DNA from: Chitinophagaceae bacterium
Lineage (GTDB): Bacteria; Bacteroidota; Bacteroidia; Chitinophagales; Chitinophagaceae
NCBI GenBank assembly: GCA_903642275.1
Contig: CAHJWK010000005.1
Span: forward strand, 1-64,000
Length of the DNA stretch: 64,000 nucleotides
Direction: 5' to 3'
Shown here piece by piece: positions 1 through 64,000 of this stretch. The notes beneath the pieces are model-generated. The model was given only the letters and a program-made list of their open reading frames with translations, was not told where the DNA came from and searched no databases. The position numbers were made by a program, and so were the translations under genes. Within the stretch, counting starts at the first letter, position 1; each line of letters begins with the position of its first letter.

Positions 1-1
1 A

Positions 2-262
2 TTATTATCATACATGTCGATCTTTCTTTTTACAAAAACATCAGGTAATATAACGCCTGAAAAAAGAAAACGAAACCGTATTTATATTATTTGCGGAATT
101 ATTATGATAGTATCTGTTATAGGCATTCCGGTTGATAGTATTCCTGCCGTTCACAAGCTTATATCGTTTCTTAAACCAACGCTGATTTTTGAAACACTGG
201 CGTTAGCGGCATTTGGTTTATCATGGTTAACCAAAGGAGAATTTTTATTAAAAGATAAATAA
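2..262 (+). CDS. Conserved membrane protein, 5' end outside window (partial)
   Basis: The reading frame is already open at base 2, four codons before the first ATG at 14, so this is probably the C-terminal part of a longer protein. Two hydrophobic segments are visible (about residues 23-40 and 55-72 counted from the ATG), separated by a short loop, and the protein ends in a basic/acidic tail LTKGEFLLKDK. The closing WLTKGE-x-LLKD pattern is, from memory, typical of a small hypothetical integral membrane family in Bacteroidota. No catalytic motif is seen and no function can be assigned. A 327-base gap follows. Confidence 0.55.
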   Translation, partial: LLSYMSIFLFTKTSGNITPEKRKRNRIYIICGIIMIVSVIGIPVDSIPAVHKLISFLKPTLIFETLALAAFGLSWLTKGEFLLKDK

Positions 263-589
263 CCATCCAGCTATATTTATTTTAAAACAATATTACGAGC
301 GTTACATGCAGGCCTTCATGCTTAATATTTTTTGATAAATGTCATGTATTCAAAATTTATTTTCCTGTAATGCTTGCCAACTCAAAAAAAAATCTTCTAT
401 TAGCTGAATAATTATTCAGATTTCTGTTACAAGTGTTTCCAACTCCTGTTAAAAACCGACAATATCTTTTGGTTTATTTTACTAACGTGTGTCCCGGTTT
501 GTGCAAATCTTTATTAAACACAGGATTTAAGTATTACATTATCCGGTAAGCCGAAAACGGAATCAAGAGTAGGCAGTTAAACAAACAAT
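263..589. other. Intergenic gap with a 16-bp perfect palindrome
   Basis: No ORF is supported in these 327 bases. The main structure is a perfect 16-bp palindrome at 404-419 (CTGAATAATTATTCAG), about 170 bases before the lysozyme gene. An A-run at 383-391 precedes it. I see no convincing terminator for the upstream gene. Confidence 0.4.
404..419. promoter_or_regulatory. Perfect 16-bp palindrome, possible operator
   Basis: The sequence CTGAATAATTATTCAG is identical to its reverse complement. Its length and symmetry suit a dimeric regulator, and it lies in the gap upstream of the lysozyme-holin pair. It is AT-rich, so chance or DNA structure is a real alternative. Confidence 0.25.
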
Positions 590-1123
590 ATGGCAGATTT
601 TAATCAGGCATTACAACTCGTTTTACAGAACGAAGGCGGTTATGTTAATGATCCCAATGATCCGGGAGGTGAAACCTATAAAGGTGTTTCCCGAAAAATG
701 AACAGTAACTGGATTGGCTGGACGTTGATTGATTTGCAGAAGAAGCAACCTAACTTTTCTGCTAACCTCGCAAATAACACTGAGCTGAATGCAGAGATAG
801 AGCAGTTTTATAAAGTAGGTTATTGGGACACTGTAAAAGGCGCTGATATAACCGAGCAGCGCGTTGCAAACTGTATTTTTGATTTTGGTGTTAATGCAGG
901 TGTTGGTACCAGCGTTATATTAGCTCAAAAGGTTACCGGTGTTAATGAAGATGGTGTCATGTCACCAGATTCGGTATCAGCTGTCAATAACATGGATCCT
1001 GATCAATTCATAGCCTATTTTACACTTGCCAAAATTGCACGGTTTATAAATATTGTAGAAAGAAGGCCATTAAGTAAAAAATATTTTTATGGCTGGATAC
1101 GCCGTGCCTTAGGTGTTAATTAA
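590..1123 (+). CDS. GH108 family lysozyme (phage-type endolysin/secretion activator)
   Basis: This 177-residue protein matches the glycoside hydrolase 108 family (N-acetylmuramidases first described as secretion activator protein/ZliS). The N-terminal catalytic signature is visible as NEGGYVNDPNDPGGETYKG, with Glu15 of NEGGY the expected catalytic acid. The C-terminal half (about 85-175) fits the peptidoglycan-binding domain usually paired with GH108, including the CIFDFGVNAG stretch. There is no signal peptide, so export would need a holin, and one is encoded 24 bases downstream. The size is normal for the family. Such genes are typical of phages and of systems that open the wall for large secreted assemblies. 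No other phage gene is nearby. Confidence 0.88.
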   Translation: MADFNQALQLVLQNEGGYVNDPNDPGGETYKGVSRKMNSNWIGWTLIDLQKKQPNFSANLANNTELNAEIEQFYKVGYWDTVKGADITEQRVANCIFDFGVNAGVGTSVILAQKVTGVNEDGVMSPDSVSAVNNMDPDQFIAYFTLAKIARFINIVERRPLSKKYFYGWIRRALGVN

Positions 1124-1147
1124 ATCAATAATTATAAAAAATTTACC

Positions 1148-1651
1148 ATGAGTTTTATAACAGACCTGTTTTCCGGCGGAGCATCTAAGCTGGTTGATTC
1201 CGTTGGTAATACTTTGGATAAAGTAATAACAACTAAAGCTGAAAAAATGCAGCTGGATAATGAAATGGCCAAGGCAGAAATGGATTACCAGGAAGATATG
1301 CAAAAGCTTTCTATTGAAGAAAGGCAGCTTATGTATGCAGATACTGCAAGTGCCCGCCAGCGTGAAATAGCTATAGCTCAAAACCCCAATGCGACTAAGC
1401 TTAGTAAAAATATTACGTATTATCTTGCTATTGCAGGCACAGTGTTATGCTTTGCTATGTTTTATATTTTGATTTTTACAAAGCAGTTAGATAATGATGA
1501 TGGCAAAAAGCAAATCGTAATGTATATTCTTGGTGTTTTAAGCGCATTGCTAACACAGGTATATGGTTATTACTTTGGTTCTTCAGCAGGCAGTGCAGCA
1601 AAAAGCCAGACTATAGATCAACAGCTTAAAGCTAGCGCAGACAATAAGTAA
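1148..1651 (+). CDS. Holin-like protein (3-TM / GTA holin type)
   Basis: The 167-residue product has a charged, mostly helical N-terminal region (about 20-85, likely coiled coil: KAEKMQLDNEMAKAEMDYQE) and two clear hydrophobic segments at about 92-110 and 123-143. It ends with the GSSAGSAAKSQTI motif typical of the 3-TM holin (GTA holin) family. Holins form lesions in the inner membrane that let signal-less endolysins reach the wall. Its position right after a signal-less GH108 lysozyme makes the pairing strong. It is probably co-transcribed with that gene. A repurposed, non-lytic export role is possible. Confidence 0.75.
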   Translation: MSFITDLFSGGASKLVDSVGNTLDKVITTKAEKMQLDNEMAKAEMDYQEDMQKLSIEERQLMYADTASARQREIAIAQNPNATKLSKNITYYLAIAGTVLCFAMFYILIFTKQLDNDDGKKQIVMYILGVLSALLTQVYGYYFGSSAGSAAKSQTIDQQLKASADNK

Positions 1652-1819
1652 AATTATATAGCTAAAGTAGCAGCTTGCTATATATTAAGCAGGAGTAATT
1701 AATATTGGCTTTACTATCATTTACCTGGTAGCAGGAATGGATGTTTATTTATTCATTAGTAAATATTATCTGCAAATCTGTAAAGAAGATTATAGCGATG
1801 TATGTAATTTTTAAAATAA

Positions 1820-1850
1820 AAGGCAGGAACAATACCGAAAACCCTGCCTT
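1820..1850. terminator. Stem-loop after the lysozyme-holin pair
   Basis: AAGGCAGG at 1820-1827 pairs perfectly with CCTGCCTT at 1843-1850 across a 15-base loop, and is flanked by A-rich DNA on both sides. It lies between the holin and the next gene. The loop is long and the T-run weak, so it is a tentative terminator. Confidence 0.4.
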
Positions 1851-1885
1851 AAAAATCATTTATAGAGTAGGTACTAAAATTATTT

Positions 1886-3472
1886 ATGTTATTTGCTGAT
1901 TTGCATGCACACTCCTTTTTACGGCCATTTGAAAGTCGTGCAACTGATGATGAAGCTATGAGTGATGATCCTAACAACGTCACTTCTATATGGAATGAAT
2001 ATAACCTGCCTAAAGATAGCTTGCGCCATATCATCAGCGTACATGCCGGCTTTACCACGTATTCGCAATCAGATTTTACAAGTACGATAAACAGTGCTGT
2101 AAGGCTTATCGGCGTTTCATTGTATCCGCCGGAAAGTGGTTTTTTCAGAATACCCAATTCAACAACTTTTGACAAAATTCTTGGCTTGTTACGCGTAAAA
2201 GATTTTGCTGAGCTTGAATTAGGTACTGTTATTTCAAGCTTTACAAAAAATAATATAAAAAAAATAAAGGCCGATGTATATGATTATTTTAAAGAAACAT
2301 TGGCCCAGTTAAATTACATTAAGAACGGCCCTTTTATTCCTGATGCTTCACAATGTATAGGTACTACTTATACGCAAATAAAAAAAGCATCGTATAAGAT
2401 TGTAGAAAAAGGAGATGATGTAGATCTTATAAGTTCAGATCAGGCAATCCAAATTTTTTTAAATATTGAAGGTGGCAACTGCTTATGGAGTAATACAACA
2501 TTTATAAATGGTGATACGTACAATGGCCGCAACTTTGATAAGCACATCAGTAACGAGCAGTTGCTTGCTTACCAGGCTTTGAATGGTGTCGATTTTCGCA
2601 ATCATATCACGACAGACTTAGTTGAAAATCATCCTGAAACCATGAATGCATTGTGGAGCAAAGATGCCTGTGATATGGTGATGCAAAACCTAAAACAACT
2701 TATCAGCGGTGCAAAGTTTTTTTCATTTACTGTAGCGCATCATTATTATAATGGTTTATGCGGGCATTGCGATAGCCTGCAGCCAATAACAAAACTGGGG
2801 CTTACTGATCAAAGCTTTGGCAAAGACAGCGATATAACACCACTTGGTTATATGGTGATTAATGAACTGCTGAAGAATAATGTATTGGTTGATGTGAAGC
2901 ACATGAGCTGGAAAGCAAGGCAAAGTTATTATCGCTTTCGGGCTAACAATTACCCGCACATACCAATTGTATGGTCTCATGCATGTGTGAGTGGGCGCAA
3001 AGCGGTTGGCGATACAGATTCAATTAACACATGGGATCCGAACCCGTTTTATCAGCAAAATTTAAACATGTTTGATGATGATATTTTTGAAACCGTAAGA
3101 AGTAATGGCATGATAGGTATTGAGTTTGACCAGCGTATAAATGGTGTCCAGGCTTCAAACATTCAAACCTTATGGAAGCATTTCCAGTACATAGCTGAAC
3201 TGATAGCTGCAATGCCAAGAACACCTGAGGCAACAGTATGGGATCATACAAGTTTGGGAACTGATTTTGATGGGGTAATACATCCTGTTGACCAGTTTCA
3301 AACTTATCGCGACATGAATAAGTTTGAAGATTTTTTACTTAAAAAAATTACAGTGTACATGCAACATCCGCCGGCTGATTTTCAGCAACAGGATTTGCTT
3401 GAACCAGACGAAATATTAATGAGGTTGGGCTTTAAAAATTTAGTGTGGTTTATAAAACAGTATTTAAAATAA
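1886..3472 (+). CDS. M19-like membrane dipeptidase-family amidohydrolase
   Basis: This 528-residue protein has the metal-site signatures of the renal dipeptidase (M19) amidohydrolase fold. These are DLHAH at the N-terminus (Asp5, His7, His9), VDVKHMS in the middle, WSHACVSG, GIEFDQ, and LGTDFDGV near the C-terminus. It is longer than classical M19 enzymes (about 350-400 residues), with extra sequence at roughly 60-230. No signal peptide is seen, so it appears cytoplasmic unless exported non-classically. It would hydrolyse dipeptides or related amide substrates; the actual substrate cannot be read from sequence. It follows the lysozyme-holin pair by 234 bases and precedes a papain-like protease, which suggests a wall or peptide theme. 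Confidence 0.8.
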   Translation: MLFADLHAHSFLRPFESRATDDEAMSDDPNNVTSIWNEYNLPKDSLRHIISVHAGFTTYSQSDFTSTINSAVRLIGVSLYPPESGFFRIPNSTTFDKILGLLRVKDFAELELGTVISSFTKNNIKKIKADVYDYFKETLAQLNYIKNGPFIPDASQCIGTTYTQIKKASYKIVEKGDDVDLISSDQAIQIFLNIEGGNCLWSNTTFINGDTYNGRNFDKHISNEQLLAYQALNGVDFRNHITTDLVENHPETMNALWSKDACDMVMQNLKQLISGAKFFSFTVAHHYYNGLCGHCDSLQPITKLGLTDQSFGKDSDITPLGYMVINELLKNNVLVDVKHMSWKARQSYYRFRANNYPHIPIVWSHACVSGRKAVGDTDSINTWDPNPFYQQNLNMFDDDIFETVRSNGMIGIEFDQRINGVQASNIQTLWKHFQYIAELIAAMPRTPEATVWDHTSLGTDFDGVIHPVDQFQTYRDMNKFEDFLLKKITVYMQHPPADFQQQDLLEPDEILMRLGFKNLVWFIKQYLK

Positions 3473-3661
3473 AATACACAAGCAAAAGCGCTTGAAAATA
3501 AAATTAAAATTTGCTTGTATCTTATTGATGTCCGTTAAAAAATTAAGTGCAACAGAACATCAGTATCAAACAAAAAAATATTGCTTCCATCATACTTTAA
3601 ATAACGATTCATACAATAACAATTCTCGTCTCTCAATTTTATCATTTATAAAACACACATT

Positions 3662-4486
3662 ATGTCAATTATTGTAAAACATTTTGGCTGGCAGCCGGAT
3701 TTGCCTGACCAGCGGGATTTTACTTACAAAGCACCACCTGCTTACACAAAAGCACCTCCTTCAAAAGTTGATTTACGCAATCAATGCCCAGCTGTTTATG
3801 ATCAGGGTCAACTGGGTAGTTGCACAGCTAATGCTATCGGCGCTGCTATGGAATTTGAAATAATGAAACAAAACGCTGCAGATGCATTTATGCCTTCGCG
3901 TCTTTTTATTTATTACAATGAACGTGTGATGGAGCAATCGGTTGGCACGGATAGCGGTGCACAAATACGTGATGGTATAAAATCAGTAAATCAGCAAGGC
4001 GTTTGCCCTGAAGAAATGTGCCCATATAATATTGCAAGGTTTACTCATAAGCCTTCTAAAAAATCTTACAACAATGCACTTAAACATAAAGCATTATCCT
4101 ACCAGCGCGTTGACCGTGACCTTAACCAAATGAAAGGTTGTCTCGCTTCCGGTTATCCGTTTGTGTTTGGCTTTACTGTATATGATGGGTTTGAAAGTGA
4201 AGTGGTTGCTCAAACAGGCGAGCTTAATATGCCTGGTAAACAGGAAAAAGTGGTAGGCGGCCATGCAATAATGTGTGTTGGCTATGATGACAAAACAAGC
4301 CGCTTTATAATCCGCAACAGTTGGGGTGATGGCTGGGGAATGGCTGGTTATTTTACTATGCCTTATGCCTACATTACAAATGAGAATTTATCAGATGATT
4401 TTTGGACAATACGTATTGTAGAAGATGATGGTCCAACACCATCTCCGGCTCACCCGAAAAAGCATAGAAGAAAAAGAAAAAAATAA
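3662..4486 (+). CDS. Papain-like (C1A) cysteine protease without signal peptide
   Basis: The full catalytic set of the C1 peptidase family is visible. Gln48 lies in YDQGQLGSC for the oxyanion hole, Cys54 is in GSCTA, His201 in GGHA, and Asn219 in RNSWGDGWG. The protein has no secretion signal and no obvious propeptide. It begins with the HFGWQPDLPDQRDF segment common to bacterial and viral C1 proteins of this group. The last 20 residues are very basic (HPKKHRRKRKK). The start ATG lies in a poorly structured upstream region. The lack of a signal peptide matches the preceding three genes, which is unusual for a papain-like enzyme in this phylum. It may act on intracellular targets or leave the cell through lysis. 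Confidence 0.87.
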   Translation: MSIIVKHFGWQPDLPDQRDFTYKAPPAYTKAPPSKVDLRNQCPAVYDQGQLGSCTANAIGAAMEFEIMKQNAADAFMPSRLFIYYNERVMEQSVGTDSGAQIRDGIKSVNQQGVCPEEMCPYNIARFTHKPSKKSYNNALKHKALSYQRVDRDLNQMKGCLASGYPFVFGFTVYDGFESEVVAQTGELNMPGKQEKVVGGHAIMCVGYDDKTSRFIIRNSWGDGWGMAGYFTMPYAYITNENLSDDFWTIRIVEDDGPTPSPAHPKKHRRKRKK

Positions 4487-4541
4487 CACAGATATAATCC
4501 CTGCTGCATTTTATGTAAATTGATTTATTCAATTTGCATAC

Positions 4542-5537
4542 ATGAAATGGCTTCTGTTTTTACTACTTTTTATTTATGTTGATGATGTTGTTGCGCAACC
4601 ACATCCGGTTATTCAAATCAACGATTCGCTTACTGCGCACCGTTATGAATTTTCTGCGCTTGCCAAATGGCGCAATACAATTGTGCTTGTTCCTCAAAAC
4701 AGGAGAAATATAATTGATTCCATTTATTTTATTGATACCGTTGAAATAGCTGCATCGTTTAACAACAATGCTTATGTAAAACATACTGCGTTTTATATTG
4801 ATGATTTTACACATGTTGGTCCACGTAAAGATTCTTTATTCATTAATAAAAAAGTACTGATAAACAACTATGATGGCTTTGAAGCTGCTGTTGTAAAAAA
4901 TGATACTATCTTTTTTTCGCTTGAATCAGATACCAGCTTTTGCTATCTTATCAAAGGCATCATCAATCAAAACAAAAAAACAATACATATTCTTGAAGAC
5001 ACACAGCATATACCAAATACTTACAACATCAATAATGCAGGTTATGAAAGCCTTGCATTATTGCCACATAAAAACCAATTGCTTGCTTTTTTTGAATGTA
5101 ATAAAGACACTGTTAATGCAAGTGCATTCTTGTTTTCACCTTCCTTAAAAACAAAAGCCAAAGCACTGAAATGGGCTGAGCCGCTGTATTTCAGGGTTAC
5201 TGATGTATATGCTTTGAATGATAGTGAACTAATTGGAATAAACCGTTTGTTTACTTTACCAAACTATACAGGTGAACGCGATGATTATTTGAAAGATGTT
5301 GACATAACAAAAGTAAAACAACAGTTAACCAATGGCGGCACGCTTGATTATTGCTTTGACCAACTTATAAAAATCATCATACGTAAAAATAAACTGTATT
5401 GGCAACCGGTTGCTTTTATCTCTTTAAATCTTCTTGATAATTATGAAGGAATTGTGCCCTTTAATAAAGGTGTGTTAATGGTGGTTGATGGTGAACCGGG
5501 CAATGTGCCATGCAAACTGGTTTATTTGCGTTTATAG
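4542..5537 (+). CDS. Secreted propeller-like protein (phytase/SdiA-regulated-like), uncertain
   Basis: A signal peptide is clear: MKWLLFLLLFIYVDDVVAQ, cleaved near residue 19. The mature part of about 310 residues consists of repeated beta-strand blocks with the recurring patterns YDGFEAAV, NAGYESLALLP and NYEGIVPF, which resemble the acidic strand motifs of esterase-like phytase and SdiA-regulated beta-propellers. I do not recognise a specific enzyme. It stands alone between the protease and the SPFH gene, with gaps of 55 and 54 bases. Only the secretion signal and likely propeller fold are supported. Confidence 0.5.
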   Translation: MKWLLFLLLFIYVDDVVAQPHPVIQINDSLTAHRYEFSALAKWRNTIVLVPQNRRNIIDSIYFIDTVEIAASFNNNAYVKHTAFYIDDFTHVGPRKDSLFINKKVLINNYDGFEAAVVKNDTIFFSLESDTSFCYLIKGIINQNKKTIHILEDTQHIPNTYNINNAGYESLALLPHKNQLLAFFECNKDTVNASAFLFSPSLKTKAKALKWAEPLYFRVTDVYALNDSELIGINRLFTLPNYTGERDDYLKDVDITKVKQQLTNGGTLDYCFDQLIKIIIRKNKLYWQPVAFISLNLLDNYEGIVPFNKGVLMVVDGEPGNVPCKLVYLRL

Positions 5538-5591
5538 TAAAGCTTTCAGTTCATAATAAAGCAAGCATTACTTTCATGCAAAATTTGTTTT

Positions 5592-6494
5592 ATGGCACTT
5601 ATAATCATCGGGTTTATTATAATTTTTTCTGCAGGATTTTTAAGAAGCAACCAGGCATTACATCGTTTTATAAACACAGTTCGCATTATTGGGTTAATAG
5701 TAGTTCTGCTAGGTGTACTTACAGCTTGCATTGTACAGATTGATGCTGGTGAAATTGGTGTACAGAAATTGTTTGGTAAGATTCAGAACAATGTTTTGTA
5801 CAGCGGATTGCATTTTATCAATCCATTAGTTGAAGTTGAACATCTTGATATAAAAACGCAGAATTATACCATGAGCGGTGTAACAGATGAAGGCACGAAA
5901 GCTGGCGACGATGCTATAAAGGTTTTGTCTGCTGACGGACTTGAGGTTACCATTGATCTTTCTGTTTTATATCACGTTGTTCCTGATGAAGCGCCACGCT
6001 TACTGCAGCAAACAGGAATAGATTATGAAGATAAAATCGTACGTCCTGTTACACGCACACGCATAAGAGACAATGCTGTTTATTATGATGCCGTATCACT
6101 GTTTTCCACGAAACGCGATGAGTTTCAGCAACGCATTTATAAGACCATCGAAACAGATTTCAGAGAAAGAGGTTTACTGCTGGAAAATTTACTGATACGT
6201 AATATAACCTTACCTGCAAGTGTTAAGCAATCCATCGAGCAGAAAATAAGTGCGGAGCAGGATGCGCAAAAGATGCAGTTTGTATTACAGAAAGAACAAC
6301 AGGAAGCGCAACGCAAACGCATTGAAGCGCAAGGTATATCTGATTATCAAACTATCATCAGCCAGAGCTTAACAGATAAGCAATTGCAATATGAAAGAAT
6401 AAAGGCACAACTTGAAATCGCAAAATCACCCAATACAAAAATTATAGTCATGGGCAATGGTAATACGCCACTCATTATGGATACTCAAAAATGA
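5592..6494 (+). CDS. SPFH/band 7 (prohibitin-like) membrane protein
   Basis: The 300-residue protein has two N-terminal hydrophobic segments (about 1-16 and 29-48). A prohibitin/band 7 domain follows (about 50-220), recognisable by IDAGEIGVQKLFGKI, SADGLEVTIDLSVLYHV and RNITLPASVKQSIEQKISAEQDA. The long charged helix after it (about 205-275) is rich in Glu, Gln and Lys and fits the coiled coil through which these proteins form large membrane rings. They organise membrane microdomains and often chaperone or restrain FtsH-type proteases. The size is typical. The OsmC gene starts 24 bases downstream. Confidence 0.9.
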   Translation: MALIIIGFIIIFSAGFLRSNQALHRFINTVRIIGLIVVLLGVLTACIVQIDAGEIGVQKLFGKIQNNVLYSGLHFINPLVEVEHLDIKTQNYTMSGVTDEGTKAGDDAIKVLSADGLEVTIDLSVLYHVVPDEAPRLLQQTGIDYEDKIVRPVTRTRIRDNAVYYDAVSLFSTKRDEFQQRIYKTIETDFRERGLLLENLLIRNITLPASVKQSIEQKISAEQDAQKMQFVLQKEQQEAQRKRIEAQGISDYQTIISQSLTDKQLQYERIKAQLEIAKSPNTKIIVMGNGNTPLIMDTQK

Positions 6495-6498
6495 TAAA

Positions 6499-6506
6499 TA
6501 CTTTTG
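6499..6506 (+). promoter_or_regulatory. Bacteroidota -7 box (TAnnTTTG) before the OsmC gene
   Basis: TACTTTTG fits the Bacteroidota housekeeping -7 consensus TAnnTTTG. It lies 12 bases before the chosen ATG at 6519, which would leave a very short leader. No clear -33 TTTG element is seen at the expected distance. Confidence 0.35.
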
Positions 6507-6518
6507 CGCAAATTTTTT

Positions 6519-6947
6519 ATGATCAAAGTTGAACTGGCGCGTGTACATGGCGATTATGGTTTTGAAGTAACAGATGCGTATGGACAATCAGTAAAAATTG
6601 ATAATAGTCCTGATCATGGTGGTGATAATTTTGGCGTACGCCCAATGCAATTAATGCTGATGGCTTTAGCGGGTTGCAGCGGCATGGACGTAATCTCCAT
6701 CTTAAAAAAACAAAAACAAAACATTACAGATTATAAAACCATTGTACATGGCGAAAGAGAAGCCGGTACTGAAACTTCTTTATGGAAGTATATAGAACTT
6801 GAATTTATTATTTATGGTGATGTGGATGAAAGCAAAGCACAGCGTGCAGTAGAGTTATCTGTCAATAAATATTGCTCTGTTGCAGGAACGCTGAAAAAAG
6901 CCGGTGCTGAAATTAGGTGGAAAGTAAAGGTTGAAAAATCAAATTAA
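6519..6947 (+). CDS. OsmC family peroxiredoxin-like protein
   Basis: The sequence fits the OsmC/Ohr fold family, in the YhfA-like branch. It has GGDNFGVRPMQLMLMALAGCSGMD containing the first conserved cysteine, and NKYCSVAGTL containing the second. These two cysteines form the redox pair that reduces organic hydroperoxides in characterised members. A TTG at 6504 would add MRKFF, but the ATG at 6519 gives the usual family N-terminus and sits just after a promoter-like box, so I chose it (142 residues). The protein has no signal peptide. It is co-oriented with the SPFH gene. Confidence 0.87.
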   Translation: MIKVELARVHGDYGFEVTDAYGQSVKIDNSPDHGGDNFGVRPMQLMLMALAGCSGMDVISILKKQKQNITDYKTIVHGEREAGTETSLWKYIELEFIIYGDVDESKAQRAVELSVNKYCSVAGTLKKAGAEIRWKVKVEKSN

Positions 6948-7034
6948 TAGTACTTTGTTTTATTTTATTACTTCGTGTCCTCGTGCCTTAGTGATAAATT
7001 ATTCAAATACAAAACAGAATATAAATAAACAGTG

Positions 7035-8216
7035 ATGAGCAACTCCATCAATAATAAGTTAAACCCGATAACCGAAGCCATACGCATACAAATTCCACGA
7101 ACAAATGAACAGGAACATTCAACACCATTATACTTAACAAGCAGCTTTCGGTTTGATGAAGCTGAAACCATGCGTGCTGCATTTGCAGATGAAAATGACG
7201 AAAATATTTACAGCCGTTTCAGTAATCCGAATGTTGATGAGTTTATAAAAAAAATGTGTGTATTGGAAGGTGCTGAAGCTGGCTTTGCAACAGCAACCGG
7301 AATGGCCGCAGTGTTTGCATCTATGTTTGCATTGCTTAAACAAGGCGACCATTTAATATGCTGCAGTTCTGTGTTTGGAAGTACACATACAATGGTTACA
7401 AAATTTCTTCCGCGTTATGGTATTGAAACAACCTTTGTTGCTGCAAACGATAAAGATGCGTGGGAAAAAACGGTGAAGACAAACAGCAAAATGGTTTACC
7501 TGGAAACACCAACCAATCCGCAATTAGAAATTATAGACCTGGAATGGGCTGGAAATTTTTGTAAGCAACATAACCTTATTTTAAATGTTGATAACTGTTT
7601 TGCAACGCCGTTAATACAAAAGCCTATTGATTATGGCGCCGATTTAATTGTACATTCAGCAACAAAATGGATTGATGGGCAAGGTCGCGTATTAGGCGGC
7701 ATAGTGGTTGGTAAAGCTGATTTAATAAAAGAGATATTTATGTTCAGCAGAAATACAGGCCCATCTTTATCACCATTCAATGCATGGGTTTTAAGCAAGA
7801 GTTTAGAAACATTGGATGTGCGTTTGCAGCGGCATTGCGAGAATGCGATGAAGGTTGCATTGGCATTAAAGCAACATAAAAATGTTTCACGGGTTAAGTA
7901 TCCGTTTTTAGAAGATCATCCACAATATGCCATTGCAAAAAAACAAATGAAAGCCGGCGGTGGCATTGTATGTTTTGAAGTTAACGGCGGCATTGAAAAA
8001 GGAAGACGATTTTTAAACAACTTGAAGATGCTTTCTATGACGGCAAACCTTGGCGATACACGAAGCATCGCATCGCATCCTGCAAGTACTACGCATTCAA
8101 AATTATCTGAAGAAGAAAGATTAAGCGTTGGTATAACGCCTGGTTTAATAAGAATTTCTGTCGGGCTTGAATATGCAGATGATATTATTAATGATGTAAT
8201 GCAAGCGCTGGATTGA
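7035..8216 (+). CDS. metZ: O-succinylhomoserine sulfhydrylase-type PLP enzyme
   Basis: This is a Cys/Met-metabolism PLP-dependent enzyme (trans-sulfuration family) of normal length (393 residues). The Schiff-base lysine is in HSATKWIDGQGRVLGG (Lys211). Other family marks are NIYSRFSNPNVDEF near the N-terminus, ATGMAAVFA, YLETPTNP and ANLGDTRSIASHPASTTH. The YSRFSNPN and GQGRV variants suit the MetZ branch, which makes homocysteine directly from O-succinylhomoserine and sulfide, rather than cystathionine gamma-synthase, although the branches are close. A GTG at 7032 directly precedes the ATG. The stop codon overlaps the next start as TGATG, which indicates translational coupling. Confidence 0.85.
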   Translation: MSNSINNKLNPITEAIRIQIPRTNEQEHSTPLYLTSSFRFDEAETMRAAFADENDENIYSRFSNPNVDEFIKKMCVLEGAEAGFATATGMAAVFASMFALLKQGDHLICCSSVFGSTHTMVTKFLPRYGIETTFVAANDKDAWEKTVKTNSKMVYLETPTNPQLEIIDLEWAGNFCKQHNLILNVDNCFATPLIQKPIDYGADLIVHSATKWIDGQGRVLGGIVVGKADLIKEIFMFSRNTGPSLSPFNAWVLSKSLETLDVRLQRHCENAMKVALALKQHKNVSRVKYPFLEDHPQYAIAKKQMKAGGGIVCFEVNGGIEKGRRFLNNLKMLSMTANLGDTRSIASHPASTTHSKLSEEERLSVGITPGLIRISVGLEYADDIINDVMQALD

Positions 8217-9127
8217 TGCCTGTTATCATTCCGGCATACTTAAAATCAAACGATACAATCGGCATGCTTTGTCCTTCCGGTTACATGCCTTTAGAAAAAG
8301 CACAACGTTGTATTGAAACATTACAACAATGGGGTTTTAACGTTGTTGTAGGAAAAACACTAAGTAATCAGCATAACTATTTTTCAGGAACGGATGAAGA
8401 ACGTTTACATGAGTTGCAATTAATGTTAGATGATGATAACATCAAAGCCATTTATTGTGTAAGGGGCGGGTATGGTTTAAGCCGTATAATTGATAACATA
8501 AATTTTGATAAATTCATTCAACATCCAAAATGGATAATTGGTTACAGCGATATTACTTTATTGCATGCACACATCTATTCAAACTATAACATAGCAGGTT
8601 TACATGCACCAATGGCTGCTGCTTTTAATGAAATAGATGAAAGCAGAGAATATATCCAGTCAATATTTAAAGCACTAACCGGCAAACATCAATTGTATAA
8701 AACTGCTGCAAACATTTTAAACCGAACCGGTATTTGCGAAGGAGAATTAGTTGGTGGAAATCTTACCTTACTTGCGCATAGCATCGGAACAAAATCTGAC
8801 ATTAATACAAAAAATAAAATTCTTTTTATTGAAGATATTGGTGAGTATAAGTATGCTATTGACAGAATGCTGATGCAATTAAAACGTGCAGGTAAACTAG
8901 ATAACCTTGCAGGTTTGATTGTTGGAAGTTTTACAGAAATTAAAGACACATTTATTTCGTATGGAAAAAATATTGACGAAATAATCATTGATGCTGTTAA
9001 AGAATATAATTATCCTGTTTGTTTTGATTTTCCGGTTGGTCATACAGCAAAAAATTATGCACTTGTAATCGGTGTAAAATATAAACTGATAATTTTATTT
9101 GATGAAGTAATGCTGCAATCATTTTAA
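8216..9127 (+). CDS. S66 family L,D-carboxypeptidase (LdcA/MccF-like)
   Basis: The S66 serine peptidase family is recognised from the nucleophile motif GYSDIT (Ser111), the glycine-rich CVRGGYGLSR, GGNLTLLAHSIGT, the glutamate region LFIEDIGEYKYAIDRML, and the C-terminal PVGHTAKNYAL with the triad histidine. Characterised members remove the terminal D-Ala from tetrapeptides during murein recycling or inactivate microcin C-like peptides. The protein has no signal peptide, as expected for a cytoplasmic recycling enzyme. A TTG at 8213 also exists, but the ATG at 8216 overlaps the metZ stop and is preferred. Confidence 0.87.
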   Translation: MPVIIPAYLKSNDTIGMLCPSGYMPLEKAQRCIETLQQWGFNVVVGKTLSNQHNYFSGTDEERLHELQLMLDDDNIKAIYCVRGGYGLSRIIDNINFDKFIQHPKWIIGYSDITLLHAHIYSNYNIAGLHAPMAAAFNEIDESREYIQSIFKALTGKHQLYKTAANILNRTGICEGELVGGNLTLLAHSIGTKSDINTKNKILFIEDIGEYKYAIDRMLMQLKRAGKLDNLAGLIVGSFTEIKDTFISYGKNIDEIIIDAVKEYNYPVCFDFPVGHTAKNYALVIGVKYKLIILFDEVMLQSF

Positions 9128-9162
9128 TAAAGCTTTCATATCTTACTTCCAAATTTTAATTT

Positions 9163-10371
9163 ATGGATGCCTTGTGGCCTGAACTCAATTACACTGATTG
9201 GAAAGACACGCTGGCAACGGTTCAGCTATTTACGCAGATTGTGGGTAAGATAAGATTGAAAGCAATGCCATGGATTAATCATTCATGGCAGGTTACATTA
9301 TATGTTTCGTCAAAAGGTTTAACAACAGGTGCAATGCCTTATGCAAAGGGTATATTTGAAATTGAGTTTGATTTTAACCACCATGTACTTATTATAACAA
9401 CAAGCAAAGGAATTGAAGAGCACATGCAGCTGCAGCATCTTACTGTTGCAGATTTTTATAAAGAGATTTTTGATATGCTTGGTAATATGAATATTGATAT
9501 TAGTATTTATGCGACACCAAATGAAATTGAACACGCAATACCATTTGAAAAAGATGATATTCATAAAACCTACAGCAAAGAACACATACATAATTACTGG
9601 CTTGCATTAGTGCAGGTTGAAAAAGTTTTTACAAAATTCCGGGCCGGCTTCAACGGCAAGTGCAGCCCTGTGCATTTATTCTGGGGTGCATTTGATTTAG
9701 CAGTTACACGTTTTTCAGGCAGGTCTGCACCATTGCATTTGGGAGGTGCGCCTAACATGCCTGTGCGTATAATGCAGGAGGCTTATTCGCATGAAGTAAG
9801 CAGTGCTGGTTTCTGGCCGGGCAATGATGCCTTTCCGCATGCTGCATTTTATTCTTATTGTTATCCAACACCTGCCAACTTTGGTGAACAGGTTGTTGAG
9901 CCGGCTGAAGCATTTTATAATAAAGAAATGGGTGAATTTTTTTTATTGTATGATGTGGTAAAAACCGCTGCTAATCCTGAAGCAACATTATTAAAATTTC
10001 TGAACAGCACTTACGAAGCTGCTGCTAACACAGGTAACTGGAACAGGGCTGAACTGGAATGTGACCTTACATCATTCAAAAATAAAAATCATTATTATAT
10101 TATGAAAGAAAATGTTTGTACTGATATTGAAGAAGTAGAACATATAAAAACTGCTAAAGAACATGTTTGTGAAGAATGCATAAAAACAGGAAGTCACTGG
10201 ATGCATTTAAGAACCTGCCAAACATGTGGTGTTACATTATGTTGTGACAGCTCACCCAAAAAACACATGACGAAACATTTTCACGCAACATCTCATCCTG
10301 TTGTAATTTCTGCAGAACCAGGTGAAAAATGGATGTGGTGTTATAAGCATGAAGTAATGGCTGAATATTAA
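9163..10371 (+). CDS. DUF5996 protein fused to a UBP-type zinc finger
   Basis: Residues 1 to about 300 match the DUF5996 family, a broad bacterial family of unknown function. Visible marks are LWPELNYTDWKDT near the start, PWINHSWQVTLYVSSKGLTTG, HLFWGAFDLAVTRFSGR and AYSHEVSSAGFWPGND. The C-terminal 70 residues hold a dense set of cysteines and histidines (Cys336, Cys339, Cys352, Cys355, Cys360, Cys361, His368, His372, His374, His378). Their spacing suits the UBP-type (ubiquitin-hydrolase) zinc finger. The linker at about 310-333 is charged. In eukaryotes this finger binds the free C-terminus of ubiquitin; its bacterial role is unknown. The gene stands between ldcA and an MFS gene. Confidence 0.8.
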   Translation: MDALWPELNYTDWKDTLATVQLFTQIVGKIRLKAMPWINHSWQVTLYVSSKGLTTGAMPYAKGIFEIEFDFNHHVLIITTSKGIEEHMQLQHLTVADFYKEIFDMLGNMNIDISIYATPNEIEHAIPFEKDDIHKTYSKEHIHNYWLALVQVEKVFTKFRAGFNGKCSPVHLFWGAFDLAVTRFSGRSAPLHLGGAPNMPVRIMQEAYSHEVSSAGFWPGNDAFPHAAFYSYCYPTPANFGEQVVEPAEAFYNKEMGEFFLLYDVVKTAANPEATLLKFLNSTYEAAANTGNWNRAELECDLTSFKNKNHYYIMKENVCTDIEEVEHIKTAKEHVCEECIKTGSHWMHLRTCQTCGVTLCCDSSPKKHMTKHFHATSHPVVISAEPGEKWMWCYKHEVMAEY

Positions 10372-10416
10372 TGTACATATATGGTAAGCTATATTCTTTT
10401 AGCTCATCTTCAAATG

Positions 10417-10424
10417 TATTTTTG
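10417..10424 (+). promoter_or_regulatory. Bacteroidota -7 box (TAnnTTTG) before the MFS gene
   Basis: TATTTTTG matches TAnnTTTG exactly and ends only 5 bases before the ATG at 10430. If used, transcription would begin at or next to the start codon and give a leaderless mRNA. The -33 element is not clear. Confidence 0.35.
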
Positions 10425-10429
10425 CAGTG

Positions 10430-11587
10430 ATGCAACTCGTTTCAAAAACTACATTGCCGCGCATAAAACACCGCACTGCTACATTGGTGTATTTCTTTAT
10501 GTCAGGCTTTGGTTATGCAACCTGGGCATCACGCATACCAACCATACAAATACAATTGCATATTAATGAAGCGCAGTTAGGAACGGCCTTGCTGGCAGCG
10601 CCTGTTGGCGTGTTGGTTACGGTGCCTTTTACAAGCAATTTATTAAACCGTTACAGCAGCAAAAGCATCATGATATTTGGTGCTGTGTTTTATAACCTGA
10701 TGCTTGCGCTGTTAAGTTTTACAACACAGCTTTGGCAGTTATGTTTCATATTGTTTTGTTTTGGCTCATCCCGCAATTTGCTTAACCTTTCTATGAATGC
10801 GCAGGGTGTGGAAGTACAGCGCTTATACGAACAATCCATCATCACTACGTTTCATGCAGTATGGAGTATGGCTGGTTTTGCAGGTGCTGCAGTTGGTTAT
10901 CTTTTTGTGTTATCTGGTTTGCCATTAGCGACACATTTTATTGTGGTAAGTATAGCGATGCTTATACTTTCTGCATCATTCTATCCAAATACTTATTATA
11001 CACTACAGCATGTTCCCCAACGTAAAAAATTATTTGTAATGCCTGATAAGCACCTGATAGTATTTGCGCTGATCGCTTTTGCTTCTATGGCTTGCGAGAA
11101 TGTGATGTATGACTGGAGCGGGATTTATTTCAGGAAAGCTGTAGGTGCAGGCAAAGAAACAGCTACAGCCGCTTTTGTGTTATATATGATTTGTATGACG
11201 GCCGGCAGATTTATGGGCGATAAGATTGTACCTAAACTTGGCAACGTTACTATCTTAAAATACAGCGGTATATTAATTTGTTCAGGCTTATTGTTATCAA
11301 GCCTCTTTCCATACATTATACCTGCTGCTGTTGGATTTGTGCTTACAGGCTTTGGCGTATCTTGTATTGTGCCGATGGTTTTCAGCCTTGCAGGCAAATC
11401 AACTAATATGAGTAGCGGTACTGCTATTGCGTCTGTATCAACAATAAGCTATTTTGGATTTTTAGCGATACCACCGGGCGTTGGTTTTGTAGCGCAGGCA
11501 ATTGGTTTAAGATGGTCGTTTGGTATTATGGCTTTGTTTGGTGCTGCAATTGTATTGTTGGTAATGATGATAAAGCGACCTGAGTAA
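10430..11587 (+). CDS. Major facilitator superfamily transporter (YbjJ-like)
   Basis: The product of about 385 residues is almost entirely hydrophobic, with roughly 12 membrane segments, and lacks a signal peptide. It carries the MFS-type loop PFTSNLLNRYSSKSIM after the second helix and a pseudo-repeat TAGRFMGDKIVPKLGN in the second half. GYATWASRIPTIQ near the start is characteristic of the YbjJ-like branch of putative sugar or drug exporters. The GTG at 10427 directly precedes the ATG at 10430, and I chose the ATG. Its stop codon abuts the stop of the convergent gene at 11588 with no spacer and no visible terminator between them. The substrate is unknown. Confidence 0.85.
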   Translation: MQLVSKTTLPRIKHRTATLVYFFMSGFGYATWASRIPTIQIQLHINEAQLGTALLAAPVGVLVTVPFTSNLLNRYSSKSIMIFGAVFYNLMLALLSFTTQLWQLCFILFCFGSSRNLLNLSMNAQGVEVQRLYEQSIITTFHAVWSMAGFAGAAVGYLFVLSGLPLATHFIVVSIAMLILSASFYPNTYYTLQHVPQRKKLFVMPDKHLIVFALIAFASMACENVMYDWSGIYFRKAVGAGKETATAAFVLYMICMTAGRFMGDKIVPKLGNVTILKYSGILICSGLLLSSLFPYIIPAAVGFVLTGFGVSCIVPMVFSLAGKSTNMSSGTAIASVSTISYFGFLAIPPGVGFVAQAIGLRWSFGIMALFGAAIVLLVMMIKRPE

Positions 11588-13969
11588 TTAAGGTGATACA
11601 TTTAAAAAGATTAGTTTGCTGCCCATGATGCCATCTTGTGTAATGCCCTGAATTATGCAGGCAAATTTTCCTGCAACATCTGAAGTATAAAAATTGAAAT
11701 TTGCTTTGCCTTCTGAATCTGTTTTTAAATTCGGATTCCAATACAGAACATTCCTTTCATCGGGCAAATGTTTTTCCTGTTGTAAAGCACTGTCATAAAC
11801 AGGTGAATAAAATTCCCTTTCACGCTGCAGGCCATCATACTTTATAACAACATTATCTGCATTTAACGTAAACCCGGCAAGATCGCCTTTGTATGTTGTA
11901 TAGCTAACAATTCCATCACTGATTACATTTCCATAATAATATTTCCCGGAAATAATATCAAGCCTTTTTATTTTTAAAGGGTCAAATTCTATAATATTAT
12001 TTGGGTTTGATACAGGAACACCATCTAATAATATCAATGGATCATTATCAGAAAATTTTTTTGTGCCAACATCAACTACTTTATAATTATAAAGCTGGCC
12101 TTTTTTACGTACACGCACTTCTGTTACATATTCATGCATTACTTCTTCCATTGTAGTAAAACGTGTATAATCATCTAAGTAATAACGCTTGAATGGAGTG
12201 ACGTAAAATAAAGATGTATCTTCTGAAGTATAGATGTAGGATCGTTGTTTTTTATCAACCTGGTAAGCGTTTTCTGTTTGTACATTTATGCCCCGGTATA
12301 ACAATTGATCTTTCCATTGTAAAGGCAGGTTAAAAGCAGGCGAAGCAGGTAAAGAAAAATTATCTGAATAAGAAGAATATAATTCTGTTTTGTAATTACT
12401 ATCTGCCTGGATAATTACATTATTGCTTCCATAAAAATTCTTTATATTAAATAATAAGTTTCCTGAAGAATCACTAACCGCACCTGCAAGCTGAAAGTTT
12501 TCGCCAGGCACCGTTAATGTTGTGCTGATATTTTTTGCAGGTGCGGTATTATACCTTCCTGTAATTTTTCCGTTAATGATCAATCCTTCATACTCTGAAG
12601 TAAATTGAAAATACGGTTTATTATTTTGAAAGACATCTTCCCATTTAAATCTTCTCCAGCCTTGCGTAAGCATTAAATTATCAGCAGCTTCATCTGCATC
12701 TTTGTTATCAGGTTGAAAATAATATGCAGGCGAAATAATGTTTCCCTTCAGCTCAGCACTCAACAACAAATAAGAAACAATATCATTGTAATTTGAAGAT
12801 TGCAATGAATCAATCATAAAAACTGCAGCGGACATATTTGCGATTGCAGGCGTGTTTACAGCAGTGGTTGCAACAAGTGAAATGTTTACGGGCTTTCTTA
12901 ATGCATACAGATTCTTATCAGCCTGTGATTGAATATTTAATATACTAACAGGTTTTTTAAAATATAACCTTTCGCAAACCGGTTGCTTGTTTGAATTAAA
13001 TAAAGTAATTGTGCTGATGCCATCTGCAAGCTTATTTTTATCAATAATAAATACTGATTCACCATTTGAAATTTTGCCTTGTTGAAAATCTTTCAAAACA
13101 TCCTGCGATTGTACCAGCAAATAAATTGTATTATCAGTTGTATTTGCTGATGCTGTAATTTTTATATGCGCATCATCTGCATTTTCAGCAGTCATTACAA
13201 AACCTTGTTTGTAGGCAGATGGTAATTGTTTTACAATTGTTGTATCAGTAAGTTTAATTGTGGCTTTATAAGTTGAATTTGATTTTGGCGTTAAGCTAAA
13301 ATTACCCATCCCAAATTTTAAAGATTTAAAACTTGCAACCGTATTATTTGTTTCATCTGAAACAATACCACTGCATTCAACAGGCTGGCCATATTCATCA
13401 ACCACTTTAAATGCAACCTTTGATGTAAATCCTTCGACCATGTTTCCACCTTCAGGAAAAAATGATAAATCATACTTCTTTCCTGCTTTTTCATTTTGGC
13501 CAGTAACAGTTTTAAGAGTATTGATGATAGAAATGGATGTTTGAAAGAAATAACCGGCATCAAAATTCTCCATCCACTTTGTATAAGCCCGAAGCGTATA
13601 GCTGCCTGAGGAAATATATGATGGAACAATAAATGAACCATTACCGCTTCCTTCATTCAGCACAATCTTTGCCTGCAATACAGGTTTGTTTTCATGGCTC
13701 AAAATTTCAACGTATGCAATCTTGCTAATGGTTGATGGCTTATGAAAATTTTCATCAACACAGTAAATTTTAAACCATATACTTTCACCTGCTATATAAA
13801 AAGTTTTATCTGTGTGAACGAATATTTTCTCATTATAATTATTTACCTGGTAGGCAGTAAACTGTTGCTGAAGATCACTATTTGATGTTTGCGCAAACGC
13901 AGTTGTTACAATCAAACAATATGATAAAACAAAGATTAATTTATACGTATAGTTTAAGCTTTTTTTCAT
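11588..13969 (-). CDS. Secreted MG2/TonB-plug-like protein of a TonB receptor operon
   Basis: This 793-residue protein begins with a signal peptide (cleavage near TTAFAQ, residue about 26). It then shows a macroglobulin MG2-like domain (about 45-150), with EKIFVHTDKTFYIAGESIWFK and SSGSYTLRAYTKWM. Several beta-rich blocks follow. Near residues 625-700 there is a plug-like segment, DPLILLDGVPVSNPNNI followed by IKRLDIISGKYYYG, that resembles TonB receptor plug domains but is not followed by a barrel. Such MG2 plus plug proteins occur next to TonB receptors in Bacteroidota. It is the last gene of a leftward operon, 12 bases after the DUF4249 gene. It probably acts in the periplasm or at the outer membrane with the receptor. 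Confidence 0.75.
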   Translation of the reverse strand: MKKSLNYTYKLIFVLSYCLIVTTAFAQTSNSDLQQQFTAYQVNNYNEKIFVHTDKTFYIAGESIWFKIYCVDENFHKPSTISKIAYVEILSHENKPVLQAKIVLNEGSGNGSFIVPSYISSGSYTLRAYTKWMENFDAGYFFQTSISIINTLKTVTGQNEKAGKKYDLSFFPEGGNMVEGFTSKVAFKVVDEYGQPVECSGIVSDETNNTVASFKSLKFGMGNFSLTPKSNSTYKATIKLTDTTIVKQLPSAYKQGFVMTAENADDAHIKITASANTTDNTIYLLVQSQDVLKDFQQGKISNGESVFIIDKNKLADGISTITLFNSNKQPVCERLYFKKPVSILNIQSQADKNLYALRKPVNISLVATTAVNTPAIANMSAAVFMIDSLQSSNYNDIVSYLLLSAELKGNIISPAYYFQPDNKDADEAADNLMLTQGWRRFKWEDVFQNNKPYFQFTSEYEGLIINGKITGRYNTAPAKNISTTLTVPGENFQLAGAVSDSSGNLLFNIKNFYGSNNVIIQADSNYKTELYSSYSDNFSLPASPAFNLPLQWKDQLLYRGINVQTENAYQVDKKQRSYIYTSEDTSLFYVTPFKRYYLDDYTRFTTMEEVMHEYVTEVRVRKKGQLYNYKVVDVGTKKFSDNDPLILLDGVPVSNPNNIIEFDPLKIKRLDIISGKYYYGNVISDGIVSYTTYKGDLAGFTLNADNVVIKYDGLQREREFYSPVYDSALQQEKHLPDERNVLYWNPNLKTDSEGKANFNFYTSDVAGKFACIIQGITQDGIMGSKLIFLNVSP

Positions 13970-13981
13970 TCTTTATTAATT

Positions 13982-15124
13982 CTATCTCCAGAACGTCGGC
14001 CGCTGGTTTGTACCACCGCGTACAGTGCAATCCAAACAGATTTTTTGTGCTATTGCAAGACCGGAAGGGCTTACATAATGAAAGAAAGTGTAATCCGGAT
14101 CGGTATAATAATAATGACTGAAATCATCAGGATCCTGATCAATAGTTAAATTAGCGCATGTATCAGAACCAACATTCCAGTCGGTTACTTCTCTATGATC
14201 AATAAACAATCTTTCATTGGTTTCTGAAGAAGCATTTATAAAACCTATTACAGGTTCTGTCAGGTCTGTTTCAGAATGAATATTACCTACCAATTGACCG
14301 GGCTGCAGATCAAACAAACCACCACGGTCCTGGGAATTTTTCTGAACGATGCCCCAATATTTATAAGCATCTGCAGTTATGCCACGCTGGCGAACAAGAA
14401 TGCTGTATCGCACAAAAATTTTTTCATCATTCTGTGGTATGGTTGCAATAGGCGCATTGTTAATTACATCATCAGCTAAAACAATTGAAGAACCGGTTAA
14501 AATATTAGTTGATAAATCGCTTTGCCAGCATGAATCAATCTGGTCAGTTGCATCAGCTACAAAAATGTGATCTCCTTTTACCACGAAAGAACCCTGTAAC
14601 GGACTTTTGTATTCCCAGGTTTCTGTATAATCCCATTTATAATAATGCGTACTGTTGGAAGGATCATGTGCGAATAAAAAAATGTTTACACCGTTTGTTT
14701 GCTGCCATGTTAAAGAATCAACAGATGGTGTTTTAGTACACGCAACAAGCTCTGAACTGTACTTATGACCATTTGATGTTGTAATCTTTACCTGATATTT
14801 TTTTGAATTATCAAGATTTAAAACAGCACTTTGATAATTACCGTTTCCGGTTTCACTTAAAGGATATGCTGAACCATCATCCGATACAATTTGTACTGAT
14901 GCGTTCAGTTCCGGGTTTGTAGCCGTAACAGAATCAGAAATGCTTCTTGTTCTGTTTAATATTATTGCGGTAACTGAATTTGATCCTGAATTAATAAAAC
15001 CATCAACAACAAGATAATTATTTTTCGCCTGCAAAACCGGCGGGTTATATTGTTTTACACAATAAGCAAAAACCATTGAAATGCTTATTACAAAAAAATA
15101 TTTTAAAATGTTTTGCTGGGTCAT
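13982..15124 (-). CDS. DUF4249 family lipoprotein
   Basis: This 380-residue protein has the layout of the DUF4249 family, which is regularly encoded beside TonB-dependent receptors in Bacteroidota. It starts with a hydrophobic leader ending in MVFAYC, a plausible lipobox with Cys22. The sequence NYLVVDGFINSGSNSVTAIILNRTRSI and the ELNASVQIVSDDGSAYPLSE block are family-like. The C-terminus is cysteine-containing (SGLAIAQKICLDCTVRGGTN), also usual for DUF4249. It lies 3 bases after the TonB receptor gene and 12 before the MG2 gene. It is likely an outer-membrane-associated partner of that receptor; the substrate is unknown. Confidence 0.85.
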   Translation of the reverse strand: MTQQNILKYFFVISISMVFAYCVKQYNPPVLQAKNNYLVVDGFINSGSNSVTAIILNRTRSISDSVTATNPELNASVQIVSDDGSAYPLSETGNGNYQSAVLNLDNSKKYQVKITTSNGHKYSSELVACTKTPSVDSLTWQQTNGVNIFLFAHDPSNSTHYYKWDYTETWEYKSPLQGSFVVKGDHIFVADATDQIDSCWQSDLSTNILTGSSIVLADDVINNAPIATIPQNDEKIFVRYSILVRQRGITADAYKYWGIVQKNSQDRGGLFDLQPGQLVGNIHSETDLTEPVIGFINASSETNERLFIDHREVTDWNVGSDTCANLTIDQDPDDFSHYYYTDPDYTFFHYVSPSGLAIAQKICLDCTVRGGTNQRPTFWR

Positions 15125-15127
15125 GCT

Positions 15128-17905
15128 TTAAAATCTTATGCTATACGTAACAAAAGGTATAAGTGTACCAAATATGCTTAACTGGTAACCTTTTGCTGTT
15201 CCATTTTGTTGTATGAAATACACCGAATATACATTTTGCCTTCCCGTTAAATTATACACACCAAAAGACCATGAGTTATGAAACTTTTGATGTATCCTGT
15301 GGTTGCCATCTATATTAACTGAAATATCTGTTCTGAAATAATCAGGTATCCTGTATGCGTTCCTGTCTGAATAAAATAAACCTGTTGTGGCGCCGGAATT
15401 AAAAACAGCAATTGGCAAAGTAATGGGCCGGCCCGTGCTGTAAACAACATTCAATGAAATATTATAACGATGAGAAAACTGGTAATTAGTAATGAAATTT
15501 ACATTGTTCGGCTTATCAAATGCGGCAGGATAATAAGCGCCATTATTTACAATTTCGCCCTGGTTTATATCATTTGACTTTAATAATGTTCTCGAATAAG
15601 TATAACTCAGCCAGCCATTCAACCTGCCTGTATTTTTCTTTATTAAAAACTCGATGCCATATGCTTCACCTTTAGTGGCAATAACATCTGTTTCGATGTG
15701 CGGATTTAAAACAAGGTTGGCACCGCTTCTGTAATCAAGATAATTTTTGGTTCGCTTATAATATGTTTCAACTGAAGTTTCAATTGTATTGGATTTAAAA
15801 TTCTGATAATAACCGAGCGATACCTGGTAACCACTTTGCGGCTTGATATTCGGGTCACTTAACTTCCATATATCCGTTGGTGAAATGGTTGTGGTATTGC
15901 TTAATAAATGAATAAACTGCTGCGTAGTATTAAAGCTTAATTTAAAGGAAGCGTTATCTGATAAACTATATCTTGTACCAAGCCTTACTTCAGGCGCTGT
16001 ATAAGTTTTTATAATTTTTTCGCTTGCATAATTTACCGTGTTGGTTATCGTAGTTGAATCTTTTGGAATACCAGCAGCATAACTATTTACACTATGTGGA
16101 CCGAAATAATTGTAAACAGAATACCGGACGCCTGCGTTAACTGAAAATTTTTGTGAAACGGTGTATTCATCTCCTAAATACACAGCGCTTTCCAAAGCTT
16201 GTTCCGATTCAAGAATATTTGGCGATACAAGAGATTTGCCACCTTCAGGCGTGAATGAACCAGGGTGCAACTTGTAATAAATGCTGGTTAAACCAAAGGT
16301 TATTTTATGATTGCTGTTGGGTGTATAAATAAAATCTGAACGAAAATTATATTGCCTGATATTAAAGGCAAGCTTAAAACCATTTACATCATTTTGTTCT
16401 GAGCTTATATCATGTTCATAGTAATCAACACCGCCTGTATTAACCATGAACAACTTGTTATTGAAAATATGTTTCCATTTTATATTGGCATTCTTATTCG
16501 TATAACTATACAGCGTATCCTTGTCTAACCTAAACCTGTCATTACTTAAATAACCGGTTAAATACAAAGAATTTTTTGCGTTGATAGTATGGCTTATTCG
16601 TAACGTAAAGTCATTAAAATTTGCAGTGCTGTTGCTGTAGGCGCTTTTCGGAACTTCTTTAAGAATCCAGTCAGAGTAAGTGCTTCTTACGCTTGCTATA
16701 ACAGATGTTTTATTTTTATCCAGCGGCCCTTCAATATAAAACTTACTTGTAAGAGGACCGATACCAGCAGCGCCTGACCATTTTTTTGTATTGCCATCTT
16801 TTATATCAACATCAAGCACAGAAGATAACCTGCCGCCATATTTTTCAGGAATAGAACTTTTGTATAACTCAATACTCTTAACAACATCAGGATTAAATGA
16901 AGAGAAAAAACCAAACAGGTGAGATGAATTGTAGATAGTAGCATCACTGAATAATATCAGGTTCTGATCAACCGAACCACCGCGCACATTAAAACCATTA
17001 CTTGCTTCACCAACCGAAGTAACACCCGGTAAAGTAAGCACCGCTTTTGTAATATCCGCTTCACCAAAAACAACAGGTATTTGTTTTATAGTTTTTATAC
17101 TCACAATGTTTGCGCCCATTTGCAGGCTTTTTACATTAGCTTTTGTTGTACTTACCACAACAGATTTCAGGCTCGCCACATATTCATCAAGGTCAATATT
17201 TATTTTACCATTGCCGGTTAGCATCAATTGTCTTTTGGTATCCTTCATGCCGGTGGCGCTTGCATGTATGGTATGGTAGCCTTTGGGTAATGTAAGTGCA
17301 AAATATCCATACTGATCAGTGTTAGCACCAATGCGTGGCGTATCAAGATAAACAGATGCACCTATAATCGGTTCGCCAGATTTTCTATCGCGTATATAAC
17401 CGGCAACAGTTGCATTACCTTGACCGTTAACCATTCCTGTACCAACACGTATTAATTTGTTTTCAATTGAAACCTGCAGTTGCTGTTCGGGTTCTTCTTC
17501 TTCAGCTGTAATAGTCTTATCAGCAGCAGAATCATTAGCGCGGGCAGTTGCATTATCAGGGAATGTTGTCTGTATAGCAAACCTGCTGGTTACAAAAACG
17601 CGGTTTAAAGTATCAACTGCATAATGTAGCGAAGTTCCCTGTAAAACTTTATCCAGCAATTGTTGTATTGTTAATCCTTCGGCATTTACATTAACCTGCA
17701 GAACGTTGGTTTCAGATGTGTCAAAATATAAATGATAATCGTATTTAGATTCAATAGCATCAGCGAATTGCAAAAAATTTAAATTATTGAATGTGCCGCT
17801 TATCAATTGTTTTTGCTGCGCAGTAACTTTAAATGAAAATAATGCAAGCAGGCAAACAATTGTAAAAAGCCGGTTTTTATAATAATTATTTTTCAATACT
17901 GTCAA
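15128..17905 (-). CDS. TonB-dependent outer membrane receptor with STN and carboxypeptidase-like domains
   Basis: The 925-residue protein has a signal peptide (about 1-29) and an STN (secretin/TonB short N-terminal) domain at about 35-112. A carboxypeptidase regulatory-like beta-sandwich follows at about 168-250 (VAGYIRDRKSGEPIIGASVYL), then a plug domain at about 285-375 (LPGVTSVGEASNGFNVRGG). The rest is a beta-barrel ending in VTYSIRF with the terminal aromatic residue expected of outer membrane proteins. An STN domain commonly goes with FecIR-type surface signalling, but no anti-sigma factor is adjacent. Its start overlaps the upstream gene by 20 bases. It likely imports an unknown ligand together with its DUF4249 and MG2 partners. 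Confidence 0.9.
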   Translation of the reverse strand: MTVLKNNYYKNRLFTIVCLLALFSFKVTAQQKQLISGTFNNLNFLQFADAIESKYDYHLYFDTSETNVLQVNVNAEGLTIQQLLDKVLQGTSLHYAVDTLNRVFVTSRFAIQTTFPDNATARANDSAADKTITAEEEEPEQQLQVSIENKLIRVGTGMVNGQGNATVAGYIRDRKSGEPIIGASVYLDTPRIGANTDQYGYFALTLPKGYHTIHASATGMKDTKRQLMLTGNGKINIDLDEYVASLKSVVVSTTKANVKSLQMGANIVSIKTIKQIPVVFGEADITKAVLTLPGVTSVGEASNGFNVRGGSVDQNLILFSDATIYNSSHLFGFFSSFNPDVVKSIELYKSSIPEKYGGRLSSVLDVDIKDGNTKKWSGAAGIGPLTSKFYIEGPLDKNKTSVIASVRSTYSDWILKEVPKSAYSNSTANFNDFTLRISHTINAKNSLYLTGYLSNDRFRLDKDTLYSYTNKNANIKWKHIFNNKLFMVNTGGVDYYEHDISSEQNDVNGFKLAFNIRQYNFRSDFIYTPNSNHKITFGLTSIYYKLHPGSFTPEGGKSLVSPNILESEQALESAVYLGDEYTVSQKFSVNAGVRYSVYNYFGPHSVNSYAAGIPKDSTTITNTVNYASEKIIKTYTAPEVRLGTRYSLSDNASFKLSFNTTQQFIHLLSNTTTISPTDIWKLSDPNIKPQSGYQVSLGYYQNFKSNTIETSVETYYKRTKNYLDYRSGANLVLNPHIETDVIATKGEAYGIEFLIKKNTGRLNGWLSYTYSRTLLKSNDINQGEIVNNGAYYPAAFDKPNNVNFITNYQFSHRYNISLNVVYSTGRPITLPIAVFNSGATTGLFYSDRNAYRIPDYFRTDISVNIDGNHRIHQKFHNSWSFGVYNLTGRQNVYSVYFIQQNGTAKGYQLSIFGTLIPFVTYSIRF

Positions 17906-18689
17906 AATATTGTGTTGTTCTTATTAAAGCGTCTTCAAAATTTTTTTCAAAGCTGATGTTATTTGATCTTATGAATTTTTTTAAATCTCCTTTTCTGCTT
18001 TTAAAGACATCTAATACAGCTTTTTCGTTGGCTGCATCATATACTTTATCATTCCTGTAAATAAAATAGGTGTTCAACTGCTTGTAAGATGAATGTGCAC
18101 CTTCGGTTGATGTAGTTACATCAAGCTTTTTTTCTTTTGTTGCAAGCACAACCGTTTTATTATCGTATAATTTTTCGTAAAAATTTCTTTCAACAGGCAA
18201 ATAAATCTTTTTATTTAAGCCTGAATTTATAAACGTGTAACCGTTAATAACAAAGTATTTAATCCTGCTTGTTATAAGCACAATAGGAAAATTTTTTGTG
18301 TAATCATCAATTACAAGCACATCATTCACTAAGTCATAATGCATAGGAATATGGTTATACAGGCTTTCATCATAAAAAACAGAACCTGTTAACGTATCGG
18401 CGGATTCAAAATATGGGAAGCCTTCAATGTTATGACCGTTATACAGGTATTCGCTGCCATTATATAAATGCATATTTTCTTTCATGATTGTTTGATAGTA
18501 AGCAATCACGTTGCCAATACTTTGCCTGTATAAAACAGAGTCTTCGTTTATTTGTTGAGCCGCCGCTACCGCCGCAATCATTAATAAAATGCCTGTATTA
18601 ATAAAATATTTTTGAAACAAAGACAATTTAAATTTAGTAGCCTGCAAGTTTTTTATAAAAAAGCACGTTAGAGAATAAATAAAATTCAA
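17886..18689 (-). CDS. Secreted protein of unknown function, first gene of TonB receptor operon
   Basis: This 267-residue product has a hydrophobic segment at about 29-46 (INTGILLMIAAVAAAQQ) followed by a likely signal cleavage site. The first 25 residues look like extra leader, so a later start is possible, although no internal ATG precedes the hydrophobic core. The mature part is rich in Tyr, Asn and Lys and has no motif I recognise. Its 3' end overlaps the TonB receptor start by 20 bases, so the two are surely co-transcribed. It probably lies in the periplasm and serves the same uptake system. Confidence 0.65.
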   Translation of the reverse strand: MNFIYSLTCFFIKNLQATKFKLSLFQKYFINTGILLMIAAVAAAQQINEDSVLYRQSIGNVIAYYQTIMKENMHLYNGSEYLYNGHNIEGFPYFESADTLTGSVFYDESLYNHIPMHYDLVNDVLVIDDYTKNFPIVLITSRIKYFVINGYTFINSGLNKKIYLPVERNFYEKLYDNKTVVLATKEKKLDVTTSTEGAHSSYKQLNTYFIYRNDKVYDAANEKAVLDVFKSRKGDLKKFIRSNNISFEKNFEDALIRTTQYFDSIEK

Positions 18690-18844
18690 ATTTATTGTTT
18701 AAAACATGTAAAACAAATAAATTATAAATAATGAGTTAAAAATATATAATAAAGTATAAACAGAATATCAACCTGATATTCTAAAACCCTTAATACATTG
18801 GCGTGATATTTATTCATTCTCTTTAATTAAACTATTTATACAAT

Positions 18845-20134
18845 ATGTTTCAAAAATCTAAGCTATTACTTATTGCAGGTATTGGAGTTTTACTAGTGAT
18901 ATTGGGTTTGTGTGGTTATAAAGTACACACGCTGTCCAATGAACAACAGCAGATAAGAGCAGATTATGCCACTGCAAACAATATAACATTCGGACTTCTT
19001 TCTGTAAGCCAGTGGAGAGATCAGCTTGAAACAGTTATATCTCAGGAAATACAAAATTTTGATTTAACGCCTGAACAACGCAAAGACCTTCAAAAAGAAA
19101 TTGAAGATTTACTTAATTCTCTTATTAATAAAGCTGTTGCTACTATTGAACAACCAAAAAAAACATTTAAAGGTAAAATATCAAAGTTTGCATTTAATAT
19201 TTTTATTGACCCAAAGGCAATTCATGAGCAGGTGCCTGCATTTGCTAAACAAATTATTTCACAGGTTGAAAACCCGGCAAGTAAAAAACGCCTGCGTGGT
19301 ATTACATTAAGCAAAATGCAGCAGTTAGGCCAGCAGACTTATGACAGTTCCCGCAATGAACAGTTGCTGGTAATTAATACGGTTTACAAAAAATATAATG
19401 TTACCAATGCGGACGCTTTTGAAAAGCGGACAACGTCTTTACTTAATAATATAGAGCACAGAATGTATATGTATGCTGTAGGTATGCTTGCATGCATTTT
19501 AATTATACTTGCAGTCTGGCGAATATTGCGTGATAAAAAAGAATTGTATCCAGTATTATTTATGCTGTCTGTGATAGCGGCGTTGGTAGTATTGCTTGTT
19601 GGCCTTACCACTACTATGATTGAAGTAGATGCACGCATACAATCACTCAATTTTTACTTGCTTGGTTCCAGTATTTCATTTAAGAACCAGGTCTTGTTTT
19701 TTCAAAGTAAAAGTATTGTTGATGTTGTAACTATACTTATTAAAACAGGGCGCATTGACTCAATGATTGTTGGCATATTACTTTTAGTCTTCAGTATATT
19801 ATTTCCGTTTGCAAAATTGTCTTGCGCATCTGTTTATTTATTAAGCGATAAAAAATGGGCAAAGAATAAAGTGATACATTATTTTGCTTTTAAATCCGGC
19901 AAGTGGAGTATGGCTGACGTAATGGTGGTTGGAATTTTAATGACCTACATCGGCTTTAACGGCATACTTGAAAGCCAGTTAGCAGTGCTTAATGTTCATG
20001 ACGAATCGCTGGTAAGCATTACTACTAACAATACATCGTTACAGCCTGGTTATATTGTTTTTGTTGGTTTTGTAATGTTCGGCCTTGTGCTTTCACAAAT
20101 ATTAAAAAACATAACCGGCGAAAAACAGGAATGA
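18845..20134 (+). CDS. PqiA-domain membrane protein
   Basis: The 429-residue protein has one N-terminal membrane segment (about 8-25) and a charged extracytoplasmic region (about 26-210, partly helical). About five membrane segments follow in the C-terminal half. That half carries the paraquat-inducible protein A signature, seen as PFAKLSCASVYLL, then FAFKSGKWSMADVMVVGILMTYIG. PqiA proteins of proteobacteria work with PqiB/MCE proteins in lipid transport across the envelope. No MCE partner is seen here. The gene is divergent from the TonB receptor operon across a 155-base AT-rich gap. The large extracytoplasmic insertion after the first helix differs from the classic PqiA plan. Confidence 0.75.
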   Translation: MFQKSKLLLIAGIGVLLVILGLCGYKVHTLSNEQQQIRADYATANNITFGLLSVSQWRDQLETVISQEIQNFDLTPEQRKDLQKEIEDLLNSLINKAVATIEQPKKTFKGKISKFAFNIFIDPKAIHEQVPAFAKQIISQVENPASKKRLRGITLSKMQQLGQQTYDSSRNEQLLVINTVYKKYNVTNADAFEKRTTSLLNNIEHRMYMYAVGMLACILIILAVWRILRDKKELYPVLFMLSVIAALVVLLVGLTTTMIEVDARIQSLNFYLLGSSISFKNQVLFFQSKSIVDVVTILIKTGRIDSMIVGILLLVFSILFPFAKLSCASVYLLSDKKWAKNKVIHYFAFKSGKWSMADVMVVGILMTYIGFNGILESQLAVLNVHDESLVSITTNNTSLQPGYIVFVGFVMFGLVLSQILKNITGEKQE

Positions 20135-20152
20135 ATTCTTAATTGATTTTTT

Positions 20153-20176
20153 ATATGTAACTGGTAAGTTACATAT
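20153..20176. terminator. Perfect 9-bp hairpin between convergent genes
   Basis: ATATGTAAC pairs perfectly with GTTACATAT across a 6-base loop. It sits between the PqiA-type gene and the convergent SDR gene and overlaps the SDR stop codon. Its AT-rich stem and lack of a clean T-run make it a weak terminator candidate. Confidence 0.35.
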
Positions 20177-20828
20177 TAGCCAGTTGCTTTATATCAGCAA
20201 CTTCCAATACAGATTTTGAGTAGCCGTTGGTTACTGCATTAATCATTGCTTTACCAACCTGGTGAATAGTAAGCACACTTTTAGGTAAAACAGCTTTAAT
20301 TATTTTACCAAGAATCTTGTAACTTTTTTTCCAGTTTTTCTGTCCGTCAAAAGGCAACATAACTCCAGGCCTGAAATTATATACTGCTTTAAACGGCAGC
20401 TTTATTAAATCGTTTTCTGTCTTCCCTTTTACACGTGCCCACATCAGCCTGCCTTGCTCACTACTGTCTGTGTGGCTGCCTGAAACGTAAGTAAAAACTA
20501 TATTGCTATTTGCCCCAACCAATACTTTTGCAAAAGCCAGCGTGGTATCGTAAGTAAGATGCCTGTATTTATCTTCTTTCATACCAACAGAACTTACGCC
20601 GGCGCAGAAGAAACATGCATCAAAGTCTTTAATAGTATCAGCAAAATCATTAAGCTTAAAAAAATCAGGAACAATTAATTCTTTAAGTTTAGAATGTTGC
20701 AACTGATAATGCCTACGGTTAATTATTAGAACTTCAGATACATTTTCATTCTGCAAGCATTCAAACAACACACCTTCACCTACCATTCCTGTAGCACCTG
20801 TAATAATTACTTTTATAGTATTCATCAT
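20169..20828 (-). CDS. NAD(P)-binding Rossmann protein (atypical SDR, HTATIP2-like)
   Basis: The dinucleotide-binding motif GATGMVGEG is near the N-terminus (about residues 11-19), directly after the first beta strand. CFFCAGVSSVG and a FTYVSGSHTDSSEQG segment follow, consistent with an atypical short-chain dehydrogenase fold. The length of 219 residues suits the HTATIP2/YbjT-type NAD(P)H-binding group. A classical catalytic YxxxK is not evident, so it may be a redox sensor or a reductase with unknown substrate. Two ATG codons occur in tandem at the start. The gene is convergent with the PqiA-type gene. Confidence 0.78.
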   Translation of the reverse strand: MMNTIKVIITGATGMVGEGVLFECLQNENVSEVLIINRRHYQLQHSKLKELIVPDFFKLNDFADTIKDFDACFFCAGVSSVGMKEDKYRHLTYDTTLAFAKVLVGANSNIVFTYVSGSHTDSSEQGRLMWARVKGKTENDLIKLPFKAVYNFRPGVMLPFDGQKNWKKSYKILGKIIKAVLPKSVLTIHQVGKAMINAVTNGYSKSVLEVADIKQLANM

Positions 20829-20925
20829 TCAATATTATAAAATAAAGTTCAGCAGAAATAAGATAAACTTATAGTAATTAAGACTGGTTTATACTTTATA
20901 TCAATCAGCACAATTATTTTAGCCT

Positions 20926-21968
20926 GTGAATCTTTCTGACCTTATTAAGATACGGCTGGTTAACCAGCAATTGAGTGTACATCAACATACCAATATAAAG
21001 ACGCTGGTAAGTTATATGGGCGCTATGCAGGCGCAGGACTTTTCTATGAGCAAATGGGCGGTTGGCATAAGATTGAGTAACTGTACAGAACATGCAGTTG
21101 AAGAGGCCATAAATAAAGCTGATATTATACGCACCCATGTATTACGGCCTACATGGCACCTTGTATGTGCGGATGATATTTGCTGGATGCTGCAATTGAC
21201 TGCGCCGGCAGTTAAAGCAATAATGCGCATTAAAGATAAAAAGCTTGAACTTACAGATACATTATTCAGCAAGGCTAATAAAACTATTGAAAAGGTATTA
21301 AGTAAAAATAATCTACGCGGGAAGAACTGATGGCTGCATTGCAAAAGCAAAAGATAGTAGTTACAGAAAACCGCTTTGCGCATTTTATGATGCGTGCAGA
21401 ACTTGAAGGTATTGTTTGCAGTGGCAACATTGTTAAGAATAAATTTACTTTTGCATTATTAACAGAACGTGTGAAAAAGGGAAAAGAATTTATAAGAGAA
21501 GAAGCGTTACAGGCTTTAGCTACCCGTTATTTTCAAAGTCATGGTCCTGCGAAATTGAGTGATTTTATGAGGTGGTCTAGCTTAACCGGTAAAGCAGCTA
21601 AAGATGCAGTTAACATGCTTGATAACTCATTCGTAAAAGAATCTTTCCAAAAAGAAAGATACTGGTTAAAACAGGATAGCAAACCTGCAGGTACTAAACA
21701 AAATATTCTTCTATTGCCGGCTTATGATGAATACATTATAAGTTATAAAGACAGGAGTGCTGTAGTAAATAATGAAGCAGCTAACAAAGTAATTTCTTCA
21801 AACGGAATCTTCTGGCCTGTGATTATTGTAAATGGTAAAGTTGCCGGTAAACGCAGCAGGAAAATAATTAATCAAACAGTAAAAGTTGAGACTGATATGT
21901 TTGCTGTAGATTCAAACTTAATCAATAATAAAATAAAGAAACGTGCAAGTAATTTGCAGAGTTTGTAA
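20926..21968 (+). pseudogene. Winged-helix AlkZ/YcaQ-like gene split by a 1-base frameshift
   Basis: Two adjacent frames together make one protein of the winged-helix DNA-binding family that includes the AlkZ/YcaQ glycosylases. The first part (GTG 20926 to TGA 21330) has IRLVNQQLS, YMGAMQAQDF and HVLRPTWHLV. The second part has AHFMMRAELEGIVCSG, FQSHGPAKLSDFMRWSSLT and LLPAYDEYIISYKDR. At 21313-21330 the first frame reads NNLRGKN then stop. The -1 frame reads TREELMAAL, the expected family sequence, so one A appears missing after 21315. A start ATG at 21330 overlaps the stop (TGATG), so the second half might still be translated by coupling. It is either a real mutation or a sequencing error. 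Confidence 0.8.
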
Positions 21969-21997
21969 ATAAAAAACTTACTTAATAATTTCAAATG

Positions 21998-23269
21998 TTA
22001 CTGCTTATTTAAACCGTCTAACAAAGACTTCACTTCATTAATTTCAACATCATGTTTCTTATTATCAATATCAATAATAACCACATAACCATTACTGCTG
22101 CCAATGCTGTTTAGTGCATCTACAATCTTCTGCTGGTTGCTGCTGATACGATGGCCTGAACTATCCCATGCTTCATAACTGCATAAACAACCAAGTGAAG
22201 GCGTTTGCGGATAATATGTTTGGTCTTTATAAAAGAACGGGTCTATTGTTGTGCCATGCATTATAACTGCACTTCTGCCAACAGCACCGGCATAAAAGCT
22301 TTCATAGATGCCGTTGTAATTCTTCCATGAAGCAGGCAATAATGATGCATAAAGTTCTTTATTCCACGAAGAATCTATTAAAGAACTATCTGCAAAAAAT
22401 GCATCCGGTGTTGTTTCATAAGGTAACTGAAGTTGAAGATTCTTTGTTGGACCAATATATAAAAGCCGCGATACATCAAAGCCGCTAAAGCATAATATTC
22501 CTTGCGGCGTGTTGCCGTTGGTTATATAAAAAGGATATGCTGTTATGGCTTTTGCCAATTGTGCTGTATGAAAATAATTACCTGTTGAATCTTTTAAAAA
22601 ACTACCATCAGGTTTACGGATAATAACAAGCCCGGCATAATCACGGTTGCTTCTTTGCAAACTATATATAACAGTTTGTCCTTTCAAAAAATCAGTGTTG
22701 AAGATATCCTGCAACGGAGGCAATGAAACTGATTGTATAGCTGTAATCCTGCTTCTTAAAATCTGCAAACCGGTACTGTTGTCTGTAGGAAATTTTTTTT
22801 TAATTGATGCAGCAATTATTGCTTTGTCGTTAATACTATCTGCCCTTAAAACATATTCAGCGCACCTGATAAAAATGCTTACTGAATTTGTTTGCTGCAT
22901 CAATTGCAATGCCTGTGTTTTAAATTCTTTTTTATATAAAGAATATGTTGTCTCCAATAAATTTTTTTGAAATTCATCAGAACGCTGTGCTGCTTGGCTC
23001 CATGCAACGGCTAACTTTTGTTTCGTGAATTCATCTTTGTATTGCAATAACTCCATGCTCCATAACGCCTCATTCCATTCACCTTCATTTTCATCATTTA
23101 AAGGGTCAGCTAAGTATTGCTTAATGGTTGTATCAACAAGAAATTTATAACGCTGTTCTCTTGCCTGGTTGGTTGTAACCTTTGAAAATACAGAATCGCT
23201 TACAGCTGTTTGAGCTGATGATATGATTGAAGCGAAAAGTAATATAAGAATCAAAAAATATAGCTTCAT
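21998..23269 (-). CDS. Secreted protein with L,D-transpeptidase-like (YkuD) signature
   Basis: A signal peptide is clear (MKLYFLILILLFASIISSAQ). Residues 25-190 are largely helical with no family I recognise. In the C-terminal part, GRSAVIMHGT (His338) and then PSLGCLC (Ser358, Gly360, Cys361) reproduce the HxG...(S/T)xGC spacing of the YkuD L,D-transpeptidase active site. Nearby hydrophobic strands (SAVIMHG, GYVVIID) also fit. The residue after Cys361 is Leu rather than the usual Val/Ile-Arg, so this is a divergent member at best. If active it would cross-link murein or attach proteins to it in the periplasm. It stands alone, convergent with the frameshifted winged-helix gene. Confidence 0.55.
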   Translation of the reverse strand: MKLYFLILILLFASIISSAQTAVSDSVFSKVTTNQAREQRYKFLVDTTIKQYLADPLNDENEGEWNEALWSMELLQYKDEFTKQKLAVAWSQAAQRSDEFQKNLLETTYSLYKKEFKTQALQLMQQTNSVSIFIRCAEYVLRADSINDKAIIAASIKKKFPTDNSTGLQILRSRITAIQSVSLPPLQDIFNTDFLKGQTVIYSLQRSNRDYAGLVIIRKPDGSFLKDSTGNYFHTAQLAKAITAYPFYITNGNTPQGILCFSGFDVSRLLYIGPTKNLQLQLPYETTPDAFFADSSLIDSSWNKELYASLLPASWKNYNGIYESFYAGAVGRSAVIMHGTTIDPFFYKDQTYYPQTPSLGCLCSYEAWDSSGHRISSNQQKIVDALNSIGSSNGYVVIIDIDNKKHDVEINEVKSLLDGLNKQ

Positions 23270-23381
23270 AAAACGAAGCTACAATTTAGCTATGCATTAG
23301 TATTTTAAAGAATACTAAACAATATAATTTTGGTGCATCATCAATACATAAAATTGTTTTACATTCATTCACTTTTATACC

Positions 23382-24368
23382 ATGCAGCTTGCTTATATAG
23401 AAAATTTATTCAGTCAGCAATTAATAAATGAGGAAGAATACATTGCTTTAAAAGAACAACATAAGCAACCGGTTTCTTTATATACTGATTTACATATATT
23501 GCTATACGCCGGCATTCTGTTATTGGCAACCGGCTTAGGTATTCTTATTTATAAAAATATTGATAGTATCGGTCACGGTATTGTAGTGGCAATTATTGCT
23601 TTGCTTTGTGCAGGATGTTTTATTTACTGCTTCAAAAAATCACATGGATTTTCTCCTGTTAAGCAACTTGCTATTAACCCGTTTATTGATTATATACTGT
23701 TACTTGGCTGCCTGTTGTTGCTTACACTTACCGGCTACCTGCAATACCAGTATAACCTGTTTGGCAACCATTGGGGGTTGGCCACATTTATACCGATGGT
23801 GCTGCTTTTTATAGCAGCATATTATTTCGACCATCTTGGCGTGTTAAGCCTTGCCATTACCAATCTTGCTGCATGGCTTGGTATTACAGTTACACCATTA
23901 CATATTTTAAAAAGCAACGATTTTTCAAATATACATTTAATCTATGCAGGTATTATTTTAGGCATTGGTTTGTTCGTGATAGCATATATATCAGAGAAGA
24001 GAAATTTCAAAGCGCATTTCAGTTATATGTACCGCAATTTTAGCGTTCATCTTTCTTATGTCTGTCTTCTTGCAGGCATGTTTCATTATGAAAGATTTTA
24101 TTTTATATGGTTCCTGTTTAGTGCCGGCTTAACAGCATTCATGTGGTGGTATGCATTGCATATAAAATCATATTATTTTTTCGTAGTAGCTGTTTTGTAT
24201 GGTTATATCGCAATAGGTTACGTGTTATCCAGGTTAATTTTCGTTTGGAAAGATGAAACTTCTTTTTATGCATATGCGCTTTGGTTTATATTATCCGGCA
24301 TTGCATTGATACGTGTTTTAATTCACTATAATAAAATCATTAAGCAGGATGCAGGCATACAGCAATAA
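23382..24368 (+). CDS. DUF2157-type multi-pass membrane protein
   Basis: The 328-residue protein has a short soluble N-terminus (NLFSQQLINEEEYIALKEQ) that matches the start of DUF2157 proteins. About nine membrane helices follow, beginning with LHILLYAGILLLATGLGILIY. No enzymatic motif is seen. It overlaps the next gene, a protein of similar plan, by 20 bases, so the two are translated together and may form a complex. The function of the family is unknown. Confidence 0.75.
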   Translation: MQLAYIENLFSQQLINEEEYIALKEQHKQPVSLYTDLHILLYAGILLLATGLGILIYKNIDSIGHGIVVAIIALLCAGCFIYCFKKSHGFSPVKQLAINPFIDYILLLGCLLLLTLTGYLQYQYNLFGNHWGLATFIPMVLLFIAAYYFDHLGVLSLAITNLAAWLGITVTPLHILKSNDFSNIHLIYAGIILGIGLFVIAYISEKRNFKAHFSYMYRNFSVHLSYVCLLAGMFHYERFYFIWFLFSAGLTAFMWWYALHIKSYYFFVVAVLYGYIAIGYVLSRLIFVWKDETSFYAYALWFILSGIALIRVLIHYNKIIKQDAGIQQ

Positions 24369-25488
24369 TAACCTGAATAACCTGGATATACGGCAGCAGG
24401 CAGAAGAAGCTTTTGAACAAGGCATCATCAATGAGCAAAGCATTTTTGCTATTAAGCAGGCTAATCCATTCGGTTTATATACGCCTGCTTTTTTTATACG
24501 CGTAGCACTGGCACTGCTTTGCATCGTATGTGTAAGCTTCGCTGCTTTTTTATGTTTCCTGGTACTGTATCAATCAAATAATTTTTTATTGATTTTTTTG
24601 CTGATGTTCCTTGCCTGTTATGTTTTGCTTGAGTACATGGTAAAAACAAAAAAATATTATAATGCAGGTATTGATAATGTGCTGCAGGTATTCAGCATTG
24701 TATTTTTTGCAGGCATGTTTGCAGATGGCAACTATGCTCACCAGGATGTAGTAATCTGTATCGCTGTTATTGTTTCTGCAGCCTGGCTTGCTATAAGATT
24801 TGCAGATTCATTTATAGCGCTGGTAGCATTTGCAGCAATACTGTATTGCATTTTTTTAGTTATACAGCCCGGCAATCCTGTTTACAGTTTTATACCTTTC
24901 ATATTCATGTTAGTGGCGGCAATAGTTTACTTGTTACAACAGCAGTTAAATAAAAAAACGGTATTACTTTTTTATAAAAAATGCTTTTATATTTTAAGTG
25001 TAGCTGCGCTGGTAAGTATTTATGCTGCAGGCAATGTGTATGTAGTAAGTACATTAAGTAAACCGTTAGTATCATCAGCAACTGCAGGCAGCGGTCATTA
25101 TACAGTGTTATGGATAGTCAGTATTTTGATACCAGTTATTTACATGGTATATGGATTTATAAAGCAGCGCATTTTGTTTTTAAGAATTGGTTTTCTTTGT
25201 GGTATCGCTACTATTCTTACAATACATTTTTACTATTCTGTATTAAGCCCTGAAGCTGCATTTATAACCGGCGGATTTGTATTAATTATAATTGGCTACG
25301 TAAGCCTTACCTATTTTAAAAACAGTAAGCATGGCTTTACTGCGAAATCTTATACAACGCTGAATAAAAATCTCGTTAATATAGAGACATTGATAAGCAT
25401 GCAGGTTGGTGGCAAACATTTACCACAACAAAATATGCAGTTTGGTGGTGGAAGCAGCGGTGGTGCCGGTGCATCCGGAAACTGGTAA
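24349..25488 (+). CDS. Multi-pass membrane protein paired with the DUF2157 gene
   Basis: This 379-residue protein has a soluble N-terminus with the same AEEAFEQGIINEQSIFAIKQ pattern as DUF2157 proteins. About ten membrane segments follow, then a cytoplasmic tail with KHLPQQNMQFGGG and a glycine/serine run GGGSSGGAGASGNW. The glycine-rich end resembles the tail of TPM/DUF4401-like membrane proteins. The start overlaps the previous gene by 20 bases. Its N-terminal likeness to its neighbour suggests that the two arose by duplication. The function is unknown. Confidence 0.7.
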   Translation: MQAYSNNNLNNLDIRQQAEEAFEQGIINEQSIFAIKQANPFGLYTPAFFIRVALALLCIVCVSFAAFLCFLVLYQSNNFLLIFLLMFLACYVLLEYMVKTKKYYNAGIDNVLQVFSIVFFAGMFADGNYAHQDVVICIAVIVSAAWLAIRFADSFIALVAFAAILYCIFLVIQPGNPVYSFIPFIFMLVAAIVYLLQQQLNKKTVLLFYKKCFYILSVAALVSIYAAGNVYVVSTLSKPLVSSATAGSGHYTVLWIVSILIPVIYMVYGFIKQRILFLRIGFLCGIATILTIHFYYSVLSPEAAFITGGFVLIIIGYVSLTYFKNSKHGFTAKSYTTLNKNLVNIETLISMQVGGKHLPQQNMQFGGGSSGGAGASGNW

Positions 25489-25505
25489 TGCACTTTAATT
25501 CTTGT

Positions 25506-25994
25506 TTATACCAGCTCTTTAATCATCCAGATATTGCAGGATGTATGCCCCGAATTACCAAGCGGTTTATCTATTCTTACAAAACCATATTTTTCATACA
25601 TGCTTACGGCCATCGAAAATTCAGGTAAGCTTTCTATGTATAATTTTTTATAACCCATTTCTTTTGCAGACTGAAAACATTGTTGCATTAGTTTTTTACC
25701 GATTCCTTTACCACGCACTTCATTCAGTAAATAAAATTTTGCAAGCTCTGCGCAATCTGCAGACAAACCTTCGGTAGCATAAATGCCACAGCAGCCAATT
25801 ATTTCTTCATCAAGCTCAGCCACCCAAAGTAAAGACTGATTCTTTTGAAACAATGCATATAGATCATCTGTTGTTGGATCAGTATAAACAGTACATGCAT
25901 GTGGCGCATTGTATTCATCAAACACTTCTCTTATTAGCTTTGCCAGCAGTTCATTATCCACTCGCATAACTTTTCTTATAAGTACATTATCCAT
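25506..25994 (-). CDS. GNAT family N-acetyltransferase
   Basis: The acetyl-CoA binding motif is VRGKGIGKKLMQQCFQSAKEMGYKKLYI, with the R/Q-x-x-G-x-G/A signature RGKGIG. YEKYGFVRIDKPLG at the C-terminus is the usual GNAT ending. An upstream ATG at 26036 would add 14 residues, but the ATG at 25994 (MDNVLIRKVM) gives the normal family start. The substrate cannot be told. The gene is convergent with the DUF2157 pair, with 17 bases between stops. Confidence 0.85.
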   Translation of the reverse strand: MDNVLIRKVMRVDNELLAKLIREVFDEYNAPHACTVYTDPTTDDLYALFQKNQSLLWVAELDEEIIGCCGIYATEGLSADCAELAKFYLLNEVRGKGIGKKLMQQCFQSAKEMGYKKLYIESLPEFSMAVSMYEKYGFVRIDKPLGNSGHTSCNIWMIKELV

Positions 25995-26208
25995 TATATT
26001 GATATATAAGTTCTTCTGTTTGTATATATATATCACAGATATACCAGTATTAAAGATAAAAATAAAGGTTGGTATGACGATGCGTATGAAACATCTGTTG
26101 GCAAATTATAAACATAAAGTTTAAATCACATGCAGATGCCTGAAACGATTGGAAAATTTATAAGTACTATTTTAGCTTTTTCAATCACCATCATTATATA
26201 TAACATAA

Positions 26209-26979
26209 ATGGAAAAGGGAAAGTACGCGGATGTAAATGGTATAAAAATGTATTACGAGATACACGGCGAGGGCAAGCCACTGGTATTAATACATGGCGG
26301 CGGATCAAACATTGAAACAACATTTGGAAGAACGATGCCTTTGTTTGCAAAATATTTTAAAGTAATAGCGGTTGAACTACAGGCGCATGGCCGCACAACT
26401 GATAGAAATGCGCCCGAAACATTTGAGCAGGATGCAAAAGATGTTGTTGATTTATTAAAACAATTAAAGATTGACAAAGCGTTTATTTTTGGTTTTAGCA
26501 ATGGCGGCAGTACAGCTTTGCAAATTGCAATCCGTCATTCTGAAATAGCAGATAAAATTGTTGTGGCTTCAGTCGCATATAAGCGTGAGGGGTTTGCGGA
26601 CGGTTTTTTTGAAGGATTAAAAAACGCAACGTTGAAAGATATGCCGCAGCCATTCCAGGATGCATTTCTAAAATTAGGTAATGATGCAGGCGCCTTGCAA
26701 AATATGTTTAATAAAGACAAGCAAAGAATGCTTGATTTTATGGACTGGCATGAAGGTGACCTTAAACGAATAACAGCGCCTGTTTTAATTATTAATACAG
26801 ATAAAGATGTTGTACTACCTGAACACTCAATTAAAATTTTAAGATTAATACCAAACGCTCAACTTATAATATTACCCGGTATGCATGGCGCATTTATAGA
26901 TGAAGGTGGCGCAGCAGCGAAAGGAAGTAAACTACCTGAATTAGCAGCAGAACTGGTGAAAGAGTTTTTAAACAGTTAG
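26209..26979 (+). CDS. Alpha/beta hydrolase
   Basis: This is a 256-residue alpha/beta hydrolase with oxyanion motif HGGG (about 29-32), nucleophile elbow GFSNGG (Ser97), a probable acid in VLIINTDKDVVLPE, and the histidine in LPGMHGAF. The N-terminus YADVNGIKMYYEIHGEG is typical of the haloperoxidase/esterase-like group. It has no signal peptide, so it is probably cytoplasmic. The substrate is unknown. The gene stands alone, 38 bases before the DUF1835 gene and in the same direction. Confidence 0.86.
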   Translation: MEKGKYADVNGIKMYYEIHGEGKPLVLIHGGGSNIETTFGRTMPLFAKYFKVIAVELQAHGRTTDRNAPETFEQDAKDVVDLLKQLKIDKAFIFGFSNGGSTALQIAIRHSEIADKIVVASVAYKREGFADGFFEGLKNATLKDMPQPFQDAFLKLGNDAGALQNMFNKDKQRMLDFMDWHEGDLKRITAPVLIINTDKDVVLPEHSIKILRLIPNAQLIILPGMHGAFIDEGGAAAKGSKLPELAAELVKEFLNS

Positions 26980-27016
26980 TCTTATTTATTATTAAAATAG
27001 TGCTCAAACAAGCATA

Positions 27017-27865
27017 ATGATACATATCGTTTTTCAACAAGCAGATATAGATACTTTACAGAAAGCAATTGAGCTTGATAAGTTATTACAAGGCCAAATT
27101 TTTAATATAAAAGATGATTTTGCTGTTGGCCCTGTTAAAGGCATTTATGAAACTGAAAGTTACCAGTCAAGAAGAGATTGGTGGAAAGAATTGTTGCAAC
27201 ATTCACCTTACATAGACCAGCTTGATGTAGTGGATGATAAACTTACAGCGCATCAATTAAAAGAGAGCCTGGATGCAGATTTTAGTGAACAGGTTTGGAT
27301 TTGGGTTGCACCAAACCAACATGATGTTTGCGGTTATTACTGGCTGATAAGTCAACTGAAAGAATATGAAGGCAGAGTGTATATTTTATCATTAAACAAT
27401 TTGCCTTTCATAAATGAAAAAGGAAATATTTTTTATCCTGTCGATTTGCACGAGATACCTGCGAAAGAATTTATCAAAGCAAAAAAATTAGCACGGCCTG
27501 TAACACTAAGCGAGTTTGAATTAGACGGCGATGAATGGAAAAAATTATGTACAGAAAACGGCATTGTAAGAATATTGGAAGGTGGCAAAAAAATTACCAG
27601 TAAAGATGCATCATATTATGACAATGATATTTTAAAAGCTGTATCACAGGAACTGCAAAAGCTGCAAAAGATTTTCAGCACTTTGTTTGGTAAAATGAAG
27701 TTGCATACAGGTGATGTGTTTCTCGTATGGCGAATGAGAGAATTGATTAGTGAAGGTAAGCTCGAAATGCAGGGCGACTGGAATAACGGATGGAAAGATG
27801 TTAGTTTGAAGTTACCTGGTGTTGCAGCAATTGATAACAAACCTGAATCTGATATTACTGTATAA
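27017..27865 (+). CDS. DUF1835 (with DUF3658-like C-terminus) protein
   Basis: The N-terminus MIHIVFQQADIDTLQKAIEL followed by DDFAVGPVKGIYE matches DUF1835, a family of unknown function. A charged C-terminal part (about 170-280; SEFELDGDEWKKL and VFLVWRMRELISEGKLEM) fits the DUF3658 domain usually joined to it. It has no signal peptide or membrane segment. It precedes parC by 108 bases, in the same direction, where parE is often found in relatives. There is no sign that it is a topoisomerase subunit. Confidence 0.75.
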   Translation: MIHIVFQQADIDTLQKAIELDKLLQGQIFNIKDDFAVGPVKGIYETESYQSRRDWWKELLQHSPYIDQLDVVDDKLTAHQLKESLDADFSEQVWIWVAPNQHDVCGYYWLISQLKEYEGRVYILSLNNLPFINEKGNIFYPVDLHEIPAKEFIKAKKLARPVTLSEFELDGDEWKKLCTENGIVRILEGGKKITSKDASYYDNDILKAVSQELQKLQKIFSTLFGKMKLHTGDVFLVWRMRELISEGKLEMQGDWNNGWKDVSLKLPGVAAIDNKPESDITV

Positions 27866-27973
27866 TGAATTACTTAAGAACAAATAAACATGAGCGTTGA
27901 AAATTAATTGTTGAATATTTAGCGTTTAAGACATATTCAATAATCAATACACAACAAACAATATTTATTATAA

Positions 27974-30481
27974 ATGGCAGCAGATTCAAAAAATATTATA
28001 CCGAACGAAACCGGCGTACAAGGTCAATATAAAACATGGTTCCTTGACTATGCATCCTATGTAATTCTTGAACGTGCAGTGCCCGCAATTGAAGATGGAT
28101 TGAAACCAGTACAACGCCGCATTTTACATGCCATGAAAGAAATGGATGATGGTCGTTATAATAAAGTAGCGAACATAATCGGGCAAAGCATGCAGTATCA
28201 TCCGCATGGTGATGCAAGCATTGGTGATGCATTGGTGAACATGGGCCAGAAAGAATTAATGATAGATACGCAGGGCAACTGGGGCGATGTAAGAACAGGT
28301 GATGACGCAGCCGCACCAAGATATATTGAAGCGCGGTTGTCAAAGTTTGCGCTGGAAGTTGCGTTCAATGCAAAGACAACAGAATGGCAATTGAGTTATG
28401 ATGGAAGAAAACAGGAGCCTGTTATACTGCCGATGAAGTTTCCTTTATTATTAGCACAAGGTGCTGATGGCATTGCGGTTGGATTATCAACCAAAATTCT
28501 GCCACATAATTTTATAGAGGTATGTGAAGCAAGCATAAAATATTTACGTGATAAAAAGTTTGAACTGCTCCCTGACTTTATAACTGGTGGAATGATGGAT
28601 TCTACAAACTATACTGAAGGTAAACGCGGCGGCAAAATTAAAGTGCGTGCAGCCATTGAAGAACGTGATAAGAAAACACTCATCATAAAAAATATTCCTT
28701 ACGGCATTACAACTTCCACGTTGATGGATTCAATTGTGAAAGCTAATGAGCAAGGAAAAATTAAGATAAAAAAAGTTACAGATGCAACGGCAAAAAATGT
28801 TGAAATTATAATTGACTTAGCGCCCGGAATTTCACCTGATATAACCATTGATGCTTTATATGCTTTTACAGATTGTGAGTTGAGTATTTCACCTAACGCC
28901 TGTGTTATTGTTGACCAGAAACCAAGATTTTTAGGCGTTCAGGATTTGCTTAAAATATCGGTTGATAAAACAAAAGATTTATTAAAGCGTGAGCTTGAAA
29001 TTAGGCTTGCTGAGCTTGAAGATAAATGGCATTACACTTCACTTGAAAAAATATTTTTTGAAGAAAAGATTTATAAAGAGCTGGAAAAAAAACATGAAAC
29101 ATGGGACAAAGTGATTGAAGCAATTGATAAAGCATTTGCTCCTTTTAAAAAGCAACTGAAACGTGATATTAAAAGAGAAGATATTTTAAAGTTGACTGAA
29201 AAACCGGTGCGCAGAATTTATAAACTTGATATTGATGAACTGAATCAACAAATAAAAAATATTGAAGCAGACATCAAACACTTAAAACATGATTTAAATA
29301 ATCTTGTTGATTTTTCCGTTGGATATTTTGAAAATCTTTTGAACAAATATGGTAAAGGAAGAGAGCGCAGAACAGAAATAAAATTGTTTGATACCATACA
29401 GGCAAAACAGGTTGCCATTGCTAACACGAAAATCTATATCAACCGCAATGAAGGTTTTATTGGAACTGGTTTAAAGAAAGATGAATTTTTATGTGATTGC
29501 TCTGAGTTTGATGATATCATTGCATTCACTAAAGGCGGAATTATGAAAGTGGTAAAGGTTGCAGATAAAAGTTTTGTTGGGAAAGATATTTTACATGCTG
29601 CGGTGTTTCAAAAAAATGACGAGCGCACCACATATAACATGATTTATACGGATGGGCAATCAGGTATTAGTTATGCCAAGCGTTTTAACGTAACCGGTGT
29701 TACCCGCGATAAAGATTATGACTTAACAAAAGGCAGTGATAAAACGAAAGTTCAGTATTTATCTGTTAATGCAAACGGCGAAGCTGAAGTGGTGAAAATT
29801 AATTTAAGCCCAACAAGTTCTGCGCGTATAAAAGAGTTCGATTTTTACTTTGAAACATTAGATATAAAAGGCCGCAGCAGTATGGGCAACCAGGTAACAA
29901 AATATTCTGTGCGTACTATTAAGTTTAAAGAAAAAGGCACAGCAACTTTAGCCGGCAGAAAGCTTTGGTTTGATAATATTTACGGCAGATTAAATGGTGA
30001 TGAAAAAGGCACATTATTAGGCAGCTTTGAAGCAGAAGATAAAATCATCATCATTTATAAAGATGGAAGTTATGAATTAACTGACCTTGAGTTAACGCAG
30101 CGTTTTGATGTAGACAAGCTCTTATCAATGGAAAAATTTAGTCCGGCAAAAATTATAACGGCAATATATGCAGATGTTGATAAGAAGCAATATTTTGTAA
30201 AGCGTTTTAAGATTGAAACAACGAGCCTGCACAATAAATTTTTCTTTATAAAAGAAGATAAAAATATTGTGCTGGAAACAATCACCACAACAGAAGACCC
30301 GGTTCTATATTTTGAAAAAGGAAGAGGAGCACAAGTGCAAAAAATAAAATATAAGATTGGAAAGAACATTGAAATTACCGGCTGGAAATCTGTCGGGACA
30401 AGATTTGAAGATTATAGCAAATCTGTAAAAATGCATTGGGTGGAAACTGAAACTAATAAACAGCAAAGTTTGTTTGAGTAA
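27974..30481 (+). CDS. parC: DNA topoisomerase IV subunit A
   Basis: This is a type IIA topoisomerase A subunit of 835 residues. The catalytic tyrosine is Tyr117 in AAAPRYIEARL. The GAP-like GLKPVQRRILHAM and the helix motif QYHPHGDASIGDALV are intact. The C-terminal region (about 500-815) carries degenerate beta-pinwheel repeats (FTKGGIMKVVKVADKSFVG) rather than the GyrA box, supporting ParC over GyrA. In the quinolone-binding helix Ala81 sits where many ParC proteins have serine, followed by Asp85 at the acidic site. It pairs with ParE, not found in this window, to decatenate chromosomes. It is convergent with the sigma factor gene, 7 bases apart. Confidence 0.93.
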   Translation: MAADSKNIIPNETGVQGQYKTWFLDYASYVILERAVPAIEDGLKPVQRRILHAMKEMDDGRYNKVANIIGQSMQYHPHGDASIGDALVNMGQKELMIDTQGNWGDVRTGDDAAAPRYIEARLSKFALEVAFNAKTTEWQLSYDGRKQEPVILPMKFPLLLAQGADGIAVGLSTKILPHNFIEVCEASIKYLRDKKFELLPDFITGGMMDSTNYTEGKRGGKIKVRAAIEERDKKTLIIKNIPYGITTSTLMDSIVKANEQGKIKIKKVTDATAKNVEIIIDLAPGISPDITIDALYAFTDCELSISPNACVIVDQKPRFLGVQDLLKISVDKTKDLLKRELEIRLAELEDKWHYTSLEKIFFEEKIYKELEKKHETWDKVIEAIDKAFAPFKKQLKRDIKREDILKLTEKPVRRIYKLDIDELNQQIKNIEADIKHLKHDLNNLVDFSVGYFENLLNKYGKGRERRTEIKLFDTIQAKQVAIANTKIYINRNEGFIGTGLKKDEFLCDCSEFDDIIAFTKGGIMKVVKVADKSFVGKDILHAAVFQKNDERTTYNMIYTDGQSGISYAKRFNVTGVTRDKDYDLTKGSDKTKVQYLSVNANGEAEVVKINLSPTSSARIKEFDFYFETLDIKGRSSMGNQVTKYSVRTIKFKEKGTATLAGRKLWFDNIYGRLNGDEKGTLLGSFEAEDKIIIIYKDGSYELTDLELTQRFDVDKLLSMEKFSPAKIITAIYADVDKKQYFVKRFKIETTSLHNKFFFIKEDKNIVLETITTTEDPVLYFEKGRGAQVQKIKYKIGKNIEITGWKSVGTRFEDYSKSVKMHWVETETNKQQSLFE

Positions 30482-30488
30482 TTAGGAT

Positions 30489-31769
30489 TTAATTTAAAAG
30501 TTCAACAATTTTATTCTTCAACATCTTTTTTTCTACCTGCGACTGAGTGAGGTTTATCGCTATATCAAAATTTTCTTTTGCAGCTTCTTTATTGTTTAAT
30601 CTTAAATGAATCTCGCCAAGCAGGCTGTAATACAAATAATATCTTCCCAATTTTTTCAGGTCTTTTATTTCTTGCAATTCAAGCAATGCAGCTTGCGCGC
30701 CGTTTACCTGCATTAGTACGATTACTTTATTTAATGCAGTAACCGGCGAAGGTGCAATCTGCATTAACCACTCATAATATTGCAGAATTATTTTCCAGTT
30801 TGTCATCTCAAAATTTGTCGCACTGCAATGTTCAAAAGCAATGGCAGCTTCAAGATGATAAGCACTTAACACATCTCCAAATGCAGCCTTGTTCATGTAT
30901 GCATTGCCTTTTTCTATCAGTGCCGTATTCCATTTGCTGCGGTTCTGCATGGGTAATAAAATAATTTCACCTTCTGCTGTTAACCGGCTTTCATTTCTTG
31001 ATGAATGAAAACACATTAATGCCATTAACGCAAACACTTCAGGTATTTGTGTATGGCTGTTTTCTGTAAGTAACTTACAAAGTATCATCGCTTCTTCAAT
31101 AACATCTTTACGAATTAATTCTTCGGCATTCGTAGAATTATATCCCTCATTAAACAAAAGATAAACTGCATTTAATACAGCGTCGGTTCTGGTTTTTATA
31201 TCATCAGCCGCAGGAAATTCTAATTTGATTTTATGCTGCCTGAAAAATTCTTTTGTACGGTATAATCTTTTTGATACAGTTTCTTCACTGGTTAAAAACG
31301 CTCTTGCAATTTCAACCGTGCTAAAGCCGCAAAGTGTTTTAAGGATAAGCGTTATCTGGTTTTCTTCTGAAATTTCAGGATGGCAGCAGGCGAACATCAT
31401 TCTTAATAAATCATCATTAATTATTTTTTCCTGCCAAAAATTATCCATAGCAGAAGTGAGTGTGTATTCAGAAGTAAGAAGAATTTTTTCATTATCTGTA
31501 AAATCATACTGCAGGGAATGTTTGTTCCTCCTGATAATATCAATCGCTTTATTTTTTGCAACACGAAAGAGCCAGCCGGAAGGATTATCAGGAATGCCTT
31601 TCAATTTCCAAACATCCAAAGCACTTAATAACGTATCCTGCACAACATCTTCTGCCGTTTGTAAATTTTCTGTTCCGAAAATTTTTGTTAGTACGGCAAT
31701 CATCTTTTTAGCTTCAGTTCTAAAAAGATGCTCAGTGAGTTTTGTTACCTGGTAAGGATGCGGAGGCAC
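30489..31769 (-). CDS. ECF42-type RNA polymerase sigma factor with C-terminal TPR-like region
   Basis: Region 2 is visible at about 15-85 (EDVVQDTLLSALDVWKLKGIP, NPSGWLFRVAKNKAIDIIRR) and region 4 at about 130-180 (FSTVEIARAFLTSEETVSKRLYRTKEF). The long extension (about 185-426) contains FNEGY and helical repeats typical of the ECF42/SigJ-like sigma group, which lacks a classical anti-sigma factor. ECF42 genes are known to lie with DGPF/YCII-type genes, and one is found here at 32260. Its role in gene control is inferred, with unknown targets. It has no membrane segments. Confidence 0.88.
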   Translation of the reverse strand: MPPHPYQVTKLTEHLFRTEAKKMIAVLTKIFGTENLQTAEDVVQDTLLSALDVWKLKGIPDNPSGWLFRVAKNKAIDIIRRNKHSLQYDFTDNEKILLTSEYTLTSAMDNFWQEKIINDDLLRMMFACCHPEISEENQITLILKTLCGFSTVEIARAFLTSEETVSKRLYRTKEFFRQHKIKLEFPAADDIKTRTDAVLNAVYLLFNEGYNSTNAEELIRKDVIEEAMILCKLLTENSHTQIPEVFALMALMCFHSSRNESRLTAEGEIILLPMQNRSKWNTALIEKGNAYMNKAAFGDVLSAYHLEAAIAFEHCSATNFEMTNWKIILQYYEWLMQIAPSPVTALNKVIVLMQVNGAQAALLELQEIKDLKKLGRYYLYYSLLGEIHLRLNNKEAAKENFDIAINLTQSQVEKKMLKNKIVELLN

Positions 31770-31784
31770 ATTTTTTATTTGAAA

Positions 31785-32192
31785 TTACAAGGCTTTCATG
31801 CGATTGTTTTTTGGGTTGTGCTCTACTTCTGCAAGCCCCAATGCCTCCATCAATGGCGGCATATACATTCCGAATCTTCCGCGCAAACCTTTCTTTAATC
31901 CATACCAGCCACCAACAGGATTACCTGCAGCACGTGCCCATGCTTCAACAGTTCCTTCCTTCGCAGGCTTCTGTTCATCTGCGCTGCCAAGTTCCATCCA
32001 GTCACCATGTTTCTTCAACATGGCATGCAGGTCTTCAACAGCACGCCATTGATAATGAAGTGTTGTGCTTCCAACTTTACACACAAGAACAGGTGGATTA
32101 ACAGCATCATCTTTGTACATGATATAGTCTGATGTGCCCGGCGGTGTTTTAAGTTCCCATGGACTTTCTTTAGTGCCTTTATTTTTTGCCAT
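31785..32192 (-). CDS. Conserved small protein of unknown function, sigma-factor cluster
   Basis: The 135-residue protein begins KGTKESPWELKTPPGTSDY and contains HGDWMELGSADEQKPA and GGWYGLKKGLRGRFGMYMPP. The last block looks strongly conserved and basic. I recall similar sequences in many bacteria as an uncharacterised family (possibly DUF6855), but I cannot confirm the name. It has no signal peptide. It lies 15 bases upstream of the ECF42 gene on the same strand and is likely co-transcribed with it and the YCII-type gene. Confidence 0.65.
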   Translation of the reverse strand: MAKNKGTKESPWELKTPPGTSDYIMYKDDAVNPPVLVCKVGSTTLHYQWRAVEDLHAMLKKHGDWMELGSADEQKPAKEGTVEAWARAAGNPVGGWYGLKKGLRGRFGMYMPPLMEALGLAEVEHNPKNNRMKAL

Positions 32193-32259
32193 TATAGTTT
32201 TTATACAAGTTATAAATAAATGAATTGCTGTGATACCACAGCATCTTTATATACTGATA

Positions 32260-32607
32260 TTACATCCTCATTTCCCCTATCTCTCTTACTTCAACAGCGC
32301 CATCTTCAAACTCAAGGATAGGACAGTCTTTTGCAATGTCCAATGCTTCATCGTAGTTATCAACTTTGCAAACCAGGTATCCGCCCAGCATTTCTTTGCC
32401 TTCCATAAAAGGACCATCAGAAACAATTTTTTTGGCACCTCTAACTACCCTGCCGGTTTTCACTAATGGTTGCGCGCCTGCAAATTTTCCCTGCTTGCCA
32501 AGTTCACTCATCCATTGCGCCCAGCGTTGCATGTGTTCCTGCATGTCGTTAGGTGAGAAATTTAATCTTTCATTGCCTCCCCGGAATAACAATAAATATT
32601 CTTTCAT
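32260..32607 (-). CDS. YCII-related DGPF-type protein
   Basis: This is a 115-residue protein of the YCII-related/DGPF family. MKEYLLLFRGG opens the ferredoxin-like fold, and the family motif appears as SDGPFMEGKEMLGGYLV. DGPF proteins are the typical genomic partners of ECF42 sigma factors; here the sigma gene follows downstream, with one small gene between them. Their biochemical role is unsettled. It has no signal peptide. Confidence 0.85.
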   Translation of the reverse strand: MKEYLLLFRGGNERLNFSPNDMQEHMQRWAQWMSELGKQGKFAGAQPLVKTGRVVRGAKKIVSDGPFMEGKEMLGGYLVCKVDNYDEALDIAKDCPILEFEDGAVEVREIGEMRM

Positions 32608-32652
32608 GATTTTTTGTTTTATTGAATAAATATATTTTTAAAATTCTGCGGA

Positions 32653-33138
32653 TTAATTATAGCTCATTGCTTCTTTTGAAAAATATTTTTTAAGAAATGC
32701 AAGCTGACCTATAGTAAAGCTTTCATGTTGCGCAAGAAAAGCCAAAATACCTCCATTCGTAAAATCGCCTGTAGGATTTTTAATGGGTGCATCAGCAGTA
32801 AGTTGTTCTTCTGAAACAGATTGCAATGCTTCTTTCAACAAGCCCGTTGTTTTTTTCCATTCAGTTATTACTTCAGGCATTGCAGGATAGTTTAATGAAG
32901 CATCATAAGCTCTGAAGTTTTCAAACAATTCCTGGTAAGGGTTTGATGCAGCCTTGCCTAAAAATACAAGCATTAAATACCTTGCCCAAACAATGTGTGC
33001 AGCAATCCAGTTCGCAGGATTATTATGTGCACTGATTCTTTCTATATACTGTTCTTCTTTAATACCTGCAATTGAATTGTTAAACAGGCGTTCATTGAGA
33101 TTAAAAATAACCTCCAGCGAATAAATAGTCTTTTTCAT
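32653..33138 (-). CDS. DinB family protein
   Basis: The 161-residue protein fits the DinB/DfsB four-helix fold, with metal-binding histidines likely at NWIAAHIVWARYL and FLAQHESFTIGQLAFLKKYF. Members include thiol-dependent enzymes such as bacillithiol transferases, but the substrate here is unknown. It is next in the minus-strand series after the DGPF gene, 45 bases away, and may be part of the same small stress cluster. Confidence 0.8.
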   Translation of the reverse strand: MKKTIYSLEVIFNLNERLFNNSIAGIKEEQYIERISAHNNPANWIAAHIVWARYLMLVFLGKAASNPYQELFENFRAYDASLNYPAMPEVITEWKKTTGLLKEALQSVSEEQLTADAPIKNPTGDFTNGGILAFLAQHESFTIGQLAFLKKYFSKEAMSYN

Positions 33139-33231
33139 TTTTAATTATTGTGATGAATGATGGTGTATGACGAACAGGAATTATAAATCAGGACAAACAA
33201 TACAAATATTTTTGAAGATATATCTGCATAT

Positions 33232-33258
33232 AAAAAAACCTGCACAGTATGTACAGGT
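33232..33258 (-). terminator. Intrinsic terminator-like stem-loop, leftward
   Basis: On the minus strand ACCTG.ACA pairs with TGT.CAGGT around a 3-base loop (33238-33258) and is followed by seven Ts. It could stop leftward transcription coming from the esterase gene before dinB. Confidence 0.5.
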
Positions 33259-33373
33259 CACAAACTTTATAAATGAATTATAAAACAAGCGATTAAATTG
33301 CTATTAATAAGCAGTTTTAATTAGTTTTCAGTATTACAGCTAAACAGTCTTTCAATATTTTTGTTATACAATT

Positions 33374-33550
33374 ATGGGTATCTGGAGACAAATACAAACT
33401 TATCTTTTCATCAAGAAGCGTGACCCCAAAGCACCTAACACGCAGTATGTAAAATATATGCACGGCATGAACCGTATTTCACTATTGATGTTTTTGGTTT
33501 GTCTTATGATTATACTAATCCGGTATGTAATTATACCGTTATTCCGTTAG
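33374..33550 (+). CDS. DUF6728-like small membrane protein (58 aa)
   Basis: This 58-residue ORF reads MGIWRQIQTYLFIKKRDPKA, then MHGMNRISLLMFLVCLMIIL and a basic end. One membrane segment spans about residues 36-54. The charged N-terminus, MHGMNRIS and the single helix match my recollection of the DUF6728 family of Bacteroidota mini-proteins. Upstream is AT-rich with no clear ribosome binding site, as is usual in this phylum. The function is unknown. It is flanked by minus-strand genes. Confidence 0.65.
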   Translation: MGIWRQIQTYLFIKKRDPKAPNTQYVKYMHGMNRISLLMFLVCLMIILIRYVIIPLFR

Positions 33551-33570
33551 TTTACTAAATCGATTCAATC

Positions 33571-34491
33571 TTAATACTGCATAAAAAAATCAAATATTTT
33601 TTGCGAAGCGCTGAAGTCCCTGCACACTTTCCCGATAATAAATTTTGGTAAATACTGCGTGCCGCAGGCCCAGGTATGGCCGCCGTTTTCAATCTTTATA
33701 AAATCAACTTTTACATTGTTGCAGTTATAAATAGACTCTGTTTCTGTGCATTCATCAGATACATCAGCATCTGGCAGTTGAGTTATTGCAGGCTTTGCAT
33801 TGCATGCATTTAATGAAACGATTTTCTTAAGTAATGTTTCTGTTGGTAATAAGTCTGCATCATCATTGCCATCATTCCTGTTATTCATTCTTCCAAAACC
33901 ACCGTTATAATTTACCAGCGGGTCTGCTGTGCCATTAATCATTAAAACAGGAATTGGTTTTTTAAATGAATAGGTTGTTGCCATAGTTGCAGATATGCCT
34001 CCGCAAACCGGCGCAATTGCTGTAATGCGTGCGTTCAGTGCGTCGGCAAGGTAATAAGAAAACATAGCGCCGCGGGAAATGCCTGTACAAAACACTTTTT
34101 TATCATTTGCCTTATAATGTGCAATCATTGTATCAAGTAAAACAGAGATAAACTTTACGTCATCAACATTTATGTTTAATCTTTTTACGCGGCTCGCCAT
34201 TCCTGGAATGTTCCATGCTTTATTAACAGCATCAGGGTAAACAACGATGAAAGTATTTTTATCAGCCAGTGGTTCTAAATCATAAAAATCAACTGTGGCT
34301 TTAGCAGTGCCACCACCGCCATGCAAAGCAACAATCAAAGGCAGTTTCTTTACCGCATCAAATGCAGGTGGAAGATGAACGATGTAATTTCTTAGTAATC
34401 CATCAATTAAAATTGTTTTATTAATGTTTTGTGAATGAGCAAAACTTGAAATGAGCAAACAAGAAATAATAGTGTATGTGCAAAATTTCAT
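33571..34491 (-). CDS. Secreted PHB depolymerase/feruloyl esterase-like hydrolase (LpqC family)
   Basis: The 306-residue protein has a signal peptide (about 1-20, ends FAHSQ). The LpqC-type esterase fold is visible through IVALHGGGGTA (oxyanion), the elbow GISRGAM with Ser139, VLMINGTADPLVNYNGG (acid region), and GGHTWACG with the triad histidine. Characterised relatives cleave polyhydroxyalkanoate or feruloyl/acetyl esters on plant polysaccharides. Cysteines near the C-terminus (CNACNAK, DECTETESIYNC) could form disulfides. The gene is monocistronic on the minus strand. Confidence 0.83.
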   Translation of the reverse strand: MKFCTYTIISCLLISSFAHSQNINKTILIDGLLRNYIVHLPPAFDAVKKLPLIVALHGGGGTAKATVDFYDLEPLADKNTFIVVYPDAVNKAWNIPGMASRVKRLNINVDDVKFISVLLDTMIAHYKANDKKVFCTGISRGAMFSYYLADALNARITAIAPVCGGISATMATTYSFKKPIPVLMINGTADPLVNYNGGFGRMNNRNDGNDDADLLPTETLLKKIVSLNACNAKPAITQLPDADVSDECTETESIYNCNNVKVDFIKIENGGHTWACGTQYLPKFIIGKVCRDFSASQKIFDFFMQY

Positions 34492-34638
34492 GTAAGAATA
34501 TACTTTGTGAAAAGCTATTTATACGATGAGTAAAGCTATGGGTTTAATCAACTAATATTGATGTAATAATCATAATCACGCTCTGCAATAATCAGGAGAT
34601 TTATAATTTAAGTACATAGTACGGCAACCGTAATAATT

Positions 34639-35112
34639 TTATCCTTTCTTAAAATTAAGTGCAGCAGAATTCATACAATAGCGCAAACCTGTAGGCTTGG
34701 GGCCATCATTAAACACATGCCCTAAATGCGCACCGCAGTTTTTACAATAAACTTCGTCTCTTTCCATACCCAATGAATTGTCTGAACGCACACCAATATA
34801 TTTATTACCTAAAGGTGCATAAAAACTTGGCCAGCCTGTACCACTTTCAAACTTTGTATTACTGCTGAATAATGGCGCACCGCAGCAAACACAATAATAA
34901 GTTCCTTTCTCATGATTATCCCAATATATGCCGGTGAAAGCCCTTTCTGTACCTTCATTCCTGGTAACATCAAATTGTTCAGGTGTAAGAATTTTTTTCC
35001 ATTCAGCATCAGTTTTTGCAACAGCGAATTTTTGTTGTTCCTGTTGTTTTTGAGCACATGATGTTAAAGCTATTGATGTTATTAAACAGGAGAATAAGAA
35101 TATCTTTTTCAT
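34639..35112 (-). CDS. msrB: Lipoprotein methionine-R-sulfoxide reductase B
   Basis: MsrB motifs are complete: structural zinc cysteines Cys74 and Cys77 (YYCVCCG) and Cys123 and Cys126 (YCKNCG), [16 protein letters not shown], and the catalytic Cys146 in RYCMNSAAL. The N-terminus is a lipoprotein signal with lipobox LTSC (Cys19), so this copy acts on the outer face of the inner membrane or in the periplasm. There it would repair oxidised methionines in envelope proteins. The electron donor is not encoded here. Confidence 0.92.
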
Positions 35113-35241
35113 TTGTTTTTTGTTTGATATATAATTAACGCAAAACTTTTATTGATGGTTTGTTAATCTTAAAATGTGATAGAATTATGATAACTGTAAG
35201 CGATGAAGGTGCTCTGAAGATGTACTGCGCCTCATAGTTAA

Positions 35242-36447
35242 TTATACCTTGTTACATAAATTAATTATAATTTTTGCTGCATTTGCTGATGCATTGCCGC
35301 CTGTAGAAAGCATACTTTTTAAGTCTTTATAATCCTTTTTAAGTTGCTGTTGCCTTGATTGATTATTCAAAAGTTCTGCTAATTCATTCTTTAGATTTTC
35401 AGCAGTAAGTTCGTATTGTATCAGTTCTTTTACAACAGGTCTGTCCATAATCAAATTAACAAGTGCTATATATTTTATTTTGATGAGCCGCTTTGCAATC
35501 TGATAACTTATGTTGCTGCCTTTGTAACAAACTACTTCAGGCACACCAAACAAAGCTGTTTCTAAAGTTGCTGTTCCGCTTGTAACTAAAGCCGCTTTTG
35601 ATTGCGCCAAAAGCCAATATGTTTTATTACATGCTGATGATACGTTTGTATAATACTGCAATAAGCCGGCATAAAATTCATCTTCTACTGAAGGTGCTTT
35701 TGCAAGCACAAACTGGTATTGCGGAAAAGCTTTGCTTACTTCAAGCATAACAGGCAATTTTTTTGTAATCTCTTGTTTGCGGCTGCCAGGAAGAAGTGCG
35801 ATTAAGTTTGCAGTTTTCGGTTTGTAGTTTTCAGTTAATGGTTGGCAGTCTATTGATGACTGATAATTTTCTAATGATTCACGATTCAGATTTGATGCTT
35901 TGTATTCTTCAATTACCTGTAACAACGGATGACCAACGTAATCAACATCCCAGTTCCATTTGTTTTTATAGTAATCTTTTTCAAACGGAAGAATAACAAT
36001 CATTTTATCAATCCACTTTTTCATTTTTGGCACGCGGCTTTCTTTCCACGCCCAAACTTGCGGAGAGATGTAGAAGACGGTTTTACAGTTGACTGTTAAC
36101 CGTTGACTATTGACTGATTTAGCTTTTAGCTTATATGCCCATTCTGCAATGCGTAAGTTGAAGCCTGGATAATCAATTAAGATTAAAACATCAGGACTAA
36201 AATGAAGTATGTCTTGTTTGCAAAATTTCAGGTTAGATAAAATGATTTTTAGGTTCATTACCACTTCAACAAAACCCATAAATGCCAAGGCTCGGTAGTG
36301 TTTAACCAATGTTGCACCTGTTGCCTGCATAAGATCACCACCCCAGCAACGGATGATTGAATTATTGTCAAGCTTTTGTAATTCTTTAATAAGATTGCTG
36401 CCATGCAAATCGCCGCTTGCTTCGCCTGCAATTATATAATACTTCAT
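35242..36447 (-). CDS. lpxB: Lipid-A-disaccharide synthase with two repeat-derived insertions
   Basis: LpxB joins UDP-diacylglucosamine and lipid X in lipid A synthesis at the inner membrane. Family marks are IIAGEASGDLHGSNLI at the start, MGFVEVV, DYPGFNLRIA, FYISPQVWAWKESRV, VGHPLL and LIALLPGSRKQEI. At 401 residues it is slightly longer than usual. The excess lies at two sites: about residues 104-122, between NLRIAEWA and TVFYISP, and about 184-214, between IEEYK and NLIALLPGS. Both are encoded by degenerate heptanucleotide tandem repeats, and both leave the conserved motifs intact. It is followed on the same strand by msrB. Confidence 0.93.
   Translation of the reverse strand: MKYYIIAGEASGDLHGSNLIKELQKLDNNSIIRCWGGDLMQATGATLVKHYRALAFMGFVEVVMNLKIILSNLKFCKQDILHFSPDVLILIDYPGFNLRIAEWAYKLKAKSVNSQRLTVNCKTVFYISPQVWAWKESRVPKMKKWIDKMIVILPFEKDYYKNKWNWDVDYVGHPLLQVIEEYKASNLNRESLENYQSSIDCQPLTENYKPKTANLIALLPGSRKQEITKKLPVMLEVSKAFPQYQFVLAKAPSVEDEFYAGLLQYYTNVSSACNKTYWLLAQSKAALVTSGTATLETALFGVPEVVCYKGSNISYQIAKRLIKIKYIALVNLIMDRPVVKELIQYELTAENLKNELAELLNNQSRQQQLKKDYKDLKSMLSTGGNASANAAKIIINLCNKV
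35807..35897. repeat. Degenerate 7-bp tandem repeat inside lpxB (13 units)
   Basis: The plus strand reads in register as 7-base units such as TTTGCAG, TTTTCGG, TTTGTAG, TTTTCAG, TTAATGG, TTGGCAG and ATGACTG. The later units are more decayed. The array encodes about residues 184-214 of LpxB, in the linker before the conserved ALLPGSRKQE motif, a region absent from ordinary LpxB proteins. Confidence 0.65.
36082..36137. repeat. Degenerate 7-bp tandem repeat inside lpxB (8 units)
   Basis: Units on the plus strand are TTTACAG, TTGACTG, TTAACCG, TTGACTA, TTGACTG, ATTTAGC, TTTTAGC and TTATATG. The first five are very close. The array encodes about residues 104-122 of LpxB (the SVNSQRLTVN stretch), just ahead of TVFYISPQVWAW. 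Confidence 0.7.
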
Positions 36448-36515
36448 AAACCCATAATCCCTAAAGGGAAATTTTGAAAGTGATTAACAGTAAAGGAAAG
36501 AAAGTTTTAGGAAGT

Positions 36516-36815
36516 TTAGATGTTATAATCTTTTTGTACAAGCTCATTATATTCAGGATGACGCTTAAGCCATGTTGTAATATATGGACAAAAAACAAGT
36601 ATTTTTCTTTGTTGTCGTTTTGCTGTTTCAAAAGCAAATTGTGCAAGCTTTGATGCTATGCCTTTACCTTCATAAGCTTCCGGCACTTCAGTATGCATTA
36701 AAGAAAGATTACCACTTTCCCAACGGTAACTGATAAAAGCAAAATCATTATCCAACGGTGTTTCAAAACGTTGCTCGTTTATGTTGTCTGTTATATGTAT
36801 TGAAGTATCATTCAT
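36516..36815 (-). CDS. Small GNAT-type acetyltransferase (YjdJ/CG type)
   Basis: The 99-residue product fits the short GCN5-related N-acetyltransferase family found alone in bacteria. It has the core MHTEVPEAYEGKGIASKLAQFAFETAKRQQ, with the CoA-binding YEGKGIASKL, and the ending VFCPYITTWLKRHPEYNELV. The length is usual for this family. The substrate is unknown. It lies between lpxB and a dispersed repeat. Confidence 0.82.
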   Translation of the reverse strand: MNDTSIHITDNINEQRFETPLDNDFAFISYRWESGNLSLMHTEVPEAYEGKGIASKLAQFAFETAKRQQRKILVFCPYITTWLKRHPEYNELVQKDYNI

Positions 36816-36871
36816 AATTATAATAAAATTATTGAGAAAATAACGTGCCGATACTTTATGGTAATTGTGAT

Positions 36872-37016
36872 GTTACAGATGAGTTATGTAATGCAGAGAA
36901 GCGGCGGCGGATAGAAGTGGATACCCCGCTGAAGCATGTGTGCTGGCCTTGTGGCGGAGTAGAAACGGATAGCCGCTACCAAAGCTGATTAATGTATTAA
37001 AGCTGGCCGCCCCAAA
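36872..37016. repeat. GC-rich dispersed repeat, copy 1 (about 145 bp)
   Basis: This segment matches the reverse complement of 43853-43988. Shared blocks include ACAGATG, GGATAGAAG, ATACCCCGCTGAAG, TTGTGGCGGAGTAG, ATAGCCG and GCCCCAAA, in the same order and with similar spacing. It is clearly richer in GC than its surroundings, has no supported ORF, and lies between the small GNAT gene and the membrane protein at 37019. Confidence 0.75.
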
Positions 37017-37018
37017 CA

Positions 37019-37312
37019 TTAAATAAACAATTTTAAAACGATAGCGCCGATGGCATAAAGGCACGAGATAAAAAAGATGCCTTTTGCAGTTTCATCGCGC
37101 TGTGTATTTAAATATATAGTGAGCAAGCCGACGTTTGCAAATAAAGAGAAGGTGGAAAGTGCGGAAAGTATGGTTCGGTTAGTGTAAATTATACCAAAAA
37201 AATCCCGAAGTGAATAGGTGGGATAAAACTTCCAGAAGTAATAAGTAAGCATGCCAAGAAGCGGTGCAAACAGTCCGAGCAGCGTACCAAATAAAAGTGA
37301 ATCGCGTTTCAA
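37019..37312 (-). CDS. Small membrane protein coupled to surE
   Basis: This 97-residue protein has three to four hydrophobic segments (about 8-27, 44-66 and 77-96) and a charged loop NTQRDETAKG. No family motif is recognised. Its start overlaps the end of surE by 4 bases on the same strand, so translation is probably coupled. The dispersed repeat begins 2 bases beyond its stop. Confidence 0.7.
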   Translation of the reverse strand: MKRDSLLFGTLLGLFAPLLGMLTYYFWKFYPTYSLRDFFGIIYTNRTILSALSTFSLFANVGLLTIYLNTQRDETAKGIFFISCLYAIGAIVLKLFI

Positions 37313-38106
37313 TTTTTGTGGATTAATGCTTTCTGCAATTTTGCTTTAAGTGTATAATTTGTAAGATCAAACTGAACCGGTACCACGCTTACATAATTAT
37401 TTTCCAGCGCCCACACATCTGTGTCTTTCCCTTTATCAAAGTTCAGAAATTCGCCGGTTAACCAATAATATTTTCTTCCGTTGGGGTCGCTGCGCTCATC
37501 AAAGCGTTCTTCATATTTTGCATATGCCTGCCTGCATATCTTCAAACCTTTCAGTTCATCTTTTTTTAGCGGCGGAATATTTACGTTCAGACAAAGATGC
37601 TTGTCTATTTTTTTGCCAAGCAACTGTTTTACCAACAGGTTTGCATAATAAGCTGCTCCGCTGAAATCTGCATTCATACTATAATCAAGCAAAGACAAAC
37701 CAACACTTGGAATACTTTCAATAGATGCTTCCAGCGCCGCGCTCATGGTACCTGAATAAATAACATTGATGGAATGATTAGCACCATGGTTAATGCCACT
37801 TAAACATATATCCGGTTTGCGGTGCAATACTTTATCAACGGCAAGCTTTACACAATCTACCGGTGTGCCGCTGCATTGATATGATTCAATATCTTGGAAT
37901 GTTTCTGTTTTTGTTAAGCGCAATGGGTATCCGATTGTTATAGCATGGCCCATTCCACTTTGAGGTTTATCCGGTGCAACAACTACTACCTTTCCCAAAT
38001 CTTTTACGGCTTCCGTTAATGCTTTAATGCCGGGCGCAGTTATGCCATCATCATTGGTAATAAGAATTATGGGTTCTTCTTTTTGTAAAGTTTTTGCTTT
38101 TGCCAT
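37309..38106 (-). CDS. surE: 5'/3'-nucleotidase SurE
   Basis: The SurE metal site is seen as ILITNDDGITAPGI (Asp19, Asp20) followed by the serine in VVAPDKPQSGMGHAIT and the Asn of LSGINHGANHSINVIYSGTM. The length of 265 residues is normal. SurE dephosphorylates nucleoside monophosphates and is a common stationary-phase survival protein in the cytoplasm. The upstream region also serves the divergent barrel-protein gene at 38257. Confidence 0.93.
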   Translation of the reverse strand: MAKAKTLQKEEPIILITNDDGITAPGIKALTEAVKDLGKVVVVAPDKPQSGMGHAITIGYPLRLTKTETFQDIESYQCSGTPVDCVKLAVDKVLHRKPDICLSGINHGANHSINVIYSGTMSAALEASIESIPSVGLSLLDYSMNADFSGAAYYANLLVKQLLGKKIDKHLCLNVNIPPLKKDELKGLKICRQAYAKYEERFDERSDPNGRKYYWLTGEFLNFDKGKDTDVWALENNYVSVVPVQFDLTNYTLKAKLQKALIHKN

Positions 38107-38256
38107 AAAAAGGCGTGCAAGATACAGAGAAGGTTTTTTGCGGGTTGATGCACTTCAATTATTAAAAACCTGTGAATTTGGTTTTTCTTTACTTTTAATT
38201 ACCAGCTTGCTAACATTATTCTTTTTAGAAAGGTTGTCACTTTAAAAAAACTTGTC

Positions 38257-38931
38257 ATGAAAAAAAATCTAACGTTATTATGCATTGCCGTATGCAGTTA
38301 CGGCATCGCCCAGGCTCAAATTGAAAATGGAACCATTTTAATTGGCGGTGAAATTTTCGTTTCCAATGTAAAAGATACTTACCCGCCAGGCTTTCAGAAT
38401 ACAAATGCCAAAGCAAATTATACGCAAATAAATATAACCCCGGGATTAGCTGTAAAAGACAACAGTGTTCTTGGTATAAATTTTAATTATACGTTTTCCA
38501 ATCAAACTAATGTTTATCTTGATGACCAATATGGAACTTTAAAAGAAAATAATTACAGCCCGGGATTGTTTTTCAGGCACTATAAAAAACTATTTAAAGA
38601 CTTTTATTTCTTTGGTGATGTTACCGGCAATTACATTTATGGAACACTAAGTTTAAAAGATACATCTGGCATTAAAACTGTATCCGGTAAAACAAACGGT
38701 GCCCAGATAGTGTTTACGCCTGGTTTTTCATACAAAGTATTTAAAAGATGGTTCATTGAATTATCTTTTCCTAATATTTTAGGTGCAGCATATCAATCTA
38801 CTAAAGTGAACGATATGCATGGCGTTTCTTCTGAAAAAAGATTTTTGTTTCTTTCTAATTTAAATGGAGTTTCCAGTGCCTTTTTAGGTGTTGGATTTAA
38901 ATATTTTATTCCGGGAAAAAAATCTGATTAG
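38257..38931 (+). CDS. Outer membrane beta-barrel protein
   Basis: The 224-residue product has a signal peptide (MKKNLTLLCIAVCSYGIAQAQ) and alternating amphipathic strands with many aromatic residues: YTQINITPGLAVKDN, LGINFNYTFSN, YSPGLFFRHYKKL. This fits a small outer membrane beta-barrel of about eight strands, but the last residues (YFIPGKKSD) are not the usual terminal Phe. The function is unknown. It is divergent from surE. Confidence 0.7.
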   Translation: MKKNLTLLCIAVCSYGIAQAQIENGTILIGGEIFVSNVKDTYPPGFQNTNAKANYTQINITPGLAVKDNSVLGINFNYTFSNQTNVYLDDQYGTLKENNYSPGLFFRHYKKLFKDFYFFGDVTGNYIYGTLSLKDTSGIKTVSGKTNGAQIVFTPGFSYKVFKRWFIELSFPNILGAAYQSTKVNDMHGVSSEKRFLFLSNLNGVSSAFLGVGFKYFIPGKKSD

Positions 38932-39041
38932 CGTACTTTACCAGATTTCATTATTCAATCTTCGCTGCATAGCCATCATGTTTGTAAATATGCAGGCTAC
39001 TTAAAACTTTTTCTTGAAAGAAATAAACTGAATCGTTGATA

Positions 39042-40187
39042 TCAAAACCCTTTCAGCACTTCTCTTGCAATAACAATCTTTTGAATCTCTGATGTGCCTT
39101 CACCAATGGTACACAGCTTGGCATCGCGGTAAAATTTTTCAACGGGAAAGTCTTTTGTATAACCATTGCCGCCAAATATCTGCACGGCTTCAGTTGCAAC
39201 TTTCACAGCTACTTCGCTGGCATAATATTTTGCCATTGCCGCTTCGCGGCTTACATTTTTATGTTGATTCTTTAAATCGCAGGCACGCAGGGTTAACAGG
39301 TCAGCCGCATCAATTTCAGTTGCCATATCAGCCAGCTTAAAACTAATACCCTGGAAATTTGCAATCGGCTGATCAAACTGGTAACGTTCCTTGCTATAAT
39401 GTGCGGCAGCTTCAAATGCACCTTTTGCAATACCGAGAGAAAGAGAAGCAATTGAAATCCTGCCGCCATCCAGCACTTTCATAGATTGTTTAAAGCCATC
39501 GCCCACTTCACCCAACCGGTTCTCATCCGGGATGATGCAATTGTCAAAAATCATCTCTGCGGTTTCACTTGCCCGCATGCCCAGCTTGTTTTCTTTTTTG
39601 CCGGCAGTAAAACCCGGCGTTCCTCTTTCAACAATAAATGCCGTTGCATTATTTTTTGCTTTTGCCTCACCTGTGCGTGCAATTACCACGGCAACATCAC
39701 CGCTTTTACCGTGTGTTATCCATGATTTTGTTCCGTTTAAAACCCATTCATCATTATTCTTTTTAGCAACGCATTTCATGTTGCCTGCATCACTGCCGGT
39801 GTTGGGTTCAGTCAGTCCCCAGGCACCAAGCCACTCTGCCGTTGCAAGCTTAGGTAAATATTTTTGCTTCTGTTCATTATTACCAAAACTTAAAATATGG
39901 CCAACGCATAATGAGTTATGCGCCGCAACACTTAGCCCGATTGAGCCGCATATTTTTGAAATGCTTTCAATAATAGTTTTGTATTCAAAATAACTTAAGC
40001 CTGAGCCGCCATATTCTTCAGGCACCAGAACACCCATAAAACCCATCTCACCCATTTGCTTAAACAGTTCTATCGGAAAATGCTGCGCTTCATCCCATTC
40101 CATTACATGCGGCTTAATATTTTGTATGACGAAATCACTGGCAGTTTTGGTTATTTGTTCTGTAATCTCCGCACTATTTATATTCAT
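39042..40187 (-). CDS. Acyl-CoA dehydrogenase
   Basis: This 381-residue flavoenzyme catalyses the first step of fatty acid or branched-chain acyl-CoA beta-oxidation. Family signatures are [15 protein letters not shown] (FAD/substrate loop), [21 protein letters not shown], and the C-terminal [17 protein letters not shown] with Glu363 as the expected catalytic base. [18 protein letters not shown] and QIFGGNGY complete the fold. The gene starts 3 bases from a perfect 14-bp palindrome, which suggests direct control by a TetR-type regulator. An electron-transferring flavoprotein would be the acceptor; none is encoded here. Confidence 0.92.
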
Positions 40188-40190
40188 AAA

Positions 40191-40204
40191 CTAACGTACG
40201 TTAG
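40191..40204. promoter_or_regulatory. Perfect 14-bp palindrome CTAACGTACGTTAG, TetR-like operator
   Basis: CTAACGTACGTTAG is a perfect palindrome placed 3 bases upstream of the acyl-CoA dehydrogenase start codon. Palindromes of the ACGTACGT kind are common operators of TetR/FadR-type repressors that sense acyl-CoA. Its place at the start could block transcription or initiation. No regulator gene is adjacent. Confidence 0.55.
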
Positions 40205-40247
40205 CAGGCAAATGTAAGTTCTAAATCCTAAAGAACTTGCATTAAGA

Positions 40248-40976
40248 TTATTTTAAAATAAGATATGGACGAATCAATTTAAAAGTACTGTCACCTAAAC
40301 CATAGGTTTTCTTTACATCATCAACTGATTTAAATCCACCCATACTGTTCCTGTATTTTACAATCCTGTTGCTAATTACATCGCCAATGCCGGGCAGGGT
40401 TTTCCATTCTTCAGCAGTTGCAGTATTTATATTTATTGTATGGTAAGTGTCTGATGCTGATGCCGGCTTAGAAGATGTTTCCTTCTCTTCATACTTATAA
40501 TCTCTGTTTTTTGCGATTGCAGCAATTTTTATATATGGTATTAACTTTTCCGCATCAGTTGCAGATAAGCCATAAATTTTTTTGATGTCCTGCGGGGTTT
40601 TAAAATAACCACCTTTACTTCTGTAGCTGATAATAGTATGTGTCACTTTATTGCTCAGGCCAAGTTGCTTAAAGCCATCTTCATCTAAAGTATTTGGGTC
40701 AAACTGAAATAATTTTGTTGTGGTTTTTGTTTGATGAACAGTATCTGAAGATGGAATGCTATCGCTATAAGCATTGCTGTGATTGTATTCAGGATGTTGC
40801 TGCTGGTATTTATCTAACTGTTGCTGCAGGTTTTCATCAATGCTTAACTCAAGTTTTTTTGCCGGGAAAAATAAGGGCAACGCAATTACTACTGCAACAA
40901 TTAAGAGTAATATAAAAACTGCAGTTCGCTCTTTTTTTGAAAAGACAAAATATTCTTTCCATCCACCCTTAGCCAT
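40248..40976 (-). CDS. ComEA-like helix-hairpin-helix membrane protein
   Basis: The protein has one membrane segment near its N-terminus (about 21-40 of the chosen start) and a Gln/Ser-rich linker. Two HhH modules follow in the C-terminal two-thirds. One is FDPNTLDEDGFKQLGLS with KGGYFKTPQDIKKIYGLS. The second is ININTATAEEWKTLPGIGD with MGGFKSVDDVKKTYGLG. This pattern suits ComEA-type DNA-binding proteins anchored in the inner membrane and used in DNA uptake. An upstream ATG at 41006 would add 10 residues and overlap the neighbour; I prefer the start at 40976 (MAKGGWKEYF). It is distal to the PhnP-type gene. Confidence 0.8.
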   Translation of the reverse strand: MAKGGWKEYFVFSKKERTAVFILLLIVAVVIALPLFFPAKKLELSIDENLQQQLDKYQQQHPEYNHSNAYSDSIPSSDTVHQTKTTTKLFQFDPNTLDEDGFKQLGLSNKVTHTIISYRSKGGYFKTPQDIKKIYGLSATDAEKLIPYIKIAAIAKNRDYKYEEKETSSKPASASDTYHTININTATAEEWKTLPGIGDVISNRIVKYRNSMGGFKSVDDVKKTYGLGDSTFKLIRPYLILK

Positions 40977-41002
40977 ACATTCAATATTGATGTAAGCAAA
41001 AG

Positions 41003-41779
41003 TCATATACTGATTTGTAATCCGTCGTAAGCAAGATGAAAACCAGGCGGCAAATTTTTATCTACAAATTCCTGCAAACCTAACTGGTGACTGATATGCG
41101 TAAAATACGCCTGTTGCACATTAAGCTCACTCGCCAGTTCAATCGCTTCCTTTAATGTAAAATGCGAAACATGATGTTCATTTCTCAAAGCATTCAGCAC
41201 AAGCACTTTTGAACCTTTGATAATTTTTTTTACCGGCTCATCAATTCTGTTTGCATCTGTAATATAAGTAAAATCTTTAAACCTGAAACCATATACCGGC
41301 ATTTTATGATGCCACACCGTAAATGGCTGCACAGGAACATCGCCTATAACAAATGGTGTCTCATTAATAACGTGCAATTCTATTTGCGGAATGCCGGGAT
41401 ATTTTTTATCAGCAAACACATAAGCAAATTCTGTTTTCAAAGCTTCAGCCGTAAGCGCATTTGCATAAACATCCATTGGCTTTTGCTGAAAGAAATTATA
41501 AGCGCGCACATCATCAAGCCCGGCAATATGGTCTTTATGCGGATGCGTGAACAACACTGCATCCAGTTTTGTGTTGTCAATACGCAACATCTGGTAACGA
41601 AAATCCGGTGTAGTATCAACAACAATAGTTGTAGTGGCTGATTGTATGAGAATGCTTGTTCTTAAACGCTTGTTTTTTATATCAGTTGAATGACAAACTG
41701 CACATGGACAGGCAATCATCGGAATGCCGGTGCTGGTGCCGGTGCCAAGAAATGTAATGCGTAAATCAGGAGATGCCAC
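41003..41779 (-). CDS. PhnP-type metallo-beta-lactamase fold phosphodiesterase
   Basis: The metal-binding motif THPHKDHIAGLDD (His79, His81, Asp83, His84) marks the metallo-beta-lactamase fold. TDANRI and FTHISHQLG give further ligands. The N-terminal cysteine set CPCAVC (Cys24, Cys26, Cys29) is the structural zinc site seen in PhnP cyclic phosphodiesterases, which supports that branch over tRNase Z. No phosphonate genes are nearby, so the substrate may be another cyclic phosphodiester. The length of 258 residues is normal. Confidence 0.82.
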   Translation of the reverse strand: MASPDLRITFLGTGTSTGIPMIACPCAVCHSTDIKNKRLRTSILIQSATTTIVVDTTPDFRYQMLRIDNTKLDAVLFTHPHKDHIAGLDDVRAYNFFQQKPMDVYANALTAEALKTEFAYVFADKKYPGIPQIELHVINETPFVIGDVPVQPFTVWHHKMPVYGFRFKDFTYITDANRIDEPVKKIIKGSKVLVLNALRNEHHVSHFTLKEAIELASELNVQQAYFTHISHQLGLQEFVDKNLPPGFHLAYDGLQISI

Positions 41780-41814
41780 GAAGCAAATCTACTATATCAG
41801 CCGAAGTATAAATG

Positions 41815-42096
41815 TCAAAATTGCAAAATGGTTTGCTTGTCTTTTTCTTTGATTGATTCAAATAATTTCTGGCTTTCAAGTGTAAGTTTATCAAAATCAA
41901 TTCTAACCTGCGGAATTAAATCGAGCAATGTATTTATCCTGCCTTCCGTATCTAAAAACTTATTGAGCACCACAATTTTTTTTTGCTCAAGCAAACACCA
42001 GCCGCTTTGAAATGTGCCACGTTCATAACGAATGACATAGCTACTCTCAGTTAAAATGTGTTCCAGCTTATCTAATGAAACCTGTGTTAATTTCAT
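41815..42096 (-). CDS. Conserved small protein of unknown function
   Basis: This 93-residue protein begins MKLTQVSLDKLEHILTESSYVIRYERGTFQ and is mostly alpha/beta with no signal peptide. Similar short proteins with this start and a basic RYE-x-G motif are, from memory, widespread in Bacteroidota, but they have no assigned function. The gene is upstream of the PhnP-type gene, with 35 bases between them and the same direction. Confidence 0.7.
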   Translation of the reverse strand: MKLTQVSLDKLEHILTESSYVIRYERGTFQSGWCLLEQKKIVVLNKFLDTEGRINTLLDLIPQVRIDFDKLTLESQKLFESIKEKDKQTILQF

Positions 42097-42455
42097 TTTT
42101 CAAAATTAGAACAGTTGTTAAAAGTTGTATATAATATTTTCCACAATAGCATTCGTAAAAAAAACAGTAACTAACATTTGTATGTATTGAAAAAAGAGCA
42201 TTACTTTGTTACTATGTTTTGATGATATTAGTCAATTCGGTTGCTTGCTCATAACAATCCTGTTGGTTCCCCAACGGGATTTTTTTATAATTATTGACAC
42301 AGTATTCGCATAAATGCTAATGATTTGCGGATGGCGTTTTTGTAGTTGCTGCTAAAAACTAAAGGATTGATAGTAATCGTGCGGGCATAAACCAGGGCAT
42401 TGAGGTTTCATCTTACAGGTATAATTTTTACTATTTTGCGTTGAAACATTAACCA
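42097..42455. other. Gene-free gap with an orphan hairpin terminator
   Basis: These 359 bases hold no supported gene. They contain a strong terminator-like stem-loop on the plus strand at 42256-42286, with no plus-strand gene ahead of it for more than 10 kb of uninterrupted minus-strand genes apart from one small barrel gene. They also hold a short segment (42376-42408) similar to 46865-46898. A small RNA ending at the hairpin is possible. Confidence 0.45.
42256..42286 (+). terminator. Intrinsic terminator without an upstream gene
   Basis: AATCCTGTTGG pairs with CCAACGGGATT (one G-U type mismatch) across the loop TTCC, followed directly by seven Ts. It has the form of a rho-independent terminator on the plus strand. 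The nearest upstream gene is on the minus strand and points away. Confidence 0.65.
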
Positions 42456-43154
42456 GTGCAGCTCAAATCAAATAAACCGCAAGTCGCAGGCATTTTTATT
42501 TGGGTTATACTACTAATTATAGCAGAAGTAATATCCGCACTGATGTATGGCAACTCAGGTAAAAACTCTGCTGAATTTGAGAAATCAATTCTCATTTCAA
42601 GGTTATTGTTTTGGCTTGTTTTATTGGTCATGTTTGTATATGCTGCCAGGATTGAAAAGCAACCTTTATTGTTGTACAAAGGAGTAAAAAGAAATTTTAT
42701 TTTTTACACTTTGTCTGTGCTTGCAATATTTGCAATTGCGATAATTATGGTAACAGTTTTAGGTGTACTCGTAAAAGCGGCAGGTTTACACCCACGGCAG
42801 AGTGACAGGTATTTGCTGCTGATACAAATATTAAAAAGCAACACGCTGCTTTTAATTTTTACAGCAATAACTGCGGGTATTGTGGAAGAATTATTGTTTA
42901 GAGGGTATCTGCTTTCACGGTTACAACTGTTCTTTAAAAACAGTTATGTTCCCGTAATTATTTCCTCTGTTGTTTTTGGGTTATTTCATATTGGCTACGG
43001 AACGGTATTAAATGTTATCGGGCCGGTATTGTTAGGTGTTTTATTTGCGCTTTATTATAACCGTTATAAAAATATTATACCTGTTATTATCGCTCATTCT
43101 TTATATGATCTTGTTATCATTTTAATATCTGCTCATACGCTTGCTCATAAATAA
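42456..43154 (+). CDS. CPBP family intramembrane metalloprotease
   Basis: This 232-residue multi-pass protein carries the CPBP/Abi motifs: EELLFRG (Glu144, Glu145, Arg149), FGLFHIGYG (His178) and IIAHSLYDL (His214). They correspond to the Rce1-type intramembrane protease active site. About six membrane helices are seen. The chosen start is GTG, since no in-frame ATG precedes the first helix. Members process prenylated peptides, bacteriocin-related proteins or signal proteins. The substrate is unknown. Confidence 0.85.
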   Translation: MQLKSNKPQVAGIFIWVILLIIAEVISALMYGNSGKNSAEFEKSILISRLLFWLVLLVMFVYAARIEKQPLLLYKGVKRNFIFYTLSVLAIFAIAIIMVTVLGVLVKAAGLHPRQSDRYLLLIQILKSNTLLLIFTAITAGIVEELLFRGYLLSRLQLFFKNSYVPVIISSVVFGLFHIGYGTVLNVIGPVLLGVLFALYYNRYKNIIPVIIAHSLYDLVIILISAHTLAHK

Positions 43155-43212
43155 ACACCAAAGCATTGAATGTATGTTTAAAGCTTCATTCATTTGGTTA
43201 TAGGTGCTCATA

Positions 43213-43752
43213 TTAAGTGCCTGTGTTGGTTAAAATTAATTTAAGCGCATCTGCAATCTTGCCTTGTTTATCTGCATCTATCTGAAACAGACCCAAGTGT
43301 TTGCCACGCAAAGAAAGTTTAACAGCAGTTGCGTTTTGCGCAAGCAGTTTACTGTAACATGCTTTGCTGAAGTAATAAGTAATAGCATGTCTTTGAATGC
43401 CTCCCGATGTATAACTTAACTGCCCGGCGTATAACCCGGAACAAACCTGTTTGTCTTTAAGTAATATCTCGCAAAAGCCGGTTGATGTATCTGCAATGCT
43501 TTTTGCATCGTTTGCAGCAGGCACACTAAAAGTGAGATAAAGGGTATCAATAATTTTATTATCTGTTTCGTGGAATGCTGTAAACGCTAAGCTGTTCCCG
43601 GTTAAGGCATTGTAATCTGTTGTGGTGGTTTCAATATGACTGAACGGGTCTTTATCATGATATACAATTCTTTGGGCACTTACTTTAAGTGCAAATATTA
43701 ATACAGCAAGAAAACAAAACAGGTAGCGCAAAAAATTTTTGTTGTTGTACAT
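43213..43752 (-). CDS. Secreted protein of unknown function
   Basis: A start at 43752 (MYNNKNFLRYLFCFLAVLIF) gives a clean signal peptide cleaved near ALKVSAQ. A longer ORF from 43815 would add a second hydrophobic stretch and looks less likely. The mature part of about 150 residues is beta-rich and holds three cysteines (GFCEILL, QVCSGLY, KACYSKL), perhaps disulfide-bonded. No family is recognised. It is convergent with the CPBP gene. Confidence 0.6.
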   Translation of the reverse strand: MYNNKNFLRYLFCFLAVLIFALKVSAQRIVYHDKDPFSHIETTTTDYNALTGNSLAFTAFHETDNKIIDTLYLTFSVPAANDAKSIADTSTGFCEILLKDKQVCSGLYAGQLSYTSGGIQRHAITYYFSKACYSKLLAQNATAVKLSLRGKHLGLFQIDADKQGKIADALKLILTNTGT

Positions 43753-43852
43753 TTTAATCAGGTATGCAAGTAATGCAATGTAAAGCAAGTAACTAAAATG
43801 AATAAAAATTTGCATAGTTAATTTGTTTAAAGTCCCTGGCTTTCATTATGAA

Positions 43853-43988
43853 TTTTTTTGGGGCTGTCAGCAGTTGTACATGTATCAACAGCAGCACCGG
43901 CTATTCGCTGCTACTCCGCCACAAAGCCAACGCACGCAAACCTTCAGCGGGGTATGCGCTTCTATCCGGTAGCCATGCATCTGTTACT
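43853..43988. repeat. GC-rich dispersed repeat, copy 2 (inverted to copy 1)
   Basis: The reverse complement aligns with 36872-37016 over its whole length. The strongest blocks are GGATAGAAG, ATACCCCGCTGAAG, TTGTGGCGGAGTAG and ATAGCCG. Its ends (GCCCCAAA and ACAGATG) match copy 1 as well. It lies between two genes and encodes nothing obvious. Confidence 0.75.
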
Positions 43989-44015
43989 TTCAATCATCTT
44001 TTAACAACACCCTCT

Positions 44016-44131
44016 AAATAAAAGTTGAAACTTTTATTTTATACTAACAAAACAAAATGAAGTTTAAAACTTCAGGATAAAACAAGCGAAATCGCAAACT
44101 TCGCTTAGAGCAGTTGCTTAATTAAACTGCT
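44016..44131. repeat. Cluster of four perfect inverted repeats
   Basis: Stem 1 is AAATAAAAGTT/AACTTTTATTT (11 bp, 44016-44039), stem 2 TGAAGTTT/AAACTTCA (8 bp, 44058-44074), stem 3 AAGCGAA/TTCGCTT (7 bp, 44084-44106) and stem 4 AGCAGTT/AACTGCT (7 bp, 44109-44131). Loops are 2, 1, 9 and 9 bases. Four perfect stems in 116 bases suggest a structured RNA or DNA element. Confidence 0.55.
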
Positions 44132-44191
44132 GAAGCTTTAACAATAAAAGCACATATTTGATTGTATTATTGAGTAACCGTTAACATAATA

Positions 44192-44701
44192 ATGATAAAA
44201 CTTGAACCATTCACGCAACAGGATTTTAAAAGAATGATTGCATGGATTGATAGTAACGAAACGCTGATTACTATTGCAGGTCATTATTTTTCTTTCCCGC
44301 TTACAGAAGATCAGTTAGAACGCTATCTTAATGATGCAAACAGTTATTCATTTAATGTTATTGACATTGAAGAAAATCATGTGATTGGCCATGCAGAAAT
44401 TATAAGGTCAGGAGATAATAATTTCAAGGTTGATAAATTGATTATTGACCCGTCAGGCCGCGGTAAAGGCGTTGGTCAACAGGTGATGAACGAACTCGTA
44501 AATTATGCATTCACACAACTACAGGCTACAACAATTGAACTATATGTATTTGAGCAAAACAAAGCCGCCATCCGGTGTTATGAAAAAACCGGTTTTGTTA
44601 TCGGCACAAACAGCATAGGCTCCTTCCTGGTTGGTGATAAATACTGGAATGCATTCAGCATGATAATAAATAAAGGTGATTGGTTAACCAGGAACTTATA
44701 A
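44192..44701 (+). CDS. GNAT family N-acetyltransferase
   Basis: This is a 169-residue GNAT. VDKLIIDPSGRGKGVGQQVMNELVNYAF carries the acetyl-CoA signature GRGKGVG, and LYVFEQNKAAIRCYEKTGFVI is the usual closing region. The N-terminus (LEPFTQQDFKRMIAWI) fits the RimJ-like subgroup. The substrate is unknown. It follows the hairpin cluster, which might act as its leader, and ends before a bidirectional terminator. Confidence 0.86.
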   Translation: MIKLEPFTQQDFKRMIAWIDSNETLITIAGHYFSFPLTEDQLERYLNDANSYSFNVIDIEENHVIGHAEIIRSGDNNFKVDKLIIDPSGRGKGVGQQVMNELVNYAFTQLQATTIELYVFEQNKAAIRCYEKTGFVIGTNSIGSFLVGDKYWNAFSMIINKGDWLTRNL

Positions 44702-44797
44702 ACCTGTAAAGCTGCTATCTAATAAATATTTAAATGCGCTAAATCAGCAAGCGTATAAAACATGCATGTTCGCTTTGCGGAATGATGCTTAAAAACA

Positions 44798-44823
44798 AAA
44801 AGGCATAAATACTTATGCCTTTT
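44798..44823. terminator. Bidirectional intrinsic terminator
   Basis: AAAAGGCATAA and TTATGCCTTTT form a perfect 11-bp stem with a 4-base loop, and the A/T-rich arm ends suit termination in both directions. It lies between the convergent GNAT and T9SS-cargo genes. Confidence 0.75.
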
Positions 44824-44843
44824 GATGCAGAATATATTGATAC

Positions 44844-46643
44844 TTATTGAATCAGTAATGTCTTGCTTTCCTTCTTTGTATCATCCTGCCAGGTTACTTT
44901 ATACAAGCCCTTACTTATACCTGATAAATTTATTTTTATTTGTGAACTTCCCTTTGTTGCAATTACAGTTTTTATTTGCTTTCCTGCGGCGTCTACAATT
45001 TTCAATTGTGTATCGTTGTTTAAAACTGCACATTTAATAAACACGTAAGAACTCGCCGGGTTTGGATATAAAATAAAATCTCTTTCATTGTTCAAATATT
45101 TAATAGCAACAGTTGAACTGTAAATATTTCTTCCATCAGCATCTATCATCTTAAGGCGATAATAATTTGTTCCGGTAACAGGTGCCTGGTCAGTAAAATA
45201 ATAGTTTGTAATACTACTCTTACTATTTGATAATACATTTCCAACCGGTATAAATTCATTATTTGTTTTACGTTCGATAATGAAACTTGAAGCATCCACA
45301 TCTTTGCTTGTTTGCCAGCTTAATTTAATAGTGTTTTCAACCACATTGCCAGCAAAGCTTAACAGGTTAACAGCAAGTACGCCCGGACCAGAAGAATATG
45401 GCGTATAAGTAACAAGGCCAAGAGATAAGTCATCCTTTTGATCATAAATTACATCGTCAATAGTTTGGCCGTCTTTTAGCTGAAAATAATTATACAAAGC
45501 AGAAAAATTCTGGGAGGTGTTGTTTACAATGTCATACCTGCCAACCGTAAAAAAATTATTAGAGTCCAGCTTTATAGCAGGAAAGTCATTTACAGTTACT
45601 GCATCATAAAAGTTGTAAAATTGATTATGATTAATCGTGTCGTTTGCGGCAGCGGTTACTTGATTTAATTCAATTCCGCTGACGTTATAGCTTGAGCTAT
45701 CAGCCAGGTTGGAATTTAACATAACTATCCTGCCGCCACTGATTAAATACTTACTCTCAGTATTATCCAGGTTATAAATTTTATTAGTAATAGTAAAGCT
45801 TGAATTTATTATCTTAAAAACAGTTTCTTCACCGGCAAGTGATGTGTTTCTAAAAGTTGAATTATTAATTGTAACAAAACCATACGCAGGTGGAGAAGTA
45901 AATAAACCACTGCCTAACCTGCTGTTCTCTACTGTACAATCTGAGAAAATAAAACTGCCTTGTTGAGGCATATTAATTCCGTTGAGATAGCAATTAAAAA
46001 AATTGGTTTTATCAGTCATTGAACTTGGAATGTAACATGCATAAAGCTGTGAATTAGATATATTAATTTGTTCAGCATAAAACTGCTGGTCTATATGACA
46101 AACAACAATAAAGCAACTGTCAATATCCATATTTCCAATACCCTGATTATCATTTGCCTCAACATAACCATGGCTTAAATTAGAACGGGCAATATGAAAG
46201 GAGCCGGAATTTGCATTGGCCTGAGTTGCCTTATTACCTTCATTTAAACCAATATAATAAGTACTATCACCAGGAGCATTTTGAAAGCTTACAAAGCGCA
46301 GGCTGGAACTATCCAGTGTACTCTTTTGAAATTCTATAAAATACTTTGATAGGTTATCGAGTTTGTCAAAATCCGCAAACACAATACTATCTGTAACAGT
46401 ACCATTAATTTTAACGGCGCCGTTAATAAATAGCTGGTAATCATTTAAACGCTGTACCGTTACACCCGGCTCAATTGTAAGTGTATAAGCACTTGGCACA
46501 CCAACATTACCTACAAGCGTATAAGGGCTGTTTGCTTTTGTCCAGGTAGTGTTGGCTGTAATATTTCCTGAAACATTTGTTTGCGGCTTACCCGCAATAC
46601 AAATAAAAGAAACCAGAAAAAGCAGAAATAAAATTTTTTTCAT
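44844..46643 (-). CDS. T9SS-secreted protein with right-handed beta-helix-like region
   Basis: This 599-residue protein has a signal peptide (about 1-21). Repeated short beta-strands at about 50-400 (YTLTIEPGVTVQRLNDYQLFINGAV and many N-x-S/T-rich turns) suggest a parallel beta-helix. A fibronectin-like strand block follows at about 425-515 (IKLSWQTSKDVDASSFIIERK). The end is a type A T9SS sorting domain (about 525-599: ILYPNPASSYVFI, ISKGLYKVTW). The sorting domain sends it across the outer membrane through the type IX system, to the surface or medium. The ligand or substrate is unknown. The gene is monocistronic, ahead of a strong terminator. Confidence 0.87.
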   Translation of the reverse strand: MKKILFLLFLVSFICIAGKPQTNVSGNITANTTWTKANSPYTLVGNVGVPSAYTLTIEPGVTVQRLNDYQLFINGAVKINGTVTDSIVFADFDKLDNLSKYFIEFQKSTLDSSSLRFVSFQNAPGDSTYYIGLNEGNKATQANANSGSFHIARSNLSHGYVEANDNQGIGNMDIDSCFIVVCHIDQQFYAEQINISNSQLYACYIPSSMTDKTNFFNCYLNGINMPQQGSFIFSDCTVENSRLGSGLFTSPPAYGFVTINNSTFRNTSLAGEETVFKIINSSFTITNKIYNLDNTESKYLISGGRIVMLNSNLADSSSYNVSGIELNQVTAAANDTINHNQFYNFYDAVTVNDFPAIKLDSNNFFTVGRYDIVNNTSQNFSALYNYFQLKDGQTIDDVIYDQKDDLSLGLVTYTPYSSGPGVLAVNLLSFAGNVVENTIKLSWQTSKDVDASSFIIERKTNNEFIPVGNVLSNSKSSITNYYFTDQAPVTGTNYYRLKMIDADGRNIYSSTVAIKYLNNERDFILYPNPASSYVFIKCAVLNNDTQLKIVDAAGKQIKTVIATKGSSQIKINLSGISKGLYKVTWQDDTKKESKTLLIQ

Positions 46644-46930
46644 ACGTAATTATTAAGGATAAATAAAATTTCAAACAAGTTACAATATCATATACAATCC
46701 CGGCTCACTAAAGGTTGGGGAAAATAATAATTTTTTACACTGATTCAAATATTTCTAAAAACGTTGTAACAGTAATTAAAAAAATTCTCGTCTGCACAAG
46801 TATAGGTTGCTTAACTTTTGTGACTGAATGAAACAGGAATAATGAGTTAAGTTTAATTTGTTGGTTCGTGCGAACACAAACCAAGGCGTTGGAAGTTTGA
46901 AAAGCCTTTCATAATATATTTAAAACTAAA

Positions 46931-47422
46931 TTATCTACTAAGTTTTTTGAACACCGGCAATCGGGATACTTTAAGTTCTTTCAACTTACTTTGATAATCA
47001 TTGTCTTTAAATGGACCAACAATGTTAGAATATTTGTGAGTTAATGTATCGAAAACAAGTTTTTTTCTTTTTTCAACAATCCAATATAATTGAAGTTTAT
47101 TTTTTTCAAATTCTTTAGTATATTCATTGTAGGGTAAATGTTTAATACTTATAAAACTATCTCTTGGTTTTTGAATTACAATTATAAAAGTTGAATCAAA
47201 ATAGTATTCTAAAATCTGACCTTTAATTAGAACGTCTTTGTTATAATTTGTAACTCCTAAATCATGGAAGCTGCCCAATTCATTTAATTTGTATCCTTTA
47301 CCTAAATCAATAGATTGCTCCTGACATCCAAAAGTCATTAACAGATAAAAGATTATTATTAAAAAGGAAATCGTTTTCACGTTTGGAATGTTATTATTAA
47401 AAATAAAGTAAAGTGCAGACAC
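46931..47422 (-). CDS. DUF3997-like lipoprotein
   Basis: The 163-residue product has a hydrophobic leader and a possible lipobox LLMTFGC (Cys33). The beta-rich mature part includes DSTFIIVIQKPRDS, QLYWIVEK and IVGPFKDNDYQSK, which resemble DUF3997 proteins. The function is unknown. The start may be later than 47422, as the leader is long. The gene is unusually AT-rich compared with its next neighbour. Confidence 0.6.
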   Translation of the reverse strand: MSALYFIFNNNIPNVKTISFLIIIFYLLMTFGCQEQSIDLGKGYKLNELGSFHDLGVTNYNKDVLIKGQILEYYFDSTFIIVIQKPRDSFISIKHLPYNEYTKEFEKNKLQLYWIVEKRKKLVFDTLTHKYSNIVGPFKDNDYQSKLKELKVSRLPVFKKLSR

Positions 47423-47465
47423 AAACCATAACTTGAGTAATATAGCTTACTTCATTGCCTGTACC

Positions 47466-47489
47466 AAAAAAACCCGCCTCGCAGCGGGT
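47466..47489 (-). terminator. Intrinsic terminator of the 47518-48414 gene
   Basis: On the minus strand ACCCGC pairs with GCGGGT around a 6-base loop and is followed by seven Ts. It lies about 29 bases after the stop of the hypothetical gene. Confidence 0.75.
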
Positions 47490-47517
47490 CTTTGATTAAT
47501 CAATTAGCAGTAATCCA

Positions 47518-48414
47518 TCACTTCACTTCCTTCACCATCACTACTTCTTCCGTTAACGTTTTGCCCTGTTCAATTTTAAGTATCTGTGTTTGGCTCGCGT
47601 AACCATCGGCAGAAAAAATTACGTGGTACATGCCGGGCAGCATGCTTTCAATATCTGCCACACCCAGAATATCGCTCATGGCTTTTTTCTTCAGTTCCTG
47701 CACCAGCATGGCGGCACCTTCAATGCCGTTGCCGGCAGCATCATTAACGGTAGCCATCAAACCCGTGTGGTGTGTGCCCAACACCACTATGCGGCGCACT
47801 TTTCGGTATATGTTCACCAGCTCAGGCTCATCATCCATACCATGAATAATAAGGTCATCCATTACATCCAGCGTTTTATCAATCAGCGGAATGGTGGCGG
47901 TAATGCCTTTGGTACCGGCTTCGGCGGCTGCCTTTGCATTTTGCGGCGTTCCGGCGGCGGCTTCATAAGCAGTAACAGCGCTGCCAATAGCCATAATATC
48001 ATCTGCAGTAACGCGGTAATCATCCAGCAGGCCGCTGAGCGGTCGCAGGCCGGCATAAATGTTTTCAATCTTGGCAAGTGCCGCAGTGCCGGTGGTTTCA
48101 AAATCGTGCAGCTGCACGTTAAACAAAGCCTGCATGGTTTCATCGTCCTGGTCAACGGCATACACCAGCGCCTTTCGGGCAGCTTTTACAACAAGGGCGC
48201 ACATAGCAGTAAAAAGCGTGCTTTTTGTACCGGTAGAACCGGTGCTGGTGCCGGCCTGCTGGCTGATGTAACCGTCAAGCGTTTGGTTCTTGGCAATAAA
48301 TGTAGTGATGGCTGTTGCCAGGCGCTTAAAGCCGCCGAAGGCTTTTGCATTGTTGCTTAAAAAAGTAAGCACCGCTTTGTACATGTTGTTTTTTGCGGTT
48401 TGATTTAAATTCAT
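47518..48414 (-). CDS. GC-richer hypothetical protein with helical body and C-terminal beta domain
   Basis: This 298-residue protein has no signal peptide. Residues 1-200 are helical and Ala-rich (LTFLSNNAKAFGGFKRLATAITTFI; AIGSAVTAYEAAAG). The C-terminal 90 residues look like a carboxypeptidase-regulatory beta-sandwich: LMATVNDAAGNGIEGAAM, then GMYHVIFSADGYASQTQI. The base composition is clearly richer in G and C than the neighbours, which suggests transfer or a different codon bias. It sits just after a 13-unit 21-bp repeat and has its own terminator. I cannot name a function. Confidence 0.65.
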   Translation of the reverse strand: MNLNQTAKNNMYKAVLTFLSNNAKAFGGFKRLATAITTFIAKNQTLDGYISQQAGTSTGSTGTKSTLFTAMCALVVKAARKALVYAVDQDDETMQALFNVQLHDFETTGTAALAKIENIYAGLRPLSGLLDDYRVTADDIMAIGSAVTAYEAAAGTPQNAKAAAEAGTKGITATIPLIDKTLDVMDDLIIHGMDDEPELVNIYRKVRRIVVLGTHHTGLMATVNDAAGNGIEGAAMLVQELKKKAMSDILGVADIESMLPGMYHVIFSADGYASQTQILKIEQGKTLTEEVVMVKEVK

Positions 48415-49032
48415 AATCGTTTTTTTAATTATTACATATGATTGTTTAGAAAATCCATGTTTGATTTTCGCCGTAAAACGGCTGTTTTTAAGGATAAGAT
48501 GCCTGCCTCAAACCCACAGATGGCTGTTTTCGACAATGAGATGCGATTCTCAAACTAAGAGATGCGATTCTCAAACTAAGAGATGCGATTCTCAAACAAT
48601 GAGATGCGGTTCTCAGGCTGTGAGATGTGATTCTCAAGCTAAGAGATGCGATTCTCAAACAATGAGATCCGATTCTCAAACAATGAGATGCGGTTCTCAG
48701 CCAATGAAATGCGTTTTTCAGCCAGTGAAATGCGATTCTTAGGCTAAGAGATAACTATCGAGTTATCCTGCCTTTCAGTATCAACCCAAAAAATAAAAAA
48801 ACTGTAGTTTGAATAAGGAGAGGATATTGGTGTTAAAGAGAAGCAGTTCTTAAAGCGGTTACTAAATTAAAAAATATTTCATAAACACAAAAACTATATT
48901 TTCTGCAATGCGGAGCTTAAGCTTCTTACCGCCCACTGAACCAGGAGCATAATTTAAGAATGCGTTTACAATTAAAATCAGTATTTAAAATCTCAGGCAT
49001 ATTTATTGGCATTCTTGTGTAAAATAAAATTT
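48415..49032. other. Gene-free gap dominated by a 21-bp tandem repeat
   Basis: These 618 bases contain the 21-bp repeat array (48472-48744) and AT-rich DNA with no supported gene. The plus-strand ORF of 93 codons found here is only a translation of the repeat. Confidence 0.65.
48472..48744. repeat. 21-bp tandem repeat, 13 units in perfect register
   Basis: The consensus unit is AATGAGATGCGATTCTCAAAC. Units 4-13 (48535-48744) are well kept, while the first three (48472-48534) are decayed but still in 21-base register. Most units hold a dyad (T)GAGA-6nt-TCTC(A). One unit (48703-48723) changes both arms together to TGAAA/TTTCA. There are no unique spacers, so it is not a CRISPR. It starts 57 bases upstream of the minus-strand gene. 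Confidence 0.85.
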
Positions 49033-49503
49033 ATGAAAAAAGTATCATCAACCTTTTACGCAATTGTTGTTTGTACAGCTTTATGCGCAACAGTCAGCAA
49101 TGCAAAGCCATTAACAGGATTTAATAAAGTAGTTTCAACCCGGGATACTACGCCTGCAGATTTAAACAGCTCTTTGCCTACCAATGGCACCAACAACTCT
49201 TCAGTAAACGGTACAAACGGGAACACTATTAATCCGCCAACAAACGGTACAAACAGTACCCCGTTAAACAACGGTAATACTACCACGCCGTTAAACTCAA
49301 CAAACACGGTGCCGCCGGTAAATAACACTGTGCCTTTAAACAGCACAACACCTGTTGACGGTTCAAATGGTACGAGCACTCCATTAAACGGAACTACTGT
49401 AACACCGCCGATGAATGGTACCAGCACAACGCCTCCTGCTTCAAGCGGAACTACCGTTACACCACCAACAAATGGTACGGGTACAACGCCACCGGTTAAA
49501 TAA
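49033..49503 (+). CDS. Secreted Asn/Gly/Thr/Pro-rich low-complexity protein
   Basis: Starting at the ATG at 49033, the protein has a signal peptide (MKKVSSTFYAIVVCTALCATVSNA). A tail of about 130 residues follows, built from degenerate NGT/PLNGT/TPP units. It has no folded domain, cysteine or enzymatic motif in the mature part. Such chains may act as extended surface or matrix material, and Thr/Ser-rich stretches are possible glycosylation sites in this phylum. An upstream start at 49006 would add nine residues of non-signal sequence. A strong terminator follows. Confidence 0.65.
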   Translation: MKKVSSTFYAIVVCTALCATVSNAKPLTGFNKVVSTRDTTPADLNSSLPTNGTNNSSVNGTNGNTINPPTNGTNSTPLNNGNTTTPLNSTNTVPPVNNTVPLNSTTPVDGSNGTSTPLNGTTVTPPMNGTSTTPPASSGTTVTPPTNGTGTTPPVK

Positions 49504-49530
49504 TTGAGTAGTTTATATAGATATATATGG

Positions 49531-49565
49531 TTTACAAAGCCGGGGACATTTCCCGGCTTTGTAAA
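49531..49565 (+). terminator. Strong intrinsic terminator after the NGT-rich gene
   Basis: TTTACAAAGCCGGG pairs perfectly (14 bp) with CCCGGCTTTGTAAA around a 7-base loop and is followed by a T-rich stretch. It closes the low-complexity gene and may also act leftward. Confidence 0.8.
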
Positions 49566-49640
49566 TTTGTAACTATCAGGATATAATAACACTATATTAA
49601 AGTAAAACTTCAGTGCTATCTTCATCCTTCAATCAGCCAT

Positions 49641-50465
49641 ATGAAATCAATCATATTCGTAGCTCTGTTTTTCTTCACATCACAATTATTGCATGCACAG
49701 GAAATAGGTCTTGAATTGTATAGTTTACGCAACCAGTTTAAAACAGATGTGCCGGGCACACTGGCTACAATAAAAAGCTGGAATGTACATGAAATTGAAG
49801 GCGGCGGCACGTATGGTTTGCCCATGGATAAATATAAAAAACTGCTTGCTCAAAACGGTCTTACTATGGTTGGTGTTGCTGCCAATTTTGATTCGCTGGC
49901 AGCAAACCCGCAGGCAGCTGTTAACGAGGCAAAAGCATTTGGTGCAAAGTATATTGTATGCTTCTGGATTTCGCATAACAGTGATACGTTTACTATTGAT
50001 GATGCGAAGAAAGCGGTTGATGTTTTTACCGCAGCAGGCAAACTGGCAAAAGCAAATGGCTTAAGTTTTTGCTATCATACACATGGCTACGAGTTCAGGC
50101 CGTATGAAAACGGAACCCTGTTTGATTACCTTGTTCAGCATACAGACCCAGAATATGTAAACTTTGAAATGGATGTGTTCTGGGTAAAACAACCGGGACA
50201 AGACCCTGTTACATTGCTTAAGAAATATTCAAACCGTTTTACATTGCTGCATCTTAAAGACCGTAAGCCCGGCACTCCAGACAGCCAGGATGGCCATGCC
50301 GATGAAGAAAGCAACGTGGTGTTAGGGCAGGGAGATGTAAACATTGCAGCCATCATGCAAGAAGCGAAGAAGATCGGCGTAAAACATTATTTTATTGAAG
50401 ATGAGTCTTCAAGATCAGTGGAACAGGTCCCGCAAAGCCTTGCCTATTTAAAAGATTTGAAATAA
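49641..50465 (+). CDS. Secreted sugar phosphate isomerase/epimerase-like TIM barrel protein
   Basis: The signal peptide is MKSIIFVALFFFTSQLLHAQ. The body of about 255 residues is a xylose isomerase-like TIM barrel: IGLELYSLRNQF at the start, NVHEIEGGGTYG, CYHTHGYEFRP (metal-binding His), FEMDVFWV (metal-binding Glu/Asp), LLHLKDRK and HYFIEDESS. Exported members of this group occur widely in Bacteroidota near sugar dehydrogenases and act on carbohydrate derivatives in the periplasm. It precedes a PQQ-type sugar dehydrogenase, with 194 bases between, which supports a shared oxidation pathway. The substrate is unknown. Confidence 0.85.
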   Translation: MKSIIFVALFFFTSQLLHAQEIGLELYSLRNQFKTDVPGTLATIKSWNVHEIEGGGTYGLPMDKYKKLLAQNGLTMVGVAANFDSLAANPQAAVNEAKAFGAKYIVCFWISHNSDTFTIDDAKKAVDVFTAAGKLAKANGLSFCYHTHGYEFRPYENGTLFDYLVQHTDPEYVNFEMDVFWVKQPGQDPVTLLKKYSNRFTLLHLKDRKPGTPDSQDGHADEESNVVLGQGDVNIAAIMQEAKKIGVKHYFIEDESSRSVEQVPQSLAYLKDLK

Positions 50466-50659
50466 CAGGTTTGTCTTAGAGAAGCTACGTTCAACCTGCA
50501 GACGCCTTTAAACCCTGATTTACTTAAACAGAGGAACCGGATGTACAACCAGGTTTCAATGCTTCCCCAATTTATGTGCAGCTGTTACGCCTGCATAATA
50601 AAATAAAAGCTGCACACAGTTTGCAATTGTCAGATTACAATAATCTTAAATTTTTTGAT

Positions 50660-51883
50660 ATGCTGAAAATGAAGTGTTCCGGCCTGTTTATGTACTTATG
50701 TATTGCATGCCTGTTATTTTCAAATGTACAGGGGCAAAAAGGATTGCCATCAAAAACGCCAACCGCAGCAGTTGTGCATACCTACTACCCGCAGTCTGAA
50801 GATTTCCGTGATAGCCTGGTTACGCGTATTAAAACTCCTTCAGGTTTTAAAGTTGGCATTGCTGCCACAGGATTAGGTAAGCCAAGAATGATGGTTGTGT
50901 CTGATGCCGGTAACTTATATGTTACCCGCAGGGATCAGAACGATGTACTTATGCTTTCCGATACTGACAATGACGGCAGGTTTGATAACCTGGTAGCTGT
51001 ATGGACAATGTTTACAGATGTGCATGGCATTACCATTCATGATGGTTATTTATACTTATGCTCAAGCAAAGAATTAAAGCGCGGAAAAATGAACCCTGAC
51101 GGTACATTATCTGATACAGAAACTTTAATAAAAGACCTGCCGGACGGTGGTCAGCATGACAACAGGGTTATTTCATTCGGGCCTGACAGTATGCTGTATA
51201 TATCTGTTGGCAGCAACTGTAATGATTGCAAAGAAACGAATGGGGAAAACGCTACTATTGTCCAGGTTGATCCTGCAAAGTGGACAAGAAAAATTTATGC
51301 CCGGGGGCTGCGTAATACTATTGGCTTTGACTGGCAGCCACAAACCAAAGAAATGTGGGGATGCGATAATGGCGAAGACTGGCGTGGAGATACAATGCCC
51401 CATGAAGAATTAAACCGTATTGTTGATGGTGGTGATTATGGCTGGCCTCAGGTATATGATAAGCAACAGGTAGATGAAACAAGGGAAGATCCTTTAGGGG
51501 GAACTAAAGCAGCTTATGCTAAAACAACCGTACCGGCAGTGATGCTTTTTCCTGCACATAGCGCTCCTATTGATTTTAAATTTCTTACCAAAGCAACCGG
51601 CTTTCCTAAAGATTACCAGGACGATGCACTCGTATGCTGGCATGGCTCATGGAATGCAGAGCCGCCTGTTGGCTTTAAAGTACAACGCATTATTTTTAAG
51701 AATGGCCAGCCTGTTGGGGCCGAAGATTTTTTTAGTGGTTTTTTAAGTGCGGATGGAAAGTCAAGGTTTGGAAGACCGGCGGGGATGGCAATATCACCGA
51801 AGAGTGTTTTATATATTTCTGATGATGCGAATGGTGTGATTTATAGTGTAACCCCAGATAAATCTGTTGGATTCAATAAATAA
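50660..51883 (+). CDS. PQQ-dependent soluble aldose dehydrogenase-like protein
   Basis: The start at 50660 gives MLKMKCSGLFMYLCIACLLF and a signal cleavage near VQGQ. A longer reading from GTG 50576 adds non-signal sequence and is rejected. The mature protein is a beta-propeller of the GdhB/YliI sugar dehydrogenase family: GLGKPRMMVVSDAGNLYVTRR, GGQHDNRVISFGPDSMLYIS, YARGLRNTIGFDWQP, GCDNGEDWRGD, ELNRIVDGGDYGWP, FGRPAGMAISP. These oxidise sugars in the periplasm using PQQ. A CNDC motif inside the third blade is notable. SMP-30-like gene 51898 follows 14 bases downstream. Confidence 0.88.
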   Translation: MLKMKCSGLFMYLCIACLLFSNVQGQKGLPSKTPTAAVVHTYYPQSEDFRDSLVTRIKTPSGFKVGIAATGLGKPRMMVVSDAGNLYVTRRDQNDVLMLSDTDNDGRFDNLVAVWTMFTDVHGITIHDGYLYLCSSKELKRGKMNPDGTLSDTETLIKDLPDGGQHDNRVISFGPDSMLYISVGSNCNDCKETNGENATIVQVDPAKWTRKIYARGLRNTIGFDWQPQTKEMWGCDNGEDWRGDTMPHEELNRIVDGGDYGWPQVYDKQQVDETREDPLGGTKAAYAKTTVPAVMLFPAHSAPIDFKFLTKATGFPKDYQDDALVCWHGSWNAEPPVGFKVQRIIFKNGQPVGAEDFFSGFLSADGKSRFGRPAGMAISPKSVLYISDDANGVIYSVTPDKSVGFNK

Positions 51884-51897
51884 ATAAAAATAATTGT

Positions 51898-52866
51898 ATG
51901 CTTAAAAGCCGGTTTTTTATAAGTGTTGTTTGCAGCATGATTTGCTTACACACCATTGCTCAAACAGAACGTATTACATTTCAAATGCCGCACCTGTATC
52001 CTGAAGGCACTGTTTTTTATAATAAAGAGAATGTATTTTTTGTTAGTTCCGTAAGAACAGGAACTATTGGTAAGGTGGATAATAAAGGCAACTATAAAAC
52101 CTTTTACGAGGATAGTTCCCTTAAGTCAACTTTCGGGATGAAGATTGATGATAAAAAGAATCGCTTATGGGTGCTTGCCAGTGACCCTAATAAGTTGTAT
52201 AGTAAATACAGTGATTCGTCAACGCTGAAGAAAATGATACGCCTTATCGGTATTGATTTAAACAATGGTAAAAAAGTGGCTGACATTGATCTTTCAGGCT
52301 TATACCAGGGAAAGCATTTTGGTAATGATCTTACATTAGACAACAAAGGCAATATTTATGTAACTGACAGTTATTCTCCTGTTATTTATAAAATTGATAC
52401 AAATGAAAAACCTTCGGTGTTTGCTACAAGTGACTTATTTAAATCTGAAGAAATTGGGTTAAACGGAATTGTATATAATCCACTTGGTTTTTTACTTACA
52501 GTAAATGATACAAACGGGTATTTGCTGAAAGTGGACATTAATGATCCTTCAAAAATTACAAAAGTTAAGCTTAAGATGTTTATACCCGGTGCCGATGGTA
52601 TATTGATGAATGGGAACGACCTTGTCATTAGTCAGAATAAAGGTGCAAATAAAGCACTTGAATTATCAAGCAATAATAACTGGGTGAGTGCAGAATTGAA
52701 AGGGGCTACTTCTGCTGAAGATAGATTTGCACAGCCATCTACTGTAACAATTATGAATGGAAAAGTATTTTTATTAAACTCAAAGCTTAATGAATTACAG
52801 GATTCAACAATCCCGAAATCTAAAGACTTTTCTTTGCAACTTGTACAATTTCAATCAATGAAATAA
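51898..52866 (+). CDS. Secreted SMP-30/gluconolactonase-like beta-propeller
   Basis: This is a 322-residue protein with signal peptide MLKSRFFISVVCSMICLHTIAQ. It shows propeller repeats of the SMP-30/gluconolactonase group: PHLYPEGTVFYNKENVFFVSSV, GNDLTLDNKGNIYVTDSYSP, LNGIVYNPLGFLLTVND, PGADGILMNGNDLVIS and RFAQPSTVTIMNG. It follows the PQQ-type dehydrogenase by 14 bases. A lactonase acting after sugar oxidation is the natural guess, but the family also has non-enzymatic members. Confidence 0.75.
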   Translation: MLKSRFFISVVCSMICLHTIAQTERITFQMPHLYPEGTVFYNKENVFFVSSVRTGTIGKVDNKGNYKTFYEDSSLKSTFGMKIDDKKNRLWVLASDPNKLYSKYSDSSTLKKMIRLIGIDLNNGKKVADIDLSGLYQGKHFGNDLTLDNKGNIYVTDSYSPVIYKIDTNEKPSVFATSDLFKSEEIGLNGIVYNPLGFLLTVNDTNGYLLKVDINDPSKITKVKLKMFIPGADGILMNGNDLVISQNKGANKALELSSNNNWVSAELKGATSAEDRFAQPSTVTIMNGKVFLLNSKLNELQDSTIPKSKDFSLQLVQFQSMK

Positions 52867-52983
52867 CCAGAGCTTGTGACATAATTACGTAAAAAAATTC
52901 TACAGGAATATTATACTTACTATCCATAACCATCAATTTTATTATACCATGTATTCCCTGTTTCTTTGCCGTGCTTAATTTAA

Positions 52984-54183
52984 ATGATGCTTGTAATTGG
53001 TTTGATAAGAGAAGGAAAAATTCCGGCAGATAACCGCGTTGCATTAACACCTTCGCAATGCCGCTGGTTATTAAAAAATATTGATTGTAAAATCATCGTG
53101 CAGCCATCAAAGCATCGTTGTTATAGTGATAGTGAGTATGAGCAATCAGGTGTTGTTTTAGAAGAAAATTTAAGTGAATGCAGTTTGTTGTTAGGCATCA
53201 AAGAAGTGCCGGTTAATATGCTGATCGCTGATAAAACCTACCTCTTTTTTTCTCATACAAAAAAGAAGCAGCCTTCTAATCAAAAGCTAATGCAGGCAAT
53301 GGTCGATAAGCAAATCACTTTAATAGATTATGAATGCCTTGAACATGCAGATGGACAACGCATCATCGGTTTTGGTTTTTTTGCCGGTATTGTAGGTGCG
53401 CACAATGGTATAATGGCTTATGGAAACAGAACAAAAGCGTTTACATTAGACCATGTTTTCAAACAAAAAGATTATCGTGAACTGATACATACTTATTTCG
53501 GCCTTAAACTTCCTCATATAAAAATTGCAGTTACCGGCAATGGCCGTGTGGCACATGGTATTATAGAAGTTATGAACCTGATGGACGTTCAGGAAGCTGA
53601 ACCTGATGATTATCTTTCACGTGAATTTGATTATCCTGTATATGTACATCTGAAAGGTTCATCGTTGTATCAGCATAAAAAAAATAAAAATTATTCAAGA
53701 GAAGATTTTCATGCACATCCTGAAAATTATAAATGTCTTTTTTTGTCGTATGCTTTTCAAACGGATGTTTTAATGAACGGTGTTTATTGGGATACGAATA
53801 TTCCGCGGCTTTTTGCAATAGATGATTTAAAACGAAATGACTGGCGCATACAAACCATTGCAGATATAACAGACGATGCCGGTGGAAGTATTCCCTGCAA
53901 CCTTGGTGATTGCACTATGAATAATCCTGTTTATGGCGTTGATAAAATAACCGGTACGCAAACAAAACCCTATTTAAAAACAGGTGTTGATATGATGGCT
54001 GTTGGTAACCTGCCTAACGAACTGCCCAGAGATGCAAGCCGTTTTTTCGGCGAACAGCTGATTAAATATATACTTGCTGATCTTATAAAAGGTGGCAGCA
54101 CCATTATAGAAAATGCAACTGTTTTAAAAAACGGAAAGCTCACTGCCAACTTTGAGTACTTAAGTGACTATGCTTATATATAA
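52984..54183 (+). CDS. AlaDH/saccharopine dehydrogenase-like NAD(P)-dependent oxidoreductase
   Basis: The 399-residue protein starts with the alanine dehydrogenase/transhydrogenase N-terminal domain, GLIREGKIPADNRVALTPSQ, followed by IIVQPSKHRCYSDSEYEQSG and FFSHTKKKQPSNQKLMQAM. A nucleotide-binding centre with VTGNGRVAHG lies at about residue 182, and the end contains GGSIPCNLGDCTMNNPVYG. The plan matches the Lys1-like saccharopine dehydrogenase group, which makes or breaks imino-amino acid bonds. Whether it serves lysine metabolism cannot be said. It has no signal peptide and stands alone. Confidence 0.82.
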   Translation: MMLVIGLIREGKIPADNRVALTPSQCRWLLKNIDCKIIVQPSKHRCYSDSEYEQSGVVLEENLSECSLLLGIKEVPVNMLIADKTYLFFSHTKKKQPSNQKLMQAMVDKQITLIDYECLEHADGQRIIGFGFFAGIVGAHNGIMAYGNRTKAFTLDHVFKQKDYRELIHTYFGLKLPHIKIAVTGNGRVAHGIIEVMNLMDVQEAEPDDYLSREFDYPVYVHLKGSSLYQHKKNKNYSREDFHAHPENYKCLFLSYAFQTDVLMNGVYWDTNIPRLFAIDDLKRNDWRIQTIADITDDAGGSIPCNLGDCTMNNPVYGVDKITGTQTKPYLKTGVDMMAVGNLPNELPRDASRFFGEQLIKYILADLIKGGSTIIENATVLKNGKLTANFEYLSDYAYI

Positions 54184-54238
54184 CGAATGATTCTTCAATT
54201 TTTCTATACCTTTTAATCTGCGTTACTTTCGCATTAGT

Positions 54239-54246
54239 TAATTTTG
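54239..54246 (+). promoter_or_regulatory. Bacteroidota -7 box (TAnnTTTG) before the five-gene operon
   Basis: TAATTTTG matches the -7 consensus TAnnTTTG and lies 36 bases before the ATG at 54282. It is the best promoter candidate for the run 54282-63169. The -33 element is weak. Confidence 0.4.
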
Positions 54247-54281
54247 CGCTGTTTAATCTACATAAATTAATTTGCGTTTTT

Positions 54282-55133
54282 ATGCAGGCAACCCGCTTTA
54301 ATGCTCTACATATTTATGCCTTTATAATAATTATGTTTTGCGTTTCATGCATTGCCAATCCACGATACCAGTCTCCAACCGGTTATGATCTTGAGCGTCC
54401 TGTAAAAATATTTTTGCCTGATGAATTAAGCGAGATTTCCGGAATTATTTATTACCCGAAAGATACCAGCGTGTTTGCTATAAACGATGCTACCGGTTCT
54501 TTATATAAAATTTTCCCGGATAGAAATGTGCTTGTACAAAAATGGAAGTTTGGCAGCAATCATGATTATGAAGATCTGCAAAGAATTGACAGTACGTTTT
54601 ACATACTGGCAAGCAATGGCGATATTATAAGTGCAGATTTCAGTTCGAAAGATTCAATATATGTTACTAATTACACTATTAATAGTAACGGGAAAAATGA
54701 ATTTGAAACATTATATTATGACAGTGCTTTGCAAAAATTAATCTTAGTATGTAAGAATTGTGCAGAAGACAAAAAAACCACAGTAAGCACACGTGCATTT
54801 GACATTGCAACTAAAACATATTCAGATGGTCCTTACAAGATTTATATAAAACAATATGATGATGAAAATCATACCATCAAAGTAAAATTTAAACCTTCTG
54901 CGGCAGCTATAAATCCTTTAACACATAAACTTTTTATTTTAGCTTCTGTTAATAATGAACTGGTAATTGCTGACAAAAAAGGCAATATAGAAGAGGCATA
55001 TAATTTAAGGCCTTCTTTGTATAATCAACCTGAAGGTATAGCGTTCACGCCAAAAGGAGATTTGCTTATCTCTAATGAATCTGGCGGAAAGCATGGTACT
55101 GCTGATATTCTTGTAATAAAGCATAAAAAATGA
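54282..55133 (+). CDS. SdiA-regulated-type propeller lipoprotein
   Basis: The N-terminal leader ends in a lipobox-like VSC (Cys23), so this is likely a lipoprotein. The body of about 260 residues has propeller strands of the SdiA-regulated family: LSEISGIIYYPKDTSVFAINDATGSLYKI, HDYEDLQRIDSTFYILASNGDI, and YNQPEGIAFTPKGDLLISNE near the end. The family is of unknown function and occurs in the envelope of many bacteria. It is the first gene of a tight run; the next gene starts 5 bases after its stop. Its part in that operon is not known. Confidence 0.78.
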   Translation: MQATRFNALHIYAFIIIMFCVSCIANPRYQSPTGYDLERPVKIFLPDELSEISGIIYYPKDTSVFAINDATGSLYKIFPDRNVLVQKWKFGSNHDYEDLQRIDSTFYILASNGDIISADFSSKDSIYVTNYTINSNGKNEFETLYYDSALQKLILVCKNCAEDKKTTVSTRAFDIATKTYSDGPYKIYIKQYDDENHTIKVKFKPSAAAINPLTHKLFILASVNNELVIADKKGNIEEAYNLRPSLYNQPEGIAFTPKGDLLISNESGGKHGTADILVIKHKK

Positions 55134-55138
55134 AATGA

Positions 55139-58100
55139 ATGAAGTGTGGATTTGTGTTGCTGACCGCTGTTATTTTATTTTCATTAAATGCATATTCTCA
55201 AAGCGATACTGTGGAGGCACGCATTGTTGTTATTGGCGATGCAGGTTCTTTTAAAAAAGATGCAAATGGCCACGACAGGCATTATGTAGTTTCAGCCGCA
55301 AAAAAAACGGTACCGCTTGATGACAAGACAACCATATTATACATCGGTGATAATTTGTATTATACCGGTTTGCCTGATAATGCGTTAAAAACTTATGATA
55401 TAAGAAGACAGGTATTGGATTCGCAGATTGATATTGCGCTTGGTACCAAGGCAAAAGTGTATTTTATCCCGGGCAACCATGATTGGGATGCAATGCGTGC
55501 AGATGGATGGGAAGCCATTAAGCGTGAACAGTTATATGTTGATACTTCCGGCGCAAACAAGAATGTAGAGTTTTTTCCAAAAGGTGGTTGCCCGGGCCCG
55601 GTTGAAATTGATATTAATAAAGACGTTGTAATGATCGTGATGGATAGCCAGTGGTGGCTGCATAAATATGATAAGCCTGGTGTTGAATCTGATTGCGATG
55701 CAAAAACAAGAGAACAGGCAATTGCTATTCTTGATGATATGCTTACCAAAAATTCAAACAAGCTTATATTATTTGCAGAACATCATCCCTTAAAAAGTTA
55801 CGGTATTCATGGTGGTTATTTCACTTTAAAACAATATATATTCCCGTTTACTGATGCAAAGCCGCACTGGTATATTCCGTTGCCGGTTATCGGTTCAATC
55901 TATCCAATCACAAGAGGCGTTTTTGGCACACCGCAGGATTTGCCGCATCCTACTTACGCCAACATGATTGACCAGTTGCAAAGTGTATTGAAGCAACACT
56001 CAAATGTAATTTATCTTGCTGGCCATGAGCATAACCTTCAGCTTATAAAAGATTCTTCAAGCTATTACGTAATCAGTGGTGCAGGTACAAACAAAACAAG
56101 GGTTGGGCGTAATAAAAATCTTTTGTTTGGCAAACAGCAATATGGCTTTATGGTGCTTACCGTTTCAACCAATAAAAATGTAAATTTTTCTTATTATACT
56201 GTGTATGGAGATTCTGTTGTACATGCTTATGACAGTACGCTGGTTAACTTTTCAAACCTGCAAAAGAACAATATTGATACTGTTAAATCAACGCTTGTAC
56301 AATCACAGGTTCAGGCAGGTTTAAATGGGCAGGTAGTTGCCAAAGTGCATCCTGAATATGATAGTATTTCTTCTTTAAAAAGATTTTTTCTCGGTAATAA
56401 TTACAGGAAAGAATGGGCAACACCGGTACAAATGAAAGTGTTTGATGTGAAGAAACAAAACGGCGGTTTTACTATTGATGGCATAGGTGGCGGCAAGCAA
56501 ACTGTAACCTTACGGCTTACTGATAAAAATGATAAAGAATGGATGTTAAGAAGCATCAACAAAAACCCTGTATTAGTGTTGCCGCAAAACCAGCGTGGCA
56601 TAGTTGCAAAACCAATTGTTCAGAATATGATTTCTGCTTCACATCCTTATGCGCCGCTTGCCATTGCTGATCTTGCACATGCAGTTAATGTGCCTGAAGC
56701 TGCACCGCAATTATTTTATGTAGCTAATGACCCGGCATTAGGTGTTTACCGTTCAAAGTTTTCTAACCAGGTTGTTATGCTTGAAGAAAGAGAGCCAACT
56801 TTTAATGGAGAGAATGCAATAAGTACATCTAAATTATTTGACAGGCTGATTGAAAATAATGATAACCGTATAGATCAGCAGGAAGTTTTAAGAGCACGGC
56901 TGCTTGATATATTTATCGGCGATTATGACCGTGATGAAGATCAGTGGAAATGGGGATCAATCGGCACTGCGGATAAAGGAAAATTGTATTATGCTATTCC
57001 GCGGGATAGAGACCAGGCATTTTTTTATTCTGATGGTTTATTGCTGAGGCTTGCCTCTTTCAGGTTGTTGCCTTTCTTAAAAGGATTTAGGAACAATATC
57101 CAAAATCAAAAACAATTCAACTACATTCAAAGGCATTTTGACCGTTATGTTTTAAACGGGCTTGATAAAAATACCTGGCAACAAACTATTGCAGATTTTA
57201 ATGCAAGAGAAACGGATACAGTAATATCAGCGGCTATACATAAAATGCCGCCTGAGATTGCAGCAATTAACGGAGACAGGTTGATACAAAAATTAGAAAC
57301 GAGAAGAAATTCACTGCCTGTAAAAGCAATGAAGTATTATCATTTTTTAAGTAAGAAAGTAGATGTAATAGGCACCAATGACAAAGAATATTTTCATGTA
57401 TATAATATAAATGACAGCTTAAATGTTGATGTATATAAGCGCAGTAAAAAAACGCTTGATACAACTTCTCTTATGTACAGGCGCACATTTGACCCCGCTG
57501 TTACAAAAGAGATTCGTTTATATGGCTTGAATGATAATGATTTTTTTAAGATTGATTCAACTGTTCATTCTTCAATCAGGCTGAGGATCATCGGCGGTAA
57601 GGGAAAAGATACATTTGATATTAACGGCAGAACGAACAATTATATATATGACCTTAATACAGAAAAAAATCTTGTAATTCATCCCCGCAATTCTAAAATA
57701 CACACTTCAGGTGACCCTAAGATAAACGAGTTTGAACCATCAGATTATGAATATAATTTGAACCGTTTTCCCAATCTTATTCTTGGTGTTAATTCAAATG
57801 ATGGCTTTATTACCGGCTTTGGTTTTTTAAGAAGAACATATGGCTTTAGAAAAGCACCTTATGCAACAGAGCAAAAGCTTTCTGTATTATTTGCGCCAGG
57901 CCACACTACTTACCAGGTAAATTATTCAGGTGAGTTTAATCATGTATTTGGTAAAGAAGATGTGGTTGTTAATTCAACTATCGTTAACCCTGTACTGAAC
58001 TATTATTTTGGCGCCGGTAATAACACAAAGATTGATGATAATAAAAGCACAGATTTTTACAGGGTAAGATATAATTACACAGAAACAGATGCGTTGATTC

Positions 58101-58822
58101 GCAAAAGATTCAATTCAGTTTTACATATATCTGCCGGGCCTGTTGTATATTATTATTGGAATAAATTTGAAGATAATAATACGCGCATTCTAGGTAAGCC
58201 CGCACTGGTTGGGCTTGATTCTGCAGATGTATTTTCACAAAAAACTTATGTTGGAGGCAAGCTCTCTATCTTAATAAATAACTTTGATAATGTATTGATG
58301 CCAACACGTGGTATTAACTGGCTTACTACGTTTACTTCACTTGGTGGCGTATCAAATAATAGTCATTCTTTTACCAGCTTAACTTCAAATATGGAAGTGC
58401 ATGCTGCGCTTACTGATCCGGCAAAACTGGTAACTATAGTAAAATTAGGAGCGGCGCATATTTACAGCAATCACTATGAATATTTCCAGTTGCTTAATCT
58501 TGGTGCTAACAATTTTCTAAGAGGATTTAGAAGTGAACGTTTTTCAGGAACTTCACTTGCTTATGGCAGCGCTGAAATAAGGGTTAAATTGTTTCAGTCG
58601 AATGCATATTTATTGCCTGGTGAAGTTGGGTTGCTTGGTTTTGATGAAATTGGAAGAGTATGGTTAAGATATGTGCATTCACAGAAATGGCATAATGATT
58701 ATGGTGCCGGGTTTTATTATGCAGCGTATAATTATGTGTTGCTTACAGGCAGCATTGCTTTTTCCAAAGAAGATAAATTGTTCAACTTTTCACTTGGTAC
58801 TAAATTTAATATATCGTTTTAA
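55139..58822 (+). CDS. Metallophosphoesterase fused to an outer-membrane beta-barrel
   Basis: This 1227-residue protein has a signal peptide (MKCGFVLLTAVILFSLNAYSQ) and then a calcineurin-like phosphoesterase domain (about 27-330). All metal motifs are present: VIGDAG, IGDNLYY, PGNHDWDA, AEHHPLKS and AGHEHN. A middle region of about 500 residues has no clear family but includes FIGDYDRDEDQW. The last 350 residues form a BamA/Omp85-like surface-antigen barrel (NFLRGFRSERFSGTSLAYGSAEIRV), ending LGTKFNISF with the terminal Phe. It is probably an outer-membrane-anchored phosphatase. It is the second gene of the run, 8 bases before the HD gene. Confidence 0.87.
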   Translation: MKCGFVLLTAVILFSLNAYSQSDTVEARIVVIGDAGSFKKDANGHDRHYVVSAAKKTVPLDDKTTILYIGDNLYYTGLPDNALKTYDIRRQVLDSQIDIALGTKAKVYFIPGNHDWDAMRADGWEAIKREQLYVDTSGANKNVEFFPKGGCPGPVEIDINKDVVMIVMDSQWWLHKYDKPGVESDCDAKTREQAIAILDDMLTKNSNKLILFAEHHPLKSYGIHGGYFTLKQYIFPFTDAKPHWYIPLPVIGSIYPITRGVFGTPQDLPHPTYANMIDQLQSVLKQHSNVIYLAGHEHNLQLIKDSSSYYVISGAGTNKTRVGRNKNLLFGKQQYGFMVLTVSTNKNVNFSYYTVYGDSVVHAYDSTLVNFSNLQKNNIDTVKSTLVQSQVQAGLNGQVVAKVHPEYDSISSLKRFFLGNNYRKEWATPVQMKVFDVKKQNGGFTIDGIGGGKQTVTLRLTDKNDKEWMLRSINKNPVLVLPQNQRGIVAKPIVQNMISASHPYAPLAIADLAHAVNVPEAAPQLFYVANDPALGVYRSKFSNQVVMLEEREPTFNGENAISTSKLFDRLIENNDNRIDQQEVLRARLLDIFIGDYDRDEDQWKWGSIGTADKGKLYYAIPRDRDQAFFYSDGLLLRLASFRLLPFLKGFRNNIQNQKQFNYIQRHFDRYVLNGLDKNTWQQTIADFNARETDTVISAAIHKMPPEIAAINGDRLIQKLETRRNSLPVKAMKYYHFLSKKVDVIGTNDKEYFHVYNINDSLNVDVYKRSKKTLDTTSLMYRRTFDPAVTKEIRLYGLNDNDFFKIDSTVHSSIRLRIIGGKGKDTFDINGRTNNYIYDLNTEKNLVIHPRNSKIHTSGDPKINEFEPSDYEYNLNRFPNLILGVNSNDGFITGFGFLRRTYGFRKAPYATEQKLSVLFAPGHTTYQVNYSGEFNHVFGKEDVVVNSTIVNPVLNYYFGAGNNTKIDDNKSTDFYRVRYNYTETDALIRKRFNSVLHISAGPVVYYYWNKFEDNNTRILGKPALVGLDSADVFSQKTYVGGKLSILINNFDNVLMPTRGINWLTTFTSLGGVSNNSHSFTSLTSNMEVHAALTDPAKLVTIVKLGAAHIYSNHYEYFQLLNLGANNFLRGFRSERFSGTSLAYGSAEIRVKLFQSNAYLLPGEVGLLGFDEIGRVWLRYVHSQKWHNDYGAGFYYAAYNYVLLTGSIAFSKEDKLFNFSLGTKFNISF

Positions 58823-58830
58823 AAAGTTGT

Positions 58831-60045
58831 ATGGCAATGAACAGTATATATAAGACTGCAGAAGATTATGTAAAAAACCTTTTTGAAAAGCACCCGAACA
58901 GCAAGCTTGTTTTTCATAACCTGCAGCATACAGAATCGGTTGTGCATAAAACAAATGAAATTGCAGCGCATTATAATTTAAGCGATCCTCAGATGCTTAC
59001 ATTATATATAGCAGCATGGTTTCATGATACAGGACATTTATATACTCCGGGCTTTCATGGGCACGAAGAAAAAAGCGTGGAGATCATGAAAGAGTTTATG
59101 CACAAATATGACGAAGCTGATAAAGAACTGGTACCTGAAATTGAAGCTTGTATCATAGCAACAAAAATGCCGCGTAATCCTAAAGATCTTTTGCAGGAAA
59201 TACTTTGTGATGCAGACGTATACCATCTCGGTACAAAAGAATTTAAGAAGGCTAATCAAAGAGTATTTGAAGAGTATAATTTGAGAGTGGAAAAAATTTC
59301 AGAACATGAATGGGCTGCAAAATCGATGGAAGTATTAAAGGACATTCATTTTTATACAACCTATTGCAAAGATTTGTTAGACGAAAAGAGAAAAGAAAAC
59401 ATGAAGAAGATTAAAAAGAAAATAAAAGAAAATAATAAAGAAGATGATCTTACAATCAGTGATGCTAATTCGCTGACCACAAAAGGTATTCAAACTATGT
59501 TGCGGTTAACTTCAGAAAATCATCTTAAGCTGAGTGATATGGCAGACCACAAAGCAAACATTCTTATATCTGTAAACTCAATTATTATATCAGTAATACT
59601 TGGTGTGCTTTTGCGCAAGCTGGAAGAGGAACCGGCACTTATTATTCCAACTATATTTTTTTTACTTGTAGCAGTAGTAACCATCGTGCTATCTATACTT
59701 GCCACAAGACCGAAAGTTTCCAGGGGTAATTTTTCTGAGCAGGATGTGCTTGACAAAAAAACCAATTTATTATTCTTTGGTAATTTTTATAAGGTGCCGT
59801 TTGAGAAGTATGATGCAGCCATGCGCAGAATGATGAAAGACCCGGATTATTTATACGGTTCTTTAATAAAAGATATTTATATGCTTGGTGTTGTGTTGGG
59901 CAGAAAATATAGGCTCATACGTATTGCCTATTACATTTTTATGATAGGTCTTGTAATATCAGTAGCTGCGTTTGCTATTGCCGTTTTATTTTTTAATAAA
60001 ACACAAACAGTTACGGGTGGCTCAACATCATCTTTGCCACTATAA
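58831..60045 (+). CDS. HD-domain hydrolase fused to a Pycsar effector (PycTM/DUF5706) membrane domain
   Basis: Residues about 25-190 form an HD phosphohydrolase domain with intact metal ligands: His33 (LQHTE), His65-Asp66 (WFHDTGH) and Asp127 (CDADVYH). A Lys-rich linker (185-205) leads to a DUF5706 domain, the one called PycTM in Pycsar effectors, marked by LSDMADHKANILISVNSIIIS. It has three membrane helices (about 243-262, 268-291 and 365-388). Pycsar effectors disrupt the membrane when a cyclic pyrimidine signal appears; HD domains break phosphoester bonds. PPK1 follows 5 bases downstream and a class III cyclase after that. HD-PycTM proteins are common in this phylum and need not be defensive. 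Confidence 0.87.
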   Translation: MAMNSIYKTAEDYVKNLFEKHPNSKLVFHNLQHTESVVHKTNEIAAHYNLSDPQMLTLYIAAWFHDTGHLYTPGFHGHEEKSVEIMKEFMHKYDEADKELVPEIEACIIATKMPRNPKDLLQEILCDADVYHLGTKEFKKANQRVFEEYNLRVEKISEHEWAAKSMEVLKDIHFYTTYCKDLLDEKRKENMKKIKKKIKENNKEDDLTISDANSLTTKGIQTMLRLTSENHLKLSDMADHKANILISVNSIIISVILGVLLRKLEEEPALIIPTIFFLLVAVVTIVLSILATRPKVSRGNFSEQDVLDKKTNLLFFGNFYKVPFEKYDAAMRRMMKDPDYLYGSLIKDIYMLGVVLGRKYRLIRIAYYIFMIGLVISVAAFAIAVLFFNKTQTVTGGSTSSLPL

Positions 60046-60050
60046 GTATT

Positions 60051-62096
60051 ATGTTTAATAATCGTGATTTAAGCTGGCTTGGTTTTAACCTGCGTGTGCT
60101 TATGGAAGCAGCAAATACATCTGTCCCATTATATGAGCGCATAAAATTCCTTGCTATTTTTTCATCCAATCTTGATGAATTTTTCAGGGTGCGTTATCCT
60201 TATATTCTTGCCATATCAAACCTTGGGAAAAAAACTCAAAAGCAAATAACCCCTGCAGTTGATGAAGATATACTTTCAAAAGTGCAGCAGGAAATAAACA
60301 TGCACCTTAACCTGTTTGGTAAAATTTTAAAAAAAGAAATCATACCTGCACTACAGGAAAACGAAATAGTATTTTATTATAATGAGCCAATACTTGAAGC
60401 ACATAAAGCAGAGATAAGAGAATTGTTTTTGTCAGAGATTTTATCTTTTATACAACCTATAATCTTAGACGGAAATATTGCGCAAAAATTTATTCCTGAA
60501 AACAACAGGTTATATATGCTTGTTACTTTGCAGGATTCAGAAAAGCTTACTTTAACCCATGCTGTAATAAATATTCCTTCCCAAAAAGTGCAGCGCTTTT
60601 TTGTGCTTGAGCCACAAAACAACATTGAATATGTAATTTTTATTGATGATATTATACGTGAAAATTTAAGCCATCTTTTTCCAAACATGCAGATTATTGG
60701 TGCGTACAGCATAAAGCTGAACCGTGATTCAGAATTAGGTTTGGATAAAGAATATACCGGTGATCTTTTACAAAAAATTGAGAAGCAATTAAGTAAAAGA
60801 GATTTCGGTGCGCCATCAAGGTTTTTATATGAAGGCAATATGCCGCATAATGTGCAGCTCTTTCTTGCATCAGCATTTAATTTAAAATTTGATGAGATGT
60901 TTGAAGGTGCACGTTATCATAACCTGAAAGACCTTTCATCTTTTCCGCAGTTTAACAAAGACCTTGAATATAAAAAACGCAAGCCTTTAATACTGCATGA
61001 AGTTTTAAACAGCGGTGATATTTTTAATGTGCTTGCCAGGGAAGATATTTTACTTCATCTGCCTTACCAGTCGTACAATCCTGTGCTGGCATTTTTTAAC
61101 CAGGCAGCGGTTGACTCTTCGGTTACAGATATATCCATAACATTATATCGCGTAGCAGCAGAATCTCATATTGTGAATGCTATGATAAGCGCTGCAAAAA
61201 ACGGTAAAAATGTTACCGTTTTTATTGAACTTAAAGCAAGGTTTGATGAAGAAAATAATATACGCTGGAGTAAATTGATGAAGCAGGCCGGTGTAAAAAT
61301 AGTTTACAGCAAAGCTGATATTAAAGTACATTCAAAAGTTGCGCTGGTTAAAAAGCAAATTGATAAACATCAGTCATATTATGCAATAATAAGCACAGGT
61401 AATTTTAATGAAACCACTGCACAGTTTTATACAGATCATCTTTTAATGACAAGCAATGCCGCAATCATAAATGAACTGATTCTTTTACTTGATTACTTAA
61501 AAGAAAACAAGTTAGATGCAAAGGCAAAAATCAAATTTGAAAAATTATTGGTATCGCAGTTTAACCTGTATGAAGATTTTAAAAAATTAATTGATGCTGA
61601 GATTGCTAAAGCTGCGAATGGTGAAGAAGCTTTAATCAGGATAAAAATAAATAATCTTGAAGAGCCGTATATAATTAAGCTTTTGTATGATGCATCCAAC
61701 GCAGGCGTACAGGTACATCTTATAATACGCAGTATTTGTTGCCTTAAACCAGGCATTGAAGGGTTAAGTGAAAATATAATTGTAAAGCGTTTGGTTGACC
61801 GTTACCTTGAACATACACGCATTTTTATTTTTGGTAAAGATGATAATGCAGAAGTATTAATTGGTTCAGCAGACTGGATGAACCGCAACCTGCACAGCAG
61901 GATAGAAGTATGTGTAAAGATTGATAACATGCGTCTTAAAAAAGAACTGCTTGATTATTTCAGGATACAATGGAGCGATACTGATAAGATGGTTGATTTG
62001 AAAGAAGATTATACGCAGAATAAGATAGAAACAGGTAACACAAAAAAAATAAATGCGCAGGAATCTCTTTATTTTTATTTACAGCAAACTGCATGA
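60051..62096 (+). CDS. ppk1: Polyphosphate kinase 1
   Basis: PPK1 reversibly makes polyphosphate from ATP. The N-terminus NRDLSWLGFNLRVLMEAANTS and ERIKFLAIFSSNLDEFFRVR is typical. The phosphorylated histidine is His427 in IKVHSKVALV, and the second conserved histidine is His588 in YLEHTRIFIFG. DITLYRVAAES-type, FIELKARFDEENNI, ISTGNFNETTAQFYTDH and GSADWMNRNLHSRIEV complete the phospholipase-D-like core. The length of 681 residues is normal. It starts 5 bases after the HD-PycTM gene, and its stop overlaps the cyclase start by 4 bases (ATGA), so the three are translated together. Confidence 0.94.
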   Translation: MFNNRDLSWLGFNLRVLMEAANTSVPLYERIKFLAIFSSNLDEFFRVRYPYILAISNLGKKTQKQITPAVDEDILSKVQQEINMHLNLFGKILKKEIIPALQENEIVFYYNEPILEAHKAEIRELFLSEILSFIQPIILDGNIAQKFIPENNRLYMLVTLQDSEKLTLTHAVINIPSQKVQRFFVLEPQNNIEYVIFIDDIIRENLSHLFPNMQIIGAYSIKLNRDSELGLDKEYTGDLLQKIEKQLSKRDFGAPSRFLYEGNMPHNVQLFLASAFNLKFDEMFEGARYHNLKDLSSFPQFNKDLEYKKRKPLILHEVLNSGDIFNVLAREDILLHLPYQSYNPVLAFFNQAAVDSSVTDISITLYRVAAESHIVNAMISAAKNGKNVTVFIELKARFDEENNIRWSKLMKQAGVKIVYSKADIKVHSKVALVKKQIDKHQSYYAIISTGNFNETTAQFYTDHLLMTSNAAIINELILLLDYLKENKLDAKAKIKFEKLLVSQFNLYEDFKKLIDAEIAKAANGEEALIRIKINNLEEPYIIKLLYDASNAGVQVHLIIRSICCLKPGIEGLSENIIVKRLVDRYLEHTRIFIFGKDDNAEVLIGSADWMNRNLHSRIEVCVKIDNMRLKKELLDYFRIQWSDTDKMVDLKEDYTQNKIETGNTKKINAQESLYFYLQQTA

Positions 62097-63169
62097 GCAA
62101 ACTGAAAAATGTTTTTCCTAACATAACTTCTGTAAGAAGATATCGTATAAATACGATTCTTTATATTGCTGTATTATGGACGCTTGTTGATACAATTGTT
62201 ATACTTGTTTTTAATAACCTGCCAACCCACAACAAATTTGGTTCAATTGTTTTAAGAGAAGTAATAGTTTTTATAGCAAGCATCGGTATGAGTTATTTAC
62301 TGGTAGTTGAACTAAGAAGGTTATTCCGTGATTTTAATTTATTAACGGCATTATTTATTAAAAGCCTGGTGTTGCTTCTTGCAGCTTTTTTAATGAATCT
62401 TCTGTTGTATGCCATCAACTCAGTTTCAATAGCCGGCTTACCTATTTCTTCATCGTTTCATCATTTTTACGATGAGTATTCTGACATTCATAAACTGGTT
62501 CAAAAAATTTTATACTGGCTTATACTTTTTTTAATTACACAACTGCTTATAGAATTGAATGAAAAGTATTCACCGGGCGTTTTTATAGATATTTTATTAG
62601 GTAAATATGTTGAGCCAAAAATTGAAACAAGAATTGTAATGTTTATGGATTTGAAAGATTCAACACCTATTGCAGAACAATTAGGCAGCCAGCGCTATTT
62701 CAGGTTTATAAGGGAATTTATATACCAGGTTTCAAACGCATTGATTGAATATAATGGCAGGATTTATCAATACGTTGGTGATGAAATTGTGGTGTCGTGG
62801 TTGTATAGCCGCGATAATGTAAGTAAAAGCATCAAGGCTTTAATACAGGCACGCCGCAACCTTAACCGGCAACATGCAGAGTTTAAAAGACTGTATGGAT
62901 TTATACCAGAGTTTAGAGTTGGCGCTCATATCGGCATTGTAACAGTCGGAGAAATTGGTGTGATAAAAAAAGACCTTGCTATGAGCGGCGATACAATGAA
63001 TACAGCTGCACGCATCAGGAGCCTAAGCACAGAAGTAAATCAAAAATATATTGCTTCAAAAGACTTTGTACAACGTGCAGACTTAAATGAATCACAGGTA
63101 GAAAATCTTGGAATGATTGAATTAAAAGGTAAAGCGCATGAAATAGAACTATACGCTTTGAAGATTTAG
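62093..63169 (+). CDS. Membrane-anchored class III nucleotidyl cyclase
   Basis: The 358-residue protein has about four to five membrane segments (21-41, 53-74, 84-108 and 137-154) and a class III cyclase domain (about 175-358). Metal aspartates are Asp186 (MFMDLKDST) and Asp230 (YQYVGDEIV). Transition-state Asn303 and Arg307 are in TMNTAARI. So the catalytic set is complete. At the usual purine-selecting Lys position (four before Asp230) the residue is Gln226, so the base specificity cannot be called from sequence. Its start overlaps the ppk1 stop by 4 bases. With the HD-PycTM gene upstream it recalls the cyclase-effector pair of Pycsar, but PycC cyclases are usually soluble. Confidence 0.88.
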   Translation: MSKLKNVFPNITSVRRYRINTILYIAVLWTLVDTIVILVFNNLPTHNKFGSIVLREVIVFIASIGMSYLLVVELRRLFRDFNLLTALFIKSLVLLLAAFLMNLLLYAINSVSIAGLPISSSFHHFYDEYSDIHKLVQKILYWLILFLITQLLIELNEKYSPGVFIDILLGKYVEPKIETRIVMFMDLKDSTPIAEQLGSQRYFRFIREFIYQVSNALIEYNGRIYQYVGDEIVVSWLYSRDNVSKSIKALIQARRNLNRQHAEFKRLYGFIPEFRVGAHIGIVTVGEIGVIKKDLAMSGDTMNTAARIRSLSTEVNQKYIASKDFVQRADLNESQVENLGMIELKGKAHEIELYALKI

Positions 63170-63175
63170 TTAATG

Positions 63176-64000
63176 TTATATAATGTTTACTTCGCGTTCC
63201 AGTATAATATCAAATTTATCAGATACACTTTTTATTATTTGCGAAGACAGGTTATAAATTTCTTCACCTGAAGCATTGCCCTGATTTATTAAAACCAGTG
63301 CTTGTTTTTCATGAACGCCGGCATCTCCATTTCTATAACCTTTCCATCCGCATTGTTCAATCAACCATCCGGCAGCAACCTTAATATGTGTTTCATTATT
63401 AGTATAACCCGGCATGTTTTCATAACTTTTTTTAAGTTGATTGAACTGTGCTGCTGTAATAACAGGGTTCTTAAAAAAACTTCCGGCATTACCAATCTCT
63501 TTTGGGTTAGGCAATTTACTGGTACGGATATTTATTACTGCCTGTGATATTGCTTTAATTGATAATTCATGCACATGCATTTTTGCTAACTCCTGCTCAA
63601 TAGCGCCATAAGATGTATTAAAATCAAGTTGCTTGTTTAACCTGAATGTTACATTTAATATTACAAATTCATCTTTATGTTTTGTTTTGAAAACGCTGTC
63701 ACGATAACCAAATACGCAATCATTTGCGCTGAACATATGAATAGATAAATCATGCCTGTTCATTGCTTCAAGGCTTTCAAAAATATCTTTAACTTCAACA
63801 CCATAAGCACCGATATTTTGTATTGGTGATGCTCCAACATTGCCTGGTATCAAACTTAAATTTTCCATGCCTGCATAATTGCGGTTAATGCAATGCATAA
63901 CCAACGCATTCCAGCTTTCACCTGCTGCTGCTTTTACATAATAATGATGGGCATTTTCTTTAATTAATTCTATTCCGCGAAATTCATTTTTTAAAACAAT
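63176..64000 (-). CDS. murB: UDP-N-acetylmuramate dehydrogenase, 5' end outside window
   Basis: The frame stays open to base 64000, so the N-terminal part lies beyond the window. Visible MurB marks are AAAGESWNALV, NLSLIPGNVGASPIQNIGAYG, FGYRDSVFK, KEIGNAGSFFKNPVI, AGWLIEQCGWKG and the GDAGVHEKQALVLIN close. The serine of NAGSFFKNP is the expected proton donor. MurB reduces the enolpyruvyl ether to make UDP-MurNAc in murein synthesis. It is convergent with the cyclase gene, with 6 bases between stops. Confidence 0.93.
   Translation of the reverse strand: MVLKNEFRGIELIKENAHHYYVKAAAGESWNALVMHCINRNYAGMENLSLIPGNVGASPIQNIGAYGVEVKDIFESLEAMNRHDLSIHMFSANDCVFGYRDSVFKTKHKDEFVILNVTFRLNKQLDFNTSYGAIEQELAKMHVHELSIKAISQAVINIRTSKLPNPKEIGNAGSFFKNPVITAAQFNQLKKSYENMPGYTNNETHIKVAAGWLIEQCGWKGYRNGDAGVHEKQALVLINQGNASGEEIYNLSSQIIKSVSDKFDIILEREVNII

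Follow-up and report, generated by a model that had tools for sequence, protein, structure and literature searches.

How a gene of an essential type comes to hold tandem seven-base units, each of which shifts the reading frame unless gained in threes, is the question raised by lpxB in this Chitinophagaceae genome. The gene lies on the reverse strand at positions 35242–36447 of the window (the whole stretch of 64,000 nucleotides that was analysed) and encodes a full-length lipid-A-disaccharide synthase of 401 residues (TIGR00215, E value 2.6e-71; PF02684, E value 2e-83), for which the top Foldseek matches of the structure model are E. coli LpxB (5w8n, 5w8s and 5w8x). A first-pass annotation had described two heptanucleotide arrays within this reading frame, with the conserved motifs on both sides of each intact. 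Both arrays are present, in frame and within a full-length gene, and the conserved residues flanking them are indeed preserved.

Nearer the N terminus is site 1 (36080–36132, reverse strand; residues 106–122), an array of about 7.5 units reading, in gene sense, AAGCTAA, AAGCTAA, ATCAGTC, AATAGTC, AACGGTT, AACAGTC, AACTGTA and part of a further unit. The two AAGCTAA units (36119–36132) belong to the unit type that fills site 1 in two congeneric genomes (G006 and G002), and the remaining 5.5 or so (36080–36118) to an RTCAACN type dispersed through the window genome; site 1 looks like two heptamer families joined. Occupying a length-variable loop is site 2 (35802–35850, reverse strand; residues ~200–215), an array of AACTGAA type. 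Five clear units (AACTGAA, AACTACA, AACCGAA, AACTGCA and AACTTAA; 35802–35836) match AACTGAA at 5–7 of seven letters, ahead of which stand two weak ones, GACTGCC and AACCATT, sharing four and three letters with it, and the eight units preceding this pair agree at only 1–4 of seven letters. The eight units originally assigned to site 1 were thus about right, and the 13 assigned to site 2 were an overcount.

Within lpxB, Tandem Repeats Finder detects 35805–35836 and 36118–36132 only. Periodicity was scored in windows at lags 7, 14 and 21, with control periods, in place of a strict lag-7 segment score that was dropped because it is too harsh on degenerate arrays. The window has eight period-7 peaks with a score of at least 5.2; the lpxB arrays take first and fourth place among them, and the other six are AT-rich. 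Random synonymous recoding that preserves the protein attained the observed period-7 score in 0 of 5,000 trials at site 1 and in 4 of 5,000 at site 2, and the periodic signal therefore resides in the DNA and not in the peptide alone. In the structure model (mean pLDDT 81, pTM 0.80), site 1 is a coil joining helix 94–111 to strand 122–126, and residues 189–211 at site 2 have pLDDT below 50; the repeat-coded stretches most likely serve as flexible linkers of no selective consequence, lying outside the conserved core. Compared with shuffled sequences, site 1 folds well, forming small local hairpins (z −5.7), and site 2 does not (z 0.57). Neither array has a significant inverted partner (21 and 22 matches of 42).

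Among 79 relatives, lpxB was found in 76, and all listed matches are free of internal stops, some of them clipped by contig ends. Site 1 spans 20–27 residues in all seven genus members in which it is readable (six with a full gene, G003 with a partial one; G001 gave no lpxB match). Outside the genus its length is 15 residues in 87 of 90 genes, and the three that depart from this length show no period 7. Had the same residues been common in distant LpxB proteins free of the repeat, the period could have been put down to chance; at site 1 this is not what is seen. At site 2 the loop varies in length across the family, and E. coli LpxB has neither insert in the alignment. The units filling site 1 differ between species: AAGCTCA-type units occur in G006, G002 and G003, AAAAATC in G007 and RTCAACN in G004, and G005 has no clear period; in the window genome, RTCAACN units come after AAGCTAA. 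A genus tree gave weak support at the nodes of interest (0.68–0.79) and was left unused.

The inserts had been judged unusual, a view that does not survive comparison within the family. We compiled 106 lpxB genes, from 30 fetched loci less four for which no translation was obtained (L029, L035, L037 and L038) together with the best 80 of 516 loci, leaving out partial genes at contig ends; deduplication left 96 distinct Chitinophagaceae genes. In these, 43 period-7 peaks fall in 30 genes, with 5 genes carrying them at site 1, 29 at site 2 and none elsewhere, and control periods of 4, 5, 8, 10, 11 and 13 gave 3, 0, 0, 0, 2 and 0 peaks. The gene of G003, an eighth genus genome lying outside the 96 and the one partial gene that was used, shows period 7 at site 1 as well as site 2. 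Loops at site 2 that hold heptamers exceed those lacking them in length (median 31 versus 22 residues, p = 4e-5), and several consist of inverted heptamer arrays folding as hairpins (L077 and L093, for example); folding at z of −2 or lower was found for 7 of 29 heptamer-bearing loops versus 4 of 67 others. Beyond the family the signal is rare. Outgroup genes were taken from 20 of the 30 genomes with an lpxB match that belong to the order but not the family; one of these 20 genes carries period 7, and that gene is AT-rich. In a draw across the class, comprising 29 further loci from 57 matching genomes and including one Chitinophagaceae locus, period 7 appears in one gene, at the extreme C terminus, and period 8 likewise in one. 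Outside the family, the listed lpxB match of this draw contains a stop in 3 of the 57 matching genomes (G098, G117 and G131). In the site 1 loop of another Chitinophagaceae lpxB, at locus L118, lies a different in-frame palindromic insert, GCCTGCCTGCCGGACAGGCAGG, encoding the peptide CLPDRQG.

The lpxB arrays have kin elsewhere in the same genome, which the first-pass annotation had proposed to search for the same heptamers. A search of the window genome for triplets of RTCAACT with up to three mismatches returned 31 matches, and RTCAACN arrays lie inside 14 conserved genes, lpxB counted in, as named with NCBIfam and Pfam. Twelve of the carriers score above curated cut-offs, namely LpxB, MutL (two arrays), TilS (three), TsaD, LysC, Fmt, TrpG, SucB, YggS, PyrD, LeuRS and GuaA; two fall short of them, an E1 of pyruvate-dehydrogenase type with two arrays and a helicase of PcrA/UvrD type clipped by the end of its locus. 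Long reading frames hold 19 of 20 classified clusters, of which 18 have the stop-free orientation and one the opposite, although in one of the 19, at RuvX, the array is upstream of the likely start codon; one further cluster (C191) has no locus and stands outside the 20. Additional clusters are lpxB site 2, in the stop-free orientation, one oriented the opposite way in a TrmN-like gene, and two (L011 and L002) that lie in no reading frame. ArgB also carries a heptamer array, as does an N-acetylornithine-carbamoyltransferase-like gene that scores slightly under its cut-off. Perfect arrays of GTCAACT, AAGCTCA, AAAAGTC or ACTCACC have all frames open in one orientation only. An ACATCGT-like heptamer array also lies in the N-terminal or leader part of a GlnRS reading frame, ahead of the Pfam match (L137, 5867–5908).

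Heptamer arrays are likewise carried by Parafilimonas terrae DSM 28286 (G004), a cultured isolate and one of the nearest named relatives, and are therefore no artefact of binning. Here 8 of 18 classified clusters are within named genes, the rest being close to the start of a frame, within a short frame or outside any frame. The carriers are TrpG, YggS, TilS, MetG, a class-III aminotransferase, a protein of the phosphopantetheinyl transferase superfamily, an M1 peptidase and an ABC protein, the last with its array in the opposite orientation; the TrpG, YggS and TilS arrays occupy identical alignment positions in the two genomes. Recurrence in the same loops was also found for PyrD, where 12 of 30 genes share 21 period-7 peaks and two loops hold 18 of these, and for TsaD, where 9 of 28 genes share 10 peaks, eight at one loop and two upstream of the start; in both, other periods gave 0–1 peaks and the units vary by genome. 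Some PyrD matches list a stop, but the frames analysed have none inside and begin ahead of the start codon. The window genome holds a second, partial PyrD homologue with 84% identity to the query, at the end of contig C10 (positions 3–485). At one place in ArgB, AAAAGTC in the window genome is replaced by AAAGCTC in G003, in phase and with the protein length unchanged. In TsaD of these same two genomes the repeat adds no residues relative to most relatives, and insertion is therefore not the sole route by which such arrays arise.

Across 32 genomes, the RTCAACT type gave, besides the 31 matches in the window genome, 9–42 in seven genus relatives, none in nine genomes and a maximum of 278 in one genome. 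The AAGCTCA type gave 6–24 matches in six genus members, one in the window genome, none in G005 and at most four elsewhere; its reversed-pattern control gave none in the genus except two in G007, and 0–4 elsewhere, similar to the pattern counts there, so that this type stands out in the genus only. For RTCAACT the reversed pattern is useless as a control because the reversed unit is a rotation of itself, and in one search the control exceeded the pattern (34 versus 11) because the reversed pattern was itself of RTCAACN type. In unselected stretches, period-7 peaks scoring at least 7.5 numbered 11 in P. terrae, 15 in G027, 5 each in G015 and G033, and 3 each in G011 and the window genome, with 0–1 at other periods except period 8, which gave four in each of G015 and G011. 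Period-8 arrays are about as frequent as period-7 arrays in stretches L253–L257 of G015 and L263–L267 of G011. Of the arrays found de novo in random stretches, 11 of 13 in P. terrae and 10 of 15 in G027 are outside long frames.

About half of the sampled arrays have an inverted partner nearby. Within 300 bases, one was found for 31 of 58 sampled arrays from six genomes, compared with 9 of 353 random 42-mers, both arms of a pair being counted. By genome, the figures are 12 of 15 in G027, 5 of 7 in G015, 7 of 13 in P. terrae, 2 of 4 in G011, 2 of 8 in G033 and 3 of 11 in the window genome, whose set includes three stretches picked for holding arrays. Reduced to canonical form, 74 arrays yield 48 units, constant in their length of seven and variable in sequence, which is a poor fit to a single sequence-specific spreading element; a search for a motif shared by the 48 found a mild excess of TCA/TGA only (23 of 48 versus 13 expected in shuffles).

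These observations are, in our judgement, probably explained by satellite-like families of heptamers that spread and turn over in Chitinophagaceae chromosomes, the lpxB arrays being two of their members. Spread by copying is suggested because unlinked genes of one genome share unit families, and turnover because the units at one site differ between species. Units would be copied to new sites and re-copied inside arrays through slippage, template switching or conversion with other arrays as donors, a process that would often leave inverted pairs able to form hairpins. Copies would land both between and inside genes, the genic ones surviving in loops that can accommodate additional or changed residues, for the most part oriented so that all three frames are free of stops and with an overall length that leaves the reading frame intact. 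Such arrays would then evolve in concert, swapping unit families while protein length stays, largely neutrally and perhaps still within species today. Counting against such satellites are the missing inverted partners of the window arrays, the small share of site-2 loops that fold markedly better than shuffles, and the difference in coding share between the window genome, where the clusters are mostly coding, and P. terrae. No enzyme that would copy the arrays was found in our searches, Y1 transposases included in the window genome. A bolder version, to us a long shot, is that machinery measuring seven bases and not their sequence writes or rewrites the arrays, often as inverted pairs, throughout the chromosomes of the family; it would be a bacterial counterpart of the telomerase-made interstitial repeats, and the housekeeping loops would record wholesale replacement of units between species.

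The first-pass annotation had raised a possible regulatory role, in which gain or loss of units shifts the lpxB frame and so toggles or tunes lipid A synthesis. Heptanucleotide repeats do act in phase variation in Haemophilus, and the contingency loci of that type resemble the present arrays in having short tandem units whose copy number can alter the frame, as a seven-base unit does. Those in lpxB, however, consist of degenerate units, which should slow slippage, and similar arrays are present in many other, unrelated housekeeping genes; no off-frame lpxB is found among the listed matches of the 76 relatives, each species being represented by one genome, the gene is expected to be essential, and the two sites fall in a connector and in a segment modelled with low confidence. 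We regard such a switch as very improbable. That the loops are instead selected for their peptides, as a useful linker, a binding site or a change in stability, is unlikely but draws on the persistence of the sites in the genus, at LpxB site 1 in every readable member and at the shared TrpG, YggS and TilS positions. Unit and peptide nevertheless vary between species at one site, the DNA is more periodic than the peptide demands, period-7 arrays are found outside genes too, and the site 2 product is modelled below pLDDT 50.

A mobile origin, as REP-like hairpins moved by a Y1 transposase of RAYT type, would suit the hairpin-forming potential of inverted heptamer arms and the Y1_Tnp matches in 23 of 31 genomes tested, yet no palindrome of fixed sequence recurs among the arrays, and Y1_Tnp has no match in four genomes that hold RTCAACT matches: the window genome, G001 (29 matches), G028 (5) and G030 (7). 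A copy might have been missed in the window genome, a 96% complete draft of 213 contigs, or in G001, which is 67% complete; G028 is a single contig of 99% completeness with few arrays. A Y1 transposase was accordingly rejected as the mover in the window genome, and the mobile origin in general is highly doubtful. The palindromic elements of Rickettsia offer another comparison, being repeat DNA with hairpin potential that lies in frame within protein genes. Their element sequence is conserved, whereas the Chitinophagaceae arrays keep only the seven-base period, as the diversity of their units and the unpaired window arrays show. Least credible of all, to the point of being negligible, is a chance periodicity of low-complexity loops or an error of assembly: AT-rich loops under little constraint and a window genome in draft fragments would suit such readings, but control periods are near zero in lpxB, PyrD and TsaD, codon resampling rarely or never reproduces the signal, and arrays also occur in isolate and single-contig genomes.

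Satellite-like heptamers of this kind differ in placement from those already described. The nearest relatives are the TAACTGA direct repeats reported from Beggiatoaceae, Cyanobacteria and five Bacteroidetes (MacGregor 2015, PMC4679880), which share with the present arrays a period of seven, dispersal, an occasional position in reading frames and an orientation that always stops, and which in some Bacteroidetes adjoin other heptamer repeats. The likeness to cyanobacterial heptamers drawn at the outset holds for period and dispersal, the two traits compared. As described there, TAACTGA repeats are mostly intergenic, near-upstream of start codons, and the coding ones mostly fall in short hypothetical proteins or at protein ends, coding insertions being suggested to succeed mainly at the protein periphery (PMC4679880); the Chitinophagaceae arrays, in contrast, have many unit sequences and occupy loops in the interior of conserved housekeeping enzymes, where one loop holds different units across relatives. 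Site 2 contains one TAACTGA, not in tandem, and site 1 none, and of the 20 classified RTCAACN clusters in the window genome all but one lie in long frames, with one just ahead of a start codon. Tandem seven-base units at many places of one genome do place the arrays among heptamer simple-sequence repeats. The GGGAATC and GGGGA(C/T)T heptamers of Xanthomonas and Nostoc also form degenerate dispersed arrays, but are reported as G-quadruplex-capable, preferably intergenic and under-represented in coding DNA (PMC4692102), and a survey of prokaryotic satellites took unit lengths in multiples of three as coding (PMC6749651). In a literature search that covered few subscription journals, we came across no description of heptamers within the interior loops of Chitinophagaceae housekeeping genes. 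Where the bacterial heptamer repeats of the cited papers are, in those accounts, mainly intergenic, here they lie family-wide in the interior of housekeeping enzymes, at recurrent loops. The family thus offers many natural replicates for asking why the unit is seven bases long, how units spread, and how satellites evolve in concert inside a reading frame of fixed length.

Two further repeats were seen in the window. Between the reading frames at 27017–27865 and 27974–30481 are AT-rich period-7 stretches (27886–27974) with partly inverted halves; the intergenic inverted pair (27866–27973) folds no better than shuffled sequences (z −0.84). Within a short Cys- and Ser-rich frame (48461–48742) is a 21-base repeat of about 9.7 copies with 84% matches (48533–48739), its unit being three times seven bases in length.
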